DNA of 64,000 nucleotides from Neobacillus sp. PS3-40 (GTDB taxonomy: Bacteria > Bacillota > Bacilli > Bacillales > Cytobacillaceae). Below are positions 1-64,000 of this stretch, piece after piece. How positions within the stretch are numbered: position 1 is the stretch's first letter; each line of letters starts with the position of its first letter. Position numbers and translations under genes: made by a program. The DNA lies in the NCBI RefSeq assembly GCF_030915485.1, contig NZ_CP133266.1, positions 4,282,001 to 4,346,000 of the forward strand, in the 5' to 3' direction. Under the pieces are notes generated by a model. It saw only the letters and a list, made by a program, of their open reading frames with translations, had not been told where the DNA came from and did no database searches.

Positions 1-656
1 TTTTTAGATAAAGAATCTAATATACCTTCAATGGTTTTAAGTTCATTGCCCGTTTTATCATACATTGGATGCAACAAAATGATTGATCCAGGTTTCACAT
101 TCTCATTTACATACTTTACTTTGTCAGTTACGGATGTAAAATAAGTGTCCGGTTCGAGATTCCAAGTAATAGTATCCATATGATTTCTATGTAAATAATA
201 AGGTAAGGCAATTAGTTTTTTACCATTTGGTGGTCGGAAGTCAATTTCACCCATATAACCAGTTTTACGAATTAAGTTATTGGTCTCATCAATTTCCCTT
301 TTTATGTAGGAGTATTTTTTAAAAATCATTCGATTATGTGAATAGGTATGATTACCAATCTGATAGCCTGCTTCGGCTAGTTTTTTTCCTTCAATTGGGT
401 TTTTCTTTAGCTCATTGCCAATTAAAAAAAAGGTAGCCTTTGCATGATATTTATTTAAAAGAGGTGCTATTTTATCAACATTTTTAGTTGGTCCGTCATC
501 GAATGTCAAAGCAACAACTTTTTTATTTGTTTGTACATGACTAGTTAATCCACCAAATAGCTGGAATGTTCTTGAATTCATCAGTTTATATGTACCGAAG
601 AAAAAAAGGAATAATAATAACAGGATTCCCCCAATTGCAACCATTATTTTTTTCAT
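1..656 (-). CDS. Polysaccharide deacetylase (NodB/CE4 family), 3' end outside window
   Basis: Membrane-anchored or secreted deacetylase, probably acting on cell-wall peptidoglycan or another N-acetylated polysaccharide. I read the protein by hand from ATG at 656-654, preceded by a GGGAGA ribosome binding site. Residues 1-25 are a short basic start plus one hydrophobic segment (signal anchor). NodB motifs are visible in order: TFDDGP at about 50-55 (catalytic base and metal Asp), HTYSH at 102-106 (metal His pair), RPPNG at 140-144, and ILLHP at about 192-196 (catalytic His). All metal and catalytic positions are therefore present. About 218 codons are visible and the gene runs off the left edge. 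The exact substrate cannot be told from sequence. Confidence 0.9.
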   Translation of the reverse strand, partial: MKKIMVAIGGILLLLFLFFFGTYKLMNSRTFQLFGGLTSHVQTNKKVVALTFDDGPTKNVDKIAPLLNKYHAKATFFLIGNELKKNPIEGKKLAEAGYQIGNHTYSHNRMIFKKYSYIKREIDETNNLIRKTGYMGEIDFRPPNGKKLIALPYYLHRNHMDTITWNLEPDTYFTSVTDKVKYVNENVKPGSIILLHPMYDKTGNELKTIEGILDSLSK

Positions 657-990
657 TATTTGTCTCCCAACTTTAACTTTTCATTGCCCATTTCACTAGT
701 TGAAATTTTAATTGGCATCAGCTCTAAATAAAAAGTATAGTGAAAAATGCTAACATGTCAATCCACTAATACATTGTAAAGGATAAGAGTAAAAGAGAAA
801 CGCCGTCATACTGTGACGGGTTAACTTCAGAGGTACAAACAATCAAATCACATAAGAAATCACAGTGTATTTTTTATTGTTATATCTAAAGGGAGTTTAA
901 TTTAATAAGGATATGAAATAATGAGGTTTTATGTCATATTTGACCAAAATTGTGAAGGAAAGAGGAGAATAGAATGTTCTCCTCTAAGAA
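657..990. other. Intergenic region with two short hairpins
   Basis: No supported gene. CCGTCA at 803-808 pairs with TGACGG at 814-819. AGAGGAGAA (961-969) pairs with TTCTCCTCT (977-985) just beyond the stop of the YciI-like gene and probably ends its transcript, although the following T-tract on the minus strand is weak. Confidence 0.4.
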
Positions 991-1248
991 TCAATCTTTT
1001 AAAATCCATTCTTTTACAACAAAAGTGGAAGAACCACTCTTAATTAACGGGTCTGAATTTCCAATTTTAGTGGCTTCATCTAAGGAATTGCTTTTAATAA
1101 GGTAAGCACCACCTGATCCATCACTAAATGGACCATAAGCTTCCAGCTGCTTATTATGTTTGAGCTTATCGAGGAAATCATAGTGAGGTTTAACAAAATC
1201 ATTGTTGAAATTTTGAGTCCTTGTAGTTGTAATCAAATAAAGGTTCAT
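991..1248 (-). CDS. YciI-family protein
   Basis: An 85-residue protein matching the compact ferredoxin-like YCII fold. It starts MNLYLI, has the family's HYDFLDKLK stretch near residues 22-31 (His on the first helix), then a GPFSDGSGGAYLI strand (about 39-51) and the conserved DPL motif near 66-68 followed by a final strand ending VKEWIL. Members are small, usually dimeric proteins. Some act as enzymes, others as accessory domains, so function here is unknown. The start ATG is preceded by AGGAGCC on the minus strand. Monocistronic between intergenic regions. Confidence 0.8.
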   Translation of the reverse strand: MNLYLITTTRTQNFNNDFVKPHYDFLDKLKHNKQLEAYGPFSDGSGGAYLIKSNSLDEATKIGNSDPLIKSGSSTFVVKEWILKD

Positions 1249-1551
1249 GTAAAGGCTCCTTATCTTTATTTTTGAAAATTATACCATAATGAATGATTTC
1301 AGTGAAAAAAGTTTATCTCATAGTACGAAAATTCTACGATGAATTGTTTTGCCATAATCAGACATCAAATGAGTACCATCTTTTGTTAGTATTTTTAATC
1401 CTACAGAGTTTGAAGCAAATATAATTAAACATCGGATGAAAGTAAACTTGACAGAATGTTTTATAGATAGTAATATCTTGTACGTAAATATAATGTTTAA
1501 ATGATTTCTTTTAAATATAGATAAATTTAGCATACGGTAAATAGTTTCCTA
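1249..1551. other. AT-rich intergenic region
   Basis: I see no supported gene here. An open frame of about 70 codons exists on the minus strand at 1318-1533, but it has no ribosome binding site and no recognisable family features. The segment ends at the putative promoter of the dab operon. Confidence 0.4.
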
Positions 1552-1580
1552 TTGACTTTATGAAAAAGGAGATCTATAGA
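1552..1580 (+). promoter_or_regulatory. Putative sigma-A promoter of the dab operon
   Basis: TTGACT at 1552-1557 and TATAGA at 1575-1580 are separated by exactly 17 bases, close to the vegetative consensus. It points at dabB and would give a leader of about 235 nucleotides, long enough to contain the terminator-like hairpin at 1671-1738. Confidence 0.6.
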
Positions 1581-1670
1581 AAGTAGAAATTAAAAATACT
1601 TCCATTTTTAAAAGAAAAGAATTTGATAAAAGGTAGACTATTTAAACGCCAAATAGGGCAGTTAAAAGTA

Positions 1671-1738
1671 AACCGGCAATTTTTTAAAGTTTGATGGTTT
1701 TAAAATGACCATTAAATTTAAAAATTGCCGGTTTTTTT
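1671..1738 (+). terminator. Leader terminator-like hairpin upstream of dabB
   Basis: The arm AACCGGCAATTTTT (from 1671) pairs with AAAAATTGCCGGTT (about 1719-1732) around an inner ATGGT/ACCAT stem, and is followed by a run of seven T. This is an intrinsic-terminator shape on the plus strand, but no plus-strand gene lies upstream. It sits between the putative promoter (1552-1580) and the dabB start (1822), so attenuation of the operon is the natural reading. No known riboswitch aptamer was recognised in the 90 bases before it. Confidence 0.6.
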
Positions 1739-1821
1739 ATTTACAAAAACTAAAACAAAAGATTCATATTATAAAGAATTTGTTAACTTTGTATCTACAA
1801 TTTCTATGGGGGAGAGCTAAG

Positions 1822-3357
1822 ATGTTCCATTATTTTGAGCTTATTTCATTGCCAACTGCATTTTTAACCGTGTGTGCAGTTTCTTTGTTAAGCGCAATTT
1901 CCATACTATACGTAAGGATTCCCTTACATTTTGTTCGTTTTCACATAGGTATTATTTCGTTACCTCCAATCGTCGCCTTGTTGGGGCTTGTTTCAAACAA
2001 TGGATGTGTGATAGTTGGTCCTTGGCGTTTTGATTCCCTATCATGGCTCCTAGCCTTTTTTGTCCTTACAATTGGTTTAATTGTACAGCGCTATTCTGTT
2101 CGATACTTATTCGGTGATCATTCTTATCGAAAATATTTTACGCTGATGACACTCACTACGTCTGCCGGCGCCCTTACCTGGCTCAGTAATGACCTTCACC
2201 TTCTGTTGGTTTGTTGGGGAGCTACACTTTTGGGACTGACATGGCTTATAAGATTAAATAAAAAGTGGCAGGTGTCCAGAAAAGCCGCTTCCATTTCAGG
2301 GCGACAATTTTTACTCAGTTGGCTTATCTTGTTGCTTGCTGTAATCTGGATTACACAAGCCACGGAACACTGGCAGCTATCGATCATACTTGAGAAAAAC
2401 AATCTTTCACAACTAGCTTCATGGGAGAAGACGTGTATAAACCTCCTTTTGATAGTGGCAATGGTAATTCCGTCTGCACAGTATCCTTTCCAACGTTGGC
2501 TATTAGACTCGGTAGTGGCTCCAACGCCTGTATCTGCTGTCATGCATGCTGGAATTGTGAATGCCGGTGGTCTAATGCTGACTCGTTTCGCACCGCTTTT
2601 TACCAGCGATTCAGCACAGATAATTCTACTCATTTTGTCTGGTATTTCAGTGCTACTGGGGACCGGAATTATGCTGGTCCATGTAGACTATAAACGACAA
2701 CTGGTTGGCTCAACCATTGCCCAAATGGGGTTCATGCTAATCCAGTGTGCATTAGGCGCCTATTTGGCAGCCATTATTCATGCTATTTTACATGGGCTAT
2801 TTAAAGCGAGCCTTTTCTTACAGTCCGGATCCGCGATTCATTATAACGGGTCGTTATCCTTCAAGGACCGTCCGTTGCCCTATTTATGGACCATGACCGG
2901 AGGGATTTTAGGTCTCCTTATGGGGATTGGTTATTGGCTTGCTTCTCAAGGAGAGGATTATCAAATGATCAGTACCCTAATTTTAGGATGGTCGGTGACA
3001 TTTGCTTGGAACGGGCTAGTGGCTTTTGGTTACGGTTGTATTGGTCGAATTGCGGGATTTACTTTCCTTGCAGGAGCGGCATTCATGTTCAACATCATCC
3101 ATTCCGCCTTAGACAGTCTGTTACATGAAACTGTTCTGAATGGAAGTCAACCACCTGCACCTGCAACCATCTTGGTCCTGTTTATCTTGCTGGGTGGCAG
3201 TGCTTTTGGTTTATGGTTAGCGAACAATCGTTCCTCAACTGTATTCGCAGTTATTTATCTATTGCTCGTACATTTGGGTGAGCCTCACAAAGATTTAGTT
3301 GAAAGCCATCCAAAATATTTGGCAAAATACTTGTCTAATAGGAGGTCGTTTAGATGA
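1822..3357 (+). CDS. dabB: DabB-type membrane subunit of inorganic-carbon transporter (NADH dehydrogenase subunit L-like)
   Basis: Integral membrane subunit of the two-part DAB complex that energises CO2/bicarbonate accumulation, probably by coupling cation flow to the DabA subunit. About 511 residues, almost entirely hydrophobic, with the proton-translocating antiporter features of complex I NuoL/Mrp proteins, including the HAGIVNAGG stretch and the HAILHGLFKA helix. I place the start at ATG 1822 after GGGGGA at 1808-1813; a longer in-frame reading from 1705 would begin inside the leader hairpin. Its TGA overlaps the dabA ATG by four bases (ATGA), implying translational coupling. It corresponds to B. 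subtilis YbcD (NdhF) by gene order and type. Confidence 0.88.
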   Translation: MFHYFELISLPTAFLTVCAVSLLSAISILYVRIPLHFVRFHIGIISLPPIVALLGLVSNNGCVIVGPWRFDSLSWLLAFFVLTIGLIVQRYSVRYLFGDHSYRKYFTLMTLTTSAGALTWLSNDLHLLLVCWGATLLGLTWLIRLNKKWQVSRKAASISGRQFLLSWLILLLAVIWITQATEHWQLSIILEKNNLSQLASWEKTCINLLLIVAMVIPSAQYPFQRWLLDSVVAPTPVSAVMHAGIVNAGGLMLTRFAPLFTSDSAQIILLILSGISVLLGTGIMLVHVDYKRQLVGSTIAQMGFMLIQCALGAYLAAIIHAILHGLFKASLFLQSGSAIHYNGSLSFKDRPLPYLWTMTGGILGLLMGIGYWLASQGEDYQMISTLILGWSVTFAWNGLVAFGYGCIGRIAGFTFLAGAAFMFNIIHSALDSLLHETVLNGSQPPAPATILVLFILLGGSAFGLWLANNRSSTVFAVIYLLLVHLGEPHKDLVESHPKYLAKYLSNRRSFR

Positions 3358-5969
3358 CAACGACATTAGCCAAAACATTAGATTGGGAAAAGGTATCTGA
3401 AGATCTCGGTCTTGATATTCATGATTTAGTAAAATCAGCGAGCAAAGTCATCGCACCACTTAGTCCTATTAGCAAGTTTGCGGCACGCAGCCCCTGGATG
3501 GGCTTAGAACGGCAATCATTTGAACAGATAGCACGTCGTTTCAAAGACATTTGCGATGTAGAGCTATTTCCCAATAATTCTGTATTCAAGACTGCACGGA
3601 ATCAAGGAGAAATTGATCTGAATTTTCTAGAAGTAGGACTTCAGCAATGGCTTGATAAACAGTCTTTCAAACTCCCACGCATGACTGTAGAACAGTTTTG
3701 CCGCGCTGCACTTTTGCAGGATAAGCCTTCTTCCAAATTGACGGTACTTCCCGAAGTAAAAAGAATGGCAAAGAAATTAAGTGGATTTAAGTCCGAGATG
3801 AAGGTAAGACAATCAGTACAAACTTCTAGTCAGCGTTTTGATCAGATTTGCGATGTGGGGATGTCAAGGGATCTCAACCGCCATATGATTAAGTGGTGTA
3901 AATTGTTCTTGGATGAGTCTCAGGCTGTCTGGTCTATGCCAAATCGCGAGGAAGGTTTCTATCATGCATGGCGCAGAATTGTTTCCTTTGACCCAGATAT
4001 AAGTCCTGAGGCGCGAAAGCAGCTTAAAAATTTGCCGAAGGAAGCTGACGCTGCTTTAGAAGAAGCCTTATCGCAATTAGAAATACCTGATTCAGAGGTT
4101 CAAGAATATCTTGAAGCACATTTACTTGCCTTGCCAGGATGGGCAGGAATGATGCTCTGGAGAACGCAGCAACAAATTAAGGAAAGCTCTTTACTTACTG
4201 ACTATTTGGCTGTACGACTTTCCTTGGAGTTGGTTTTGATTAAGCCTAATCTTCCTTTAACTAAGCAAAAAACGGAAGTGGGAGTGTTCCTAGAATCGTT
4301 AATTGCTGCTTGGCTCCACTGGGGGAACCTGCCAATCAATGCTTGGTCACAGTTGCCCTCTGCAGAACAAAAAGCTCGTTTGACCCTTGCTTGGCGGTTT
4401 GATAAGATTATCCGCAATAGACTTTGGATGGAAGCTTGGGAAAAAACATATGAAGATCAATTAATGAAAAAAATCATCTCAAAGAAGCAGACTGCAGATC
4501 AAAGTAAGCCAGCAGTAGCACAATTTGTATTTTGTATTGATGTGCGATCAGAGCCTTTTCGCCGCAAACTTGAAAATGTAGATTGTTTTGAAACCTTTGG
4601 AGCAGCTGGGTTTTTCGGCTTGCCGATTGAAACCTACAAACTGGAAAGAGAACATAGCCATAGTTCCTTACCGGTAATGTTAAAACCACAATTCAAAGTA
4701 AAAGAATTTTTGCCTGAATATGAATACAAAAAATTTCACCAAAGGTTGCAGTCAGTACATTCACTTAAAGACACATTTAAAAAAATGAAACAAAACTTGC
4801 TTGCAAGCTTATTACTGCCGGAGATCAGTGGCCCATGGCTTAGTATGCAAACACTGACCCGTAGTTTTATGCCAAGCGGCACAGGACGCCTCTTCAAGAA
4901 AATTCTTGACAAATGGATCATGAAACCTGCAGTGGAATTAACGCTAGACCGTATTCATACTTCTAAAACGGAGCTACCGGTTGGTTTTTCTGAAGAAGAG
5001 AAAGTGCATTATGTAGAGCAGGCTTTAAAAATGATGGGACTCACAGATAATTTTGCTTCATTAGTGGTGATTTGCGGACATGGTAGTTGTAGCACCAATA
5101 ATCCCTACGCTGCTTCTCTCGACTGCGGGGCATGTGGTGGCGCATCAAGCGCTTTTAATGCGCGGGTTCTGGCAGCTTTGTGTAACCTTCCAAACGTAAG
5201 GCAGTCCCTCCAGGCAAAGGGAATTTCTATTCCGAAAGATACCGTTTTTGCAGCTTCAGAGCATATTACAACAGTCGATGAATTACATTGGGTCTATCTT
5301 CCGAAACTTTCAGATACGGCTAAAGCAGCATTTGCCCGCATTCAAGCTTTACTACCAAAGGTTAGTGAAGAAGTAAACGCCGAGCGAATCCCGAAATTGC
5401 CAAATCTAAAGGTTAACTGCAAAAATCCTAAAGCTGAAGCTGAGCGCCTTTCAGAGGATTGGAGTGAGGTACGTCCGGAATGGGGGCTGGCGGGTAATGC
5501 GGCGTTTGTTATCGGGGAGCGAAGGCTGACTCGGGAGCGGAATCTAGGAGGGAGAGTTTTTCTACAAAACTATAACTGGAAAAAGGATAAAAGTGGTTCA
5601 CTTCTTGCCAGCATTATTGCTGGACCGGCAACGGTTTGTCAATGGATTAACCTGCAATATTACGCTTCAGCCGTTGCACCTCATTATTATGGAAGCGGAA
5701 ATAAAGCAACCCAAACAGTGACAGCAGGAATCGGAGTCATGCAGGGGAACGCCAGTGACTTATTAGCCGGACTTCCCTGGCAGTCGGTTATGCAATCGGA
5801 TCAATTGGTCTATCATGCACCTCTAAGGTTGCTGGTGGTGATCCAAGCACCAAAGGAATATGTGGAACGATTGTTGAATCATGATCAGCCATTCCAACAA
5901 AAAGTTCAAAACGGATGGCTTCGGCTATCATCCATTGATCCAGAAGGAAACTGGAAGAGTTGGTCTTAG
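3354..5969 (+). CDS. dabA: DabA-type inorganic-carbon concentrating protein (DUF2309, YbcC-like)
   Basis: Cytoplasmic, membrane-associated zinc protein of the DAB complex, thought to act like a vectorial beta-carbonic anhydrase making bicarbonate from CO2. 871 residues, normal for Bacillus members. The expected zinc and active-site residues are visible: Cys394 and Asp396 in FCIDVRSEPFR, His576 in VICGHGSCS, and Cys591 in LDCGACGG. The spacing of 15 between the His and the last Cys is that of characterised DabA. The start ATG 3354 overlaps dabB and follows a TAGGAGG site at 3339-3345. The gap to the next gene is about 98 bases. Transport has been shown for DabAB of other bacteria; here it is inferred by family. 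Confidence 0.92.
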   Translation: MTTTLAKTLDWEKVSEDLGLDIHDLVKSASKVIAPLSPISKFAARSPWMGLERQSFEQIARRFKDICDVELFPNNSVFKTARNQGEIDLNFLEVGLQQWLDKQSFKLPRMTVEQFCRAALLQDKPSSKLTVLPEVKRMAKKLSGFKSEMKVRQSVQTSSQRFDQICDVGMSRDLNRHMIKWCKLFLDESQAVWSMPNREEGFYHAWRRIVSFDPDISPEARKQLKNLPKEADAALEEALSQLEIPDSEVQEYLEAHLLALPGWAGMMLWRTQQQIKESSLLTDYLAVRLSLELVLIKPNLPLTKQKTEVGVFLESLIAAWLHWGNLPINAWSQLPSAEQKARLTLAWRFDKIIRNRLWMEAWEKTYEDQLMKKIISKKQTADQSKPAVAQFVFCIDVRSEPFRRKLENVDCFETFGAAGFFGLPIETYKLEREHSHSSLPVMLKPQFKVKEFLPEYEYKKFHQRLQSVHSLKDTFKKMKQNLLASLLLPEISGPWLSMQTLTRSFMPSGTGRLFKKILDKWIMKPAVELTLDRIHTSKTELPVGFSEEEKVHYVEQALKMMGLTDNFASLVVICGHGSCSTNNPYAASLDCGACGGASSAFNARVLAALCNLPNVRQSLQAKGISIPKDTVFAASEHITTVDELHWVYLPKLSDTAKAAFARIQALLPKVSEEVNAERIPKLPNLKVNCKNPKAEAERLSEDWSEVRPEWGLAGNAAFVIGERRLTRERNLGGRVFLQNYNWKKDKSGSLLASIIAGPATVCQWINLQYYASAVAPHYYGSGNKATQTVTAGIGVMQGNASDLLAGLPWQSVMQSDQLVYHAPLRLLVVIQAPKEYVERLLNHDQPFQQKVQNGWLRLSSIDPEGNWKSWS

Positions 5970-6067
5970 CGTTTGCTTCGGTGTGAAAAAAATATTTATA
6001 TGCAATAACTATTATAGGGTATTAAATTATACAGCCATTTAATAGTACAGAAGGGATAGGGATCAAT

Positions 6068-6433
6068 ATGGATAAGTCAAAAGGCACTCTTGAAGCTGAA
6101 ATCAGTAAAGCATTAACTCAATGGGAGAAAAGCTATCTTGGACGCGGTTCAATATCTGTTAAGTCTGATATCTTCCGAGATATGATTATTGTTACATTGC
6201 ATCGAATTTTAACCCCTGCTGAATATTCACTATGTAAGGATAAAGAGGGATTGTTATCAATAAAAAAGATACGAAACAGCTTGGTGGAATCCGGTCAAGA
6301 AGAATTAAAGCATATTATATTTTCGCTAACAGGTCAGGAAGTAGTAAGTTTTCATACCGATATTAGCACCCAAACCGGTGAAAGGGTCATGGTCTTTAAA
6401 CTTTCAGGAGATTTGGAAGATAAAATGTCATAA
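6068..6433 (+). CDS. DUF2294 (YbcI-like) protein
   Basis: A 121-residue soluble protein of the DUF2294 type: the N-terminal KGTLEAEISKALTQWEK helix, then GRGSISVKSDIFRDMIIVTL and a C-terminal region with TGQEVVSFHTDIS. Its position directly after dabBA matches the B. subtilis ybcC-ybcD-ybcF-ybcH-ybcI cluster, so a role with the Dab system is inferred from context only. The ribosome binding site is GAAGGGATAGGG upstream of ATG 6068. No catalytic residues can be assigned. Confidence 0.75.
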   Translation: MDKSKGTLEAEISKALTQWEKSYLGRGSISVKSDIFRDMIIVTLHRILTPAEYSLCKDKEGLLSIKKIRNSLVESGQEELKHIIFSLTGQEVVSFHTDISTQTGERVMVFKLSGDLEDKMS

Positions 6434-6551
6434 AAACAATGGGACTTTACTAGTACAAAATGTTTTTTATGGACAATTTTTGTTAGGGCAAGAAATAGCT
6501 CAATTAATTGGAATTGGAACTTAAATTCAGTTAAATAATGGGGTGAGCTTA

Positions 6552-7043
6552 ATGAAAATTGATGAAAAGAAAAAAGTGTTGTTTGTGATTGGAATGGAGC
6601 AAAATCCGGAAAGTATAATGAAAAAGATTACTAGTCTTCAACCGAATACTATTTTAATCTGGCAATGTTATGGACTAACCATTACACCATTCAGTGATTT
6701 AATGCGAGACATCATCATTGCTATTTATCAAGAAAATGTTGAAGAAATATTCGTTATCGTATCAAAAGATGAGCAAAAGGGTACAAGAGAGATTTTTAAG
6801 AAAATATATGAAAATAAAGGTTTACAAGATAAAATGCAAACATTGGATTATCTGTTTAAAAATTGCATGGCGGAATTTCCTAAGGGAAACATTAGAGAAT
6901 GGCTGGAGGGCAGCGAAACTTCATCCAACAGCATGCAAAATATTGTCAACGTCATTCGAAATCATCCGTTGATGCCCTCAAATGTGAAGGTTACAGAATT
7001 CTTATTAGAGAATGAAAATCAATCAAAAACTGTCGTTCTCTAA
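6552..7043 (+). CDS. YbcF-like degenerate beta-carbonic anhydrase-fold protein
   Basis: 163 residues. The layout (KVLFVIGMEQNPES, then LIWQCYGLTITP, a helix, then EEIFVIVSKDEQ) is reminiscent of a beta-carbonic anhydrase core, and the gene takes the place of ybcF in the dab cluster. The catalytic zinc signature of true beta-carbonic anhydrases (CxDxR followed later by HxxC) is not present, so it is probably not an active anhydrase; a regulatory or structural partner of DabAB is an inference. I choose ATG 6552 because GGGGTG at 6540-6545 sits six bases upstream; an in-frame GTG at 6543 lies within that site. Confidence 0.6.
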   Translation: MKIDEKKKVLFVIGMEQNPESIMKKITSLQPNTILIWQCYGLTITPFSDLMRDIIIAIYQENVEEIFVIVSKDEQKGTREIFKKIYENKGLQDKMQTLDYLFKNCMAEFPKGNIREWLEGSETSSNSMQNIVNVIRNHPLMPSNVKVTEFLLENENQSKTVVL

Positions 7044-7118
7044 GTAGGTAAATCCGTTTATCCAACAGCAGTAATCAGGAAGACTTTTATGCATTCCTCG
7101 CACGCTTCCTTCATGAAG

Positions 7119-7144
7119 ATCAGCATTCTAGCTGATTTTTTTTT
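7119..7144 (+). terminator. Terminator of the dab operon
   Basis: ATCAGC (7119-7124) pairs with GCTGAT (7131-7136) and is followed by eight T. It lies about 75 bases after the last gene of the cluster and immediately before dispersed repeat copy A. Confidence 0.7.
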
Positions 7145-7243
7145 AGCTAAGCAGAATTTATTTCCATAAATTCTGCTAGTGCATAAGGGCTACTACGCTT
7201 CTGTCATCGCTCTTAGGGGCTCGCCAATCAGCGAGTTTTCTTT
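7145..7243 (+). repeat. Dispersed three-hairpin repeat, copy A
   Basis: One of six copies found in this window (A 7145, B1 23569, B2 23666, C 26076 inverted, D 53612, partial E 31672). Hairpin 1: CAGAATTTAT with ATAAATTCTG. Hairpin 2: an AAGGGC block with GCTCTT. Hairpin 3: CTCGC with GCGAG, followed by TTTTCTTT. It lies directly downstream of the dab operon terminator. Confidence 0.75.
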
Positions 7244-7366
7244 CTAATTTCTTTTACTCTTATCTTCTACAATCTATGAAGCGGTTGATTACCTTGTCAT
7301 TAACCATAAAAATATTATGTAAACTATATTTATTTTTGATAAATCAAATGAAAAAATGATATTCTA

Positions 7367-8149
7367 TTGTTTAGATATGACAGAAAGGGAGTAATTTGCC
7401 TGGATAACTTCAAAAGTGATGCGGAGATTAAATTAATTGCACTTGATATGGATGGGACACTTTTAAATGAAGAAGGCGAAATTTCTATTGAGAATCGCCA
7501 AGCAATAAAAGAAGCGAAAGAACAAGGTATATATGTAGTCCTTAGCACTGGGAGGTCTTTACTGACATGTAGAAGCCATGCTGAATCTCTTGAATTAACC
7601 TCATATTTAGTCACTGTTAACGGAAGTGAGATATGGAATGATCAAGGACAGTTAGTAGAAAGAAAACTTGTCCACTCTGATCAAATTCAATGGATGTTGA
7701 GCCTTGCCCAAAACCACAAAACAAACTATTGGGCAATTAGTACCGACCGTACTTGGCAAGATGAGATGCCAGACGATATACATGCATTCGAATGGCTTAA
7801 ATTCGGATTTAGCACTACAGATGATGATAGTAGGGGAATTATTTTAAAAGAACTCCAAAATAGAGGAATGTTTGAAATCAGTAATTCAAGTTTGGAAAAC
7901 CTTGAAGTAAATGCTGCAGGTATCAATAAGGCTAAAGGACTTGAAATAGTTTGTGAAAAGCTAGGGATTGAAATGAATCATGTAATGGCAATTGGCGATA
8001 GTCTGAATGATATTGCGATGATAAAAGAAGCTGGACTAGGGGTTGCAATGGGAAATGCCCAAGAAGTAGTGAAGGAAACTGCAGACTGGGTAACCGCAAC
8101 AAATAATGAAGATGGGGTAGCGGTGGCTATTCGAAAATGGGTACTGTAA
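7367..8149 (+). CDS. Cof-type HAD-IIB phosphatase
   Basis: Sugar-phosphate or nucleotide phosphatase of the Cof/YkrA type. HAD motif I is LIALDMDGTLLN, motif II is VLSTGR, the lysine of motif III lies near INKAKGLE, and motif IV is AIGDSLNDIAM followed by GVAMGNAQEVVK. A C2-type cap lies between motifs II and III. The start is uncertain. TTG at 7367 opens the frame but has no Shine-Dalgarno, whereas a strong AAAGGGAG at 7384-7391 sits inside the frame eight bases before CTG at 7400, so translation may begin at CTG (about 249 residues). Substrate cannot be predicted. Monocistronic. Confidence 0.85.
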   Translation: MFRYDRKGVICLDNFKSDAEIKLIALDMDGTLLNEEGEISIENRQAIKEAKEQGIYVVLSTGRSLLTCRSHAESLELTSYLVTVNGSEIWNDQGQLVERKLVHSDQIQWMLSLAQNHKTNYWAISTDRTWQDEMPDDIHAFEWLKFGFSTTDDDSRGIILKELQNRGMFEISNSSLENLEVNAAGINKAKGLEIVCEKLGIEMNHVMAIGDSLNDIAMIKEAGLGVAMGNAQEVVKETADWVTATNNEDGVAVAIRKWVL

Positions 8150-8290
8150 AATAATAATTTGCCAACAAATATGGCTACAACTTTACAAAAGATTTTATTA
8201 GGGAACACGGTGAAACAACAAGTGAAGGCCGAAAAAGAAGCTAAATCTTAAACCCATAAGTAGAAAAAAACTCTGATAGGAGTAGAACTT

Positions 8291-8764
8291 ATGAAATTCA
8301 AAATTATTGAAAGAAATCATTTTCAAGTGGTAGGGATTAAACGTCAGGTTTCATGTGTCAATGGGGAAAATCATGCGCTTATTCCAAAAATATGGGACGA
8401 AGTTAACAAGGATGGGACAGATGATTTATTATTTAAACTGAATAATGGACAAATTAAAGGAGTTCTTGGTATTTGTGTTGAAACAAACTCAAAACAAGTA
8501 ATAGATTATTGGGTAGCGACTGAATTTGATGGCGACACACCCGAAGAGCTGTTGGAACTGGAAATCCCCAAATCTAAATGGGCTATTTTTGAGGTACACG
8601 GTCCTATGCCAAATGCAATGCAGAACGCTTGGAAGCAAATATTTTCGGAATGGTTTCCTTCAAGTGACTATCAGCATACAGGAGCGCCAAATTTAGAAGT
8701 ATATCCAGAAGAAAACCCATACAGACCAAACTATTATTCGGAAATTTGGATCCCTGTAGACTAA
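8291..8764 (+). CDS. GyrI-like / AraC effector-binding domain protein
   Basis: A 157-residue free-standing effector-binding domain of the GyrI-like fold, with two repeats of a beta-alpha-beta-beta unit. Visible family features are the N-terminal KIIERNHFQVVGIKRQV strand, the central GVLGICVET, YWVATEFDG and KWAIFEVHGPMP, and the C-terminal LEVYPEENPY...YSEIWIPV stretch with its conserved acidic residues in the ligand cavity. Such domains bind hydrophobic or cationic small molecules. There is no DNA-binding domain. ATG 8291 follows GATAGGAG. A second GyrI-like protein is encoded at 11040. Confidence 0.82.
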   Translation: MKFKIIERNHFQVVGIKRQVSCVNGENHALIPKIWDEVNKDGTDDLLFKLNNGQIKGVLGICVETNSKQVIDYWVATEFDGDTPEELLELEIPKSKWAIFEVHGPMPNAMQNAWKQIFSEWFPSSDYQHTGAPNLEVYPEENPYRPNYYSEIWIPVD

Positions 8765-8793
8765 AAAAAGAAATTATATAGGGAGGTGCAAAT

Positions 8794-9333
8794 TTGACTA
8801 CATATATTGCTTTGTTACGAGGAATTAATGTTGGCGGACACAACAAAATTAAAATGGCCGAATTGAAACAACTATTCGAAACCTTGGGTGTTAAAAATGT
8901 TCAAACCTATATTCAAAGTGGTAATGTCCTATTTGAATCAGAAGAAGAAGCAGATACTTTATGCCACCGAATTGAGACCGAGATTCAGAAGGTTTTCGGT
9001 TTTTCAATCACTGTTGTGATAAGAACCGCATTAGAATTAGAACAGATTATTAAGAATTGTCCCTATCCAACTGATAACCTTGCAGAAGGGCAGAGCCTTC
9101 ATTTAGCTTTTTTAGCAAAATTGCCTTCACAGGAACGAATCGATCATTTGCTTACCTTTAAAAGTGAAATGGATGAGTGCCAATTGGTAGGAAAACAGGT
9201 TTATTTATTTTTACGCCAAAGCATTCTCACTTCAAAACTAGCTGTCCAACTTCAAAAGTTAGGTGTTCAGGTAACTGTTCGTAACTGGAAAACAACAAAC
9301 AAGTTAGCTACTTTGTCAAAATCAATGAAATGA
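8794..9333 (+). CDS. DUF1697 family protein
   Basis: 179 residues with the family's N-terminal signature YIALLRGINVGGHNKIKM, followed by LKQLFETLGVKNVQTYIQSGNVLF and the basic C-terminal VRNWKTTNKL. The family is widespread, cytoplasmic and uncharacterised. Start is TTG 8794, eight residues before the signature ends, with a strong GGGAGGTG at 8781-8788. It lies 29 bases after the GyrI-like gene and is probably co-transcribed with it. Confidence 0.85.
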   Translation: MTTYIALLRGINVGGHNKIKMAELKQLFETLGVKNVQTYIQSGNVLFESEEEADTLCHRIETEIQKVFGFSITVVIRTALELEQIIKNCPYPTDNLAEGQSLHLAFLAKLPSQERIDHLLTFKSEMDECQLVGKQVYLFLRQSILTSKLAVQLQKLGVQVTVRNWKTTNKLATLSKSMK

Positions 9334-9339
9334 AAAGGA

Positions 9340-9384
9340 GGGACAACAAATCAGTGGGGAAAGCCACGATTAATTGTCCCTTTC
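9340..9384. terminator. Terminator between convergent genes
   Basis: GGGACAA (9340-9346) pairs with TTGTCCC (9374-9380), followed by TTTCATTT. It lies between the DUF1697 gene and the convergent EamA gene and probably serves mainly the plus strand. Confidence 0.55.
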
Positions 9385-9386
9385 AT

Positions 9387-10313
9387 TTAGTCCCCATGAA
9401 CGATTGCTTTTTCATGTATAGCCTTGACCTGAATCTTTTTTTCTTTTGAACCGAAAAAGGAAAATAAATAGCAACCTGTTATTACGATAATGCTGCCTAG
9501 TAATTCAGTCCATGTCATTTGTTCATTTAAAATGAAAAACGCTAGAATTGCAGTGAAGATTGGATTGAAATTCAAGAATATCCCCGAATTTGTTGCCCCT
9601 ATTTTTTGAACTCCCATATTCCATAAAAGCATGCATACAACAGTTGAAATGACTCCAGTATAGAGAATAGCACTAATAAAAGAGGTATTCACATTGATAA
9701 TATGAAAATGGGTAAGATTAAAGGGCATAACAGTCAATACACCGAAAACACCTGAATAGAATGTTGCCATCAATGGAGATACTTTTTTCATTGCCCATTT
9801 TCCGCAAACAGAATATATCCCCCAGACGATGACGGCTGCAATCATCCAAAGATCACCGCTATTAAAATGTAGGGAAATAAGCTGATTGAGTTCACCCTTT
9901 GAGAGGACAACGAGAACCCCAAATAATGAAATCATCATTGAAAAAATTTGCGGAAGCTTTATTTTTTCATGGAGTAATAGTGCTGATGAAACAGCAATCG
10001 AAATGGGGTTTAATGTTGAAATTAATCCTACGTTTGTGGCAGAAGTACGTGCCAATGCTAAAAATTGAAACATATTGAATAATACTACACCCATAAATCC
10101 CATTAGAAATAACGGTAAAATCGAATCCTTAGGAATACGCAGGCTTTTTTCTTTTTTCAATACCAATGGTAAGAGTAATACGATTGCAATTAACCAACGT
10201 AAAATGGTTAATGTCATTGGGGAAGCATGCTCCACCAGAAATTTACTAAAGACAAAATTTCCTCCCCAAAGAAAACTAGTTAATAACAAAATCAATACGT
10301 AAAAAATTGGCAT
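9387..10313 (-). CDS. EamA/DMT-family transporter
   Basis: Ten-helix drug/metabolite transporter with two EamA repeats. The first begins LLLTSFLWGGNFVFSKFLVE near residue 10 and the second around DLWMIAAVIVWGIYSVCGKWAM near 165; each ends in the small-residue helices typical of exporters of amino acids or metabolites. I start at ATG 10313 because AAAGGGG lies nine bases upstream; a longer frame to 10337 would contain that site. It is divergent from an Lrp/AsnC regulator at 10531, an arrangement commonly seen where the regulator controls the exporter in response to an amino acid. Confidence 0.85.
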   Translation of the reverse strand: MPIFYVLILLLTSFLWGGNFVFSKFLVEHASPMTLTILRWLIAIVLLLPLVLKKEKSLRIPKDSILPLFLMGFMGVVLFNMFQFLALARTSATNVGLISTLNPISIAVSSALLLHEKIKLPQIFSMMISLFGVLVVLSKGELNQLISLHFNSGDLWMIAAVIVWGIYSVCGKWAMKKVSPLMATFYSGVFGVLTVMPFNLTHFHIINVNTSFISAILYTGVISTVVCMLLWNMGVQKIGATNSGIFLNFNPIFTAILAFFILNEQMTWTELLGSIIVITGCYLFSFFGSKEKKIQVKAIHEKAIVHGD

Positions 10314-10530
10314 CAAAATGGCCCCTTTAAAAATCAAATCATTACTATATTTTTATGTTAATAATTTTAACAGAATCTATATTAATATTGTGTATTATTT
10401 CGTATAATAAATTAAGAAAAGAATAATGAAAAGCAAAAAGAATATTGGCAGAATATTATTCTGTTTGTCAATTGATAAATAAATGGATAATGAAGAAATG
10501 AATGTTTGCACATGAAAGGTGCTGATTTTT

Positions 10531-10989
10531 TTGCTAGATGCTACTGATTTTTTGATTCTGAATAGTTTGCAAAAAGAATCACAGATAAGCAATGCTGATC
10601 TTGCCCGACACGTCAATTTATCTCCACCTGCAACACATGCCCGAGTAAAAAGGATGGAAAAGGAAGGATATATTGATCAGCAGGTTGCTATTTTAAACCA
10701 TAGAAAACTTGGTTTTGATTTACTCTGCTTTATATTTGTGAGTACAAATATTCATCAGAAAGAACAACTTGAAAATTTAGAGGGTGCAATGAAAACTATG
10801 CCAGAAGTGCTTGAATGTCACTGCTTGACTGGAGAGTATGATTATCTATTGAAAGTAGCAAATCGAAATCGTGAGGAGTTGGAACGATTTATTAGAAAAC
10901 TAAATTTGCTGTCCGGAGTAAATCGGATTCAGACGAGTTTATCGTTACGAGAAATTAAGTTTTCAACCGCATTGCCGATTCTGGAGTGA
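10531..10989 (+). CDS. Lrp/AsnC-family transcriptional regulator
   Basis: 152 residues. The N-terminal winged HTH reads LDATDFLILNSLQKESQISNADLARHV...SPPATHARVKRMEKEGYI (residues 2-55), and the RAM effector-binding domain follows (about 70-145, including FVSTN and CHCLTGEYDYLLKV). The start is TTG 10531, nine bases after GAAAGGTG; an in-frame GTG at 10519 lies within that site. It probably controls the divergent EamA exporter and itself; the ligand is likely an amino acid. A further GyrI-like gene follows 50 bases downstream. Confidence 0.88.
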   Translation: MLDATDFLILNSLQKESQISNADLARHVNLSPPATHARVKRMEKEGYIDQQVAILNHRKLGFDLLCFIFVSTNIHQKEQLENLEGAMKTMPEVLECHCLTGEYDYLLKVANRNREELERFIRKLNLLSGVNRIQTSLSLREIKFSTALPILE

Positions 10990-11039
10990 TAAAATAAATA
11001 AATAGTAATAAGATGGTATAAAGGGAGGGATATTGTTGT

Positions 11040-11510
11040 ATGTTGTACGTTCAAGTCATTGAAAAGAAAGAAATGAAGGTTGTTGGAATCCCATGGAACG
11101 GCTCCTATTCACAAATTAACAAGATTCCAGGTTTGTTTGCAGAATTACAAATGCGGTTGGATGAAGTCTTAGATCAAACTGATGAACCGGTTATGATTGC
11201 CCCTTTCCATAGCAGGGAAACAGAATTGACCTATTATGTTACGACACCAGTCGAGAAAATAACCTTTGTTCCCGACGGTATGGTAGGGTTTACGATTCCA
11301 GCGAAAAATTATGTTTATGCAACACACAATGGAACTCCGGGGGAAATTGATCATACATATTCCAAAATATATTCTTGGATGAAAGAGTACGGATATGAAA
11401 AAGACCACCATGCATTAAGCTTAGAAGTGTATGATAAAGACTTCAAGAGGTTGAATTCATCAAAAAAACAGCTATCATTTGATATTTACATACCGATCAA
11501 GAAGGGTTAA
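11040..11510 (+). CDS. GyrI-like effector-binding protein
   Basis: 156 residues with the same free-standing effector-binding fold as the protein at 8291, though with only distant similarity. It has an N-terminal VQVIEKKEMKVVGIPWNGSY strand, a central AELQMRLDEVLDQ helix, TELTYYVTTPVE, the FTIPAKNYVYATHNG strand, and a C-terminal ALSLEVYD...FDIYIPIKK with the expected Glu. No DNA-binding domain. ATG 11040 follows GGGAGGGA at 11023-11030. Possibly in one transcript with the Lrp-type regulator; ligand unknown. Confidence 0.78.
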   Translation: MLYVQVIEKKEMKVVGIPWNGSYSQINKIPGLFAELQMRLDEVLDQTDEPVMIAPFHSRETELTYYVTTPVEKITFVPDGMVGFTIPAKNYVYATHNGTPGEIDHTYSKIYSWMKEYGYEKDHHALSLEVYDKDFKRLNSSKKQLSFDIYIPIKKG

Positions 11511-11613
11511 AGTATATATATTCACAAATGTCAAAGCTGTTTTTGAAAAAGTGGACAATTAAATTTCCTTTTTCGAAAAGTTTAAGTATAATTATATTCA
11601 TATAGTTGAATAA

Positions 11614-11751
11614 TTCCTTCGGGGTTGGGTGAAATTCCCTACCGGCGGTGATGAAGCAATGGCTTCTAAGTCCGTGACCCGGTTAACATTGTTAAGCGGT
11701 GGATCTGGTGAAATTCCAGGGCCGACAGTTAAAGTCTGGATGAGAGAAGGA
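11614..11751 (+). ncRNA. FMN riboswitch (RFN element)
   Basis: The conserved RFN core is complete: CTTCGGGG, GGGTGAAATTCCC, ACCGGCGGTGATGAAG, AGTCCGTGACC, GGATCTGGTGAAATTCC, GGGCCGACAGT and AGTCTGGATGAGAGAAGGA at the 3' strand. It is followed by an intrinsic terminator at 11822-11855. It should repress the ribE-ribB-ribH transcript when FMN is plentiful. A TATAAT at about 11586-11591 is a possible promoter -10 element. Confidence 0.96.
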
Positions 11752-11821
11752 GAAAACTGGATCAGAAAAGGGAGACGCATGTCCTCATTTTTTAATCTTG
11801 CCTTTCTTATTGTCTTGTAAC

Positions 11822-11855
11822 GGACCCGAAGTGTTTTTCCTTCTGGGTCCTTTTT
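11822..11855 (+). terminator. Riboswitch-controlled terminator of the rib operon
   Basis: GGACCCGAAG (11822-11831) pairs with CTTCTGGGTCC (11840-11850), then TTTTTAT. It is the expression platform of the FMN riboswitch. Confidence 0.85.
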
Positions 11856-12068
11856 ATATTGTTGAAAAGGGGCGGAGCATCGCAAAAATAAATCTGAAAA
11901 TCTAATTTGAGCGTGGGATAACTTTTTCCATAACAATATATGTGAAGCAGTGCTCACACTGCCTGATTATGTTGGATCGTTCATTTACCGATACATCATG
12001 GTGGGTGGCGTTTAAGCCCCAAATACGTTTTCTATGAATTTCATATAATAGAAGGAAGAGGTTAAAAT

Positions 12069-12728
12069 ATGTTTACCGGAATTGTTGAGGAAATTGGCTC
12101 CATCTCAAATATCCAAAAGACCGGGGAATCGTATGTCCTATCCATTGAAGCAAAAAAAGTTCTTGAGGATGTTCAGCTTGGTGATAGCATCGCTGTCAAT
12201 GGCGTATGTCTAACCGTAACTTCTTTTTCAGGTAAATTTTTTAAGGTGGATGTAATGCCTGAAACTGTTAAATCCTCGAGTTTACGGACGCTTAAACGCG
12301 GTTCTCACGTCAACCTTGAACGGGCGATGGCTGCAGGTGGAAGATTTGGTGGACATTTTGTCTCAGGCCATATCGATGGAACAGGTGTGATTAAGAGCAA
12401 AAAACCATTTGAAAATGCAGTTTATTATGAAATTGAACCTGACAAAGAATGGCTGAATTATATTATTTTAAAAGGCTCTATTTGTGTCGATGGGACAAGC
12501 TTAACCGTGTTTGAAGTGACTGAGAATAGTTTTACAATTTCCTTAATCCCCCATACGATGTCTGAAACGATTTTAGGTGGTAAAGATTCAGGAGACGTTG
12601 TGAATTTGGAATGCGATATGATTGGCAAATATGTTGGGCATTTCTTAAATGGATCGGCAAATGGATCGAACAAAAAAGGAAAAGGTAGTCTTACTGCATC
12701 GTTTCTAGAAGAAAATGGATTCAAGTGA
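12069..12728 (+). CDS. ribE: Riboflavin synthase, alpha subunit
   Basis: Converts two molecules of 6,7-dimethyl-8-ribityllumazine to riboflavin plus the pyrimidinedione. 219 residues, normal length, starting with the diagnostic [10 protein letters not shown]. The two lumazine-binding barrels each carry their motif: [13 protein letters not shown] with [15 protein letters not shown] in the first half, and [15 protein letters not shown] with GKYVGHFL in the second. The ATG follows GAAGGAAGAGG. First gene behind the FMN riboswitch. The usual upstream ribD is absent; the 200 bases between terminator and ribE show no ribD homology in translation. Confidence 0.95.
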
Positions 12729-12741
12729 GGAGAGTTGTCTA

Positions 12742-13362
12742 GTGTTTAATTCGATTGAAGAAGCTGTTAATGAGCTAAAACAAGGAAAAATGATTATTGT
12801 TTGTGATGATGAGGATAGGGAAAATGAAGGTGACTTAATTGCATTAGCGGAAAAAGCAACACCAGAGGTTGTTAATTTCATGGTGACACATGCAAGAGGA
12901 CTAATGTGTGTACCTATCGAAGAAGAATTAGCACATAAACTTAATTTGGAAGCAATGGTTTCAAACAATACAGATACAAATAAAACAGCTTTTACAGTTA
13001 GCATCGATCATAAATTTTCAACAACCGGAATCTCTGCTTTTGAGCGCTCTGCAACAGTATTAAGTATGATGGACTCGGATGCAAAAGCCGATGATTTTAA
13101 ACGTCCTGGTCATGTTTTTCCACTCATTGCTAAAAATGGTGGTGTACGAGAACGTTCAGGTCATACAGAAGCAGCTGTTGATTTAGCAAAACTAGCAGGT
13201 TCTAAACCAGCTGGTGTAATTTGTGAAATTTTGAACGAAGACGGAACAATGGCACGAGTTCCAGAACTGAGGAAAATTGCTGATCGCTTTCAATTAAAAA
13301 TGATTACGATAAAAGATTTAATACACTATTTAAATCAAATACACGAGAAAACACACAAATAA
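12742..13362 (+). CDS. ribB: 3,4-dihydroxy-2-butanone 4-phosphate synthase (RibB domain only)
   Basis: Makes the four-carbon precursor of lumazine from ribulose 5-phosphate. The catalytic motifs are present: [12 protein letters not shown] near the N-terminus (acidic metal ligands), [10 protein letters not shown], and [16 protein letters not shown]. About 206 residues, so it is a stand-alone RibB. In most Bacillus the protein is a RibBA fusion of about 400 residues with a C-terminal GTP cyclohydrolase II domain; here the frame ends shortly after [10 protein letters not shown] and ribH follows 18 bases later. I choose GTG 12742, nine bases after GAGGAGAG, over an in-frame ATG at 12715 inside ribE. 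Confidence 0.93.
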
Positions 13363-13380
13363 ATTGGTGGAGGAATTATA

Positions 13381-13851
13381 ATGGGACACACTTTTGAAGG
13401 AAATTTAGTTGGGACAGGTCTGAAAATTGGTATCGTTGTAGGACGTTTTAATGAGTTTATTACAAGTAAATTATTATCCGGTGCACAGGATGCTTTAAAG
13501 AGACATGGAGTAAATGAAGCAGATGTTGATATAGCTTGGGTTCCAGGTGCATTTGAAATTCCATTGATTGCCCAAAAAATGGCAAATAGTAAAAAATATG
13601 ATGCAGTTATCACATTGGGAACCGTTATTCGTGGTGCAACTCCACACTTTGATTATGTTTGCAATGAAGCAGCAAAAGGAGTTTCAGCAACAGCATTAAA
13701 TAGTGGTGTTCCAGTAGTTTTTGGTGTTCTAACAACAGATTCAATCGAACAGGCAATTGAAAGAGCAGGAACAAAAGCTGGAAATAAAGGTTGGGACTCA
13801 GCGAGCTCAGCAATTGAAATGGCTAATTTATGTAAGAGTATCGAGCAATAG
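13381..13851 (+). CDS. ribH: 6,7-dimethyl-8-ribityllumazine synthase
   Basis: Condenses dihydroxybutanone phosphate with the ribityl-aminopyrimidine to lumazine. 156 residues with the family signatures [26 protein letters not shown], and [15 protein letters not shown], which carries the catalytic His of the lumazine synthase active site. It normally assembles into a 60-mer capsid around riboflavin synthase. The ATG follows GGTGGAGGAATT. Last gene of the rib operon. Confidence 0.96.
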
Positions 13852-14036
13852 GAAATAGAAATTCCAGTTGGGACTAACCTTCTTGTAGAATCATAACAAA
13901 TCAGAAATTCAGCAAAATTTTTCTGATTTGCGTGGTCTCTTTGTGGGGAGGTAGTCCTTTTCTTTTTCAATAAAACTATATACAAATCGATCTATTAACT
14001 TATATAATTATCATGACATAAAAAATCAAGCCAATA

Positions 14037-14262
14037 AAAACAGGTGCTAAAATCGTTTGGTTTTAGCTTAAAAGGGAAGTTTGGTTAAAAACCAACGCGG
14101 TCCCGCCACTGTAAATGGGAGCAACCTATAAGATGTCACTGTCTATAATAGATGGGAAGGCATAGGAAGCGATGACCATGAGCCAGGAAACCTGCCTGTT
14201 ATTTTGCACCAGTAACCTACGCGGATAGGAGGGTGTTGAGATCAATACGGGCAGTTTAACGT
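14037..14262 (+). ncRNA. Cobalamin (B12) riboswitch
   Basis: The conserved elements are in order: AAAGGGAAGTTTGG, CGGTCCCGCCACTGTAA, and the B12 box AGCCAGGAAACCTGCC, followed by CCTACGCGGATAGGAGGG. An intrinsic terminator follows at 14287-14311. The 3' AGGAGGGT (about 14227) is complementary to CTCCTCCT (14283-14290), so an antiterminator that competes with the terminator is visible. It controls the transcobalamin-like and ECF genes downstream. Confidence 0.95.
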
Positions 14263-14286
14263 ATTCTTCTTAACCTACATAACTCC

Positions 14287-14311
14287 TCCTCCTTTATAGG
14301 GGGATTTTTTT
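14287..14311 (+). terminator. Terminator of the B12 riboswitch
   Basis: TCCTCC (14287-14292) pairs with GGGGGA (14299-14304) across the loop TTTATA, followed by seven T. The 5' arm can instead pair with AGGAGG inside the aptamer's 3' region. Confidence 0.8.
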
Positions 14312-14348
14312 ATGCAAAAAAAATTAGCTATAGGGGGAAAAGAAAAAG

Positions 14349-16091
14349 ATGGTAAGACGTAATGCAAAAATACTCTTGGTATTCCTGTTTGTTTTTGGGC
14401 TAGTCTTAAGTGGGTTTCAGAGGCAAGTTTCAGCTGCAGAGCAAGTGGCAAAAGGAACAATTACTGTTGAAGGAAATACGGGTACACTTGTACCAGCAAC
14501 GGCAGTTACCTATGAGCAAGGTGAAACGGCTTTCGATGTATTAGTAAATGCGGTTGGTGAAAATAATGTCCATTATTCAAACGAATCCTATGGAAAAATG
14601 ATTACAGGAATCAATGGATTAGAAGTTCAAGGAACGTTTTTTTGGGGTTTCTACATCAATGGGATTTCTGCTCCAATTGGAGCAGATTCTTATAAGGTTC
14701 ATGATGGTGATCAAGTAAGTTTCCGCTATATTGATTGGACGAAAACACCTGAAAATACTGCTTCTGTTAAGGTTGTTGGAAATAATAATAAGGTCCTAAT
14801 TACTCCTTCACCAATTGAAATTATCGGTCATCCGACAGCCTTTCAATTTTTACAAGTTGCAATTGGTGCAGAAAATGTAGGTTATAGCGATTCACAATAC
14901 GGAAAAATGATCAATACGATTAAGGGCCTTGCCGCAGAAGGGTCCAATTACTGGGCATTCTACGTTAATGGGAAAATGGCAAGTGTTGGAGCAGACAGCT
15001 ATCCACTTCAGCCTGGTGATCAAATCAGCTTCCAGTATGAGTCTTGGCAAGCCCCAACGAATGGGGACCCAAACGCCGGAACGGCAGAACCGGCCAAAAC
15101 CGGAACTGCTACGAAAGAGATGATCCAAAAGGCACTCAATGGAACAAGTCAATATGTCCTGAAAAATCAAGTTACGGATTGGGAAGCCATTGCTTTAAAA
15201 CAAGCAGGAAAAAGTATTCCATTAACATATTTAGAAAACGTAAAGAAGCTAGTGAAAGAGAAGAACGGTCATTTTTCTAAAATCACCGATACGGAACGAC
15301 ATGTATTAGGGATTGTTGCAGCAGGTGCTGATCCAACAACGATTGAAGGTTTTAACCTAGTAAAGTCCATTTATAATGGCAATGTTACAAAGCAAGGATT
15401 AAATGGTGTGGCATATGCGCTAATTGCTCTAGATAGTGCAAACTTTCAGGTACCAAATTCAGCTATATGGACGAGACAGAAATTAGAAAACCAACTATTG
15501 GAGAAGCAAAATAAAGATGGTGGCTGGACATGGGATGGAAGTACAACAAGTGATCCTGATACTACAGCAATGGTCTTAACTGCTTTGGCTCCCTATAAAA
15601 ATAAGGTAAATGTGAAAACCAAGGTTAACTCAGCGGTACAATTTTTATCTAAAAAGTTCCTTGATGGTAAAATCGATAACAGTTCAACAGCTGCTCAAGT
15701 AGTTATTGCCCTCTCAGCATTAAACATAGATGCAAATGGAGTGTTATTCACAAAAGAAAATAGCAGTCTAATGAACTTCTTGTTATCTTTCCAGAATACA
15801 GATGGCGGTTTTGATTGGCAGGGTGGGGATAAAAGTGATATTTTCTCAACTGAACAAGGTGTTCAGGCACTTGCGGCTTACAAGCTTAAATTGGAAGGGA
15901 AAGGCTCACTGTATCATTTACCTTTACTTGCCAAACAGCAACAACAAGTGGTGAAGAAACCGGCAAGTCAGCAGGGCCATCCATTGCCAAACACCGCAAC
16001 GAATTCTCTAAATCTACTTACAATAGGTATGTTGCTTGTTCTAATTGGGTTCATTTTCTATGCCATGCAAAAGAAAAGGTATCTTAAGTAA
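14349..16091 (+). CDS. LPNTA-anchored transcobalamin-like surface protein (two DUF4430 domains plus alpha/alpha barrel)
   Basis: Secreted wall protein predicted to bind cobalamin. Residues 1-33 are a signal peptide ending in VSAAEQ. Two similar beta domains follow, about 45-140 and 150-240, each with the DUF4430 (transcobalamin C-terminal-like) pattern: TAFDVLVNA, YSNESYGKMITGI.GL, FWGFYINGISAPIGADSY and GDQVSFRY. Residues about 255-530 resemble the alpha6/alpha6 barrel of intrinsic factor and prenyltransferase-like folds, with GGWTWDGSTTSDPDTTAMVLTAL and GGFDWQGGDKSDIFSTEQGVQAL. The C-terminus has LPNTA at 546-550, a membrane helix and a basic tail. LPNTA is a motif used by class D sortases of bacilli. 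The domain order is the reverse of human intrinsic factor. B12 binding is inferred from fold and riboswitch. Confidence 0.8.
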   Translation: MVRRNAKILLVFLFVFGLVLSGFQRQVSAAEQVAKGTITVEGNTGTLVPATAVTYEQGETAFDVLVNAVGENNVHYSNESYGKMITGINGLEVQGTFFWGFYINGISAPIGADSYKVHDGDQVSFRYIDWTKTPENTASVKVVGNNNKVLITPSPIEIIGHPTAFQFLQVAIGAENVGYSDSQYGKMINTIKGLAAEGSNYWAFYVNGKMASVGADSYPLQPGDQISFQYESWQAPTNGDPNAGTAEPAKTGTATKEMIQKALNGTSQYVLKNQVTDWEAIALKQAGKSIPLTYLENVKKLVKEKNGHFSKITDTERHVLGIVAAGADPTTIEGFNLVKSIYNGNVTKQGLNGVAYALIALDSANFQVPNSAIWTRQKLENQLLEKQNKDGGWTWDGSTTSDPDTTAMVLTALAPYKNKVNVKTKVNSAVQFLSKKFLDGKIDNSSTAAQVVIALSALNIDANGVLFTKENSSLMNFLLSFQNTDGGFDWQGGDKSDIFSTEQGVQALAAYKLKLEGKGSLYHLPLLAKQQQQVVKKPASQQGHPLPNTATNSLNLLTIGMLLVLIGFIFYAMQKKRYLK

Positions 16092-16116
16092 GACTAATCG
16101 TCAGCATTTAGACTTT

Positions 16117-16292
16117 CGCTGATAAACAGTACATTATCGCCGATAAAATGAATTTTTCGCTGATATATTGTCATTATCGTCGATAAAATGAATCTTCCGC
16201 TGATATATTGTATTTTTTCGCTGATAAAATAAATTTTCTACTTATAAATTGAAATCTTACACAGATAAAATAGAATTTCTGATAATATATTG
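16117..16292 (+). repeat. Tandem 20-21 bp AT-rich repeats
   Basis: Eight to nine units of 20 or 21 bases, starting at about 16117, 16138, 16158, 16178, 16198, 16219, 16239, 16260 and 16280. The consensus begins CGCTGATAAAATGAAT, alternating with CGCTGATATATTGTAT. Units decay towards the 3' end. They fill the gap between the LPNTA protein and the DUF4430 lipoprotein. Confidence 0.75.
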
Positions 16293-16396
16293 TTTTTTGG
16301 AACGAATTACTTTTTGTAAATTATTCAATATTGCTGAAATTTGCTTTAAAATTAGAAAAAAATAGCGTCCAATAACAATAGATGGAGGATATTATA

Positions 16397-17110
16397 ATGA
16401 AGCAACTAGTTAAAATGATTACCCTCCTGTTTGTTCTTTCATTAACATTCAGCTTAATGGGCTGCAATGCTACTCCTAATACATCTAAAGAACAATCAAA
16501 AAGTGTAAAAACAACAGAAACAACTAAAATAAAGAGTGAGATAGCTACTAAACCAGAAGGTTCTAAAGTAACCACTAATAAGCAAAAAGGTAGCAACGAG
16601 AATGTTTCAACCAAAGTAAGTCCAAAGCCACAAAATACGACTGCAACTGAGAAGCCAACCACAAATGTAGTGGTTAAAAACCAAACAACGCCTGCCTCCA
16701 AACAAACAGAGGCGGTTGTTCAAAAGAAAACAGCAACAGCTGCAACAAGTTCTACCCCAAAAACAAGTACAACATCAAAAGGTAGCCAGGTTCCGTTACC
16801 AACTGTCACGTTATCGATAACTGGTCCAAAGGATCATCGGGCGATCCTCGCTACATCAAGAGTAAACATTAAGGATGGCAACACCATCCTAGAAGTTCTT
16901 TTGAAGGCTACTCAAAAGAATGGAATCGATGTGGATTTTGACGGTAGTGGCTCAACTGCCTATGTTAACGGTATCGATAATTTCTACGAGTTTGATTATG
17001 GTCCCAAGAGTGGTTGGCTATTCAAACTAAATGGAATAAGCCTTACAAAAAGTATTGGTATAGTAAAAATAAAAGCGGGTGACCGGATTGAATGCTATTA
17101 TACGGAATAA
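16397..17110 (+). CDS. DUF4430 lipoprotein, probable cobalamin-binding partner of the ECF transporter
   Basis: 237 residues. The signal peptide ends in a lipobox (SLMGC, Cys at about 23), so it is anchored to the outer face of the membrane. Residues about 25-140 are a low-complexity Thr/Lys/Ser/Pro linker. Residues about 145-237 form one DUF4430 domain: ILEVLLKATQKNGIDVDF, YVNGIDNFYEFDYGPKSGWLFKLNG and GDRIECYY. I start at ATG 16397, eight bases after GGAGG; an in-frame ATG at 16382 overlaps that site. Its position between the wall protein and the ECF genes suggests it hands cobalamin to the transporter; this is inference. Confidence 0.78.
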   Translation: MKQLVKMITLLFVLSLTFSLMGCNATPNTSKEQSKSVKTTETTKIKSEIATKPEGSKVTTNKQKGSNENVSTKVSPKPQNTTATEKPTTNVVVKNQTTPASKQTEAVVQKKTATAATSSTPKTSTTSKGSQVPLPTVTLSITGPKDHRAILATSRVNIKDGNTILEVLLKATQKNGIDVDFDGSGSTAYVNGIDNFYEFDYGPKSGWLFKLNGISLTKSIGIVKIKAGDRIECYYTE

Positions 17111-17127
17111 TGTTTGGAGAAAAACCA

Positions 17128-18009
17128 ATGTCAAACCGATTTGAGCGGTTTCACCCGCTAGTTTCATTTATGTTTTATGCTGGCTCTCTCTCACTTTTGA
17201 TCCTGATGCTTCACCCCATCTTTTTATTAATAGGGTTTGTAGTTATTTTGGCAATCAACTACCATGATGATCGCTTAAGTGGCTTAAGGCGCTGGGTCAT
17301 TTTTATTATGACAACAGGTTTATTGATCATTTTCTTTAATCCTCTATTTAATGAGAGAGGCCGCCATACATTATTTGAAATTGGACAGCACCGGTTTACG
17401 GTAGAAGCAGTTACCTACGGTGGAATGAGTGCATTTTCGATCATGGGTGTGATGGCACTATTTGTCTCATATAATGAAGTAATGACGCCGAATAAGCTCT
17501 TGTTTTTATTTTCAAAATTTATGCCACAGTTTGCGATCTTACTTATGCTAACGCTCCGATTTATTCCGTTGATGAGAAGGAGATTGGCAGAGATTTCAGC
17601 TATTCAAATGAGTAAGGGAATTTCAGTTCGAAACGGAAAGTGGAAATCAAGAGTAAAGGCGGGGATGCAATACGTTCAAGTATTGCTGACCTATTCGCTT
17701 GAAGAAGCCATTCAAACAGCTGATTCCATGAAAGCAAGGGGGTATGGGCGAGGAAAGCAGCGCTCATCCTATGAATATTTTCGATTTCAAAAAAAGGATG
17801 GTATAGCACTTCTATACTTGGTTGTGTTATTTGTCCTTATCCTGATCGGTCGGTTTTTGGGATACGGATTATTAAACGTATATCCACTGATGGAATCGTG
17901 GCGGTTTACTAGTATGGATACTGCTTGCCTTATCACCTATTTATTATTTTTGTGTTTTCCACTTTTGGTTGAAATGGGAGGGATGAACCGGTGGCGTATA
18001 TCGAATTGA
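17128..18009 (+). CDS. ECF transporter T component (EcfT/CbiQ-like)
   Basis: Transmembrane coupling protein of an energy-coupling-factor importer. About 293 residues, with hydrophobic segments at both ends and a central cytoplasmic region carrying the two coupling helices, visible as RFIPLMRRRLAEISAIQMSKGI and EAIQTADSMKARGYG (the A-R-G motif that contacts the ATPases). The start is ATG 17128, nine bases after GGAG at 17115; a TAATG overlap with the previous stop offers a second ATG at 17110. The 3' end overlaps the ATPase gene by 19 bases. Cobalamin specificity comes from operon context. Confidence 0.88.
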   Translation: MSNRFERFHPLVSFMFYAGSLSLLILMLHPIFLLIGFVVILAINYHDDRLSGLRRWVIFIMTTGLLIIFFNPLFNERGRHTLFEIGQHRFTVEAVTYGGMSAFSIMGVMALFVSYNEVMTPNKLLFLFSKFMPQFAILLMLTLRFIPLMRRRLAEISAIQMSKGISVRNGKWKSRVKAGMQYVQVLLTYSLEEAIQTADSMKARGYGRGKQRSSYEYFRFQKKDGIALLYLVVLFVLILIGRFLGYGLLNVYPLMESWRFTSMDTACLITYLLFLCFPLLVEMGGMNRWRISN

Positions 18010-19559
18010 ACAATATTTCATTTACCTATCCGGATGCATCACAGCCAGCCATTAGGAATCTTTCCCTTCAAATTGAAAAAGGTCAATTTGTTGTGCTTTT
18101 TGGTTCTTCAGGCTCCGGGAAAAGTACACTTTTACGATTATTGAAAAAAGAAATACAACCACATGGAAATCTCTCGGGTACTATTCATGTGAACGGACGA
18201 CCCTTGCAAGAGAAAAATGAGATTGGCTTTGTTTTTCAAGATCCAGAAAACCAGGTTGTGGCAGACGATGTTCTCCATGAGATTGTGTTTGGGCTGGAGA
18301 ACCTGGGGCTTTCCACTAACGAAATGCGTAGTCGGGTGGCTGAAATGGTCCACTTTTTTGGGGTTGAGTCTCTATTGCTTCGAAAAACGCATGAGCTTTC
18401 TGGAGGGAAAAAACAGCAAATCAATCTTGCTTCTGTCCTCCTTATGCAACCTGATATTTTATTGTTGGATGAACCAACTGCCCAATTAGATCCGGTCAGT
18501 TCCAGGGAACTATTAGACATGCTCATAAGACTAAACGATGAATTCGGGATGACGATTATCCTTGCCGAGCATCGTCTCGAGGAAGTTTTTACTGTTGCCG
18601 ATAAAATTATCATGATGGAAAAGGGGACAATTTTGATTGAAGGGGATCCTAGAGATGTCTTAGAAGAAGTCTGGAATTCTCCCAATAAAGCTTATGTACC
18701 AAGCATTCCCTCATTATTTTTTCAAAAGAATGGACAGGGGAGTGTTCCGTTAACGGTAAAGGAAGGGAAAAAGTGGATTCGTAATGGGATCAACTTGGAA
18801 AAAGAGAAAAAAACTCAGGTTTCCTTCGAAGAAGAATGTATGAAAGCTAAAAATATTTTTTTTCGCTATGAAAAGAAAAGTGATTTTATTCTGAACGAAC
18901 TAGATTTTTCCCTTCATAAAGGTGAATTTTATGCTCTCTTAGGCGGAAATGGATCAGGAAAATCGACCCTTCTAAAAATAGTCGGAGGCATGTTAAAACC
19001 TGAACAAGGCAAGATTCACTTTGAAAAAAAGGACTCGAAAAGGGATCAAACTATCGGTTACTTACCGCAAAATCCTAAGCTATTTTTTATCCAAGATACG
19101 GTAGGAAAAGAAATTCAAGATACGATTGAAAAATGGGGTGGTGAGGCTGAACAGCTTCTAGAGGATCTTGGAATTGCGCATTTAGTGAATTGCCATCCCT
19201 ATGACTTAAGCGGAGGGGAGTTGCAAAAGACTGCCCTTGCTTGTTTGCTTTTAAGAAAGCCGGAAATTTTATTGTTGGATGAGCCTACAAAAGGATTAGA
19301 TCCGATTTCAAAGGAAAATTTAGCGAAGATACTTAACAGACTTAATGCAGATGGAGTGACTATTTTAATGTCGACTCATGACATTGAATTTGCTGCACAA
19401 TATGCGTCAAAATGTGGGATGATGTTTCAAGGAAAGATTACTTCAGAGGATCACCCGGAAAACTTCTTTAAAGGTAATTTCTTCTACACCACAATGACTC
19501 AAAGACTTTTCCGTCATGTGGACATGGTAGAAGAGGCGGTCCAACCATGCGAGTCATAA
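17991..19559 (+). CDS. ECF transporter ATPase, two ABC domains fused
   Basis: Single 522-residue chain with both nucleotide-binding domains of an ECF importer. Domain 1 (about 1-225): Walker A GSSGSGKST, Q-loop FQDPENQ, signature LSGGKKQQ, Walker B ILLLDEPTAQLDP, switch His in AEHRLEE. Domain 2 (about 285-500): GGNGSGKST, LPQNPK, LSGGELQK, ILLLDEPTKGLDP, STHDIEFA. All catalytic residues are intact. GTG start at 17991 after GGGAGGGA. EcfA1 and EcfA2 are often separate genes; the fusion suggests a dedicated rather than shared module. Confidence 0.9.
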   Translation: MAYIELNNISFTYPDASQPAIRNLSLQIEKGQFVVLFGSSGSGKSTLLRLLKKEIQPHGNLSGTIHVNGRPLQEKNEIGFVFQDPENQVVADDVLHEIVFGLENLGLSTNEMRSRVAEMVHFFGVESLLLRKTHELSGGKKQQINLASVLLMQPDILLLDEPTAQLDPVSSRELLDMLIRLNDEFGMTIILAEHRLEEVFTVADKIIMMEKGTILIEGDPRDVLEEVWNSPNKAYVPSIPSLFFQKNGQGSVPLTVKEGKKWIRNGINLEKEKKTQVSFEEECMKAKNIFFRYEKKSDFILNELDFSLHKGEFYALLGGNGSGKSTLLKIVGGMLKPEQGKIHFEKKDSKRDQTIGYLPQNPKLFFIQDTVGKEIQDTIEKWGGEAEQLLEDLGIAHLVNCHPYDLSGGELQKTALACLLLRKPEILLLDEPTKGLDPISKENLAKILNRLNADGVTILMSTHDIEFAAQYASKCGMMFQGKITSEDHPENFFKGNFFYTTMTQRLFRHVDMVEEAVQPCES

Positions 19560-20230
19560 AGGTTGTATTCCTCTTCCTGCTAATCATTGGTGTATTAGTA
19601 TTATCCTTCTTGCGCCCAGACGACTATCTGTGGCTTAGTTTCATTCTTGCCCTTTTTTCGATTGTATTCTTACTGATTCGCTTTGAGCGGAGAAAAATGG
19701 AAGCAAGGGAATTGGTCTTGCTTGCTATTTTAGCATCCATTGCTGCTGTGGGGAGAATTCCGTTTGCAAGTATTCCCAGTGTCCAACCAACCACTTTTGT
19801 GATTATGATGTCTGGTTATGTTTTCGGTGCAGAAAGTGGTTTTATTATTGGATCTGTTGCTGCCCTTGCTTCAAATATGATTCTTGGGCAAGGACCATGG
19901 ACACTTTGGCAAATGGTTGCTTGGGGATTGGTTGGCTATTCAGCTGGATTGATGCAGAAAACCAAACTAATGAATACAACATGGGGAAGAATTATTTTTG
20001 GCATCATCTGGGGCTTTTTATTTGGGTGGATCATGAATATTTGGGGCCTATTTGCCTTTACTCAAGGTGGAAATGCTGTCAATATGAAATCATTGCTAAC
20101 TTACTTTGCAGGAAGCGCCCTATTTGATAGTATGCACGCACTCTCAAATGTTTTCTTTTTGATTGTATTTGGGAATAATTGGTTAAAAATCTTAACCCGT
20201 TTTAAGCGGAAATATGGTTTACTTGAATAA
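19547..20230 (+). CDS. ECF transporter substrate-binding (S) component, probable cobalamin
   Basis: 227-residue membrane protein. Two N-terminal hydrophobic helices (1-47) precede a six-helix S-component core beginning ELVLLAILASIAAVGRIPFASIPSVQP, the region that contacts the T component, then PTTFVIMMSGYVFGAESGFIIGSVAALASNMILGQGPWTLWQM, typical of the CbrT-like group. It overlaps the ATPase gene by 13 bases. With the B12 riboswitch and two DUF4430 proteins in the operon, cobalamin is the likely substrate; other cobalt-containing corrinoids are possible. Confidence 0.85.
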   Translation: MRVIKVVFLFLLIIGVLVLSFLRPDDYLWLSFILALFSIVFLLIRFERRKMEARELVLLAILASIAAVGRIPFASIPSVQPTTFVIMMSGYVFGAESGFIIGSVAALASNMILGQGPWTLWQMVAWGLVGYSAGLMQKTKLMNTTWGRIIFGIIWGFLFGWIMNIWGLFAFTQGGNAVNMKSLLTYFAGSALFDSMHALSNVFFLIVFGNNWLKILTRFKRKYGLLE

Positions 20231-20247
20231 ATGAATATCTAATATTA

Positions 20248-20278
20248 ACTCCTACGCGTTTTAGGTAGGAGTTTTGTT
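20248..20278 (+). terminator. Terminator of the B12 operon
   Basis: ACTCCTAC (20248-20255) pairs with GTAGGAGT (20265-20272), followed by TTTGTTG and then a further T-run. Confidence 0.8.
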
Positions 20279-20320
20279 GTATTTTTTTGAATAAAAGGAC
20301 GTAAAAAAATTAATTCCCAT

Positions 20321-20845
20321 CTATTTAAATACATCAATTGGTATATTAAACCAATTAAATAAAAAGACAATCCATATAATTGATACAGTCCACGCATAAG
20401 GAGGATTTTTAAAGTGAATTCTCAGAATCACAAACATAGCGATATTGAATAAAATAGACCAGCCCATGTTCCAGCCATGATAGTGGTTTATTAAATTGAG
20501 ATAGTTTAAATTAATAAATTCTTTTGCGCTAAAAAGGAAAACCCAAATAGCAACCCAGATAATTTGCTTCCACCAAACACGAGGATAATGGCCAAGATAA
20601 ATAAGAATGGTTACAGGGTATATAATGGTCATTACCATAAGATCAATGGCAAAATGACCAATTAATATTTTTTGTCCAAAAAATACTTCTTGGAAGGCCC
20701 ACATCCGATGGTTATGGAGTAAAGCATTTTTTAAAAGATCACCACCGATTAAAAATAAAATTGTCGGATAGTAGTCCCGCCAATTTTTCCAGTCCCCCCA
20801 TTTTATACCTGCTAACAAAAATAAAAAACAATAGATAAAATGCAT
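20321..20845 (-). CDS. CBO0543-like integral membrane protein
   Basis: 174 residues with about five hydrophobic segments and many Trp, Tyr and His residues (GIKWGDWKNWRDYYPT, NHRMWAFQEVFFG, INHYHGWNMGWSILFN). This resembles the CBO0543-type membrane proteins of spore formers, whose function is unknown. I start at ATG 20845 because AGAGGG sits five bases upstream. Two more proteins of the same general type are encoded at 61261 and 61830, with only distant similarity. Confidence 0.6.
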   Translation of the reverse strand: MHFIYCFLFLLAGIKWGDWKNWRDYYPTILFLIGGDLLKNALLHNHRMWAFQEVFFGQKILIGHFAIDLMVMTIIYPVTILIYLGHYPRVWWKQIIWVAIWVFLFSAKEFINLNYLNLINHYHGWNMGWSILFNIAMFVILRIHFKNPPYAWTVSIIWIVFLFNWFNIPIDVFK

Positions 20846-21009
20846 TTTATCCCTCTTTATCATTTAACAATAGTGGCCAGAATATCGTTAATTATTTTGG
20901 TGAAGGCAAGGAAAAAAGTTTCATTCATTCTTTTCGCGAATGGAATAATGATTACTAGTTTTCATAACATATTTTTCCTTATTGTTCACTAATTGCAAAT
21001 AAAAATACA

Positions 21010-21047
21010 AAAAATAGCAATAAAGAAGCACTCCATAAATGGAGTGC
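21010..21047 (-). terminator. Terminator of the PBP gene (minus strand)
   Basis: GCACTCC (21028-21034) pairs with GGAGTGC (21041-21047); reading on the minus strand it is followed by TTCTTTATTGCTATTTTTT. The stem overlaps the stop codon. Confidence 0.7.
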
Positions 21048-22432
21048 TACTGTTTGAAGCCTTGTAGCTTTTCAACTAGTAAATGAACAGCTCTACCTAA
21101 ATTATTTATCGCCTGACTAAAGCCCTTTTTCCAGGCAGGGGCCTGTTCCTTAATTGTTGCGCCAATTTTTTTGGCGTTATCATTTAATTCTTTACTAATT
21201 TTCTCAGCTTGTTCTTTAATATCTTTCCTTGTTTTGCCCTTTCCGGCAAGTTGTGTATTAATAGACTCCACATCAAAATCCTTATGGGATACAAACTTTG
21301 TTGATGTTTTCATGATCTCGCCAAAAATCGGAACAACATTTGATGAACTGTTACTTGGGAGATAATGCTCACGGTCTGTATGGTCATACCCAATCCAGAT
21401 CGCCCCAACAAGGTCTGAAGTATAACCAACCATCCATTGATCTTTCGTACCATTAAGATCTGAATAGGGTAGCTGGGTCGATCCAGTTTTACCAGCCATT
21501 TGAACACCAGTGATTTTGGCCCGTTTCCCTGTTCCAGATTCTACAACGTTCAAGAGCATTGAAGTCATATCGTCTGCAACAGACTTAGATGTTACCTTCG
21601 TTGTTTTTTGCTTGTGTTCTGCAATAATTTTCCCAGTTGGCCCAACTACTTTTGTAATAAGGTGACTGTCATTACGCTTTCCTCCATTCGGAAAAGCAGA
21701 AAATGCATCGGCCATTTCAAGTGGGGAAACACCTTTATTCATTCCACCAAGGGCAAGTGCTAAATTCTCATCCGCTTTTTCAATTGGAATACCAAACCGC
21801 TTTACTGAATCTATGCCCTTATTTAACCCGACTTTATTTAAAAGCCATACGGCAGGAATATTTAATGATTCTTCCAATGCCTTATACATTGGTACAGTTC
21901 CTTCATATGATCTAGAATAATTTTCCGGTTTGTAGTTTCCAAATGAGATAGGTTTATCGACGAGTTCAGTAGAATAATCATATCCTTCCTCAAGTGCAGG
22001 TGTGTAAACGGCCAGTGGCTTCATGGTTGAACCAGGCTGTGCCATTAGTTGTGTTGCTCGGTTAAAGCCTCGGAAGACATGTTCCCCTCTGCCACCAACA
22101 AGGGCTCGAACTCCGCCTGTTTTAGGGTCCATCAAAACGGAACCACTTTGGACAAGTGTACCGTCACTGCCATTTGGGAAAAGATAATTGCGATTATAAA
22201 CCTTTTCAAGACCTGCCTGGATGTTTTGATCCAATTCAGTATATATCCGGTACCCTCTTGTTAAAATTTCATCCTGAGTCAACCCATATTTTGAAATGGC
22301 CTCATTTAAAACCGCATCAACATAGTAGGGATATTTCCGATCAACATAACTACCACCGCCATTATGAAGATGGATTTTTTCGTGCTTTGCTTCTTTATAT
22401 TGCACATTTGTGATCATGCCAAGTTCTTTCAT
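21047..22432 (-). pseudogene. Class A penicillin-binding protein, C-terminal transpeptidase part (split by nonsense codon)
   Basis: Downstream half of a PbpF/PbpG-type bifunctional peptidoglycan synthase, 461 residues from the first ATG after the stop. The transpeptidase motifs are intact: the SxxK active-site serine in QPGSTMKPLA, SLN in LEESLNIPAVW, and KTG in MAGKTGST. It lies in the same frame as the upstream half: the junction reads GTT GTT TAA GCT AAA ATG, so one codon (22439-22441) is TAA where homologues continue the chain. The ATG at 22432 has no visible ribosome binding site, so separate translation is doubtful unless by reinitiation or readthrough. Confidence 0.8.
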
Positions 22433-22438
22433 TTTAGC

Positions 22439-23149
22439 TTAAACAACATTTCTGCGCTTCATAGCTAAATCATAATTATGATACGGATCAAGATAATTCG
22501 GAGCATGCAAGAGACCTGCTAGCATCGCAGCTTCACTAATCGAAAGATGCCGAATGTTCTTATCAAAATATTTTTTTGAGGCATTGCCAATTCCCCATGC
22601 CCCAGCTCCAAAATAAACCTGATTAACATACATTTGGAGGATTTCATCTTTTGAATAAACTTTTTCCATTTTAACGGCCAAAAACAACTCTTCCGCTTTG
22701 CGCTGATAGGTTTGTTCTGGAGAGAGCAAAGCATTTTTTGCCAATTGCTGTGTGAGAGTGCTTCCGCCACCCGTGATCCTACCAGCTAGTAAATTATGAA
22801 AAAATACTCGTGCAATCCCTTTAACATCAAAGCCGCCATGCTGATAGAAGCGTTCATCCTCAATTGCTACAACAGCATTTGGGACGTACTTTGGCACATC
22901 TTTAATAGAAATACCAGTCGTCCGGTTTGTCGCAACATTGCTGGCAATATCACCATCTTTATCGTAAATTACGGTCGGTTGGCTTAAGCCCTTTTTAAGA
23001 GATTGAACATTTGCACGGCTCGCAAGCCAGGCAAAATAAACAATCGTTAGTAAAAAAACGACAAGAACTATTAATAAGAGTATTTGTGTTAAATGTCTGT
23101 TTTTCCAAAAACGTTTGACCATATCCCAATATGGAGTAAATCGTCCCAT
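22439..23149 (-). pseudogene. Class A penicillin-binding protein, N-terminal glycosyltransferase part (ends at premature stop)
   Basis: Upstream half of the same PBP. One N-terminal membrane helix (ILLLIVLVVFLLTIVYFAWL) precedes a GT51 peptidoglycan glycosyltransferase domain with its catalytic motifs: VVAIEDERFYQHGG (catalytic Glu), GGGSTLTQQLAKN, KAEELFLAVKMEK, EILQMYVNQVYFG and AAMLAGLLHAPNYLDP. It ends at TAA 22441-22439, directly after MKRRNVV. I start at ATG 23149, seven bases after AAGGAG. The product could still be a membrane-bound glycosyltransferase lacking the transpeptidase. Together the halves equal about 695 residues, the family's usual length. Confidence 0.8.
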
Positions 23150-23405
23150 GTCTATCTCCTTACTTTCAACAAATAATTGCAACATTATTCATTATAATTT
23201 TTTTTTGAAAAAAAAACCAACAAAGTGTAGTGGTACCGTTCAATCGGGCTCCGCAGAAAATATAGAAAATTTGCCGAGAATAAGGATAAAGAAGTTGTAG
23301 GTTATCATTTTTGCGGGCATTAATGTATGATGAACCTAATTAAGCTTTTTTCCTTTTACTTTACTAATTCATAACTAAGATATATTATTATTTTAATAAA
23401 ATAAA

Positions 23406-23502
23406 ACTACTAGGGGTGCCTGCTTGCTGGGCTGAGAGAAAAGTGAAACCGCTTTTTAACCCTCTGGACCTGATCTGGATGATACCAGCGTAGGAAAGTA
23501 GT
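23406..23502 (+). ncRNA. TPP riboswitch 1
   Basis: The THI element core is complete: AGGGGTGCC, GGGCTGAGAG, AACCCTCTGGACCTGATCTG, GATACCAGCGTAGG. The basal stem is AACTACT (23406) with AGTAGT (23497-23502). An identical ACTACT at 23521 could pair with the same AGTAGT, a visible switch. Terminator at 23532. Controls thiM-thiD-thiE. Confidence 0.96.
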
Positions 23503-23531
23503 GGGAAAAATATTTTTTCAACTACTCATGC

Positions 23532-23568
23532 AGTCAGGTCCTTAGTGGACCTGGCTTTTTATTTTTTT
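23532..23568 (+). terminator. Expression-platform terminator of TPP riboswitch 1
   Basis: AGTCAGGTCC (23532-23541) pairs with GGACCTGGCT (23547-23556), followed by TTTTATTTTTTT. Confidence 0.85.
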
Positions 23569-23665
23569 GCTAATCAGAATTTATATCGATAGATTCTGCT
23601 AGCGAATAAGGGCAACTACGCCTAATCATCGCCCTTAGGGGCTTGCCAATCGGCTAGTTTTCTTT
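23569..23665 (+). repeat. Dispersed three-hairpin repeat, copy B1
   Basis: Starts at the last bases of the riboswitch terminator and lies in the thiM leader. Hairpin 1 has a G in the 3' arm (ATAGATTCTG) opposite T, a wobble in RNA. Immediately followed by copy B2 in the same orientation. Confidence 0.75.
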
Positions 23666-23765
23666 AGCTAATCAGAATTTATATCCATAAATTCTGCTAG
23701 CGCATAAGGGCAACTAAGCCTCTGTCATCGCCCTTAGGGGCTTGCCAATCGGCTAGTTTTCTTTA
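23666..23765 (+). repeat. Dispersed three-hairpin repeat, copy B2
   Basis: Direct tandem of copy B1 with only a few substitutions. It ends about 30 bases before the thiM start codon, so both copies are transcribed in the leader of the thi operon when the riboswitch is open. Confidence 0.75.
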
Positions 23766-23796
23766 TGGAAGTATATAAATAAATGGAGGTATTTTA

Positions 23797-24606
23797 ATGG
23801 AAAATACAATGGTGTATAAATTATTGCAGAAGGTTAAGAACGATAATCCGCTCGTTCATAATATTACAAATGTTGTTGTGACCAATTTTACTGCTAACGG
23901 GCTTCTAGCGCTTGGAGCATCACCAGTAATGGCTTATGCTGCCGAAGAAGTTGCAGATATGGCTAAAATAGCAGGGGCCCTTGTTTTAAATATTGGTACT
24001 TTAAACCGTGATGTAGTTGAGTCATGTCTGATAGCAGGAAAATCTGCAAATGCAAATAATGTACCTGTTATTTTTGATCCAGTTGGTGCTGGGGCAACAT
24101 CATACCGCACCGAATCAGCAAAGAAAATTCTTGAAGAAGTAAATATATCTGTTATCCGTGGAAATGCAGCGGAAATTGCTAATGTTGCCGGGTACCAAGC
24201 TACTATCAAAGGTGTTGATGCAGGTGAGACACAAGTGAATACGGTTGAACTTGCGATTTTAACAGCGAAAAAATTAAATACGATTGTTGTAATAACAGGT
24301 AAAGAAGATGTGATTTCTGATGGAAACCGTACATTTGTTGTTCGTAACGGACACCCAGCCCTTACAAAAGTTACGGGAACAGGTTGTTTACTAACTTCTG
24401 TGATTGGCGCTTTTGCAGCTGTTGAAAAGGACTTGATTTTGGCCTCAGTTGCTGCACTAACATTTTACGGGGTTGCTGCAGAGTTTGCAGCCAAAAAAAT
24501 AGGGGATCAAGGTCCGGGTAGTTTCCAAATAGAGTTTCTAAACCAGCTTTCAAAGGTAACTGAAGCCGAATTAAACCAACATGGAAATTTTGAAAAAGTG
24601 GAGTAG
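23797..24606 (+). CDS. thiM: Hydroxyethylthiazole kinase
   Basis: Phosphorylates 4-methyl-5-(2-hydroxyethyl)thiazole for thiamine salvage. 269 residues, normal length, with the family signatures [42 protein letters not shown], and the anion-hole motif [15 protein letters not shown] carrying the catalytic Cys region. ATG 23797 follows TGGAGGT. First gene behind TPP riboswitch 1; its TAG stop is within ten bases of the thiD start. Confidence 0.95.
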
Positions 24607-24614
24607 TGAGAGAT

Positions 24615-25424
24615 ATGAGCATAGCTAAAGCATTAACCATCGCAGGATCTGATAGTGGTGGCGGTGCGGGCATTCAAGCAGACTTAAAGACCTTCCAAGA
24701 GTTAGGGGTCTTTGGCATGTCGGCAATCACAGCTGTTACCGCCCAAAATACACTTGGTGTCCAGGCAGTATTTCCAATGACCGCTGAGGCTGTTGTCAGC
24801 CAAATAGAGTCAATTGGAGATGATATCGGGGTGGATGCATTGAAAACTGGGATGCTTTTTAATGCAGAAATCATCGAGGCTGTTTCGGAAAAAATAAACA
24901 AATATAAGTGGAAAAAAGTTGTTGTCGATCCGGTTATGATCGCCAAAGGTGGCGCGTCCTTGCTCCAAACAGAAGCAATATTCGCCTTAAAAAAATTCCT
25001 GTTACCAATTTCGATGATCATCACGCCAAACATTCCAGAAGCGGAAGTGTTAACCGGAATGGTAATCAGGACATTAGATGATAAAAAGGAAGCTGCAATG
25101 CGACTGCTTGACTTAGGTGTTCAAAATGTTGTAATAAAAGGCGGACATGATGAGAATTCCGATGAAGCTGTTGATGTTTTATATGATGGAAAGGAATTTA
25201 CTTATTTTACAAGTAACCGAATTCCTACTAAAAATACGCATGGCACTGGCTGTACATTTTCGGCTGCACTTACAGCAGAAATAGCAAAAGGTGTAAGTCT
25301 TAATGAAGCGGTGTCGACAGCGAAAAACTTTATTCAGGCAGCAATTGAAGATGATTTAAAACTTGGTGGCGGGCATGGGCCAACAAACCACTGGGCTTAT
25401 AATCGAAAAAGGGGTCGTTACTAA
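24615..25424 (+). CDS. thiD: Hydroxymethylpyrimidine/phosphomethylpyrimidine kinase
   Basis: Phosphorylates HMP and HMP-phosphate to HMP-diphosphate. About 269 residues with the ribokinase-like signatures ALTIAGSDSGGGAGIQADLKTFQ at the N-terminus, VVDPVMIAKGG, ITPNIPEAEVL, and the anion-hole NTHGTGCTFSAALTAEIA near the C-terminus. I start at ATG 24615; an in-frame GTG at 24606 overlaps the thiM stop codon and is also possible. Second gene of the thi operon. Confidence 0.95.
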   Translation: MSIAKALTIAGSDSGGGAGIQADLKTFQELGVFGMSAITAVTAQNTLGVQAVFPMTAEAVVSQIESIGDDIGVDALKTGMLFNAEIIEAVSEKINKYKWKKVVVDPVMIAKGGASLLQTEAIFALKKFLLPISMIITPNIPEAEVLTGMVIRTLDDKKEAAMRLLDLGVQNVVIKGGHDENSDEAVDVLYDGKEFTYFTSNRIPTKNTHGTGCTFSAALTAEIAKGVSLNEAVSTAKNFIQAAIEDDLKLGGGHGPTNHWAYNRKRGRY

Positions 25425-26075
25425 GTGGCAAGAATGGATGCTGAAATGTTAAGAGCGGCATTAAAGGTTTATTTTATTTTTGGAAGTACAAACTGTTTAA
25501 AAAATCCTGTCGATGTTTTAGAAGAAGCCATTGCTGGTGGGATCACTATTTTTCAATTCCGTGAAAAAGGAAAAGGTGCTTTAGAAGGCGCAAAAAAAGT
25601 AGAATTGGCAAAAGAATTACAAAAAATATGCCGTGAAAAAGGAATTCCATTTATCGTGAATGATGATATTGAACTTGCGGTAGAAATCGATGCTGACGGG
25701 GTGCATATTGGTCAAGATGATGAACCAGTTGAGAATGTTCGGAAACGACTTGGTAATAAAATTCTTGGAGTTTCCACACATTCTGTTGAAGAAGCAAAGG
25801 CAGCGATAGCCTGTGGTGCAGATTATTTAGGATTGGGTCCTGTTTTTCCCACTTCCACAAAAGAGGATGCAAAAGCAGTGCAAGGAACATCGTTGATTCA
25901 GGATTTACGGGCAAAAGGGTTTGACATTCCGGTTGTGGGAATTGGTGGAATTACCGTTAACAATGCTCATTCCGTCATGAAAGCAGGGGCGGATGGGGTA
26001 GCAGTGATCACAGCGATCAGCCATGCAGAGAAAATCACCGAAACAACCAAGTCATTAAGAAATAATGTATTATAA
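25425..26075 (+). CDS. thiE: Thiamine-phosphate synthase
   Basis: Joins HMP-diphosphate and thiazole phosphate to thiamine monophosphate. 216 residues with TIM-barrel signatures FQFREKGKGA, FIVNDDIELAVEIDADGVHIGQDD, GVSTHSVEEA, YLGLGPVFPTSTKEDA and VVGIGGITVNNA. The GTG start lies one base after the thiD stop, implying coupling. Together thiM-thiD-thiE can make thiamine phosphate from salvaged thiazole and pyrimidine; no de novo thiazole genes are in this window. Confidence 0.95.
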   Translation: MARMDAEMLRAALKVYFIFGSTNCLKNPVDVLEEAIAGGITIFQFREKGKGALEGAKKVELAKELQKICREKGIPFIVNDDIELAVEIDADGVHIGQDDEPVENVRKRLGNKILGVSTHSVEEAKAAIACGADYLGLGPVFPTSTKEDAKAVQGTSLIQDLRAKGFDIPVVGIGGITVNNAHSVMKAGADGVAVITAISHAEKITETTKSLRNNVL

Positions 26076-26166
26076 GCCGATTGGGGAGCCCCTAAGGGCG
26101 ATGATTAGGCGTAGTTGCACTTATACGCTAGCAGAATTTATGGATATAAATTCTGATTAGCTAAAG
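26076..26166 (-). repeat. Dispersed three-hairpin repeat, copy C (inverted)
   Basis: Begins at the base after the thiE stop codon, in opposite orientation to copies B1 and B2, so the thiMDE genes are bracketed by inverted copies. The third hairpin is cut short at thiE. Confidence 0.75.
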
Positions 26167-26168
26167 AT

Positions 26169-26208
26169 AAGCCATCCTGGAAATGTGACAGGTTGGCTTT
26201 TTTTTACC
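26169..26208 (+). terminator. Terminator of the thiMDE operon
   Basis: AAGCCATCCTG (26169-26179) pairs with CAGGTTGGCTT (26189-26199) with one mismatch, followed by nine T. Confidence 0.8.
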
Positions 26209-26558
26209 TATTTTTTCTTATTTGTGAGACTGCTCGAATATTTGCCAACATCTATAAAAGATGGTTCAAACAAATGTGCTTCATGGAGGAGATCAATTAA
26301 TTCTTGTTGGTGCTTTTTGCTATTTTTGATGCGTTTTGCCCCTTTTTCACCAATAAAGTGCCGTACCGAATCGTTCGTCTCGAATCGTTTTTTATGGTTT
26401 GGTTCTTCATAAAGGACTTTAAACCAGGATTCTGTCTTTAGTTTCTCTATTTCTGTGTTTATTCGCTTTTTACTAGGGTTGGAACTTCTATCAAACAACA
26501 TATACAAAAAGAATTCACCAATAAATTCAAATAAAAATGAAAAGAATCCTTCTAACAT
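26208..26558 (-). CDS. Hypothetical membrane-anchored protein
   Basis: 116 residues. An N-terminal hydrophobic stretch (FFSFLFEFIGEFFLYMLF, about 5-22) is followed by a strongly basic, charged cytoplasmic-looking region (KKRINTEIEKLKTESWF...RHFIGEKGAKRIKNSKKHQQEL). I do not recognise the family. It has a plausible AAGGATGG site upstream of ATG 26558 and ends at the thi operon terminator. Function unknown. Confidence 0.55.
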   Translation of the reverse strand: MLEGFFSFLFEFIGEFFLYMLFDRSSNPSKKRINTEIEKLKTESWFKVLYEEPNHKKRFETNDSVRHFIGEKGAKRIKNSKKHQQELIDLLHEAHLFEPSFIDVGKYSSSLTNKKK

Positions 26559-26694
26559 AATCTACCATCCTTAATTAGGATTTTTATCCATTATATATTC
26601 AAATTGAAAGAAATGGTAGAAAATCATATTTATTTACTTTTCAGAAAAAAATTGGTTTACTAAATAAGTAAATAATCAGGTAATGAGGTACTTT

Positions 26695-27915
26695 ATGCTT
26701 AAAATAAAAAGGTATATCGGACAGTTTCACCCAATTGTATGGGTATTATTAATTGGAACGGTGTTAGCAAGAGGCTCTGCATTTATGACGCTCCCTTTTC
26801 TATCAATCTATCTATCTCGAAATATGGATCTTTCACCAATGATTATCGGGCTAACGGTTGGAATGAGCCCATTAATGGGAACGGTTGGTGGATTTATCGG
26901 TGGGCATTTGTCTGACCGATACGGCCGTAAGCGGGTAATGTTACTTTCCATTTTTACATTAGCAATCGTATTTTATTGTTTTACTCTAGCAAAAAGCCAA
27001 GGATGGTTTATCTTATTAAATGCCTTAAACGGACTTTGCAACTCTTTTTTTGAGCCAACAAGTCAGGCATTAATGGGTGATGTAACGGATCAGAAAAAGA
27101 GGATGAAAGTTTATTCGTTACGGTATACAGCCATAAATGTAGGTGCCTCGGTAGGGCCATTATTAGGCGCGTATTTTGCCAATCATTCAGCAAAATTATC
27201 ATTTATTATAACGGCTTCTACTTATTTCATTTATGCAATTGTCCTGGTTTATTTTATGAATCGAATTGTGATCACTCCAAATGAACAAACGAAAAAAACT
27301 GTTTCCTTTCGTGATGCTTTTTCGATTGTAAAAAGGGATCGAGCACTTCGTTATCTAATTTTAGGGATAATTTTAGTGAATATCGGATATGTTCAAATTG
27401 ATTCAAACCTTCCACAACATTTAGCACATACACTTAAGGATGGTGTGGTTATCTTTTCAATCTTATTATCGATTAATGCAATCATGGTTGTTATCTTACA
27501 AATGCCTATAAGTCATTTTGCTGAAAAATTCAAACCGATGCAAACGATGGTAGTTGGAGCAATACTGATCGCTGCCGGACTTACCGGTTTTAGCTTTGTT
27601 AATGGCTGGGTCATTGCGATTCTCTTTATTTTTCTTGTAACTCTCGGAGAAATTCTTATCTTTCCAGCAAATAGCATTCTAATTGACCAATTGGCTCCAG
27701 ACCATTTACGGGGAACTTATTTTGGGGCAGGTCAATTCCGGAAAATTGGTAGTTTTGTCGGTCCGATCATTGGTGGTTACTTCTTAACTCATCTGGATGG
27801 TCAAAAGATGTTTTGGTTGATATCGATTATTACCCTGACAAGTATCTTTTTCTTTACAGTTGGAAATCGTGCACATGTGAAAAAATTGGAAACAAATGAT
27901 GGGAGTACCATGTAG
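26695..27915 (+). CDS. MFS transporter (DHA1-type multidrug efflux-like)
   Basis: About 406 residues and 12 predicted helices. The MFS loop 2-3 motif is GGHLSDRYGRKRVM near residue 75, and a second half begins with helix ILGIILVNIGYVQID near 220. Overall it resembles DHA1 drug exporters such as MdtH/YttB types; the substrate is not predictable. I start at ATG 26695, with GAGG at 26686; the frame extends to an ATG at 26683 inside that region. Monocistronic; a weak hairpin follows at 28000. Confidence 0.85.
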   Translation: MLKIKRYIGQFHPIVWVLLIGTVLARGSAFMTLPFLSIYLSRNMDLSPMIIGLTVGMSPLMGTVGGFIGGHLSDRYGRKRVMLLSIFTLAIVFYCFTLAKSQGWFILLNALNGLCNSFFEPTSQALMGDVTDQKKRMKVYSLRYTAINVGASVGPLLGAYFANHSAKLSFIITASTYFIYAIVLVYFMNRIVITPNEQTKKTVSFRDAFSIVKRDRALRYLILGIILVNIGYVQIDSNLPQHLAHTLKDGVVIFSILLSINAIMVVILQMPISHFAEKFKPMQTMVVGAILIAAGLTGFSFVNGWVIAILFIFLVTLGEILIFPANSILIDQLAPDHLRGTYFGAGQFRKIGSFVGPIIGGYFLTHLDGQKMFWLISIITLTSIFFFTVGNRAHVKKLETNDGSTM

Positions 27916-27999
27916 ATCTCCTTTAAAAAATACTTGTTTTTAGCTCATTCATGAAAAACAGTGGGGCAAAAATCTATAGAGTAGTTTACCCTAGTTAAA

Positions 28000-28036
28000 A
28001 AAATAGCAACCCCCCCCATAAAATTTAAGCTATTTT
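28000..28036. terminator. AAAATAGC/GCTATTTT hairpin with C8 tract in the loop
   Basis: AAAATAGC (28000-28007) and GCTATTTT (28029-28036) are perfectly complementary. The loop carries eight consecutive C at 28010-28017. It may act as a weak terminator for the MFS gene. Confidence 0.4.
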
Positions 28037-28076
28037 CGAATGTATAGTTAGATTATGTTTAAAAGGGGACATCTAG

Positions 28077-28544
28077 ATGTTACAAACAATAATAAAAAAG
28101 AGTCAAGCTAAGAAGATTGAAAGCAGCTATACAAGCATCAATTTTGCTGATGCATTTACGAAAGTAAAAAATAAAAGTGTTGAACAATTTGCTCACTTTA
28201 AGGAAACATATAAAGAAACGATGGAACAAAAACTACATATTATGCAAAAAATTGACGGAATTTCAATATGGAAAATTAATAGCAAGTTAAATCGTCTTGC
28301 TGTAAGAGGAATTTCAAACGAAGTTTTAAAAAAAGGCATCATCACGATCCCATTGCCTGCGAAGCAATCAATTGAACCCATTTCATCATTGCAAAAGACA
28401 TTTATCGAAAAAACAATTGATGAATTAGAAGGCTTTGAAAACCTAAGATTAAGCCATTTCTACAACTACAAACCAACCTACATAGAAAAAAAGACATTAA
28501 CCGAAATAACTAGATGGATTGAGATTGAAATCTCGGATCTATAA
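28077..28544 (+). CDS. Hypothetical protein
   Basis: 155 residues, soluble, lysine-rich N-terminal part (KKSQAKKIESSYTSINFADAFTKVKNKSVEQF), a mid-section SIWKINSKLNRLAVRGISNEVL, and a C-terminal RLSHFYNYKPTYIEKKTLTEITRWIEIEI. I recognise no family. Good AGGGGAC site at 28063-28070 before ATG 28077. The gene is followed, 50 bases downstream, by the 52-bp tandem hairpin array. Confidence 0.6.
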   Translation: MLQTIIKKSQAKKIESSYTSINFADAFTKVKNKSVEQFAHFKETYKETMEQKLHIMQKIDGISIWKINSKLNRLAVRGISNEVLKKGIITIPLPAKQSIEPISSLQKTFIEKTIDELEGFENLRLSHFYNYKPTYIEKKTLTEITRWIEIEISDL

Positions 28545-28594
28545 GGCATCTTTAGCCGAATGAGTGGTTAATGAAGACTACTTTTGAATGTTTT

Positions 28595-29010
28595 TTAACG
28601 AGTTTGGTCCTTCATAGAGTTGATGAAGGACCTTTTGCCTGCTCTATTAACGAGTTTGGTCCTTCATAGGGTAGATGAAGGCCCATTTGCTTGTTTTATT
28701 AACGAGTTTGGTCCTTCATCGGGTAGATGAAGGCCCATTTGCTTGTTTTATTAACGAGTTTGGTCCTTCATCGGGTAGATGAAGGCCCATTTGCTTGTTT
28801 TATTAACGAGTTTGGTCCTTCATCGGGTAGATGAAGGCCCATTTGCTTGTTCTATTAACAAGTTTGGTCCTTCATAAGGTTGATGAAGGACCACTTGCTT
28901 GTTTTATTAACGAGTTTGGTCCTTCATAAGGTTGATGAAGGCCCATTTGCTTGTTTTATTAACGAGTTTGGTCCTTCATAGGATTGATGAAGGCTCATTT
29001 GCCTGTTTTT
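28595..29010 (+). repeat. Eight tandem 52-bp units, each with an inverted repeat
   Basis: Unit starts at 28595, 28647, 28699, 28751, 28803, 28855, 28907 and 28959; every interval is exactly 52. Each unit begins TTAACGAGTTTGG and contains the dyad GGTCCTTCAT ... ATGAAGG(A/C)CC around a seven-base loop, then TTTGCTTGTTTTA. Units 1 and 6 have the perfect stem (GGACC); units 2-5 and 7 have GGCCC, breaking one pair; unit 8 has GGCTC. Confidence 0.95.
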
Positions 29011-29062
29011 TAAGTTTTTCTTCACATTCTCAGAACTACTTACACGAAAGTATTTTTTATTT

Positions 29063-29091
29063 AAACTGCAGTTTGCTAGAATAAGGTATAA
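29063..29091 (+). promoter_or_regulatory. Possible promoter -10 with 12-bp palindrome upstream
   Basis: TATAAT in GGTATAATAC is followed by the quinone reductase gene about 60 bases on. AAACTGCAGTTT, a perfect 12-bp palindrome, covers the expected -35 position, where no good TTGACA match exists, so an activator or repressor may bind there. Confidence 0.4.
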
Positions 29092-29152
29092 TACCCGCTA
29101 TTTCACTAACAAAGCAGGTTACTAAAAACAGTGCGTGAAAGGGATTGAGGGA

Positions 29153-30127
29153 ATGAAAGCAGTAATTGTAACGGAATTTGGTGGACCTGAATTTTTAAGA
29201 TACGAAGAAGTTAGCATTCCTACAATAGAAAAAAATGAAGTGTTAATAAGAGCTGTTAAGACAAGCGTTAATTTTGCAGATATTAAATCTAGGTACGGCA
29301 AAAAAGGTGTTAAACTGCCGTTTATTCCTGGTATTGATGTAGCGGGATATGTTGAAAAAATAGGTTCAGATGTAGCCCACCTAAGAGTAGGACAAAGGAT
29401 TATAGCATTTCCTAAAAATGGTTCATATGCAGAATACGTTGTGGCATCTGATCAATTAGTTTTTCCTATACCAGACGAATTGGATTTTAAAACAGCAGCA
29501 GCATGCCCCATTGTATCTTTTTTGTCGCATAGATTACTTTACAATATTGCTAGAATTCAAAAGGGCGAGTCGGTATTGGTTCATGCTGCCGCTGGAGGTG
29601 TCGGAACCACAGCAATGCAACTAGCAAAAATAATGGGAGCAGACAAAGTTATTGGTACCGTTGGGAGTAAAGACAAAATAAAAACTGCAGAAGAAAGTGG
29701 AGCTGATTATGTAATATGTTATGAGGAAGAAGATTTTGTAACAAAAGTTAATGAAATTACTAGTGGGAACGGCGCAGACATAATATTAGACTCACTCTCT
29801 GGTTCAGTCACAGAAAATAGTTTAAATTGCTTAGCTCCTTATGGGAGATTAATTCATTTTGGTAATTCAAGTGGCAAAGTAGGAAAAATTAAAACCGTTG
29901 ATTTGCATTCTAGTTGTAGAGCTGTTCTTGGTTTTAGTTTAGGCACAACAAGGAAGCTAAAACCGCATTTATTAAAAGAAACTGCTGAAGAGGTTATTCC
30001 TTACTTGGTTAATAAGCAATTAAAGATAAAAATAGGCCATGAATATCCACTTAGTGATGTAGCGAAAGCGCATAATCTAATAGAAAAAAGGGTAAACAAA
30101 GGCAAAATAATCTTGAACATTGAATAG
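29153..30127 (+). CDS. Zinc-independent quinone oxidoreductase / MDR-family dehydrogenase
   Basis: About 324 residues of the medium-chain reductase superfamily: N-terminal GroES-like domain (VLIRAVKTSVNFADIKSRYG, PFIPGIDVAGYVEKIG), then a Rossmann domain with the NADPH-binding AAAGGVGTTAMQLAKIMGA near residues 145-163. The zinc-ligand Cys/His set of true alcohol dehydrogenases is missing, so NADPH-dependent quinone or enone reduction is likely. I start at ATG 29153, eight bases after AAAGGGA; an in-frame GTG lies at 29135. Monocistronic, after the 52-bp repeat array. Confidence 0.85.
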   Translation: MKAVIVTEFGGPEFLRYEEVSIPTIEKNEVLIRAVKTSVNFADIKSRYGKKGVKLPFIPGIDVAGYVEKIGSDVAHLRVGQRIIAFPKNGSYAEYVVASDQLVFPIPDELDFKTAAACPIVSFLSHRLLYNIARIQKGESVLVHAAAGGVGTTAMQLAKIMGADKVIGTVGSKDKIKTAEESGADYVICYEEEDFVTKVNEITSGNGADIILDSLSGSVTENSLNCLAPYGRLIHFGNSSGKVGKIKTVDLHSSCRAVLGFSLGTTRKLKPHLLKETAEEVIPYLVNKQLKIKIGHEYPLSDVAKAHNLIEKRVNKGKIILNIE

Positions 30128-30204
30128 AAGAAAGCTAATTGAACCTTGCCTTCGTTTACGATAATTAATATAGTGAGGGATCACCAATCCTTTGTTGACA
30201 ACAA

Positions 30205-30292
30205 AAAACGCTTGGATCGATTTTAAACTGCACCCCAACCTGGTGAGGTTGAGTCCAACAAGTGGTGTAGTTCATTGATCCGAGCGTTTTTA
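30205..30292. terminator. Large imperfect hairpin, probable bidirectional terminator
   Basis: The arm AACGCTTGGATC (from about 30208) pairs with GATCCGAGCGTT (about 30277-30288) ending in TTTTT; inside, AACTGCACCCC and GTGGTGTAGTT form a second imperfect pair around an inner CAACCTGG/GAGGTTG element. The inner pair resembles ends of IS3/IS150-type elements. Confidence 0.5.
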
Positions 30293-30374
30293 TCTGTAAA
30301 TGAATATTTATTTCAATAAGTAAACTTCTAGCTAATTACTCCACACATTTTTCATAAATGATTTGAATCTTTAT

Positions 30375-31319
30375 TTACCTCAAAATATCTTCAATTCTCG
30401 TCAAAGTTTCTTCATTCAGCTTCACACCTGATGCTTTTACATTTTCCTCTAATTGCTCTGGCCGACTCGCACCGACTAAGGCACTTGCAACATTGCTTTG
30501 TCGTAAAATCCAAGCAAGGGCAAGTTGAGCAAGAGTTAGTTCGTTATTAGATGCAACCTCTTTTAACAATTCCACTTTATCGAGATTTTCATCTGTTAAC
30601 AAGCCAAATAAATTTCCATACTTTTCTTGAGCTGCACGGCTACCTACAGGAGCTTCAGCCCCTTTTTGATACTTACCAGTCAATAAACCTTGTGCAAGCG
30701 GGGACCAGACCACTTGGCCGATTCCATGTTTTTCACTGACAGGAAGGACTTCTTTTTCAATGTAACGTTGCATCATGCTATATTGCGGCTGGTTTACAAC
30801 GATCCGATCAAGGAGCTTTTTATCAGCAAGATGAACGGCTTCTGTGATTTGCTCTGCAGTCCATTCACTAACACCGATATAAAGTACCTTTCCTTGGCGT
30901 ACCAAGTCGTCAAGAGCTCTTAATGTTTCATCAAGTGGCGTTTCTGGGTCAAAACGGTGGCAATAATAAAGATCAACATAATCTGTGCCAAGCCGTTTCA
31001 GGCTTGCATGACATTGTTCAATTACATGCTTACGGGATAGACCGCGATCATTCGGGCCATCGCCCATCGGCCAAAACACTTTTGTAGCTAGCACGTAGGA
31101 ATCACGGACATATTTTTTAAGAGCCTTTCCGACAACAATCTCAGCTTCTCCGCGCATATAAACATTTGCGGTATCGAAAAAGTTAATTCCTAAATCATAC
31201 GCTTTATCAATTGACGCTGCTGCATTCTTTTCCTCAACATAACCACCATATGTAAGCCAACTGCCAAGGCTAATTTCACTTACTTTTAACCCTGTTTTTC
31301 CTAAGCGCCGATACTCCAT
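30375..31319 (-). CDS. Aldo/keto reductase (voltage-gated K+ channel beta-subunit-like)
   Basis: NADPH-dependent carbonyl reductase, 314 residues, TIM barrel. The catalytic tetrad is visible: Asp in INFFDTANVYMRGEAE, Tyr in the same motif, Lys in LATKVFWPM and His in YYCHRFDP. The nucleotide-binding end reads VVWSPLAQGLLTGKY and SNVASALVGASRPEQLEENV. It belongs to the AKR6-like (YajO/Kv-beta-type) group. Start ATG 31319 follows AGGGAGGG on the minus strand. Physiological substrate unknown. Confidence 0.9.
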   Translation of the reverse strand: MEYRRLGKTGLKVSEISLGSWLTYGGYVEEKNAAASIDKAYDLGINFFDTANVYMRGEAEIVVGKALKKYVRDSYVLATKVFWPMGDGPNDRGLSRKHVIEQCHASLKRLGTDYVDLYYCHRFDPETPLDETLRALDDLVRQGKVLYIGVSEWTAEQITEAVHLADKKLLDRIVVNQPQYSMMQRYIEKEVLPVSEKHGIGQVVWSPLAQGLLTGKYQKGAEAPVGSRAAQEKYGNLFGLLTDENLDKVELLKEVASNNELTLAQLALAWILRQSNVASALVGASRPEQLEENVKASGVKLNEETLTRIEDILR

Positions 31320-31432
31320 TTTAGTCCCTCCCTGATATTTCGTAATACAAAATAAAAATACTACATATCAGGTCGCTCTGTCCACATTTAACTAACTAAT
31401 AAATAGGTTTTTAGTAAAAACTTTGAATTTTT

Positions 31433-31669
31433 CTATTTACCCTTGTGGAGTTTTTTCCTTTTTTTCAGAAAAGACATAATTGCAGTTCCGGTTAGAAAAA
31501 AAGCGAATAGGAACAATACTGCATATTCGGATATTTCCATTACTTGAAATGGATTTGATTCTTTTTGGACCAAACTAAATAATTTGGTCCCCATTACTAT
31601 GTCGATAGAAATAATGAGTGAAAGTAATCCGAACGCTAATAAAAAAGACACAAAAAGCAGTTTCAACAC
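31433..31669 (-). CDS. Small two-helix membrane protein
   Basis: About 78 residues with two hydrophobic helices (LLFVSFLLAFGLLSLIISIDIVM and YAVLFLFAFFLTGTAIMSFL) and a basic C-terminus KKRKKLHKGK. No family recognised. The start is uncertain: GTG 31669 or TTG 31666 follow GAGGGTGA at good distance, whereas the first in-frame ATG (31699) lies within a partial copy of the dispersed repeat. The ribosome binding site itself appears to be derived from that repeat. Confidence 0.5.
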   Translation of the reverse strand: MLKLLFVSFLLAFGLLSLIISIDIVMGTKLFSLVQKESNPFQVMEISEYAVLFLFAFFLTGTAIMSFLKKRKKLHKGK

Positions 31670-31671
31670 AA

Positions 31672-31708
31672 TCACCCTCAAGGGTTTGCCAATCGGCAAG
31701 TTTTCTAT
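31672..31708 (+). repeat. Dispersed repeat, partial copy E (third hairpin only)
   Basis: Matches the 3' end of the dispersed repeat: CCCTCAAGGGTTTGCCAATCG and then GCAAGTTTTCT. The third hairpin reads TTGCC/GGCAA, so the C:G pair of copies A and D is replaced by T:A. It sits at the 5' end of the minus-strand gene at 31433. Confidence 0.6.
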
Positions 31709-31926
31709 ATAGTGTTTCGTACTTCACGTTCCTTATTCATTAAGAATAGCTGCTTTGTTTGGCTAAATAAAAATACAAGTTAAAAATTGGATAAAAACGA
31801 ACGCTTTGGTTAGTCTAACCAATAATGGAAGTAAAAAAATGGTTGTTTAATGGAAAAATGAAGAAAAAAGCGGTCATTATTGGTTTAGTAGCAATATTAT
31901 GCTTGGTTTGAAAGTGAGGTAGTGTT
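31709..31926. other. Intergenic region before ger operon 1
   Basis: A 16-codon open frame at 31858-31911 encodes MKKKAVIIGLVAILCLV, which looks like a secretion leader ending at TGA; it may be a remnant. Nothing else seen. Confidence 0.3.
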
Positions 31927-33537
31927 ATGTCGATCTTGTCTAAGTTATTTAAGAAGCAGCAAAAACCCAATCAAGACAATTATCGGCAAAAGCAAGATCC
32001 TACGAAACCGGAAGAATTACCAATCCAGAGAGATTATATGGATAATATCACTCGAATAAAAGAAGAGTTAGGTAATAGTACGGATGTTGCCTTCAGAGAG
32101 TTTTTTCTCCAAAATTACAAAGGAGTCGCAGTTTATATTGATGGATTGGCTAATAACAAAATGATCAGTGACTTTTTTATGGAATCGTTATTGAAAAAAC
32201 AAGAAGAAATTCATTCGGATTCTTTCCAATATATAGTTGATAAAGTAACTAGTCTAGGAAATATAAAGATAATCAGTAATTGGGATCAAGTATATGAAGC
32301 ATTATTATCAGGAAATACGCTTTTCTTTATTGGCGGATATACTAAAGCAATTAACGTTGAAACAAAAGGATGGGATAAACGGGCTATCACCGAACCGTCA
32401 ACCCAATTATCGATAAGGGGCCCGAAGGATTCTTTTATCGAAACACTTCGTACGAATACGGCTTTAATAAGGCGCCGAATTAAAAGCCCTAATCTGTGGC
32501 TCGAAATGATGCAGATTGGTACTGTGACCCAAACAGACGTTGGAATTATGTATATCAAGGGTATTGTAAATGAAAAAATTGTTACTGAAGTAAAACAAAG
32601 ATTAAGTCGAATCAATATGGATTCAATCCTAGATTCGGGTTATATCGAACAATTGATAGAAGACCAAACGATGACATCATTTCCAACCATTTATCATACG
32701 GAGAGACCTGACGTCGTATCCTCACAGCTTTTAGAAGGAAGGGTGGCTATTTTTGTCGATGGATCACCGTTTGTACTTACAGCACCAGCTGTCTTTATTC
32801 AATTTTTTCAGGCTGCCGATGATTATTATGCTAGGTTCGATATAGCTACTGGAATTCGACTATTAAGGCTCTTATCTTTTTTTATTGCACTAGTTGGACC
32901 AGCCCTTTATATTGCAGTAACTACCTTTCATCAGGAGATGATCCCAACCACCATGGTGATTGCCATCGCGGCCCAACGCGAAAATGTGCCTTTTCCAGCA
33001 TTTGTTGAAGCTCTAATCATGGAAATTACATTTGAAATTTTAAGGGAAGCAGGATTAAGACTCCCTAGGGCTGTCGGTCAGGCTGTTTCCATTGTAGGGG
33101 CACTGGTTATTGGCCAAGCTGCCGTACAAGCAGGTTTTGTTTCTCCTGTTATGGTTATTGTCGTTGCGACAACAGCAATTGCTAACTTTTCAACACCATC
33201 ATTTGCGATGGCTATTTCAGCAAGGCTACTTCGATTTGTTCTCATGGGGCTGTCAACTTTTTTGGGCTTTTATGGAATTATGCTTGGGGTTATGTTTATG
33301 ACCATTCACTTATGTTCATTACGCTCATTTGGAGTCCCTTATATGGCACCATTAGCGCCATTTAATTTTATGCATCAGCAGGACGCGCTTGTACGCTTTC
33401 CAGTATGGGCTTTAAAAAATAGGCCAGAATTGATTAGCAAAGGAAATCTAAGAAGGACAGGACCGGATCAGAGGCCCGAACCCCCTAAGCAAAATGACGA
33501 AGTTGCAACCGGTTCGAAAAAAGGTGATCAATCATGA
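31927..33537 (+). CDS. GerA-family spore germination protein, A subunit (operon 1)
   Basis: A subunit of a nutrient-germinant receptor of the spore inner membrane. 536 residues: a hydrophilic N-terminal region (about 35-290) with the conserved RGPKDSFIETLRTNTALIRRRIK and ERPDVVSSQLLEGRVAIFVDGSPFVLTAP stretches, then about five membrane helices (around 310-480) including PFPAFVEALIMEITFEILREAGLRLP, and a Pro-rich tail. Start ATG 31927 follows GTGAGGTAGT. The stop overlaps the next gene as ATGA. Likely expressed in the forespore. Confidence 0.93.
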   Translation: MSILSKLFKKQQKPNQDNYRQKQDPTKPEELPIQRDYMDNITRIKEELGNSTDVAFREFFLQNYKGVAVYIDGLANNKMISDFFMESLLKKQEEIHSDSFQYIVDKVTSLGNIKIISNWDQVYEALLSGNTLFFIGGYTKAINVETKGWDKRAITEPSTQLSIRGPKDSFIETLRTNTALIRRRIKSPNLWLEMMQIGTVTQTDVGIMYIKGIVNEKIVTEVKQRLSRINMDSILDSGYIEQLIEDQTMTSFPTIYHTERPDVVSSQLLEGRVAIFVDGSPFVLTAPAVFIQFFQAADDYYARFDIATGIRLLRLLSFFIALVGPALYIAVTTFHQEMIPTTMVIAIAAQRENVPFPAFVEALIMEITFEILREAGLRLPRAVGQAVSIVGALVIGQAAVQAGFVSPVMVIVVATTAIANFSTPSFAMAISARLLRFVLMGLSTFLGFYGIMLGVMFMTIHLCSLRSFGVPYMAPLAPFNFMHQQDALVRFPVWALKNRPELISKGNLRRTGPDQRPEPPKQNDEVATGSKKGDQS

Positions 33538-34739
33538 AACAAACGATTGTTTTGGTTCTATTACTACTTAACTCGCTTCCATTACTTAGCGGATGTTGGA
33601 ATCAAAAAGAATTGACCGATTTAGCCATCGTTATAGCGATGGGGGTTGATAAGGGGAAGGATAAACGTTTTGATGTAACATTCCAGCTTGTAAACCCAGG
33701 AAATGTTTCATCAGGGCAAAATGGAGGTGGTCAAGGGCTACCGATTGCTGTATATAAAAGTTCCGGAGATACATTAACCGAAGCAGCAAGAAATGCAACC
33801 AAAAAAATTTCACGGCGGTTATATTATGCACATGCAAATTTACTCGTTATCAGTGAAGAGCTTGCAAGAGAAGGAATATTGAATATAATAGATGCCCTCG
33901 AGAGGGATCCTGAATTTCGAACGACAACAGAAATGATTATCGCAAAGGATACGACAGCTGAGGAAGTAGTCACAACCCTGACGATTCTAGATAAATTGCC
34001 AGTTACTAAGATAACAAAGGAACTTCAAAATACTGAAAAAATGCTAGGTGAAAACATAGCGGTAAATATTGATGATTTTGTTGCTGGGCTTATCAGTACA
34101 GGAAAAAATCCAATTGTCAGTGGTTATATGGTATCTGGAGATAAACGTAAAGCAAGGAAAGCTGAAAATCTAACGCAAACAACTACAATGGCGTACCTTG
34201 AAGCGGATGGGTTAGCGTTATTTAAACATGGTAAATTGATTGGCTGGATGAAAAATAAAAAGGCAAGGGGAGTTGTTTGGGTCCTTAATAAAATAAAAAG
34301 CACGGATATAAATATCGATTGGAAAGGAAACAAGGCTGCGCTAAATATAACACCAATCAGATCAAAAACAAAAACTTCGGTTACATTTAAAAATGGGAAG
34401 CCCGCCTTCCAAGTACTAATAAAAGAAGAAAGTATAATTAGTGAAGTAAATACAGCCCTTAATCTAGACAGTCCTGATGAACTTCAAAAAATAGAAAAGA
34501 AAGTCGGAAGAGAAATTAAAAAACAAGTTCTTAGTTCGATAAAAGAAGCACAAAGGCAAAAATGTGATGTTTTCGGATTTGGTGAAAAGGTGCATCTAGC
34601 TAATCATAAACTGTGGAATAAAATGAAAAATAATTGGGATGAACTATTTGCAAGCGCAGAAGTAAGTGTAAAAGTGAAAGCATACAACCGTAGGGCTGGC
34701 GTTCGTAGAAATCCGTTTTGGGACGCAATGAATCAATAA
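33534..34739 (+). CDS. Ger(x)C-family lipoprotein, C subunit (operon 1)
   Basis: C subunit of the same receptor. 401 residues with a lipoprotein signal peptide ending LLSGCWNQKEL (Cys about 22), so lipid-anchored on the outer face of the spore inner membrane. Family features include ELTDLAIVIAMGVDKG, SRRLYYAHANLLVISEELAREG and a C-terminal domain ending KMKNNWDELFASAEVSVKVKAYNRRAGV. ATG overlaps the A gene by four bases. Gene order here is A-C-B, unlike the A-B-C order in operon 2. Confidence 0.92.
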   Translation: MKQTIVLVLLLLNSLPLLSGCWNQKELTDLAIVIAMGVDKGKDKRFDVTFQLVNPGNVSSGQNGGGQGLPIAVYKSSGDTLTEAARNATKKISRRLYYAHANLLVISEELAREGILNIIDALERDPEFRTTTEMIIAKDTTAEEVVTTLTILDKLPVTKITKELQNTEKMLGENIAVNIDDFVAGLISTGKNPIVSGYMVSGDKRKARKAENLTQTTTMAYLEADGLALFKHGKLIGWMKNKKARGVVWVLNKIKSTDINIDWKGNKAALNITPIRSKTKTSVTFKNGKPAFQVLIKEESIISEVNTALNLDSPDELQKIEKKVGREIKKQVLSSIKEAQRQKCDVFGFGEKVHLANHKLWNKMKNNWDELFASAEVSVKVKAYNRRAGVRRNPFWDAMNQ

Positions 34740-34767
34740 CCCTGAGAGAAAGGGGGAAGTTTACTTT

Positions 34768-35919
34768 ATGGAAAAGGCCAAAATTAACGGAACACAATTA
34801 TTTGTCCTCGTTGTATTGTTTGAAATGGGTAGTGCTCTTGTAGTCGGTCTTGCTACCTCTGCGAAACAAGATGCTTGGATTGCGGTAGTGCTCGGAATGG
34901 TGGGAGGTGCCGTTCTTTATTTAATTTACCATCGCCTTTTTATGTTTTACCCAGATATTCCTTTAACAAGTTATGTTCAAAAAATAACTGGAAAGTATAT
35001 CGGGCGGTTCATAGCATTTTTGTATATTATTTATTTCATGTATGTTTCTGCGAGGGTGTTGCGTGACTTTGGTGAACTATTAACAACGACCATCTATTCA
35101 AGTACACCATTATTTATTATTAATACATTAATGATTCTAACTATAATCTATGCAATTCAAAAAGGGTTTGAAGTGATCGCGAGAGTGGGTGAACTTTTTT
35201 TTATCCTCGTTTACATACTGGCGATCGGAGGAGTGCTTTTAGTAGCCTTTTCGGGATTGGTCCATGTGGACAATCTTCGACCGATTTTAGAAAATGGTGT
35301 AATGCCCGTTCTGAAAATAACCGTTGGTCAAACCTTAACTTTTCCGTTTGGTGAAATGGTCGTATTTACGATGTTACTTCCGTATTTAAATGAGCCCAAA
35401 AAAGCAAAACTAGTTTGTTTGGGTGGGATTATTTTAAGTGGTATAAATATTACAATAACAACTCTCGTCAATATAGCTGTTTTAGGAGCCGATCTTTATG
35501 CACGTTCTCCCTTCCCGCTCTTAAATACGATTGGTAAAATTCAAATAGGGAATTTTATCGAAAGACTTGATGTTTTTTTCATGCTGTATTTAATGGTTGG
35601 AGGATTTTTCAAAATCACCATCTTTTTTTATGCAGCATTGGCCGGAACAGCAGACATATTCAAGTTTAAAAGCCAAAAAAAACTCTGTTTCCCAATCGGA
35701 CTAATTATTTTATTTGCTTCAATGACCATCGCATCCAACTATGCTGAACACGCTAAAGAAGGACTAAAAGTTATACCAATTTATTTACACTGGCCATTTC
35801 AAATTATTATCCCAGCTATACTGCTAATCATTGCCTATTTCAGAAATAGAAAGAAGCAGCCACAAAACCAGAACCAGATTCAGAACCAAAACCAGAACCT
35901 GAACCAGAATCAGAATTAA
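34768..35919 (+). CDS. GerB-family permease-like protein, B subunit (operon 1), with Gln/Asn tail
   Basis: B subunit, a ten-helix protein of the APC-related GerB/YndE family. 383 residues; conserved features include a KINGTQLFVLVVLFEMGSALVVG first helix, LTSYVQKITGKYIGR and RVLRDFGELL. Such subunits determine germinant binding. The C-terminus is unusual: after FRNRKKQ the last 20 residues are nearly all Gln and Asn, encoded by tandem CAGAAC/CAGAAT hexamers (about 35862-35918). ATG follows AGAAAGGGGG. Confidence 0.92.
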   Translation: MEKAKINGTQLFVLVVLFEMGSALVVGLATSAKQDAWIAVVLGMVGGAVLYLIYHRLFMFYPDIPLTSYVQKITGKYIGRFIAFLYIIYFMYVSARVLRDFGELLTTTIYSSTPLFIINTLMILTIIYAIQKGFEVIARVGELFFILVYILAIGGVLLVAFSGLVHVDNLRPILENGVMPVLKITVGQTLTFPFGEMVVFTMLLPYLNEPKKAKLVCLGGIILSGINITITTLVNIAVLGADLYARSPFPLLNTIGKIQIGNFIERLDVFFMLYLMVGGFFKITIFFYAALAGTADIFKFKSQKKLCFPIGLIILFASMTIASNYAEHAKEGLKVIPIYLHWPFQIIIPAILLIIAYFRNRKKQPQNQNQIQNQNQNLNQNQN

Positions 35920-36159
35920 AATTAAAACTATTAAAAACTAGGCTGTTAAACTACAGTCGTTATTGTTTAACGAGCCATTTTTAAAGTAGTAATAACGGCA
36001 ATCATTACTCGAGTAATCCGAGAAACCAATGAAAATAAAATAAGCGGAGATTTTTCGGTTAAATGCAGAATGGAGCTCGTTTCGTGGTGTATGATATGCT
36101 CCCCTTTAGGTAGACAGATTAAAAAATAAAAATCTGTTTACTCAAGGGGAGTATTTATT

Positions 36160-36840
36160 TTGTCTAAAAGGTCTTATCCTGTAGAAGAAAAATTGAAGAT
36201 ATTAAGGGCGTGTGAGGAAGATAATTATTCAATTTATAAAATTGCATCTATCTATAAAGTGAACAAATCCACCATTATGGAATGGAAACACAAATTCGAT
36301 AAAGATGGGATTGATGGCCTAAAAGAATCAACCAGTAAGAAAATGTACTCAAAGGAACTTAAGCTTTCAGCTATTAGAGATTATCAGTCTGGGGAATACT
36401 CTCTTCGAGAGATTAGCAGAAAATATGGACTCACTGATAAATCTACACTTAGTAATTGGATCAAGAAGTATAATAGTCATAGAGAAATAAAGGAAACGTC
36501 AAAAGAAAGGACGAGCTCTATGACTAAAGGGAGAAAAACTACTTGGGATGAACGGATTCAAATTGTGATTAATTGTTTGGGGAACGGTAAAGATTATCAA
36601 AAAACAGCTGAATTACATAATGTTTCTTACCAACAAGTGTATCAATGGGTTAAGAAGTATGAAAATGGTGGAGATGAAGCGCTTAAAGATAATCGTGGAA
36701 GGACAAAAGAAGAAGCAGAATTAACTCCAGAAGAGAAAATCAAGATTCAGTTTAAAAAGTTGGAAAGAGAAAATGAACGGTTACGTGCGGAGAATATGTT
36801 CTTAAAAAAGTTAGAGGAGATCGAAAGGAGGCGAAAGTAA
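36160..36840 (+). CDS. IS3-family transposase OrfA
   Basis: 226 residues with three helix-turn-helix-like segments: SYPVEEKLKILRACEEDNYSIYKIASIYKV, YSKELKLSAIRDYQSGEYSLREISRKYGL, and DERIQIVINCLGNGKDYQKTAELHNVSYQQVYQWVKKY. A C-terminal leucine-zipper coiled coil follows (KKLERENERLRAENMFLKKLEEI). It binds the IS ends. Start is TTG 36160 after AAGGGGAG. A slippery A AAA AAG at 36804-36810 near the end allows -1 frameshifting into orfB. Confidence 0.92.
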   Translation: MSKRSYPVEEKLKILRACEEDNYSIYKIASIYKVNKSTIMEWKHKFDKDGIDGLKESTSKKMYSKELKLSAIRDYQSGEYSLREISRKYGLTDKSTLSNWIKKYNSHREIKETSKERTSSMTKGRKTTWDERIQIVINCLGNGKDYQKTAELHNVSYQQVYQWVKKYENGGDEALKDNRGRTKEEAELTPEEKIKIQFKKLERENERLRAENMFLKKLEEIERRRK

Positions 36841-37718
36841 GTCAAATCCGATTTGAGGATAAGTACATCGCTATTCAGGAGCTTCACGAGAAAGAGAATT
36901 TAAGCATTAGTTTACTTTGTGAAATTGCGGGAATTGCACGTTCTGCATACTATAAGTGGCTTAATCGTACTCCTTCTTCCCGAGAAATACTAAATAAAGA
37001 AATCATTAAGGAGATGAAAATTCTCCATGAAAAGGTTGATAGTACCTTCGGCTATCGTCAAATGACCCTTCATATGAATAGAAAGTTTGAAGAGAAACTT
37101 AATCATAAAAGAATATATCGACTAATGAAAGTAGCTGGCTTACGCTCTGTCATTCGGATCAAGAAAAAACAATATAAAAGCACTACACCTCAACAAGTGG
37201 CAGAAAACATATTAAATCGGGAATTTACCGCGGAAAAACCAAATGAGAAATGGGTTACAGATGTAACAGAATTTAAGTATGGCCAATCAAAGAAGGCTTA
37301 TTTAAGTGCAATTCGTGATCTTTATGATGGATCAATTGTAAGTTATGTTTTAGGACATTCCAATAATAATCAACTTGTATTCAAGACGCTTGACCAAGCT
37401 ACAGTACTATTAGATGGGGAACATCCACTTATCCATAGTGATCGTGGGTTCCAGTACACTTCAAAAGGATTTAAGCGTAAGATAGACGCGGTAAAGATGA
37501 CACAAAGTATGTCACGAGTTGGTCGGTGTATTGATAATGGACCAATGGAATCTTTTTGGGGAACACTGAAATGTGAGAAGTATTATTTACATCAATATCA
37601 GACATTTGAGGAACTTTCTCTTGCGATAGATGAATACATCCATTTTTATAATTATGATAGATACCAAAAACGATTAAACGGCCTTAGCCCTATGGAATAT
37701 AGAGCTAAAGCCGCTTAA
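36810..37718 (+). CDS. IS3-family transposase OrfB (DDE integrase domain), made by -1 frameshift
   Basis: Catalytic part of the OrfAB transposase. The -1 frame opens at 36810 after the slip site and runs about 302 codons. An HTH_21 region (LHEKENLSISLLCEIAGIARSAYYKWL...GYRQMTLHM) precedes the rve core with all three acidic residues: Asp in EKWVTDVTEFKYG, Asp in LIHSDRGFQYTS and Glu in GPMESFWGTLK. No frameshift or stop damages it. The first internal ATG is 37014, too late to give an intact protein, so fusion translation is expected. Confidence 0.88.
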   Translation, partial: VRGDRKEAKVSQIRFEDKYIAIQELHEKENLSISLLCEIAGIARSAYYKWLNRTPSSREILNKEIIKEMKILHEKVDSTFGYRQMTLHMNRKFEEKLNHKRIYRLMKVAGLRSVIRIKKKQYKSTTPQQVAENILNREFTAEKPNEKWVTDVTEFKYGQSKKAYLSAIRDLYDGSIVSYVLGHSNNNQLVFKTLDQATVLLDGEHPLIHSDRGFQYTSKGFKRKIDAVKMTQSMSRVGRCIDNGPMESFWGTLKCEKYYLHQYQTFEELSLAIDEYIHFYNYDRYQKRLNGLSPMEYRAKAA

Positions 37719-37763
37719 ATCTTTTTTATTATTTCCACTGTCTACTTGACAGGGGGCAGTTCA

Positions 37764-38035
37764 GTATAAGCGGAGGTTTTCCGGTAACGCAATGCAAAGC
37801 CCCTCATTTTCGCGGTTTTTGAGTAAATAGGCGGAAACTCTCCGTCTATTTAAGCCTATTTTTAAGCCAATTTTTTAATTAAGAGGAATTCTTCCGTCTA
37901 TTAACAATTCAGACAGGTATAAAATATTAACATTTACCTTTAACAGAGACATCCATGCAAAATTTTTGGTATATCTATGAATGAAATAACAGTTATCCAC
38001 AGTTATTTCAGGGTAGAGCTAAAAAATAAAAAAAA
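37764..38035. other. Intergenic region with repeat fragments and a DnaA-box-like palindrome
   Basis: Starts with ATAAGCGGAGG, also present left of the IS at about 36040, then GGCGGAAACTCTCCG. GAAATAAC and GTTATTTC (about 37983-38009) form an inverted repeat around TTATCCACA (37992-38000), which equals the DnaA-box consensus. No gene seen. Confidence 0.45.
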
Positions 38036-38054
38036 ACGGCAGTTAACCTGCCGT
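38036..38054 (-). terminator. Terminator of the histidine kinase gene
   Basis: ACGGCAG (38036-38042) pairs with CTGCCGT (38048-38054); on the minus strand it is followed by a run of nine T. Confidence 0.75.
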
Positions 38055-38059
38055 AGTTT

Positions 38060-39727
38060 TCAATTTGGTTCAGTTTGACTACCTGTTCGATTTGCATTTT
38101 CCTTATACATCGGTAAAACAATATGAACGGATGTCCCTTGGTTTAATTTGCTTTCAAATTGAATCGTTCCATTATGGGACTGAACTATTTTAAAGCTAAC
38201 CGTTAGGCCTAAACCTGTACCTTTTTCTTTTGAAGAGTAAAAAGGTTCGCCGATTTTTTCTAAGCGTTCTTTAGAAATGCCGATTCCAACATCTTTTATT
38301 GCGATGGAGATTTTGTCCTTTTCTACCTTTTCAATTAATACTTGGACTTTTTGTCCGCTAGTTGAAGCCTCGATCGCATTTTTAATAAGGTTGATAAACA
38401 GTTGTTTCAATTGATTTGGCTCACACTCAATCCATAGTTCCTGCTGTGCGGAATGAGAGTCAATCTGAATATTATACAAATTTGCTTCTGTATTTAACAG
38501 TGAAATAACATCAAACATAATTTTTTTAATATCGGCTTTTTGGAATTTCAAGTGCTGAGGTTTCGCTAAGAGTAATAATTCGCCAACAATATGATTAATT
38601 CGAGTTAATTCATCCATCATGATTGTATAGTAAAACTGGTGCTTTTGGTCTTCCACTTGTAAGAGCTGAACAAATCCGATTAATGAGGTAAGCGGGTTAC
38701 GGATTTCATGTGCAACACTTGCTGATAATTCCCCCACTACTGATAGCTTTTCCGATATCCTTAGCCGTTCCTCGGTCTGCCTTAATGTGGTAATATCCCT
38801 TCCGTAACCAATAATACCTGCAATTTTTCCATCAACAATGCTTGGTAAGAACGTGCATTGTAAAATAATATTTTTGCCTGTTTTATGTGGAATATTAATT
38901 TCGTACATAACTGGTTTTTTATCGATACTGACAGTAGCTATCTGCTGCATAACAGTTTCCTTGTATTGTTCAGGTAAAATGTGGCTGATATTTTTACCGA
39001 TTATTTCTGCAGACACATAACCAGTGATTTGTTCAAATTGCGGATTTAATTTTATGATGGTTCCGTTTAAATCTACCATATAAACCATATCTAAATTATA
39101 TTTAAATAATGATTTATATTGTTGTTGACTTTCTTCCAACTGTTTTTTAACAAAAATTCCTTCAGTAATATCCCGCCCAATGATGACTAAACCTTGGCGG
39201 CTTCCATCCGAATAATAAAGGGGTATTTTAATGGTATCGAAGGTTTTGAATGTTCCATTTGTCAGCGGAATAATTTCTTCAACACGAGTATTTTTCCCAT
39301 TCTTCCATGTTTCCGCATCAGACTCTACACAATTTCTAAAGGAATCTCTATAAAAATCTGTATACTCGGCTAATTCGGAGTCCTTTTTCCCTCGATAATC
39401 AATATGTTCAAGCTGGAATAGCTGCAACACAAATTTATTGGCTTCAATCCATCTTCCTTCGCCATCTTTAAAAACAACGATATCTACCATGGAATTAATC
39501 AATGTAGAGAGCCGTTTTTCATCTTGCTTGGAAGTACTTAATTCTTCTGTTTTTCGTATAAACGAATAAAATACAGCTCCAGTGACAACTACATAAAAAA
39601 TCTCTTTCAATCTTTCGACAAAGAATTCAAATGGTGCAGGGGTAAGCAGATGAACAACATAATTGGTTCCATATATCCATATGAAACTTGCGATGAAGTA
39701 AAAAATTAATAACCTTCTTTTCTTCAT
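38060..39727 (-). CDS. PAS-domain sensor histidine kinase, sporulation-kinase-like
   Basis: 555 residues. Two N-terminal membrane helices (about 5-30 and 45-60) are followed by two PAS/PAC domains (about 75-190 and 205-310, each ending in a GRDIT motif), a HisKA dimerisation domain with phospho-acceptor His in SVAHEIRNPLTSL (about 345), and an HATPase domain with N-box NLIKNAIEA, G1 DVGIGI and G2 GTGLGL. No response regulator is adjacent: it is an orphan kinase, as are KinA-KinE that feed the Spo0 phosphorelay. Participation in that relay is inferred. The ATG follows CGGGAG. Confidence 0.88.
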   Translation of the reverse strand: MKKRRLLIFYFIASFIWIYGTNYVVHLLTPAPFEFFVERLKEIFYVVVTGAVFYSFIRKTEELSTSKQDEKRLSTLINSMVDIVVFKDGEGRWIEANKFVLQLFQLEHIDYRGKKDSELAEYTDFYRDSFRNCVESDAETWKNGKNTRVEEIIPLTNGTFKTFDTIKIPLYYSDGSRQGLVIIGRDITEGIFVKKQLEESQQQYKSLFKYNLDMVYMVDLNGTIIKLNPQFEQITGYVSAEIIGKNISHILPEQYKETVMQQIATVSIDKKPVMYEINIPHKTGKNIILQCTFLPSIVDGKIAGIIGYGRDITTLRQTEERLRISEKLSVVGELSASVAHEIRNPLTSLIGFVQLLQVEDQKHQFYYTIMMDELTRINHIVGELLLLAKPQHLKFQKADIKKIMFDVISLLNTEANLYNIQIDSHSAQQELWIECEPNQLKQLFINLIKNAIEASTSGQKVQVLIEKVEKDKISIAIKDVGIGISKERLEKIGEPFYSSKEKGTGLGLTVSFKIVQSHNGTIQFESKLNQGTSVHIVLPMYKENANRTGSQTEPN

Positions 39728-40016
39728 GAAAAACTCCCGTTCTTTTTACAAGGTTATGTTAAACATAATCTATTGATTTTTGGACCATTCACGCTTTAGT
39801 GAGGATATGAGTCAAAAATCGCATTTACCAAATAGGATAATTCACCAATGACATATGCAATGTTTATCATTTCTCTAGTGATAATAAAATACTTAAATTC
39901 TATAGTACAGGATTGCCCACTAGTTTGAAATAATAACAACGATAAAATTAATATTCTATTTTTTAAAAAAGTCGCAAGTATAGCTAAAATAATAGTGAAC
40001 TCCACTTTTGTTGGTC

Positions 40017-40241
40017 TTATTCCAAAAGCCTTCCCAACGGTTTAAAAATAAAATCAATCAATTCAGTAGGACCAGGTAAATCAGGAAAAAGGAATAAGAG
40101 GGTAGCCAATAGCCATCCAAAAGCAGTCAAAATAATAAACGCTCCTTTTTCTTTTTTTTGCTCCTTTTTGATTTTTGGCCATTGGTATAGCACGATAAAA
40201 AGAATTATTAAGCTACTTGAAATTACTGGGCCCCATCTCAT
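40017..40241 (-). CDS. Small two-helix protein of ger operon 2 (D-type subunit)
   Basis: 74 residues with two hydrophobic helices (SSSLIILFIVLYQW and AFIILTAFGWLLATLLFLF) separated by the basic KIKKEQKKEKG. Small two-helix proteins encoded at the end of gerA-type operons in Bacillus have been called D subunits and are reported to modulate germination. This one overlaps the preceding gerC gene at 40241, so it is translationally coupled to it. The assignment rests on size, topology and position. Confidence 0.65.
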   Translation of the reverse strand: MRWGPVISSSLIILFIVLYQWPKIKKEQKKEKGAFIILTAFGWLLATLLFLFPDLPGPTELIDFIFKPLGRLLE

Positions 40242-41437
40242 TATTTCAGCACCTCTTTTTGAGGATTATTGGATAGGACTGAATTCATTCCTTGTCTCCG
40301 TATTTTGATATTCGCTTCAATCGTAACCTCAAGGGTTGGGAAAATTTCATTCCACCGATATTTTTGTTTTGCCCATTCTTTTGGATATTTACGATGGAAA
40401 GCATCTGCGAATCCAAAAATATCAGCATTCATTTCCTTTTGCACTTGTGCTAATGCCTCGTTTGCTTTGTTTTTAATTTGTTTATTTATTTTCTCTTCAA
40501 GTGGTTTTACTATCTCTGGCCGCGCCATATCTAAATTGGTTGTATTTTGAATGATATCTGTATCCGCTACTGCATGGAGTTTGATTTTCCATTTACCATT
40601 CACAATTTTGGGAATTAATTTTGTATTTGCCCGTAATATATTCATTGAAACATATCCACCACCTCTGACTTTAGGCTTAACAGTAATGGTTGCTATCCTT
40701 ACTTCGTCTCTAAACCATAGGACTCCCCTTGTTATTGAGTCATCAATTCGACCGATCATTTTCCCTTTAATAAAGATAGCCGTTCCGGTGATATAGGCGA
40801 TAGATTGATTTTTTTCTCCCTGTTCTGGTGGAAGAATTTTTATCCAAGGAATTGCACCAGCTTGAGATTCGCTGATTAACATTTGTGAAAAGTCTTTTGC
40901 TGTTATCTCCATCCCAATTTTGAACGATCCAAATTCCCGTAGGACTTCAGATATGTCACGTTCAAGGGGTGGAATAAGATTTAATATTTCCTTTGTCTTT
41001 TGTTCACTGACAAATAGCTGGGCACGTTCTCGAAGCTGTGGATGTCGCAGGATGAAATCGACTTGGGGGGCAACACCATTCTTTGCAAGCTCTTCATCGA
41101 AAATAAATACTTTACAGTGCCCCCAAAAAATATGTCGAGGGATTTTTTCTTGAAGTTTAGACATTGCATCAGCAATTGTTTTTCCATCAGCCGATCGCAC
41201 CAATGTCTGTACCGAGCCACCCCCCCCACTACCACCTTCAACTCCCTGTTGACTGCTTTTTCCTTTTGGAATAAATACGAGGACAGACAACTCGATAGAT
41301 CCATCTGAATTTCTATCAACTCCAGCAGCTGTTACAAGTGCTAAATCGTTCACCTCTTGCCTGTCCCAACAACCTGTTAACAACAAAACTGTAAATAATA
41401 AGAGTAGGGGAATTATTATTTTTGGCAAAAGGTTCAT
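40241..41437 (-). CDS. Ger(x)C-family lipoprotein, C subunit (operon 2), with G8 tract
   Basis: 398 residues. The signal peptide ends LLLTGCWDRQEV (lipobox Cys about 23). Family features: EVNDLALVTAAGVDR, EKIPRHIFWGHCKVFIFDEELAKNG and a C-terminal domain ending RWNEIFPTLEVTIEANIKIRRQGMNS. Between residues about 68 and 75 lies GGSGGGGS, encoded through eight consecutive G on the coding strand (C8 at 41220-41227), a slippage-prone tract inside the coding region. Overlaps its neighbours by four bases (B side) and one base (D side). Confidence 0.92.
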   Translation of the reverse strand: MNLLPKIIIPLLLLFTVLLLTGCWDRQEVNDLALVTAAGVDRNSDGSIELSVLVFIPKGKSSQQGVEGGSGGGGSVQTLVRSADGKTIADAMSKLQEKIPRHIFWGHCKVFIFDEELAKNGVAPQVDFILRHPQLRERAQLFVSEQKTKEILNLIPPLERDISEVLREFGSFKIGMEITAKDFSQMLISESQAGAIPWIKILPPEQGEKNQSIAYITGTAIFIKGKMIGRIDDSITRGVLWFRDEVRIATITVKPKVRGGGYVSMNILRANTKLIPKIVNGKWKIKLHAVADTDIIQNTTNLDMARPEIVKPLEEKINKQIKNKANEALAQVQKEMNADIFGFADAFHRKYPKEWAKQKYRWNEIFPTLEVTIEANIKIRRQGMNSVLSNNPQKEVLK

Positions 41438-42543
41438 CCTGTCATTGATCCTTTCTTTTGGTTAATTTTGTTTCGAATCAATGCAATACTGAGTAGCATG
41501 ATTGGAATTCCGACCTGAAAAGATAAAAAGTAAAAGGCAGCAGATGTACTTAGAAAATGAGCTAATTCCTGCAAGTTCGGTGCAGACCATGCTCCGAATA
41601 GGATTAATAAAAATCCGATCGGTAAAACAATGGGTCGAAAATCTGAAAGCTTTACCAATTGGGCAGTACCAAGAACAAGTACATAATAAAAGACCGTTAT
41701 TTTAACAAATGTTCCTGCTACCCATATCGCCATTACAATGGATTCAAGATGCTCTAAAAAATCAGCAACACTAATGTATCTTGCAGCAATCATTACTGGA
41801 TAAGTCAATTCAGCCGTCAAATTCCCAAATAATAAAAGTGTTGTGAAATTCGTCAAAACCATTAAAAACATGACACTAAAAACAGAAATAAATCCCCATT
41901 TCATCCCTTTTTCTTTGTCAGTTAAGTATGGAAAGAAGAAGGAGACAAGAATAAATTCACTAAACCAGCTTTGTGGAACAACAGAACCTCGAAACGAAGA
42001 TTTCAGTCCGCCCTCCATGATCGGAAACATATTTTGGATGTGTAAATCTTTTAACAACAATACGAAAATGAACAGATAGAGGAGGCACACGACTGGAACA
42101 ATAATTTCAGAACATCTGCCTATGACTTCAAGCCCTCCGAAGACAGCAAAGGAGCAAACAATGACCATACTTCCTAATATGACCAACATGGGAGTATGAG
42201 GAAGAAAGGTTCCTGCGACAAATTCTCCATACTCAAGGACTATAATTCCTGTCACATGTAAGTAATAAAATAAAATAACAGCTCCAATCAATTTTCCTAG
42301 ATATTTGCCGAGAATAAGCTCGCTGTATTCAATGAGTGTTTCATTTGGATAAAGTTTATGGAGCCTGTAAGCTAAAAATACGGTTAGAAAACCGATAAGA
42401 GAAGCCCAAATCGGTGAAATCCACAAGTCCTGCTTTGCATTTTTCGCAGTAATTGCAGGCACTAATAGCAAAACAGTTGCCATTATGGCTGGATTCATCA
42501 TAATTGCCATTTGTGTAGCGGAAATTTTCCCGCGTTCAATCAT
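41434..42543 (-). CDS. GerB-family permease-like protein, B subunit (operon 2)
   Basis: About 369 residues and ten predicted helices, with family features GKISATQMAIMMNPAIMATVLLLVP, ETLIEYSELILGKYLGKLIGA, and VLEYGEFVAGTFLPHTP. Subunit of the germinant receptor with the flanking A and C genes. I start at ATG 42543 since TAGGAG lies about 11 bases upstream; an in-frame GTG at 42552 is only two bases from that site. It ends overlapping gerC (ATGA). No Gln/Asn tail, in contrast to the operon 1 protein. Confidence 0.92.
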   Translation of the reverse strand: MIERGKISATQMAIMMNPAIMATVLLLVPAITAKNAKQDLWISPIWASLIGFLTVFLAYRLHKLYPNETLIEYSELILGKYLGKLIGAVILFYYLHVTGIIVLEYGEFVAGTFLPHTPMLVILGSMVIVCSFAVFGGLEVIGRCSEIIVPVVCLLYLFIFVLLLKDLHIQNMFPIMEGGLKSSFRGSVVPQSWFSEFILVSFFFPYLTDKEKGMKWGFISVFSVMFLMVLTNFTTLLLFGNLTAELTYPVMIAARYISVADFLEHLESIVMAIWVAGTFVKITVFYYVLVLGTAQLVKLSDFRPIVLPIGFLLILFGAWSAPNLQELAHFLSTSAAFYFLSFQVGIPIMLLSIALIRNKINQKKGSMTG

Positions 42544-42557
42544 CTTTTCCACATCTC

Positions 42558-44138
42558 CTAGTCAGTGCCTTTAGATGGATCTGGTTTTTGTCCGTTCGGT
42601 TGCCGATATTGATTGTAGTTTCCTGTTAAACGTGGTCTTGTTTTAAGTGACCACCACGGGGCTCTAACTAGAACATCTTTCATTTCAGAACCTTTCATTG
42701 GAGCCATAGGTGATAGATAGGGTACGCCGAATGATCGTAGTGTACTTAAATGAATGATTATGGTGATAAGGCCAAGCATGATCCCGAGTAGACCCAGTGT
42801 TCCGGCGAGGAACATGATGGGAAAACGGAGCATACGGATGGCAATTGCTGCATTGTACCGAGGTATCGCAAACGAAGCGATTCCGGTAATGGCAACGACC
42901 ATAACCATTGGTGCTGATACGAGTCCTGACGAAACGGCAGCTTGACCAATTACTAGTGCTCCAACAATACTAACTGCTGAACCTACTTGTTTTGGTAAAT
43001 GAATTCCTGCCTCCCGTAATGCCTCAAATGTTATTTCCATAATTAATGCTTCAATTAGAGCCGGAAACGGAACTTCTTCACGCGACTTTGCTACGCTTAA
43101 CAATAGGGTCGTTGGAACCATTTCATGGTGAAAAGTTAGAATAGCAACATAACTAGAAGGGAGAAGCAAAGCAATCAGTAAAAAAAAGTAACGTAACCAG
43201 CGGATTAATGTTCCAATGATAAACCGTTGATAATAATCCTCCGCAGACTGAAAGAGTGAATAGAGTGTTGTCGGTGCAATAAGTGCAAAAGGTGTACCAT
43301 CAACCAAAATAACAACGCGACCTTCAAGCAAGTTAGAGGCAGCCACATCTGGTCGTTCTGTATTTAGGATCTGTGGGAAAGGCGAGAATGAATTATCTTC
43401 AATGAATTCTTCAATATAGCCGCTTTCTAAGATACCATCAATTTCAATCCGATTTAATCGATTATTCACTTCATCAATCAACGATTGATCAGCAAGTCCT
43501 TCAATGTAAAACAAAGCAATTTGCGTTTGACTATAACGTCCGACACTTAAAGATTTTATCTTAAGTTTGGGGCTCTTAATTTTCCTTCGCAAAAGAGTAG
43601 TATTGACTTTTAGTGTTTCTGTAAAGCCATCCCGTGGACCACGGACAACAGATTCAGCTATTGGCTCTTCAATTGAGCGTTTTTCCATTTTGGCTAACCC
43701 TGTTACGATGGCTTTCGCTTGACCATCAATTAGAATAACAGGGTTCCCCGCTGAGACTTGTTGGATGATTTCTTGAAAAGTATTAGCTTGGGTAACCTTT
43801 GAAACCACTATTTTCTCACTAAGTACTGTTTGTATATCAGAAAGATTCAAAATATCTTGTTGCATAAGCGGGGTAAGTACGCTTTTATCAATCTCCTCAG
43901 TATTAGACATCCCTTCAATATAAAGGAGACAGGCTTGTGTTCGATGACCAATTAAAAATGAACGAAATACCACATCGGAACAATCTGAGTAGATTGTTTT
44001 TAATACTTGTTCATTCTCAAGTAGAATCCCTGAAAGTCGGTCTTGTTCTATTGGCTGTTTTATAGAAGCGTCCTGTTGTTCTTGGACAGTGTTATCAGGA
44101 TTGAATTGTGATTTTCGTAACTTTTTCCGCAAGTTCAT
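42558..44138 (-). CDS. GerA-family spore germination protein, A subunit (operon 2)
   Basis: 526 residues with the same plan as the operon 1 A subunit: N-terminal hydrophilic domain with VVRGPRDGFTETLKVNTTLLRRKIKSPKLK and TERPDVAASNLLEGRVVILVDGTPFALIAP, then about five helices including PFPALIEALIMEITFEALREAGIHLP and GIMLGLITIIIHLSTLRSFGVPYLSPMAP. The first gene of an A-B-C-D operon on the minus strand. The ATG at 44138 follows GATGAGGAA. Two distinct receptor operons so close together suggest response to different germinants. Confidence 0.93.
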   Translation of the reverse strand: MNLRKKLRKSQFNPDNTVQEQQDASIKQPIEQDRLSGILLENEQVLKTIYSDCSDVVFRSFLIGHRTQACLLYIEGMSNTEEIDKSVLTPLMQQDILNLSDIQTVLSEKIVVSKVTQANTFQEIIQQVSAGNPVILIDGQAKAIVTGLAKMEKRSIEEPIAESVVRGPRDGFTETLKVNTTLLRRKIKSPKLKIKSLSVGRYSQTQIALFYIEGLADQSLIDEVNNRLNRIEIDGILESGYIEEFIEDNSFSPFPQILNTERPDVAASNLLEGRVVILVDGTPFALIAPTTLYSLFQSAEDYYQRFIIGTLIRWLRYFFLLIALLLPSSYVAILTFHHEMVPTTLLLSVAKSREEVPFPALIEALIMEITFEALREAGIHLPKQVGSAVSIVGALVIGQAAVSSGLVSAPMVMVVAITGIASFAIPRYNAAIAIRMLRFPIMFLAGTLGLLGIMLGLITIIIHLSTLRSFGVPYLSPMAPMKGSEMKDVLVRAPWWSLKTRPRLTGNYNQYRQPNGQKPDPSKGTD

Positions 44139-44332
44139 TATGAATTCCTCATCTTATGTAGTGGTAGCAATGTGAATTAACATAAAATACCTTTTTGGTT
44201 CTCTTTTAGTATGATTTCCAAATGGTTTTTTTAACCAAAATAATCGATTGGAACAGTTGATATTTTTTGTAAACCCCAAAATGTAAATTGTATAATAAAG
44301 GTAATGGGCTTTTAGAGAGGGGACACTAATAA

Positions 44333-44926
44333 ATGGAAAAAGTAAAAAAGGGAACATTTAAGAAAAGAATGGTACTAACGCTGAGTATTGTAAGTGCAAT
44401 TGGTCTTATATATATTGGAATCTTACAATTTAAAATTTATCAGTACAGCCATAAGGAAGTTCCCAAAAATGCTAGCTATTTAATTATTCTAGGAGCTAGA
44501 GTCAAAGGTACCATCCCGTCATTGGCCCTTAAAAGTCGAATTAATGCAGCAACAAAGTATTTAGAGGTAAACAAAGATACTATTGTTATTGCATCAGGAG
44601 GTAAAGGCCCAGGAGAAAAGATTTCTGAAGCAGAATCTATTAAAAAAGAGTTACTAAAAAGAAATATAAATGAGTCGCGAATCCTTATGGAAAATCGCTC
44701 AACAGATACATATGAAAATATAAAATTTTCAAAAGCATTTATACCCAAAACGGCAAAAGTTGGGGTTGTAGTAACCAATGGTTTTCATGTTTACAGGTCA
44801 ATTATAATAGGAAAAAATCAAAACTTAAATTTAGAGGGTCTTCCTGCAAAGACACCAAAACAGGTTCTTGTACAGCTATATATTCGCGAATACTTGGCAC
44901 TAACAAAATACTTTTTGACAAGATAG
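44333..44926 (+). CDS. YdcF/SanA-like DUF218 protein
   Basis: 197 residues. One N-terminal membrane helix (about 12-30) and then a DUF218 domain with its motifs: ASYLIILGARVKGTIPSLALKSRI, IVIASGGKGPGEKISEAE, ILMENRSTDTYENIKFSK and GVVVTNGFHVYRS. The domain faces the outside of the membrane and is linked to envelope functions in E. coli SanA; its reaction is not settled. ATG 44333 follows GAGAGGGG. Terminated by a bidirectional hairpin at 44988. Confidence 0.85.
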   Translation: MEKVKKGTFKKRMVLTLSIVSAIGLIYIGILQFKIYQYSHKEVPKNASYLIILGARVKGTIPSLALKSRINAATKYLEVNKDTIVIASGGKGPGEKISEAESIKKELLKRNINESRILMENRSTDTYENIKFSKAFIPKTAKVGVVVTNGFHVYRSIIIGKNQNLNLEGLPAKTPKQVLVQLYIREYLALTKYFLTR

Positions 44927-44987
44927 TCTTGGGATAAGTTAGGTGTTTTTATATTAATGAAATTTTTAAAATTATTGATTTCCACAG

Positions 44988-45026
44988 AAAAAAGCCCATC
45001 ACCGTTATACCTATGATGGGCTTTTT
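44988..45026. terminator. Bidirectional terminator
   Basis: AAAAAAGCCCATCA pairs with TGATGGGCTTTTT (45014-45026). It serves both the YdcF-like gene and the convergent phosphoesterase gene. Confidence 0.85.
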
Positions 45027-45053
45027 GATCATATAAGATTTGTTAATTAAAGG

Positions 45054-46172
45054 TTATTCTGCTGCAATGAAGGAAATTTCAATCAAAACAATTTCCGAGC
45101 GGCTTCCAATCCGAAGAGGTGGCCCCCAAAAACCAAAACCAGAAGAAACAATCGTATGAAGCTGATTTTTTTGCAAGTAACCCCAATCTAATTCAAATAA
45201 TTTCCGAGTGAAGAGGTGGTTTGGCGCTAATTGCCCGCGATGGGTATGGCCCGATAACAGTAGATCCACATGGTTCTTTTCTGCTTGTTTGATTTCAGTA
45301 GGTTGATGGTCCAACATGATTATTGGAACTGCTGGATCAACGTTAAGAAGTAATTCTTCAATGGATAAGCGATCTCGATCGGTTTTATCTTTCCGCCCTG
45401 CCAGATAGAAGGAGTTATCTATCTCTATTAATTGATCCTGCAAGATTACAATGCCGTTTCGCTCCATTTCGGTTACAAACCTTGATATTCCTCCGCCGTA
45501 ATACTCATGATTTCCGAGGACGCCATAAACGCCTAATGGTGCTGATAGACCCTTCATAACTTCGCCCATATTCTTCGAGATAAATGGCTCTGGATCATCA
45601 TCAATAATATCTCCTGGCATAAGGATAATATCTGGCTGTAATGCATTTACTTCCTTAACAAGTCGCCGGACATGTGATAAGCCAGAGAGTAGACCGAAAT
45701 GCATATCAGAAGACATAACAATCCGAAGCTGTGAGTGTTTGCTTACATGCTTTGGGATAACAAGGGAATAAGTACTAACTGCTGGGCTGTACGCATTATA
45801 TGTTCCATAAATGAACAGAAGAACAAAGAGTGTTAGAACAACGAAACCAATCCAAATTATGATCGAATGGAATGATAGCCCTTCAATTTGGAGAAACCAT
45901 CCTAATAAATCAGCAATAGGAAGGATCAAAATAGAATATTGAAGGACAGCAAACCAATAGGATCCAAGTACTTTAAAAAAAGTCCATTTTTTCATGAAAT
46001 GAGCTATTACATATGCATAAGAGAGAATCCCTATAAACAAACCAAAAAGCCATTTATGTTGGAGGCCCATTATCGTATGTAGCCAAACCCAACCATTCCA
46101 CCCAATATAAAAAGTAAGAGCCGAATAGATAAATAGAAAGATGATTATGCGCAAAACAATTCGTGGTTTCAT
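45054..46172 (-). CDS. Membrane metallophosphoesterase (YkuE-like)
   Basis: About 372 residues. Four to five hydrophobic helices in the first 150 residues are followed by a calcineurin-like phosphoesterase domain with the full metal-binding set: SDMHFG, PGDIIDDD, GNHEYYGG, DHQP and SGHTHRGQ. I start at ATG 46172 because AAAAGGAG sits six bases upstream; the frame extends to 46262 without such a site. Members hydrolyse phosphodiesters, in some cases UDP-diacylglucosamine-type lipids; substrate here unknown. Confidence 0.88.
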   Translation of the reverse strand: MKPRIVLRIIIFLFIYSALTFYIGWNGWVWLHTIMGLQHKWLFGLFIGILSYAYVIAHFMKKWTFFKVLGSYWFAVLQYSILILPIADLLGWFLQIEGLSFHSIIIWIGFVVLTLFVLLFIYGTYNAYSPAVSTYSLVIPKHVSKHSQLRIVMSSDMHFGLLSGLSHVRRLVKEVNALQPDIILMPGDIIDDDPEPFISKNMGEVMKGLSAPLGVYGVLGNHEYYGGGISRFVTEMERNGIVILQDQLIEIDNSFYLAGRKDKTDRDRLSIEELLLNVDPAVPIIMLDHQPTEIKQAEKNHVDLLLSGHTHRGQLAPNHLFTRKLFELDWGYLQKNQLHTIVSSGFGFWGPPLRIGSRSEIVLIEISFIAAE

Positions 46173-46348
46173 TGTATCTCCTTTTGTGAGTACACTCAAA
46201 GGTATAAAGTCGAAAAAATAACTTTTTAGGTCGAGTACTTCATGGAAGAAGGAGTATACCAAAAGAAATAATGTAGAGGAATTTCCTTTGCAATTATTTA
46301 CGAGGCGATACCCATTTTTGCTACTCTACATAACTTGCGGAAAAAGAA

Positions 46349-46459
46349 TTATAACCTGTCATCTTCCCAAAGTTTATAATAATACTCCTCAAGTTCTGGT
46401 TCATTGCTTTCGCAAATTTCTTCCATATCAATCCCGATTAATATTAAATTAGTAATCAT
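46349..46459 (-). CDS. Small acidic protein of 36 residues
   Basis: Found by hand. ATG 46459 follows a near-perfect ATAGGAGGAAACTT site. The peptide begins MITNLILIGIDMEEICESNE and ends EEYYYKLWEDDRL, strongly acidic with a Tyr cluster. I recognise no family. The strong ribosome binding site and the absence of any other gene in the 460 bases around it support a real gene. Confidence 0.5.
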   Translation of the reverse strand: MITNLILIGIDMEEICESNEPELEEYYYKLWEDDRL

Positions 46460-46635
46460 CGTAAGTTTCCTCCTATTTTGTTAAAAATTTATGATATTTG
46501 TAAATTTTAACAAAACAGTGTAGGAATTGGAACCTAAACATTTAGACTTTTTTATTCAAAAAGCGACATAGAAAAGGCGATAAAGTGCAGATAAGATCAT
46601 TTTTTAGTCGGATAGTTTTCCTGTTTTATCGAAAT

Positions 46636-47184
46636 TTATTTGTCGAATTCCCAAGCCAATTTTAAAGAGTCGATTAAATAATCAACAATGTACTCAATTT
46701 CAAGGTTATCGATCGTCAACTTGGAGTGGTGAACCGAATAGCTCTCTTGTCTTTTATAGAATAATTCTTCGATTTCCTTCAGTGAAAGTCCCTGAAGAAT
46801 AGGCCGGCTATCAATTAGTATGTTCAACCGCTCTTTCCATGATTCCCAAGACATATCAAGATAAATCACAACACAATTAGCTAAACAAATATCTCTAACT
46901 TCCTTTTGTAAAAAAGCCCCGCCACCAACTGAGATAATTTTTAATTTTTGGCTGCTAAATTGTGAAATTAAACTTTTTTCCTTTTCTCGAAATGCCTTTT
47001 CACCAATGGTTTTAAAGATTTGCGTAGTAGGCATCTGGTAGATATTTTCGATTTCTTTATCTATATCAATAAAAGTTCTAAATAATTTTTTTGCAACAAG
47101 TTGTCCGATAGTGGTTTTACCAACACCCATAAAACCGATAAAAACGATGCTTTTTTCTTGAAGTGAGCTTTTTGTATTTACCAT
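46636..47184 (-). CDS. aroK: Shikimate kinase
   Basis: Phosphorylates shikimate in aromatic amino acid synthesis. 182 residues with Walker A FMGVGKTTIGQLVAKKL, the shikimate-binding FIDIDKEIE (DxD-type), FREKEKSLI (Arg contacting shikimate), the ISVGGGAF glycine motif (GGG) and the lid region DSRPILQ. Length is normal. The ATG lacks a strong site (AAGGAAG lies rather far upstream). Stands alone, not next to other aro genes. Confidence 0.92.
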   Translation of the reverse strand: MVNTKSSLQEKSIVFIGFMGVGKTTIGQLVAKKLFRTFIDIDKEIENIYQMPTTQIFKTIGEKAFREKEKSLISQFSSQKLKIISVGGGAFLQKEVRDICLANCVVIYLDMSWESWKERLNILIDSRPILQGLSLKEIEELFYKRQESYSVHHSKLTIDNLEIEYIVDYLIDSLKLAWEFDK

Positions 47185-47451
47185 TTTAAGTAAGGCACTT
47201 CCTTATAGTAATGTCTAGTTTAGTAATAGGATTATTTTAACATAGGTTTAGTAAAGGGGGAAAATAACATGAAGAAATTTCTAATGATTAATGATTAAGG
47301 GAGAGGAATTTTCGAAACGATCTAAAGAGTAAGGCTTTACCCGTGCCCGCCAGATTTCTTTTTAAAGAATAAGTTAAGGATAGAGTTCAAAAAAAAGGTT
47401 TAAACAAACTAATGGTCACTATGAATCTCCCATAGTGACCTAACTTTAACA
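47185..47451. other. Intergenic region with a nine-codon open frame and a terminator
   Basis: AAAGGGGGAAAATAAC precedes ATG at 47269, but the frame stops after nine codons (MKKFLMIND, TAA at 47296-47298). GGTCACTATG (47411) and CATAGTGACC form a perfect stem that probably terminates the minus-strand MFS gene. Confidence 0.35.
47411..47437 (-). terminator. Terminator of the UMF1-type MFS gene
   Basis: GGTCACTATG and CATAGTGACC form a ten-base perfect stem; on the minus strand it is followed by a T-rich stretch after a short gap. Confidence 0.6.
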
Positions 47452-48726
47452 TCATCCAGATATTGAATTTGATTGCGGGGTTTGAATGGATTCTGGAACA
47501 CGAAGAAGGATAAAGCCACCAATTAGGAATAAGATAATCAGGCTGAATACTCCACTATTGGTATTATGTGTTATTTGGGCAGTAAATCCTACTAAAAAAG
47601 GACCAAGGATTGCTGCAAATTTATAAAAGATGTTGTAAAATCCAAAAAACTCATTTGCCGATTCTCTTGGAACAAGCCTTGCGAAGTAAGCACGACTAAG
47701 CGCTTGGATTCCCCCTTGTGAGGATGCAACCATCATTGCTAGAATCCAAAAATCTAAAGTAGTTTTTAAGAAATAAGCGTATATGCAAATGATGATATAA
47801 ACAGATATCCCTACAAGTAGCATTGTTTTTGTCTTGAATTTCTCCGCTAGGCGTCCATATAAAATGGAGAAAGGGGCAGCAACAATTTGTGTGGCAAATA
47901 AAATAATAAGAAGATTGGTTGAAGTGATTCCAAGGTCGGAACCGTAACTTGTTGACATGGTAATAATGGTATTAACCCCATCAATATAAAAGAAATAAGC
48001 AAGTAGGAAAAGAAATAGGGGGCGATATGCTTTAATATGTTTCATGGTTTGGAGCATACGTTTAATGCTATTTGTTACGGGTTTTGGTTCTCGTTCAATA
48101 TAATAAACCTGGTGAACATTCTTAAGCATGGGAATGGTGAACAAACCCCACCAAAGAGCAGTGATTGCGAATGATGCTTGACTTGCAACGGTTACAGATA
48201 AGGGGATAACTTTTTGTTGGGCTAGAATTATTAGCACGATGCTTAACAAGAAGGGAATAGTGCTTCCAACATAGCCCATCGCAAACCCTCTTGCTGATAT
48301 TTTATTCATGCGTTCTTCACTGGAAACATCAACCAGGAAAGCATCGTAGAAAATATTGGCCCCAGCAAAACCAATGACGGTTATCATATAAAAAAGTAAG
48401 AGAATAACCCATTGATTAGTGGGAACAATCGCAAGCAATGTCGTAAAAACGATTCCAAGGGCAAAGAAAAAGGTGAAAAACTTCTTTTTAAACCCTTGGT
48501 AGTCTGCAACAGTTCCAAGAATTGGCGCACAAATCGAAACCAGGAGTGTCGCAAGTGAATTTGCATATCCCCAATAGGCTGTCGAAGTGGATGCTTCGAT
48601 TCCAGCTTGTGTTGCTGCATTTTTAAAAAATAATGGAAATACAGCTGTTGTGATCAGTAAAGAATAGGCTGAATTTGCCCAATCATAATAAGTCCAGCTT
48701 TTTTCTTGCTTAGACATCTTTTTCAA
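47452..48726 (-). CDS. MFS transporter of the UMF1 (Atg22-like) family
   Basis: 424 residues, 12 helices. The N-terminal WTYYDWANSAYSLLITTAVFPLFF is the hallmark of the Atg22/UMF1 group, followed by AYWGYANSLATLLVSICAPILG and a late SSQGGIQALSRAYFARLVP motif. Eukaryotic members export vacuolar amino acids; bacterial substrates are mostly unknown. Start is TTG 48726 with AGGAGG nine bases upstream. Monocistronic. Confidence 0.88.
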   Translation of the reverse strand: MKKMSKQEKSWTYYDWANSAYSLLITTAVFPLFFKNAATQAGIEASTSTAYWGYANSLATLLVSICAPILGTVADYQGFKKKFFTFFFALGIVFTTLLAIVPTNQWVILLLFYMITVIGFAGANIFYDAFLVDVSSEERMNKISARGFAMGYVGSTIPFLLSIVLIILAQQKVIPLSVTVASQASFAITALWWGLFTIPMLKNVHQVYYIEREPKPVTNSIKRMLQTMKHIKAYRPLFLFLLAYFFYIDGVNTIITMSTSYGSDLGITSTNLLIILFATQIVAAPFSILYGRLAEKFKTKTMLLVGISVYIIICIYAYFLKTTLDFWILAMMVASSQGGIQALSRAYFARLVPRESANEFFGFYNIFYKFAAILGPFLVGFTAQITHNTNSGVFSLIILFLIGGFILLRVPESIQTPQSNSISG

Positions 48727-48922
48727 TGGCTAGCCTCCTATTAAATTCAATTCATATGGGTAATTCCCATAAAAATAGGGTCTATTGGCAAACATCCCTT
48801 TTGATCATAGGTTTCTGTTTATAACTATTTTACTACAGGAAAAAAGAAATAGAAGGTTTTATCTGAATTATTAAAATAGTAAGAACGTCAAAAAAATAAG
48901 TAAAGGAGAAAATCCCCTTTAC

Positions 48923-49297
48923 TTATTTATAGAACACTTTATCTATATTGAATTTCGCATGGAGTTTATTAATAATGTAGGTTTCATAAATTTCCCGATC
49001 CATCGCGTCTTCGACAACACAAACAGCAATGGTAAATACATCATCACGATTCTGTTTGATAGGGGATACAGTATCTTCAAAATGCTTCTTAACTCTTGGT
49101 CGTAATTTTCTTGCTTTACCAACAAACAAAAGTTCATCAACATTATTATAAAACAAGATAATTCCACCTTTATCCCTAGGGATTTTGTGGTAGTCTGTAA
49201 AACCATACACACTGCTTATTTCCGATTCAACACGTTCTCCCAGTTGTCTTTGTTTAGTAATGACAACATCAGGAGTTGGTATTTCAATTTTAATCAT
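48923..49297 (-). CDS. GIY-YIG domain protein
   Basis: About 124 residues. The GIY-YIG-like core appears as GIILFYNNVDELLFVGKARKLRPRVKKHF, with the variant I-I-L-F-Y / L-F-V-G in place of canonical GIY and YIG, the catalytic Arg in the KLRPRV helix, and Glu in DREIYETYIINKL. Stand-alone GIY-YIG proteins of Bacillus have no assigned role; weak nuclease activity or DNA repair is conceivable. I start at ATG 49297, eight bases after AGGAT. Confidence 0.75.
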   Translation of the reverse strand: MIKIEIPTPDVVITKQRQLGERVESEISSVYGFTDYHKIPRDKGGIILFYNNVDELLFVGKARKLRPRVKKHFEDTVSPIKQNRDDVFTIAVCVVEDAMDREIYETYIINKLHAKFNIDKVFYK

Positions 49298-49405
49298 TCT
49301 AATCACATCCTATTCCTATTCTTGGACTATGGTATCATACTTTCTTAAAGAAAATCCACTTATCATGGATTTAATTCAAGGGAAATAAAATGTAGGATCC
49401 CCAAT

Positions 49406-49439
49406 AAAAGAGCAGCCTTTTAAATCAGGCTGCTCTTTT
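49406..49439. terminator. Bidirectional terminator
   Basis: AAAAGAGCAGCCT (49406-49418) pairs perfectly with AGGCTGCTCTTTT (49427-49439), giving T-runs on both strands. Confidence 0.85.
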
Positions 49440-49521
49440 GAATGCAAATTTGCTAATTGTATAAAAAATTTCTCCATAGAAATTGTTCTATTTCTACAGA
49501 AAGGTAGGTTTAGTATAAAAC

Positions 49522-50856
49522 CTAGCTAGCTTTTGTTAGAGATTTCTTTTGTTGGTTGGATTTTAGTTTCATATATACTGGGATTCCAATAATAGCAATT
49601 CCAATTGACAAGAACGCGTCGATAGGGGAATTGATGAATGTGCTTCCAACGATATATAGTGCACCAACCACCGCAACAATTGGTGTAAATGGATATAATG
49701 GTACTTTATAGAGACTTTTAGCACCAATATCTTTTTTACGTAATAAGAAAACAGCTAAAAAGGCTAAACCGTAAAACAAAAAGACAGAAAACATTGCAAT
49801 ATCGGAAAGTCGATCAGGATTTCCAAAAAGCATCATAAAAATAGCAATTACAAGTTGAGAGAGGGTTGCCCCAATTGGTGTTTTAAACTTTGGATGGACT
49901 GTGGATAATGCTTTTGATCCAGGAAGGATCCCATTACTGGCCATTGCAAAAGGAATTCTTGGAAAAGTTAAGATTTTTCCATTTAAGCATCCAAAAATGG
50001 AAACCATTATTCCAATCGTTATGATATTTCCACCCATTTTTCCAAATAGAAGCGCAGCTGCAGTACTTGCTGCATTTGGTCCTAATGCAACAATCTTACT
50101 AGCAGGTAAAACATGAAGCATAGCGATATTGACGGTTAAGTAAGCGACAATAACAATGAGAATACCAGAAATAATTGCTCTAGGAAGTGTTTTGCTTGGA
50201 TTTTTCATTTCTCCAGCTATATAACCAACGTTCATCCAGCCATCATATGCGAAAAGAGTTGCTAAAATAGCGGCACCCATGCTAAATGATTGATTCACGC
50301 CACTCTCCATGTTAAGGATGTGCATGTCCCCATTAAAAATACCAAACGTTGCGATTAATATAATAGGAATTAATTTTCCAATGGTGGCGATGTTTTGGAT
50401 AAAACCACCGTATTGCGTACCTAATAAATTCATGAAACATAAGAAAAGGATTGTTATAATTCCAATAATAATTTTACTATTTTCAGAAAATCCGAAAAAA
50501 CCAGCAACAAGAGTACCGAAATATAAACTTAGGGCGCCCATGATCGCTGGCCCATAAACGAGGGTTTGCACCCAACCACATAAAAATCCCCAAAACTTTC
50601 CGTAAACCTCTTCAATATAAACATAAAGCCCACCTGTTTTTGGAATCTTAACGCTCACCTCTGCGATTGTTAATCCGCTGGCAAGAGTGATAATTCCACC
50701 TATAATCCAAGCCCAAAGGGCAATTGTAGAATTACCAGTTGCTGCAATTACAATTCCAGGTTTCATAAAGATCCCGGATCCAATAACAGTACCAACCACT
50801 AAAGATGTAGCAACAGAAAAACCAATATTTTTCTTTAAATGTGCGTTATTCCCCAT
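49522..50856 (-). CDS. APC-family amino acid permease (SteT-like)
   Basis: About 444 residues, 12 helices. The conserved first helix ATSLVVGTVIGSGIFMKPG carries the unwound GSGIF substrate site, and helix 6 has LFAYDGWMNVGYIAGEMKNPSKTLPRAI, typical of the LAT/SteT group of amino acid exchangers and permeases. Start at ATG 50856, six bases after GGAGG; an ATG at 50862 abuts that site. The substrate is probably a neutral amino acid such as serine or threonine; this is by family only. Confidence 0.87.
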   Translation of the reverse strand: MGNNAHLKKNIGFSVATSLVVGTVIGSGIFMKPGIVIAATGNSTIALWAWIIGGIITLASGLTIAEVSVKIPKTGGLYVYIEEVYGKFWGFLCGWVQTLVYGPAIMGALSLYFGTLVAGFFGFSENSKIIIGIITILFLCFMNLLGTQYGGFIQNIATIGKLIPIILIATFGIFNGDMHILNMESGVNQSFSMGAAILATLFAYDGWMNVGYIAGEMKNPSKTLPRAIISGILIVIVAYLTVNIAMLHVLPASKIVALGPNAASTAAALLFGKMGGNIITIGIMVSIFGCLNGKILTFPRIPFAMASNGILPGSKALSTVHPKFKTPIGATLSQLVIAIFMMLFGNPDRLSDIAMFSVFLFYGLAFLAVFLLRKKDIGAKSLYKVPLYPFTPIVAVVGALYIVGSTFINSPIDAFLSIGIAIIGIPVYMKLKSNQQKKSLTKAS

Positions 50857-51030
50857 GTCCATCCTCCGTGTACAAATGTATTTTTTGTATAAATGGATTA
50901 TAACACAATGCTTTCTTAGAATAATTTTTTAGAAAATTTAAATTTTTATAGATTGCTAATTGGAAACGGAAAATAGTAAATTTAGGTATTTAATTCGTAG
51001 ATTTACGACCAATCATAAAAATAGATAATA

Positions 51031-51060
51031 GAAAAGCTGCCGAGATAAAGGCAGCTTTTC
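51031..51060 (-). terminator. Terminator of the dicarboxylate symporter gene
   Basis: GAAAAGCTGCC (51031-51041) pairs perfectly with GGCAGCTTTTC (51050-51060); TTTTC on the minus strand follows the stem. Confidence 0.75.
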
Positions 51061-51064
51061 ACCA

Positions 51065-52345
51065 TTATTTTTGATAGACAGGTTCATTTCCTTTTACTTC
51101 ATTTAGGTATTTTGCAGCTTTTTCGTTATCAAATTGTTTTTCCCATTTGGACATAACCACAGCAGCAAGGGAGTTACCGATAACATTTACAACGGTCCGG
51201 GCCATGTCAAGGATCCTGTCAATTCCAGCAATAAAGGCTAGCCCTTCAATCGGTATGCCAACGGAGCCTAATGTAGCTAACAATACAACGAAGGAAACAC
51301 CTGGAACACCAGCAATTCCCTTAGATGTAATCATTAGAACAAGCATAAGGGAAATCTGCTGACTAATTGAAAGATGGATACCATACATTTGAGCAATAAA
51401 GATAGCAGCCAAAGCCTGATAGAGAGTCGATCCATCAAGATTGAACGAGTAGCCAGTTGGAATCACAAAGGAAGCAATTGCTTTTGGGCAGCCGAATTTT
51501 TCCATTTTTTCCATGATTTTTGGAAGTACAGTCTCAGAGCTTGAGGTAGAGTAGGCTAGTACAAGTTCATCTTTTAAAATCCGAATCATATCAAAAATAT
51601 TGACCTTAATTATTTTTGCAGTAAGGCCAAAAACAACTAAAATAAAGAAAATCATTGTCCCATATACGGTAATAATTAATTTGCTTAATGGTATTAATGA
51701 AGATACACCAAACTGTGAAACAGTTACTCCGATTAAGGCGAATACGCCAAATGGGGCGAACTTCATAATTTGATTGGTTACGTAAAACATTGCCTCTGCA
51801 GTACCTTGGAAAAAATGCAATACAGGTTTGCCTTTTTCTCCAATTGCTGCCACCCCTAGACCAAAGAATACAGAAAAGAAAATAACAGCAAGCATGTCGC
51901 CCTTCGCAAGGGAATCAAAAAGGTTCGCTGGTACAATATTGATAAAAGTATCTGCAAAGCTATGATGCCCAACTTCTTTAGTTGTTGTGATATAACTTCC
52001 AATGTCTCCTTTTGTTAATTCTCCCATGTTAATGCCTGTTCCCGGATGGAAAATATTAGCGGATGATAAACCAATAATAATAGCAATAGTAGTAATAATT
52101 TCAAAATAGAGAATCGTTTTTCCGCCTAATTTTCCTAGCTTTTTAATGTCCCCAACTCCTGCGACACCAACAATTAGACTTGAAACGACAATAGGTATTA
52201 CAATCATTTTTATAAGACGGATAAAAATCGTTCCGATTGGTTGTAAATATATTTGGACGGAAGGGTTACCATAAAAAATTGCCCCCACAACAATCCCGAG
52301 AATTAAGCCAATTAATATTTGCCATGCTAAACCAAATTTTTTCAA
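51065..52345 (-). CDS. Dicarboxylate/amino acid:cation symporter (DAACS, GltP/GltT-like)
   Basis: About 426 residues with the Glt fold. The serine-rich reentrant loop is AYSTSSSETVLPKIMEKMEKFGCP, followed by the helix FVIPTGYSFNLDGSTLYQALAAIFIAQ and KGIAGVPGVSFVVLLATL, then the C-terminal DRILDMARTVVNVIGN with Asp and Asn for cation and substrate binding. Glutamate, aspartate or C4-dicarboxylates are likely substrates. I start at TTG 52345, ten bases after AAAGGA; TTG 52354 is too close to that site. Divergent from a LysR regulator. Confidence 0.9.
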   Translation of the reverse strand: MKKFGLAWQILIGLILGIVVGAIFYGNPSVQIYLQPIGTIFIRLIKMIVIPIVVSSLIVGVAGVGDIKKLGKLGGKTILYFEIITTIAIIIGLSSANIFHPGTGINMGELTKGDIGSYITTTKEVGHHSFADTFINIVPANLFDSLAKGDMLAVIFFSVFFGLGVAAIGEKGKPVLHFFQGTAEAMFYVTNQIMKFAPFGVFALIGVTVSQFGVSSLIPLSKLIITVYGTMIFFILVVFGLTAKIIKVNIFDMIRILKDELVLAYSTSSSETVLPKIMEKMEKFGCPKAIASFVIPTGYSFNLDGSTLYQALAAIFIAQMYGIHLSISQQISLMLVLMITSKGIAGVPGVSFVVLLATLGSVGIPIEGLAFIAGIDRILDMARTVVNVIGNSLAAVVMSKWEKQFDNEKAAKYLNEVKGNEPVYQK

Positions 52346-52442
52346 AAAAATCAATCCTTTCTTTTGCTAACAACTCCGTTGCATTATGTATCATTTTATT
52401 TTGAAATATTCATATTAACAATATATAATTTAGATAATAATC

Positions 52443-52457
52443 ATCTCAATTTGAGAT
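52443..52457. promoter_or_regulatory. LysR-type operator ATCTCAA-T-TTGAGAT
   Basis: A perfect 15-bp palindrome (T-N11-A type) in the 126-base divergent region between the symporter and the LysR gene, 14 bases before the regulator's start. Position and symmetry fit autoregulation and control of the symporter. Confidence 0.6.
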
Positions 52458-52471
52458 AGAATGAGGAAATG

Positions 52472-53368
52472 ATGGAATTACGACAATTAAAATACTTTAT
52501 CGAAGTGGCGAAACAAGAGCATATATCTATCGCCGCGGAAACACTACATATCGCACAATCAGCAGTAAGTCGACAGATTAGTAATTTAGAGGCTGAATTA
52601 GGAGTCCAACTCTTACAAAGGGAGGGTCGGAATATTAAATTAACACATATTGGCAAACTGTTTGCCGAACAAGCAGTTATTTCATTAAACGCTATTGCCA
52701 ACGCCAAACAATTAATAGACGAATATGTCGACCCTGAACGAGGGACGATACGAATTGGGTTCCCATCTAGTTTAGCAAGTAATACTCTTCCAAGGATTAT
52801 TAAGGCTTTTAAGAAAGAACACCCTGATGTTCGCTTTCATTTACGACAGGGAGGGTACGATTTTCTAATAGAAGGAATTAAAAAAAGGGAAATTGATCTA
52901 GCCTTTATCGGGCCTATTCCGAAATTTGATTCAAATATTCACTCCGATATCCTTTTTACGGAAAATTTCGTTGCCTTACTACCGAATAATCATCTGTTAG
53001 CAGATAAAGAAACTATTTCATTATCCCAGTTAGAAAAAGAGAGATTTATATTATTTCCAGAAGGGTTTATTTTGCGGAAAATTGTTGAAGATGCTTGTCT
53101 CCAAGCCGGGTTTCAACCATTCATCCCTTGTGAAGGTGAAGACCTTGATGCTATAAAAGGGTTAGTTTCAGCTGGAATTGGGATTACATTATTACCAGAA
53201 CTCATTTTGTATGAGAATATTCCGATCGGAACTGTACAAATAAATATTGACGAACCAAAAGTAATAAGGACCGTCGGAATCATTACCCCAAAACATCGAG
53301 AGTTATCGCCTTCTGAACAATTATTTTATGATTTTGTGATAGCTTATTTTTCAAAGAACCCAAAATAA
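52472..53368 (+). CDS. LysR-family transcriptional regulator
   Basis: 298 residues. The N-terminal winged HTH is MELRQLKYFIEVAKQEHISIAAETLHIAQSAVSRQISNLEAELGVQLLQREG, and the periplasmic-binding-like effector domain starts near RGTIRIGFPSSLASNTLPRII. It resembles GltC/CynR-type regulators. ATG 52472 is the second of two adjacent ATGs after GAGG. It very likely regulates the divergent DAACS symporter in response to a carboxylate or amino acid; the effector is not known. Confidence 0.88.
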   Translation: MELRQLKYFIEVAKQEHISIAAETLHIAQSAVSRQISNLEAELGVQLLQREGRNIKLTHIGKLFAEQAVISLNAIANAKQLIDEYVDPERGTIRIGFPSSLASNTLPRIIKAFKKEHPDVRFHLRQGGYDFLIEGIKKREIDLAFIGPIPKFDSNIHSDILFTENFVALLPNNHLLADKETISLSQLEKERFILFPEGFILRKIVEDACLQAGFQPFIPCEGEDLDAIKGLVSAGIGITLLPELILYENIPIGTVQINIDEPKVIRTVGIITPKHRELSPSEQLFYDFVIAYFSKNPK

Positions 53369-53379
53369 GTAACAGTGGG

Positions 53380-53408
53380 TTGGCATTTACCAACATCATT
53401 GCTATAAT
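53380..53408 (+). promoter_or_regulatory. Sigma-A promoter of the thiamine transport operon
   Basis: TTGGCA (53380-53385) and TATAAT (53403-53408) with a 17-base spacer, directly upstream of TPP riboswitch 2. GTTGG/CCAAC form a small dyad across the -35. Confidence 0.75.
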
Positions 53409-53433
53409 GGGGGAGGAAATAAGTTAAATACGA

Positions 53434-53529
53434 TAAATGTAGGGGGACCAGTTGTGCTGGTTGAGATTTCGTCCTTTTAGGCGATGACCCTTGGAACCTG
53501 ATCTGGTTGATACCGGCGGAGGGAACATA
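53434..53529 (+). ncRNA. TPP riboswitch 2
   Basis: THI element core: AGGGGGACC, GGTTGAGAT, GACCCTTGGAACCTGATCTGG, TTGATACCGGCGGAGGGAA. The basal stem is ATGT (53437) with ACAT (53525). One variation from consensus is GTTGAGA in place of GCTGAGA. A terminator follows at 53558. Controls the transporter operon starting at 53796. Confidence 0.95.
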
Positions 53530-53557
53530 TTCTTAAACAATTAATGTTTGCTAATAT

Positions 53558-53590
53558 GCGCCCAGGGCTTCGGTCCCTGGGTGCTTTATT
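53558..53590 (+). terminator. Expression-platform terminator of TPP riboswitch 2
   Basis: GCGCCCAGGG (53558-53567) pairs with CCCTGGGTGC (53575-53584), then TTTATTTTG. Confidence 0.85.
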
Positions 53591-53611
53591 TTGTTTGAAT
53601 ACTGTTTTGTT

Positions 53612-53709
53612 CGCTAAGCAGAATGTATATCCATAAATTCTGCTAGCGCATAAGGGCAACTTGCTTAATCTTCGCCCTTAAGGGCTCGCCAATCGGCGAA
53701 TTTTCTTTA
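53612..53709 (+). repeat. Dispersed three-hairpin repeat, copy D
   Basis: Lies in the leader of the thiamine transport operon, between the riboswitch terminator and the first gene, like copies B1/B2 in the other thi operon. Third hairpin TCGCC/GGCGA (C:G variant). Followed at 53714-53730 by the perfect palindrome ATAATCAT-C-ATGATTAT. Confidence 0.75.
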
Positions 53710-53795
53710 TATAATAATCATCATGATTATGGTTTGCATTAAACTTATTTGATTTGTTTCTCAGATTTAAACTATTTACATATGGAGGATTAGAA

Positions 53796-54788
53796 ATGAA
53801 GAAATGGCTCGTTTTATTAGTATCTGTTTTTCTCATTGCTGGGTGCAGTGCAAATAAGCAGAAAGATACAAGTAAGGAAAAAAATAAACCGCTTAAAAAG
53901 ATTTCTGTCGTGTTGGATTGGACACCAAACACGAATCATACAGGATTATATGTAGCAAAGGAAAAAGGTTATTTTAAAGCAGAAGGTTTAGATGTAGACA
54001 TTATTATGCCAGGTGAGGCTGGTGCTGATCAGTTAGTAGCATCAGGTAAGGCTGATTTTGGCGTGGGTTACCAGGAAGCGATTACACAGGCACGTATTCA
54101 AGGTGTACCGCTTGTTTCGATTGCCGCTGTTATTCAACATAATACTTCAGGATTTGCTTCACCAGTAGCTAAAAATATCAAATCACCGAAAGATTTTGCA
54201 GGGCATACTTATGGAGGCTGGGGCTCACCAGTTGAAAAAGCTGTTATTGCATCTTTAATGAAAAAAGAAAATGCAGATGTAAATCAGGTGAAGATTATTA
54301 ATACTGGAGACACAGACTTCTTTACAGCAGTGAAAAGAGACGTAGACTTCTCTTGGATTTATTACGGATGGACTGGTGTGGAAGCAGAGCTTCGTAATGA
54401 AAAAATTAATATGATTTATCTAACAGACTACTCCAAAAAGCTTGACTACTATACGCCGGTACTAGAAAGCAATGAAAAAATGATTGCGAAAGACCCTGAA
54501 ACTGTTAATGCCTTCTTAAAAGCAACAACAAAAGGCTATAAGTTTGCCATTAAAAATCCAGATCAAGCAGCAGATATACTCATCAAAGCCGCTCCAGATT
54601 TAGATCCAAAGCTAGTGAAGAAGAGTCAGGAATGGCTATCGCCTAAGTATCAGGATGATGCGAAAGAGTGGGGTATTCAAAAGCAACAGGTTTGGGAAAA
54701 TTATTCTACATGGATGTTTGATAACAAACTTCTTGATAAAAAATTAGATGCGAAAAAAGCTTTTACTAATGAATTTTTACCAAAATAG
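53796..54788 (+). CDS. thiY: Thiamine-pyrimidine ABC transporter substrate-binding lipoprotein (NMT1/ThiY-like)
   Basis: 330 residues. The lipoprotein signal ends FLIAGCSANK (Cys about 17). The NMT1/THI5-like domain begins KISVVLDWTPNTNHTGLYVAKEKGYFKAEGLDVDI and includes DFGVGYQEAITQARIQGVPLV and YYGWTGVEAE. Such proteins bind hydroxymethylpyrimidine or formylaminopyrimidine, breakdown products of thiamine. ATG 53796 follows ATGGAGGAT; the frame extends upstream without a better site. First gene behind TPP riboswitch 2; ThiX and ThiZ partners follow. Confidence 0.9.
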   Translation: MKKWLVLLVSVFLIAGCSANKQKDTSKEKNKPLKKISVVLDWTPNTNHTGLYVAKEKGYFKAEGLDVDIIMPGEAGADQLVASGKADFGVGYQEAITQARIQGVPLVSIAAVIQHNTSGFASPVAKNIKSPKDFAGHTYGGWGSPVEKAVIASLMKKENADVNQVKIINTGDTDFFTAVKRDVDFSWIYYGWTGVEAELRNEKINMIYLTDYSKKLDYYTPVLESNEKMIAKDPETVNAFLKATTKGYKFAIKNPDQAADILIKAAPDLDPKLVKKSQEWLSPKYQDDAKEWGIQKQQVWENYSTWMFDNKLLDKKLDAKKAFTNEFLPK

Positions 54789-54800
54789 GGGGCAATGAAT

Positions 54801-55091
54801 ATGGCAAATTCTCTAATCAGCATTCAAATTCTGCCGAAAACAAAAGATGGTGAAGATGTTATTCCATATGTGGATGAAGCTATCAAAGTGATTCAGGAAT
54901 CTGGTGTGAAATATGAAGTCCACCCATTGGAAACGACAATGGAAGGCGAACTACAACAATTATTTGATGTCATCACGAAAATGAATGATCGTATGATTGA
55001 AATTGGAAGTAAAAATGTGATTTCACAAGTGAAAATATTGTACCAACCATCAGGCATTACCATGGATCAATTAACGGGAAAATATCGCTAA
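54801..55091 (+). CDS. YkoF/MTH1187-type thiamine-binding protein
   Basis: 96 residues of the DUF77 fold: ISIQILPKTKDGEDVIPYVDEAIKVIQESGVKYEVHPLETTMEGELQQLFDVI is a nearly complete family signature (with HPLETTMEGE as the conserved ligand loop). MTH1187/YkoF-like proteins are reported to bind thiamine. Here it is translated between the binding protein and the permease, an unusual place for a soluble protein. The start ATG 54801 follows TAGGGGG by nine bases. Its stop overlaps the permease start (TAATG). Confidence 0.85.
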   Translation: MANSLISIQILPKTKDGEDVIPYVDEAIKVIQESGVKYEVHPLETTMEGELQQLFDVITKMNDRMIEIGSKNVISQVKILYQPSGITMDQLTGKYR

Positions 55092-55858
55092 TGAATAAGA
55101 ATCTTTTAAAAGGGTGGAGACCATTAGTGGTTCTCCTCCTTTTGTTCGTCATTTGGGAAATTATTGTAAAAGTCGTGAATGTACCAGAATGGCTGTTGCC
55201 ACCACCCTCAAAAGTATTTACGGAGGCATTTGCTGGGTGGAGTGATTTTTATCCAGATCTATTTTCAACCATTAAAATATCCCTATTTGGTTTTGCTGTC
55301 GGGGCATTCATCGGAATGGTAGTGGCGGTTCTCCTTCATTTAGTTCCAATATTACGGGATTCATTCTATCCATTATTGATTTTGTCGCAAAATATACCAA
55401 TTATCGTTCTAGCTCCGCTTTTAGTCATTTGGTTTGGTTTTGGATTATTACCAAAAATTATCGTGATTACACTAGTTTGCTTTTTCCCCATCACAGTTGC
55501 TACATTGGATGGATTTAAACAAACTCCAGCAGAACTTAAAACATACATGATGATGGCTGGTGCTTCGAAAACACAGCTATTTTGGAAATTAGAATTCCCA
55601 TTTTCATTGCCATCTATTTTTTCTGGTTTAAAAATTTCCGCTACTTATAGTGTTATGGGAGCTGTTATTTCTGAATGGCTTGGAGCAAAAGAGGGAATTG
55701 GCGTTTATATGACCTTTGCCTCATCTTCGTTTAGAACGGATAGGGTTTTTGTGGCTATATTTGCGATCATGTTCTTAAGCCTTCTTTTTTTTCTGTTGAT
55801 TGTTTTAGTTGAACGGCGAGTTGTCCGCTGGCAACCGAAAGGGGATGGTCAAAAATGA
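55091..55858 (+). CDS. thiX: ABC transporter permease (ThiX-like)
   Basis: 255 residues, about six helices, BPD_transp_1 type. The EAA loop reads KTYMMMAGASKTQLFWKLEFPFSLPSIFSGLKIS, with the conserved A..G..P. Belongs to the nitrate/taurine/NMT1 permease group. Start overlaps the previous stop; end overlaps thiZ (ATGA), so the operon is tightly coupled. Imports the pyrimidine delivered by the ThiY-like protein. Confidence 0.88.
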   Translation: MNKNLLKGWRPLVVLLLLFVIWEIIVKVVNVPEWLLPPPSKVFTEAFAGWSDFYPDLFSTIKISLFGFAVGAFIGMVVAVLLHLVPILRDSFYPLLILSQNIPIIVLAPLLVIWFGFGLLPKIIVITLVCFFPITVATLDGFKQTPAELKTYMMMAGASKTQLFWKLEFPFSLPSIFSGLKISATYSVMGAVISEWLGAKEGIGVYMTFASSSFRTDRVFVAIFAIMFLSLLFFLLIVLVERRVVRWQPKGDGQK

Positions 55859-56601
55859 GTCATTTAGTTTTAAAGGATGTTTCGAAAAGCTTCGGTCAAA
55901 TTGAAGTGATAAAAGAGATGAATTTTTCGATAAAAAAAGATGAGTTTGTTTCGATTATAGGCCCTTCTGGAAGCGGTAAAAGTACAATCTTCAATTTAAT
56001 TGGGGGAATTTTATCTCCAGACAATGGAAGCGTCGTTTTACAAGATGAGGTGATTAACGGAAAACGTGGCTATATCAGTTATATGCCGCAAACTCCATCC
56101 CTTTTTCCCTGGAGAACGATTCTCGAGAATGTCCTCCTCGGACAAGAGCTTCAAGGAAAAAAAGAAGTAGAAAAAGCAAAGGAGATGCTCTCCATTGCAG
56201 GCCTTTCGGATTATGAAAAAGCGTATCCACATGAGCTGTCAGGGGGTATGAAGCAAAGGGCGGCGTTTATCCGAGCTCTCCTAAGTCCACAAGCGGTTAT
56301 TTGTCTCGATGAACCGTTTTCAGCCTTGGATGAACTAACACGTTTTGACATGCAAAAATGGTTGCTTTTGGTATGGGAATCCCATAAACGAACGATCCTA
56401 TTTATCACTCATAATATTGAAGAAGCGCTATTTTTATCTGATCGCGTTATCGTGTTATCACATAAACCTTCAAAGGTAGTGACCGAAATAGAGGTTCCAT
56501 TTCAAAGACCACGGAACGCAAGTATTTTGTTGGATGAAACCTTTATGAAATGGAAAAGGAAAATCCATTACTCATTAGTAGGAACGGGGCGGGAGGATTA
56601 A
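55855..56601 (+). CDS. thiZ: ABC transporter ATP-binding protein (ThiZ-like)
   Basis: 248 residues with all ABC motifs: Walker A GPSGSGKST, Q-loop PQTPSLFPWRTILENV, signature LSGGMKQR, Walker B AVICLDEPFSALDEL and switch His in ITHNIEEAL. The LFPW motif after the Q-loop is typical of the SsuB/TauB/ThiZ group. Energises the ThiX permease. ATGA overlap with thiX and four bases from the TatD-like gene. Confidence 0.9.
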   Translation: MSHLVLKDVSKSFGQIEVIKEMNFSIKKDEFVSIIGPSGSGKSTIFNLIGGILSPDNGSVVLQDEVINGKRGYISYMPQTPSLFPWRTILENVLLGQELQGKKEVEKAKEMLSIAGLSDYEKAYPHELSGGMKQRAAFIRALLSPQAVICLDEPFSALDELTRFDMQKWLLLVWESHKRTILFITHNIEEALFLSDRVIVLSHKPSKVVTEIEVPFQRPRNASILLDETFMKWKRKIHYSLVGTGRED

Positions 56602-56604
56602 AGT

Positions 56605-57375
56605 ATGAAAATGATTGATGCACATATTCATTTAGATCATTATAAGGATAAGGAAATTTCAAGTATTATCGAGGAATCAAATCTTAATGATGCCTTGATT
56701 TCCGTTTCATTTAATCTAGAATCCTGTTTGAGAAATCTACAATTATCGCAAAAATTTCAAAAGGTAAAACCGGCGTTCGGGTTCCATCCGGAGCAGCCTA
56801 TACCGACTGAGGAACAGCAAAGTGAACTACTTAACTGGATGAACGAGCATCGACCTGAAATGATAGCCATTGGTGAGGTCGGACTGCCATACTACTTAAG
56901 GCTGGAACAAAAAGTTTCTAGGAAGCAGTATGCTCAATATATCGACCTTTTAGAAACTTTTATTCAATTAGCAAAAAAATGGGAGAAACCAATTGTTCTT
57001 CATGCTGTCTATGATGATGCCCCAATTGTATGTGACCTTTTAGAAAAATATTCAGTTACTAAGGCTCATTTTCATTGGTTCAAAGGGGATCAAAAAACGA
57101 TCAAATGGATGATTGCGAATGGGTATCATATTTCGATTACACCTGATGTAGTTTACGAACAAGAGATCCAACAATTAGTTCAAAATTACCCTGTAGAGCA
57201 AATGATGATTGAAACTGATGGTCCATGGCCATTTGAAGGTCCATTTAAAGGGAAAATGACACATCCTGATATGATGATCGAATCGATCGGTATGATTGCA
57301 AAAATAAAGCACCTGACGCAGATAGAGGTTGCAGAACGATTGTTGCAAAACACCAAGGCTTTTTATCAGATTTAA
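56605..57375 (+). CDS. TatD-family metal-dependent hydrolase in the thi operon
   Basis: 256 residues, TIM-barrel amidohydrolase. Metal and catalytic positions: MIDAHIHLDHY (HxH), IGEVGLPYYL (Glu), PIVLHAVYDDAP (His), KAHFHWFKGD (His) and IETDGPWPF (catalytic Asp). In common TatD proteins the second motif is GEIGLD; here the Asp is replaced by Pro. Last gene of the riboswitch-controlled operon (four bases after thiZ), so a role in pyrimidine salvage, such as hydrolysis of an amide-bearing thiamine fragment, is inferred; plain TatD nuclease function is the alternative. Confidence 0.82.
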   Translation: MKMIDAHIHLDHYKDKEISSIIEESNLNDALISVSFNLESCLRNLQLSQKFQKVKPAFGFHPEQPIPTEEQQSELLNWMNEHRPEMIAIGEVGLPYYLRLEQKVSRKQYAQYIDLLETFIQLAKKWEKPIVLHAVYDDAPIVCDLLEKYSVTKAHFHWFKGDQKTIKWMIANGYHISITPDVVYEQEIQQLVQNYPVEQMMIETDGPWPFEGPFKGKMTHPDMMIESIGMIAKIKHLTQIEVAERLLQNTKAFYQI

Positions 57376-57513
57376 TATAATCCAATGTTAATTTTGTTTA
57401 ACTTTTAAGCAAGTGAAATATGAGAAAATATAATAATTGTATTGAATTAACCAAAATAAGATAACTGATTTAAAGTACAGCATAAGTTTTGGGATATAAG
57501 AATTCGAACGCAT

Positions 57514-57564
57514 TAAAAAGCAGCTACCAAGTATATATAAGTAGTTCAGTTTTGGAGTACAAAA
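57514..57564. repeat. Left arm of 51-bp inverted repeat bounding the XRE/DUF2975 segment
   Basis: Ungapped match of about 40 of 51 bases to the reverse complement of 58836-58886; the inner 25 bases (about 57538-57562) differ at one position. Partner arm listed separately. Confidence 0.7.
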
Positions 57565-57599
57565 TGTAAAATAACACTCCAAAACGAACTACTTTTTTA
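57538..57599. terminator. Strong hairpin after the thi transport operon
   Basis: AAGTAGTTCAGTTTTGGAGT (57539-57558) pairs with ACTCCAAAACGAACTACTT (57576-57594), one base bulged, followed by TTTTT. It works as a plus-strand terminator and includes the inner part of the left inverted-repeat arm. Confidence 0.75.
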
Positions 57600-57769
57600 T
57601 ATACTTTCCGTAATATGAATCGTATGCTAATTCGTATAATTTTGAAGAGTAGATTGGAATAAAAATTACGGAGGACTTTAACAAACAACAGGCATTTTGT
57701 TGAAAAATATTTTTTTTGTCACTAATATCAATGCAATTCTCTGAGTAAGTAACATCAATAAACGCAAAG

Positions 57770-57795
57770 AAGGGATAGTTTATTGACTATCCCTT
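57770..57795 (-). terminator. Terminator of the DUF2975-XRE transcript
   Basis: AAGGGATAGT (57770-57779) pairs perfectly with ACTATCCCTT (57786-57795) downstream of the XRE gene on the minus strand; the T-tract after it is weak. Confidence 0.55.
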
Positions 57796-57838
57796 AAATT
57801 GTCTATCGACTCGCGTTAAATAAATTTGTTGTCTGTTT

Positions 57839-58057
57839 TTATTGAGTGTCTTCGTCGCTTTTGTACTCCAAAATATCACCTGGCTGACAATCCAAAGTCT
57901 TACATATCGCTTCTAATGTTGAAAAACGAACCGCTTTTGCTTTCCCATTCTTCAGAATAGAAAGATTCGCCATAGTAATTCCAACCCTCTCCGAAAGCTC
58001 CGTTACACTCATTTTTCGTTTTGCTAACATCACATCAATATTAATAATAATTGCCAT
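57839..58057 (-). CDS. XRE-family HTH regulator (YozG/YobD-like small type)
   Basis: About 72 residues, nearly all HTH_3/HTH_26 domain: INIDVMLAKRKMSVTELSERVGITMANLSILKNGKAKAVRFSTLEAICKTLDCQPGDILEY. Single-domain Cro-like repressors of this kind are routinely found next to DUF2975 membrane proteins. Start at ATG 58057 after GAGGTG; the upstream DUF2975 stop codon overlaps that site, so translation is coupled. Confidence 0.88.
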   Translation of the reverse strand: MAIIINIDVMLAKRKMSVTELSERVGITMANLSILKNGKAKAVRFSTLEAICKTLDCQPGDILEYKSDEDTQ

Positions 58058-58067
58058 ATTCTCCACC

Positions 58068-58553
58068 TCAGACCGTTAAATCATTTTCTGATTTTATGTT
58101 AATCGCTTCTTGTAGAAGCCGTTGGAGGATAGCAGCAAAAACGGCGATAACCAACGATGCAAAAATGATGATGAGCCCCATTAATCCAATAGGAGGGTCA
58201 ACTTTCTTCGCTATAAAACGAAAGAGTGGCAAACCTAATACATACAAACCACTGATTGTAATCGCACAGCACTTTATGTTCTTTAACGCCTTTACAGATA
58301 ATTCCGAGAACGCTGTGTTCTCGTCAATGTACCGTAAAAGGTTGAAAGCCTGATAGAGAGCAAAGTAAAAAGGCACAGCCGCTCCATACATCACGATGAA
58401 AAAGAGATATTTCATTGGGGCAATATTTGGATACAATTTTGCTGCAAAATTCGCCATACGGGGCACTAAAAATATACATAAAGCAAGCACTGCAATTCCA
58501 GCCAGAAAAATAATTACCTTTAAGAAAGTGGTTGAACCTCGTTTACCATTCAT
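58068..58553 (-). CDS. DUF2975 membrane protein
   Basis: 161 residues, four predicted helices (TFLKVIIFLAGIAVLALCIFLV; YLFFIVMYGAAVPFYFALYQAF; NIKCCAITISGLYVLGLPLFRFI; GLMGLIIIFASLVIAVFAAIL). The ALYQAFNLLRYIDENTAFSELSVKALKNIK segment in the middle is typical of the family. Function unknown. It forms a two-gene operon with the XRE regulator on the minus strand. Confidence 0.85.
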   Translation of the reverse strand: MNGKRGSTTFLKVIIFLAGIAVLALCIFLVPRMANFAAKLYPNIAPMKYLFFIVMYGAAVPFYFALYQAFNLLRYIDENTAFSELSVKALKNIKCCAITISGLYVLGLPLFRFIAKKVDPPIGLMGLIIIFASLVIAVFAAILQRLLQEAINIKSENDLTV

Positions 58554-58784
58554 TTAAAACACCTCACTTATTTAATGACAACATCATTTTATCGCATTAT
58601 TTATCGTTTTACAATAAATTAGTATTGTTTTTCATTATATTAATATTGTTAACTGAATATCCTTTTTATTTAAAGTAAATAATATCATTTAAATCAAATT
58701 CTTTATTAGTGATGCCTAATCGTAATAAATCATCTTACTGTGATTATGGATATTGGCAATAATACTGATATAGCAACAAAAAAA
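58554..58784. other. AT-rich promoter region of the DUF2975 operon
   Basis: No gene seen. The start of the DUF2975 gene has GAGGTG upstream (58560s). TATTAATATTG-like repeats occur near 58620-58650. Confidence 0.35.
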
Positions 58785-58821
58785 GACACACGAAATCATT
58801 GACGATTTCGTGTGTCTTTTT
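58785..58821. terminator. Bidirectional 13-bp-stem terminator
   Basis: GACACACGAAATC (58785-58797) pairs perfectly with GATTTCGTGTGTC (58804-58816) with A-run before and T-run after. Confidence 0.8.
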
Positions 58822-58835
58822 AAGTGTTTTTTAAT

Positions 58836-58886
58836 TGTTTGTACTCCAAAAGTGAACTACTTACAAGTATATAGTAGTTGCTTTTA
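58836..58886. repeat. Right arm of 51-bp inverted repeat bounding the XRE/DUF2975 segment
   Basis: Reverse complement of the left arm at 57514-57564 with about 40 of 51 identities and no gap; ends 12 bases before the stop codon of the coat protein gene. Confidence 0.7.
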
Positions 58887-58898
58887 AACTAGGTTTAA

Positions 58899-59273
58899 TT
58901 ATCCAATTTGCACTAACAATTTTGCTAACAGATTAATGGCAGCTTGAACAACCACGTCTATTTGTAGTTCTGTTTGAGTAACTGCAATGCCGTCTGAATC
59001 TTTAATTACTATTGTTTGCTTTTCGAAGTTTTTTATTTCTAAACTTTGTGAAATAGATTGTAATTGTTTTATATTCTTGTTTCCATCAGTTCCTAATACA
59101 ATAATCGCAGCTTCGATTGCAGCTTGAAGTGCGGCTTGAACTAAAAGTAAACCTTGAACTTCAGTTTGTGCCACTGTTACATCGTGGGAATTTTCAATAC
59201 AAAGCCCTTGTATTTCAGTTTGCTTAACATCTATATCATTTTCAGTTCTTTGAGTACGTCTTACTTGAGTCAT
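58899..59273 (-). CDS. Spore coat protein, CotX/CotV-type domain
   Basis: 124 residues. Two related halves: VKQTEIQGLCIENSHDVTVAQTEVQGLLLVQAALQAAIEAAI and EKQTIVIKDSDGIAVTQTELQIDVVVQAAINLLAKLLVQI, each with the D-S-x-x-V/I-x-V-x-Q-T-E pattern of the CotX/CotV insoluble coat fraction domain. Expressed late in the mother cell in relatives (sigma-K), so a crust/coat role is expected. ATG 59273 follows AAAGGGGGC on the minus strand. Confidence 0.88.
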   Translation of the reverse strand: MTQVRRTQRTENDIDVKQTEIQGLCIENSHDVTVAQTEVQGLLLVQAALQAAIEAAIIVLGTDGNKNIKQLQSISQSLEIKNFEKQTIVIKDSDGIAVTQTELQIDVVVQAAINLLAKLLVQIG

Positions 59274-59596
59274 TAAAATGCCCCCTTTCTACTTGGTTTC
59301 TATATATGGTATTCTTAATGGCAAACTAAGATTGGACAACTTAACTGATAAATTAGTGGAATTTATATACAAAACGTTTATGGCTTAGCTCCGCCCCTTT
59401 TCTTCCTACAAAAGATGTAATTGAAGGAAGGTTTAAATAAAAATTGGCGGAGATTTTAAGTGATCGTTCGTTCATAAATTTCAGGATAAATAAGAAAAGC
59501 GCAAGCGCCCTGCTTAGCCACGACAGCTACTTGCGGGCCCGGGTTGCTTTCGCTAGACAATTCTCAGGAGACCATATAAATTCTGACACTATAAAT
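59274..59596. repeat. Intergenic region with Bacillus-type GCGCAAGCGC repeat fragment
   Basis: No gene seen. AAAAGCGCAAGCGCCC at about 59496 followed by TGCTTAGCC resembles a widespread Bacillus intergenic repeat. GGCGGAGATTTTAAG (59452) resembles the repeat flanking the IS at 36092. Confidence 0.4.
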
Positions 59597-59637
59597 AAAC
59601 GCAAGGTCATTTCACAATGACCTTGCGTTTTCTTATT
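59597..59637. terminator. Bidirectional terminator
   Basis: AAACGCAAGGTCAT (59597-59610) pairs perfectly with ATGACCTTGCGTTT (59617-59630), then TCTT. Confidence 0.8.
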
Positions 59638-59777
59638 ATAAGGCAATGTTATTGAGCTCTGTTAATTGTGGATCATTTTACATTAGGCTCCCATTCATTC
59701 GAATGGAGCATAAATAAGCCAAGAATCAACAGAGTTGTTTACCATAGCCTTCTTTTAAGACTATGAGGGAGAGTTAT

Positions 59778-60847
59778 TTAATGATTTACTTCTACTACTA
59801 CTTTAGCTTTTCTTGATTTGTATAAACGCCATCCGGTTAACAAAGCGGCAATAAGACAAATGGAGGCTGAGCCGATAAAGACTACATGCATACCATCTAA
59901 GAAGATATCAGGTCTCTATGGGATTAACCCAGTTACTCGGTATCCAGCATTTTGGCTCATAACGCTGAACAAGGTAGTGGTCGCTAAGGAAATACCTACA
60001 ATCATTCCGATATTTCGAATAAGCGAATTGACACTGCCAGCAATCCCTAATTGAGCTCTTGGCACTGTTGACATCACCAGCGAGGTATTGGGTGATTGAA
60101 ATAATCCGCTTCCTAAACCAAGCAGCGCAACTAGCACACAAAGGAGTGTAATGGGACTTCCGCTATGTAATGTAGCTAATCCAAATTGTGCGATAACCAT
60201 GACCAGCTCAGATCCTATCTTATCTGATAATGAACCACTTAAAGGTGCAACAATTGCCTTCGTGAATGGAAAGAGCATTAATAGGAAACTTGCACTGAGT
60301 GGCGATAAATGTAAGATGTTTTGTGTGTAAAAAGGAGAAATAATATTAAAACAAAAACTGGCCACGAAGACGAGAAATCCACATAAAATGCTAAGTGAAA
60401 ACAAAGGATTTTTAAATAAAGCCAAATGCAACATCGGATCTGATTTTCGCTTCTCAACCCATAAGAATGATACAAAGGTGATGAAAGCAAGGGCAAATGA
60501 TAAAAGAATCCGGCTATCTCGGTAGCCTACTTGTTGTCCCAGTAAAAGAGCCGCAAATAATGAGATAATAAAAGTGGCAAATAATAAACTTCCTGATATG
60601 TCCAGCTTTGCTTGACCTTCATTAGATCGACAGGGAATACCTTCCACCCTAAAGCTATTGCGATTAAGCAGATAGGTACATTTACCCAGAAAGTATACTC
60701 CCATCCAAAAAAGGAAACTATTAATCCTCCAAGTCTAGGACCCGCAATGCTTCCAAGTGTAACAAAAGTCCCGACCCACCCCAAAGCTTTTCCGCCTTCA
60801 CTCCAAAAGAAGAATGACATTATGCCGATGATTGCGAAAATGCTCAT
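59778..60847 (-). pseudogene. Decayed DHA2-type (EmrB/QacA-like) MFS transporter gene
   Basis: Three lesions are visible. The 5' part (helices 1-3) is missing: the first recognisable segment, EGGKALGWVGTFVTLGSIAGPRLGGLIVSFFGWEYTFWVNVPI, corresponds to helices 4-5. A frameshift lies near 60605-60625, where VDLMKVKQS changes to the frame of NEGQAKLDISGSLLFATFIIS. An in-frame TAG at 59918-59916 interrupts the last loop, after which the same frame continues with a plausible final helix (HVVFIGSASICLIAALLTGW) to TAA at 59778. A transposase-like remnant abuts the 5' end. Confidence 0.8.
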
Positions 60848-61036
60848 TAATCGTTTGCCTGTAAGTCGTACTTGTGAGGCTTTAAATATTTCACCAAAGA
60901 CCTATTATCAAATTAGAATGGCTTTATCGCAGATGTCTTGAATTTCTTGAGCGTTATGAACAAAAGCCTTTAGAAACAATGGAATTTTACTCTCTTTGGC
61001 CCAATACCGATAAGAAATCCTTTTTAAATGAGAAGT
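60848..61036 (+). pseudogene. Transposase-like remnant
   Basis: Two frames make a broken peptide: NRLPVSRTCEALNISPKTYYQI (HTH-like), then after a +1 shift RRCLEFLERYEQKPLETMEF and LWPNTDKK. The order resembles the N-terminal part of an insertion-element protein seen in bacilli (HTH, then FLERYE..P, then LNTDK). Only this fragment remains and no inverted repeats were seen. It probably marks the event that truncated the MFS gene. Confidence 0.4.
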
Positions 61037-61260
61037 TTTTTTGTTACCTCGTTACTATAGTTATTATAAAGTGAATAAGTTATTTCCAACAATATACATT
61101 AAAAACCCATATAAAACACATCCTATTAATGAGAAAAGGAGGTGGTCTATATGGGTAATTTTTTTTATTAAATTGTTTTGATATTGTTTTTAATAACATT
61201 CAAAACAATAAAACTCTTTCTTTAGACCAGGTTTTAGAATCAGAAAAAGCCTTCTTTAAT

Positions 61261-61761
61261 GTGCTCAATAATTATTGGTATCAAGAAAATTTTCTTACGC
61301 CAAAATGGTGGTTGCTTGTCATTCTTTCTATTGTTCCGGCAATTATTTGGTGGATATTTGCAGATAAAAGAAGAATTATGGAGATAACTACATTTGGTTT
61401 ATTTTATGGTGTTACGTCAATTATATTAGATTCCATCGGAAGTAATGCCATGGTTTGGACTTATCAGATCCGTCTAACCCCTTATTTGGAACCACAAATG
61501 TACCCTTACGATGTTGGTATTGTAATTATTTTATTCATGGTTGTTTATCAAAGGTATGGAAAAGACTTTAAAACATTTATTTTTTATAGCTGTTTGTTAT
61601 CCTTATTCCAAGCATTTTTGGCTGAACCTGCAATGGAGAGGTTAGACATATACAAAGAGATTTCTTGGAAACATATATATTCATTTCCTGTTTATTGGAT
61701 AATTGGTATAACATGCTGGTCGATAGTAAAGTATTTTAAATCACTAGAGCAGAGAGTATAA
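61261..61761 (+). CDS. CBO0543-like membrane protein, 5' end frameshifted at a T8 tract
   Basis: 166 residues from GTG 61261, five hydrophobic segments rich in Trp and Tyr (WWLLVILSIVPAIIWWIFADKRR, VWTYQIRLTPYLEPQMYPYDVG, SWKHIYSFPVYWIIGI). The coding-looking frame continues upstream through LSLDQVLESEKAFFNVLNNYWYQ without a start codon. A strong AAAAGGAGGTGG site and ATG lie at 61136-61153, one frame away; the two frames would join if the T8 at 61159-61166 were T9 (or T6). So the gene is probably frameshifted, or switched by slippage. Pairs with the related gene at 61830. Confidence 0.6.
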   Translation: MLNNYWYQENFLTPKWWLLVILSIVPAIIWWIFADKRRIMEITTFGLFYGVTSIILDSIGSNAMVWTYQIRLTPYLEPQMYPYDVGIVIILFMVVYQRYGKDFKTFIFYSCLLSLFQAFLAEPAMERLDIYKEISWKHIYSFPVYWIIGITCWSIVKYFKSLEQRV

Positions 61762-61829
61762 TATTTCGTCTTGTTCCTACATTTAAATTTAAAAGATAAC
61801 ACATACAATTCTAAACTTGAGGTGTTGTA

Positions 61830-62297
61830 ATGGCTAAAATCATTTTGTGGCTTATGCTTATTATTCCTTGGACATCCTTGTTTTTTATAAAAAAGCATTC
61901 ATTAAGGCGATTTATGCCTGTAAGCATCTTCGCGTCTCTTTTAGTAACACTAGTCTTTGAAATGGGTTATGTCTTCAATTGGTGGATTGTTCATAAGGAA
62001 ATTATGCCATGGGGAAATATCACAAGCTTTCCTTTAACATATGGAATATTTTTAGCAGGAACAATATGGATTTTCAACTTTACTTTTGAAAAATCTTTTT
62101 GGGTATACATTATTACAAATGCGTTAATTGATGCTATTTATGCCTTTATTGGTCTGAACATATTAATATCCTACGGAATTTATAAATTGGAAAATATGAG
62201 GAATTTTGGCATTTTTATATTAATGCTTATTATAGCAGTTATTATTTATTTGTATCAAAAATGGCAAGATAAGATTATGAAAAATGAGTATGAATAA
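61830..62297 (+). CDS. CBO0543-like membrane protein
   Basis: 155 residues, five hydrophobic segments (IILWLMLIIPWTSLFFI, MPVSIFASLLVTLVFEMGYVFNWW, PLTYGIFLAGTIWIFNF, VYIITNALIDAIYAFIGLNI, FGIFILMLIIAVIIYLY). It has the same topology as the preceding gene and resembles the 20321 protein distantly. ATG 61830 follows TTGAGGTG. Function unknown. A hairpin at 62303 follows. Confidence 0.65.
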   Translation: MAKIILWLMLIIPWTSLFFIKKHSLRRFMPVSIFASLLVTLVFEMGYVFNWWIVHKEIMPWGNITSFPLTYGIFLAGTIWIFNFTFEKSFWVYIITNALIDAIYAFIGLNILISYGIYKLENMRNFGIFILMLIIAVIIYLYQKWQDKIMKNEYE

Positions 62298-62302
62298 AAT
62301 AA

Positions 62303-62328
62303 AGAGGGATTGCTACGGCAATCCCTCT
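62303..62328. terminator. Hairpin after the CBO0543-like pair
   Basis: AGAGGGATTGC (62303-62313) pairs perfectly with GCAATCCCTCT (62318-62328), followed by a short TA stretch. Confidence 0.6.
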
Positions 62329-62358
62329 TATAGAATCGAGCCAGCTATAAAAGTTTTA

Positions 62359-62517
62359 TCAGAATAAATAGTCTTTAATCACTACTACAGCTGGTTTAGA
62401 ATATTTACCTGGCTTTGCATCCTCTATTATTTCGATTGTCAAACTCTCAAAAAGTGTCCGTAAGGCATGCTTTTTTGATTCATAACTCATAAGATGCCAT
62501 GAGGCTTTATAATCTTT
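62359..62517 (-). pseudogene. Gene remnant of unknown family (minus strand)
   Basis: Open stretch of about 52 codons reading KASWHLMSYESKKHALRTLF...IIEDAKPGKYSKPAVVV and ending TGA at 62361-62359. It begins immediately after a stop codon, with coding-like sequence already present before its only ATG and no ribosome binding site. Looks like the 3' end of a lost gene. Confidence 0.35.
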
Positions 62518-62655
62518 TCAGATATTAAAGTTAATTCAACTTATTGATGAACATTTAAGAAGAATTTTTAAACTTACAAATGAAATTTTTTCTAATGTAA
62601 AATAAATGAATATATATTTTGAATTAAATCTAAATCAATAAAACATAAAAGACAT

Positions 62656-62890
62656 GCTCAGATTAGGAATACCAAGAGATTTTTTTGAATTAATGTTTGA
62701 ACATTGAATATAATGAGTTACTTACAGTATGCACGAGGAAACAAATCATCATTAGCAGCCAAGTGGCTGCTGGTTATATTTTTCGGTCAGTCTGTTCCTG
62801 TTGGGAATTATTCTTTTTATTCTTTTTAAATTTTTTCCGAAAGAAAACACATTGCCATACACTCCTGATTTCACCTACACATCCTAGTTA
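62656..62890 (+). pseudogene. Degenerate small membrane-protein remnant
   Basis: Short frames MLRLGIPRDFFELMFEH and MSYLQYARGNKSSLAAKWLLVIFF run in, and another frame continues with LFLLGIILFILFKFFPKENT and LPYTPDFTYTS before TAG, as if a small one-helix membrane protein had been frameshifted. No intact gene. Confidence 0.3.
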
Positions 62891-63388
62891 GAAATGGATA
62901 GTTTAAAAAAATGAGCTTGGAGTTTTCTACAAGCTCATTTTTAATGTGAAATATACTGTGAATTTAATTGTGAATACTTAAAGATTATTAATCAGATATT
63001 AAATGCGATTTTGTGTTTTGCACTTCTGAAGTAAACTCGTTATTCTATTAGTAACGGGTTCCTTTTGAAGGAGAAAATTTTAAAAATCAATCTATGTAGA
63101 GAGTTAATTAATAATAAAATTTGCACTCTATTTTTTTTATCTTTTTAAAGTTTATATTGAAAATTTTGCAGTTATTTTAAAATACAGTACATTTACAAAA
63201 AACACTGCTTTAAGGAATTTATCCGTGAAACAAACCATTCGAGGCAGTCTGTCAATTTAACTTCAGTGGCTGGGTTCCGGGGCCAAACAATGCTAATTGT
63301 ACTATTTCTCCCTAACAATGGAACACACTATTCTATTAGTCAGGACTCTTATTTTTTTATCAATTTGCTTTAAAAAAACCCCTTTTTC
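62891..63388. other. Gene-poor AT-rich stretch
   Basis: No supported gene, RNA or repeat seen on either strand. CGTTA/TAACG forms a small dyad near 63040-63055. Confidence 0.35.
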
Positions 63389-63442
63389 CGTAAGCGCTTT
63401 CCGGAAAAAGCTCTTGACTTCGACGGAATTCGACAATATAAT
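63389..63442 (+). promoter_or_regulatory. Sigma-A promoter with cre-like site
   Basis: TTGACT (63414-63419) and TATAAT (63437-63442) with a 17-base spacer. CGTAAGCGCTTTCC (63389-63402), whose reverse complement GGAAAGCGCTTACG fits the CcpA cre consensus at 12 of 14 positions, lies in the loop of a CTTTTTCCG/CGGAAAAAG hairpin 12 bases before the -35. CcpA control of the permease is inferred. Confidence 0.65.
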
Positions 63443-63490
63443 TCAAAAAGTGAAATTATTTAGATAATTAATTTATAACCGGGGGATATA

Positions 63491-64000
63491 ATGAGTAATC
63501 TATTTAGAAAGAAATCAATAAGTACCATGATTGCACAAAGTAAAAAGGTTGAGCTTAACCGATCCTTAAGTTTATTGGATCTCATTTTCCTAGGAGTAGG
63601 ATGTGTAATCGGAACGGGAATTTTTGTTGTCACTGGAGTTGTAGCTGCCCAAAGTGCGGGGCCAGCTATTAGTCTTTCTTTTATAATAGCTGGTGTTGCT
63701 TGTGCTTTGGCTGCTCTTTGCTATGCGGAATTTTCCTCTGTAGCACCGTTGTCAGGAAGTGTGTACACATATACCTATGCAACAATGGGTGAGCTTTTTG
63801 CGTTCTTAATTGGCTGGGACCTTATGCTTGAATATGTTCTTGCAATTTCTGCGGTTGCAACTGGATGGTCTGCGTATTTCCGATCATTTATTGAAGGATT
63901 TAATCTACATGTGCCAGCCTCACTATCTGCTTCTCCAGGAGCAGGAGGAATCGTTGATTTACCTGCTGTGATTATTATTTTTTTGATTACAGCTCTTGTT
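63491..64000 (+). CDS. APC-family amino acid permease, 3' end outside window
   Basis: 170 visible codons from ATG 63491, preceded by GGGGGAT. The protein starts MSNLFRKKSISTMIAQSKK and helix 1 reads LIFLGVGCVIGTGIFVVTGVVAAQSAGPA with the GTGIF substrate motif. Helices 2-4 follow (ISLSFIIAGVACALAALCYAEFSSVAP; SVYTYTYATMGELFAFLIGWDLMLEYVLAISAVATGWSAYF). This is the YfnA/CAT-like group of metabolite permeases. The C-terminal helices lie beyond the right edge. Confidence 0.9.
   Translation, partial: MSNLFRKKSISTMIAQSKKVELNRSLSLLDLIFLGVGCVIGTGIFVVTGVVAAQSAGPAISLSFIIAGVACALAALCYAEFSSVAPLSGSVYTYTYATMGELFAFLIGWDLMLEYVLAISAVATGWSAYFRSFIEGFNLHVPASLSASPGAGGIVDLPAVIIIFLITALV

Follow-up and report, generated by a model that had tools for sequence, protein, structure and literature searches.

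What are the eight tandem 52-bp hairpin repeats that lie between two genes of Neobacillus sp. PS3-40, and are they a peculiarity of this one locus? The array is found in a stretch of 64,000 nucleotides of this genome (here called the window), where TRF delimits it at 28589-29013 with a period of 52, 8.2 copies, 92% matches, 0% indels and a score of 682. Each unit consists of a palindrome with 10-bp arms and a 7-bp centre, followed by a 25-bp linker, and the eight palindromes together span 28606-28996. The features of the locus are as follows.

28077..28544, + strand: upstream gene, 155 aa, 3' end about 45 bp before the array
28589..29013, + strand (+ being the strand with the T-rich flanks): whole array, eight units of 52 bp by TRF
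28606..28632, + strand: palindrome 1, GGTCCTTCAT-AGAGTTG-ATGAAGGACC, 10/10 pairs, terminator-like
28658..28684, + strand: palindrome 2, centre AGGGTAG, 9/10 pairs
28685..28709, + strand: example of a 25-bp linker, ATTTGCTTGTTTTATTAACGAGTTT, with three T-tracts
28710..28736, + strand: palindrome 3, centre CGGGTAG, 9/10 pairs
28762..28788, + strand: palindrome 4, centre CGGGTAG, 9/10 pairs
28814..28840, + strand: palindrome 5, centre CGGGTAG, 9/10 pairs
28866..28892, + strand: palindrome 6, centre AAGGTTG, 10/10 pairs, terminator-like
28918..28944, + strand: palindrome 7, centre AAGGTTG, 9/10 pairs
28970..28996, + strand: palindrome 8, degenerate right arm ATGAAGGCTC, 8 Watson-Crick pairs and one G.T
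29135..30127, + strand: downstream gene, quinone-reductase/zinc-dehydrogenase-like, start about 120 bp past the array

The initial annotation had seen an exact 52-base interval between unit starts and had placed the array between an unknown gene at 28077 and a quinone reductase. All seven start-to-start intervals are indeed exactly 52, and open reading frames and domain searches bear out both neighbours, the 155-aa upstream product having no Pfam or NCBIfam match. A palindrome is also present in each unit, as had been described, but its arms pair fully in only two of the eight, with a T.C mismatch at the third arm pair in the other six, and the (A/C)CC ending that had been given for the dyad fails in unit 8, which has the degenerate arm listed above. 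The description of alike middle units and diverged ends is broadly right, except that unit 7 is as close as unit 5; units 1-7 agree with their own majority at 45, 52, 51, 51, 49, 48 and 50 of 52 positions, respectively. Folded as RNA, two window units gave z = -6.99, a value that none of 200 shuffles equalled. In relatives, the quinone-reductase homologues are only 37-62% identical and no empty site is recognisable; no array was seen by eye in the DNA upstream of three such homologues (L144, L147 and L148).

The window array is no lone minisatellite but belongs to a class that extends across the order. In the 4.46-Mb genome (one contig), the core CCTTCAT-N7-ATGAAGG has 55 occurrences and its reversed control none. 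Counted by hand, the class has about 84 units in this genome, spread over 15 places (14 arrays and a unit standing alone), and neighbouring units are 50-53 bp apart; a further match of related sequence taken from the genome (L023) held no array. All 15 places are at most some 190 bp away from a gene's 3' end, as judged from longest-ORF calls.

At the level of the family, the same core is present in 92 of 193 genomes and 17 of 25 genera (the control in four of the 193, once each), with copies ranging from 0 to 193 within one genus and none in the other genome of PS3-40's own genus that was scanned. A pattern made of two successive outer clamps (TTGTCC...GGAC), which leaves the inner arms free and the period free within limits, matches 58 of 397 genomes of the order, in 27 of 136 genera, with no control match, and those among its matches that were listed measure 77-80 bp, which corresponds to periods of 50-53. 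The phylum sample gave matches to this pattern in two of 398 genomes, both inside the order, and in none of the 391 outside it, where two genomes each had a single occurrence of the reversed control. When GTDB contigs were scanned with periods of 37-67 allowed, at least 119 stretches were obtained; the genera among the matches listed are Neobacillus, Peribacillus, Metabacillus, Alkalihalobacillus, Heyndrickxia, Lysinibacillus, Ureibacillus, Anaerobacillus, Gracilibacillus, Aquibacillus and Salinibacillus, with others. The class is large and apparently undescribed, as no description of it was found in the literature searched, which included few subscription papers. The arrays are possible variable markers, and they call for caution in the use of terminator, small-RNA and CRISPR predictors.

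The usual definition of a bacterial repeat is by sequence. In these arrays it is spacing and self-complementarity that are conserved instead, across at least 27 genera. A logo of 87 arrays reads TTTTGTCCTTCAT-N7-ATGAAGGACATTTC, also written as TTTTGTCC..GGACATTT, and there is little information in the linker after it. The inner arms vary even within one genome (G077), where GTCAT/ATGAC, ATCAT/ATGAT, GATAG/CTATC, GTTAG/CTAAC and GAA../..TTC were found; the inner-arm survey covered six genomes including this one, and gave one control match. The arms are kept complementary while their sequence changes. In 35 representative cores, found without constraint on the inner arms and with the kinship among cores left in, 152 of the 175 inner pairs (five per core) are of Watson-Crick type, against a mean of 65 and a highest value of 92 in 2000 shuffles. 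Standard pairs make up 88.0% (45.4% shuffled) and the covariation score is 0.964 (0.225 shuffled), neither value being reached in any of 500 shuffles, and slid versions pair at 35-57%. Two of the five pair measures, i.e. pairs with double changes and the number of pair types, were not above shuffles.

The linkers show nothing comparable between genomes: their identity between genome labels is 0.340 against 0.318 when shuffled, which is near random, albeit with linker themes that by eye are common to the arrays of one genome. In unselected DNA, arm divergence among the units of one array is, for nine palindromic arrays, 0.051 and linker divergence 0.102, with the arms lower in eight of the nine; an earlier figure of 0.025 versus 0.153 was biased by a finder that demanded paired arms, and the former values are the better ones. 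The arms diverge less than the linkers in 15 of the 19 arrays of period 50-54 in such DNA, and only nine of these 19 have arms with at least 8/10 pairs.

Co-varying arms would also fit an explanation at the level of RNA, according to which hairpins in 3' untranslated RNA would act, in either orientation, as terminators or attenuators, or as blocks to 3' exonucleases. A further hint of action at the RNA level is the excess of G.T over A.C mismatches on the T-rich strand, seen in 17 versus 6 array consensuses (p=0.035). On the evidence assembled below, which includes the placement of the arrays beside genes, we nevertheless consider this explanation unlikely.

The period is the second conserved property, being held at about 52 bp while the linkers diverge to near-random identity. 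In the scan that allowed periods of 37-67, exact-core spacings below 200 bp could be collected from 80 of the at least 119 loci; they are 52 (261 cases), 51 (11) and 53 (7), with wider spacings of 104 (23), 156 (5), 155 (2) and 76, 96, 103 and 106 (one each). Modal periods of 52, 51 and 53 in 72, 12 and 2 of 86 genome labels come from a finder that accepts only 51-53 and are uninformative on other periods, and some genomes carry two labels. When 400 kb of G077 were taken at even steps, 14 of the 19 TRF arrays with periods of 30-300 had a period of 52 or 53. Six more genomes sampled at even steps gave period 52 in five of eight such arrays (G158, G181 and G006) and in none of three (G196, G201 and G198), a two-group split that is post hoc, with G077 and G158 picked as rich in arrays, G181 for an array seen, and G006 as nearly core-free.

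Fifty-two base pairs equal five helical turns at 10.4 bp. In 131 oriented arrays, T-tracts are centred at unit positions 28, 39 and 50, i.e. 11 bp apart, of which only the middle one (39) is independent, as those at 28 and 50 are partly set by the orientation rule. The arrays are predicted to be more curved than versions with rotated linkers in 123 of 175 cases (by genome label, in 57 of 76; p=1e-7), more than dinucleotide-shuffled versions in 117 of 175, and more than AT-matched 52-mers; the predictions rest on a set of wedge angles, and tandem units of whole turns always accumulate bend. A comparison of curvature by period was set aside, as its outcome is largely a property of any tandem unit. 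The five-turn period, the phased T-tracts and the predicted curvature fit the protein-binding array that had been suggested for the window locus, to which no protein could be assigned.

These observations lead us to favour, albeit tentatively and at somewhat less than even confidence, a BIME-like architectural DNA element between transcription units, in which selection acts mainly on geometry at the level of DNA. Units spaced by five helical turns would bring the palindromes onto one face of a curved segment, where they may be bound by a putative, widely conserved chromosome protein, or be extruded as cruciforms under supercoiling, or both. Placed between adjacent transcription units, such arrays could act as a boundary or a supercoiling buffer and might restrict how far supercoils or transcription extend; they may grow and shrink by recombination or replication slippage. 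E. coli REP/BIME elements bind gyrase or IHF, and enterobacterial BIMEs have been proposed to serve as boundaries or supercoiling buffers. Selection on the five-turn geometry, if it exists, would make the arrays a pointer to a putative architectural protein or topological device near the ends of genes in a major bacterial order. Against this background, the RNA-level explanation gives no reason for a period near 52 over divergent linkers, nor for the 11-bp phase of the T-tracts.

A bolder and quite unlikely proposal is that the intergenic tandem arrays of many Bacillales are created or maintained by a 'ruler' of about 52 bp, or five turns, which works independently of sequence. Candidates for it may be a protein filament or nucleoid structure with room for a single palindrome in every five turns, or an enzyme that expands arrays and gauges a length of 52 bp in doing so. 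If true, it would draw unrelated sequences, some without a clear palindrome, into one geometry, and would constitute a bacterial counterpart of phased satellite DNA.

Some further arrays were noted in the sampled genomes. In G181, a period of 156 (3 x 52) at L166 962-1449 and a period of 52 at L273 17560-18154 (11.5 copies, 93%) both occur in units without a clear 10-7-10 palindrome. The other TRF arrays of G077 have periods of 20-24 and 31, some of them near two and three helical turns.

The arrays are located at the 3' ends of genes, with no clear preference for the direction of the transcript. Among 161 arrays between two called genes, 53 lie in convergent, 93 in tandem and 15 in divergent gaps, compared with 44, 206 and 87 of the 337 background gaps at array loci (gene calls being longest-ORF calls, with several arrays in one gap counted separately); convergent gaps are enriched (p=5e-7) and divergent gaps depleted (p=1e-5). 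Within tandem gaps, 66 of the 93 arrays are closer to the 3' end of the upstream gene. In 64 clear tandem cases, the T-rich strand matches the direction of transcription in 27 and opposes it in 37. An earlier count of 66 arrays gave 19 convergent, 39 tandem and 8 divergent, with the T-rich strand in the same direction in 13 cases and opposite in 26. One 52-bp array (G077, L240 6579-7183) starts where an rRNA operon ends, about 90 bp past the 5S rRNA gene.

The bearing of this placement on the RNA-level explanation is mixed. Proximity to the upstream 3' end in tandem gaps and enrichment between convergent genes both speak for it, as do palindromes 1 and 6 of the window, which look like terminators over the full palindrome. 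So does the locus between sigF and spoVAA: the sigF terminator stands at the stop codon in all nine relatives examined, and in PS3-40 the second arm of this terminator is lost and a 7-unit array is present in its place. On the other hand, the strand bearing the T-run does not follow transcription, and for this reason an oriented intrinsic terminator is not supported for the class as a whole, nor is the multimeric terminator that had been listed among the possible roles of the window array. In addition, the only letters behind the stem in the logo of 87 arrays are ATTTC, and Rfam 15 at gathering scores, which also bears on the small RNA precursor listed among those roles, gave no match at the arrays of the window and seven other loci; permissive Rfam matches in the window were far below the cut-offs.

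The favoured reading as an architectural element has also to be weighed against one without host benefit. A lineage-specific selfish or neutral minisatellite, i.e. hairpin-prone DNA homogenised by recombination or slippage, could occupy the same places by default, insertions in promoters and genes being lost. The avoidance of divergent gaps agrees with this, and so do the linker themes within genomes and the wide range of core copies within a genus; the latter also argues against an essential shared role. Unit number, moreover, differs between species at one and the same locus: five genomes of one genus have 10, 2, 6, 10 (at a contig end) and 7 hairpins, with two in N. drentensis where Neobacillus sp. 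OS1-33 has six. Between species, this supports the strain-variable minisatellite that the initial annotation had considered. Yet divergence in the arms is about half that in the linkers, with arm changes that compensate one another; the period, too, persists despite linker divergence, and isolated units are rare, all of which is at odds with neutrality or selfishness. We judge such a minisatellite to be somewhat improbable.

Isolated arm-linker-arm copies number 0 and isolated hairpins 2, compared with 653 and 635 in arrays, at loci mostly chosen for arrays. A mobile element is made less likely by the lack of isolated arm-linker-arm copies at these loci and by the count of one single unit in the PS3-40 genome. 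In 49% of cases, against 25% expected, the end of an array is no more than 6 bp from the centre of a palindrome, many arrays both starting and finishing with half a palindrome, and no consistent target duplication was seen at the loci examined. With respect to a MITE, the outer 7 bp, read by eye, differ at most of the loci compared but resemble the inner centre at L113. No viral contig of IMG/VR has the paired TTCAT-type pattern, and blastn of the window array against plasmids and phages gave no match; these two results weaken a phage or plasmid origin and count against a selfish element as well.

The genome contains five copies of an insertion sequence with a Mutator/IS256-type transposase (PF00872; L011 2066-3705, L021 3054-4704; L301-L305). 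Two of them interrupt arrays (L011 and L021), at the same symmetric site inside the palindrome. Duplications of 8 bp flank all five copies, and are AT-rich at the three sites outside arrays. The arrays amount to only about 0.1% of the genome, so that two of five copies in arrays is unlikely by chance (p ~1e-5).

Among the known repeat systems close to the arrays are REP/BIME elements. According to the available text of PMC3733652 and PMC1525189, these are short palindromes that can form alternative complementary stems; most are situated downstream of genes, and they are very variable in copy number between genomes and serve as targets of insertion sequences. Like them, the arrays consist of short palindromes outside genes that recur many times (about 84 units at 15 places), but they differ in the period near 52 bp, the 7-nt centre and the lack of a firm tie to a RAYT (REP-associated tyrosine transposase). 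They also lack the unpaired GTAG or CGTC tag of REP/BIME; TGTC is paired with GACA here, whereas in the available text of PMC3733652 the REP tag CGTC is often changed to TGTC. Inverted dimers (head-head and tail-tail) prevail in REP/BIME, while the array units examined are all head-to-tail in one orientation. The phyla named for REPs in the same portion of PMC3733652 do not include that of the arrays, and the paper makes no use of the word Firmicutes.

Spread by a RAYT as a REP-type element is very improbable, although the RAYT model NF047646 (E <=1e-15) matches 43 of 58 array genomes and 167 of 339 others (odds ratio 3.0, p=5e-4, uncorrected for phylogeny). Fifteen of the 58 array genomes have no match at this threshold, including the array-rich G081, G085 and G213, and of the two matches in PS3-40 the one examined adjoins palindromes of other sequence. 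This RAYT-like gene (L300 2513-3304, - strand, 263 aa) lies near the palindromes AAGAAGCAAGGGAACCGTCCCCTTGCTTCTT, one of which may be its own REP.

Another comparison is with the STAR elements of Staphylococcus, described in the accessible part of PMC3532100 as direct repeats between genes whose core is conserved, whose spacers are particular to each locus and whose number grows and shrinks locus by locus, and which are of unknown function. The arrays resemble them, as far as this part goes, in being intergenic repeats with a conserved core that expand and contract by locus. Spacing is given there for STAR as at least 40 bp, against the fixed spacing of the arrays, and the same part describes no co-varying palindrome. 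The 14-bp STAR consensus core, with up to two mismatches, has five matches in the window against 3.5 expected, none of them in the array, and a STAR element was rejected, this core being absent from the array and not above chance in the window. Bhal-1, Bant-1 and bcr1, the stem-loop families of Bacillus halodurans and B. anthracis, measure 72-167 bp per species in the part of PMC2267715 available. They too are intergenic stem-loop repeats in Bacillales, and Bhal-1 of B. halodurans may overlap the class. With CRISPR the arrays share palindromic repeats of constant period; that assignment was rejected, as linkers are alike within an array and are not unique spacers.

The window also has other repeated or structured elements. 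A second tandem family with a period of 20/40-41 (TTTCGCTGATATATTG) was recognised by eye at 16114-16278 and again at L019 2578-2672. The riboswitches of the window are ordinary, and lie at 11611-11755, 14025-14213, 23402-23513 and 53431-53541 (FMN, cobalamin and two TPP).
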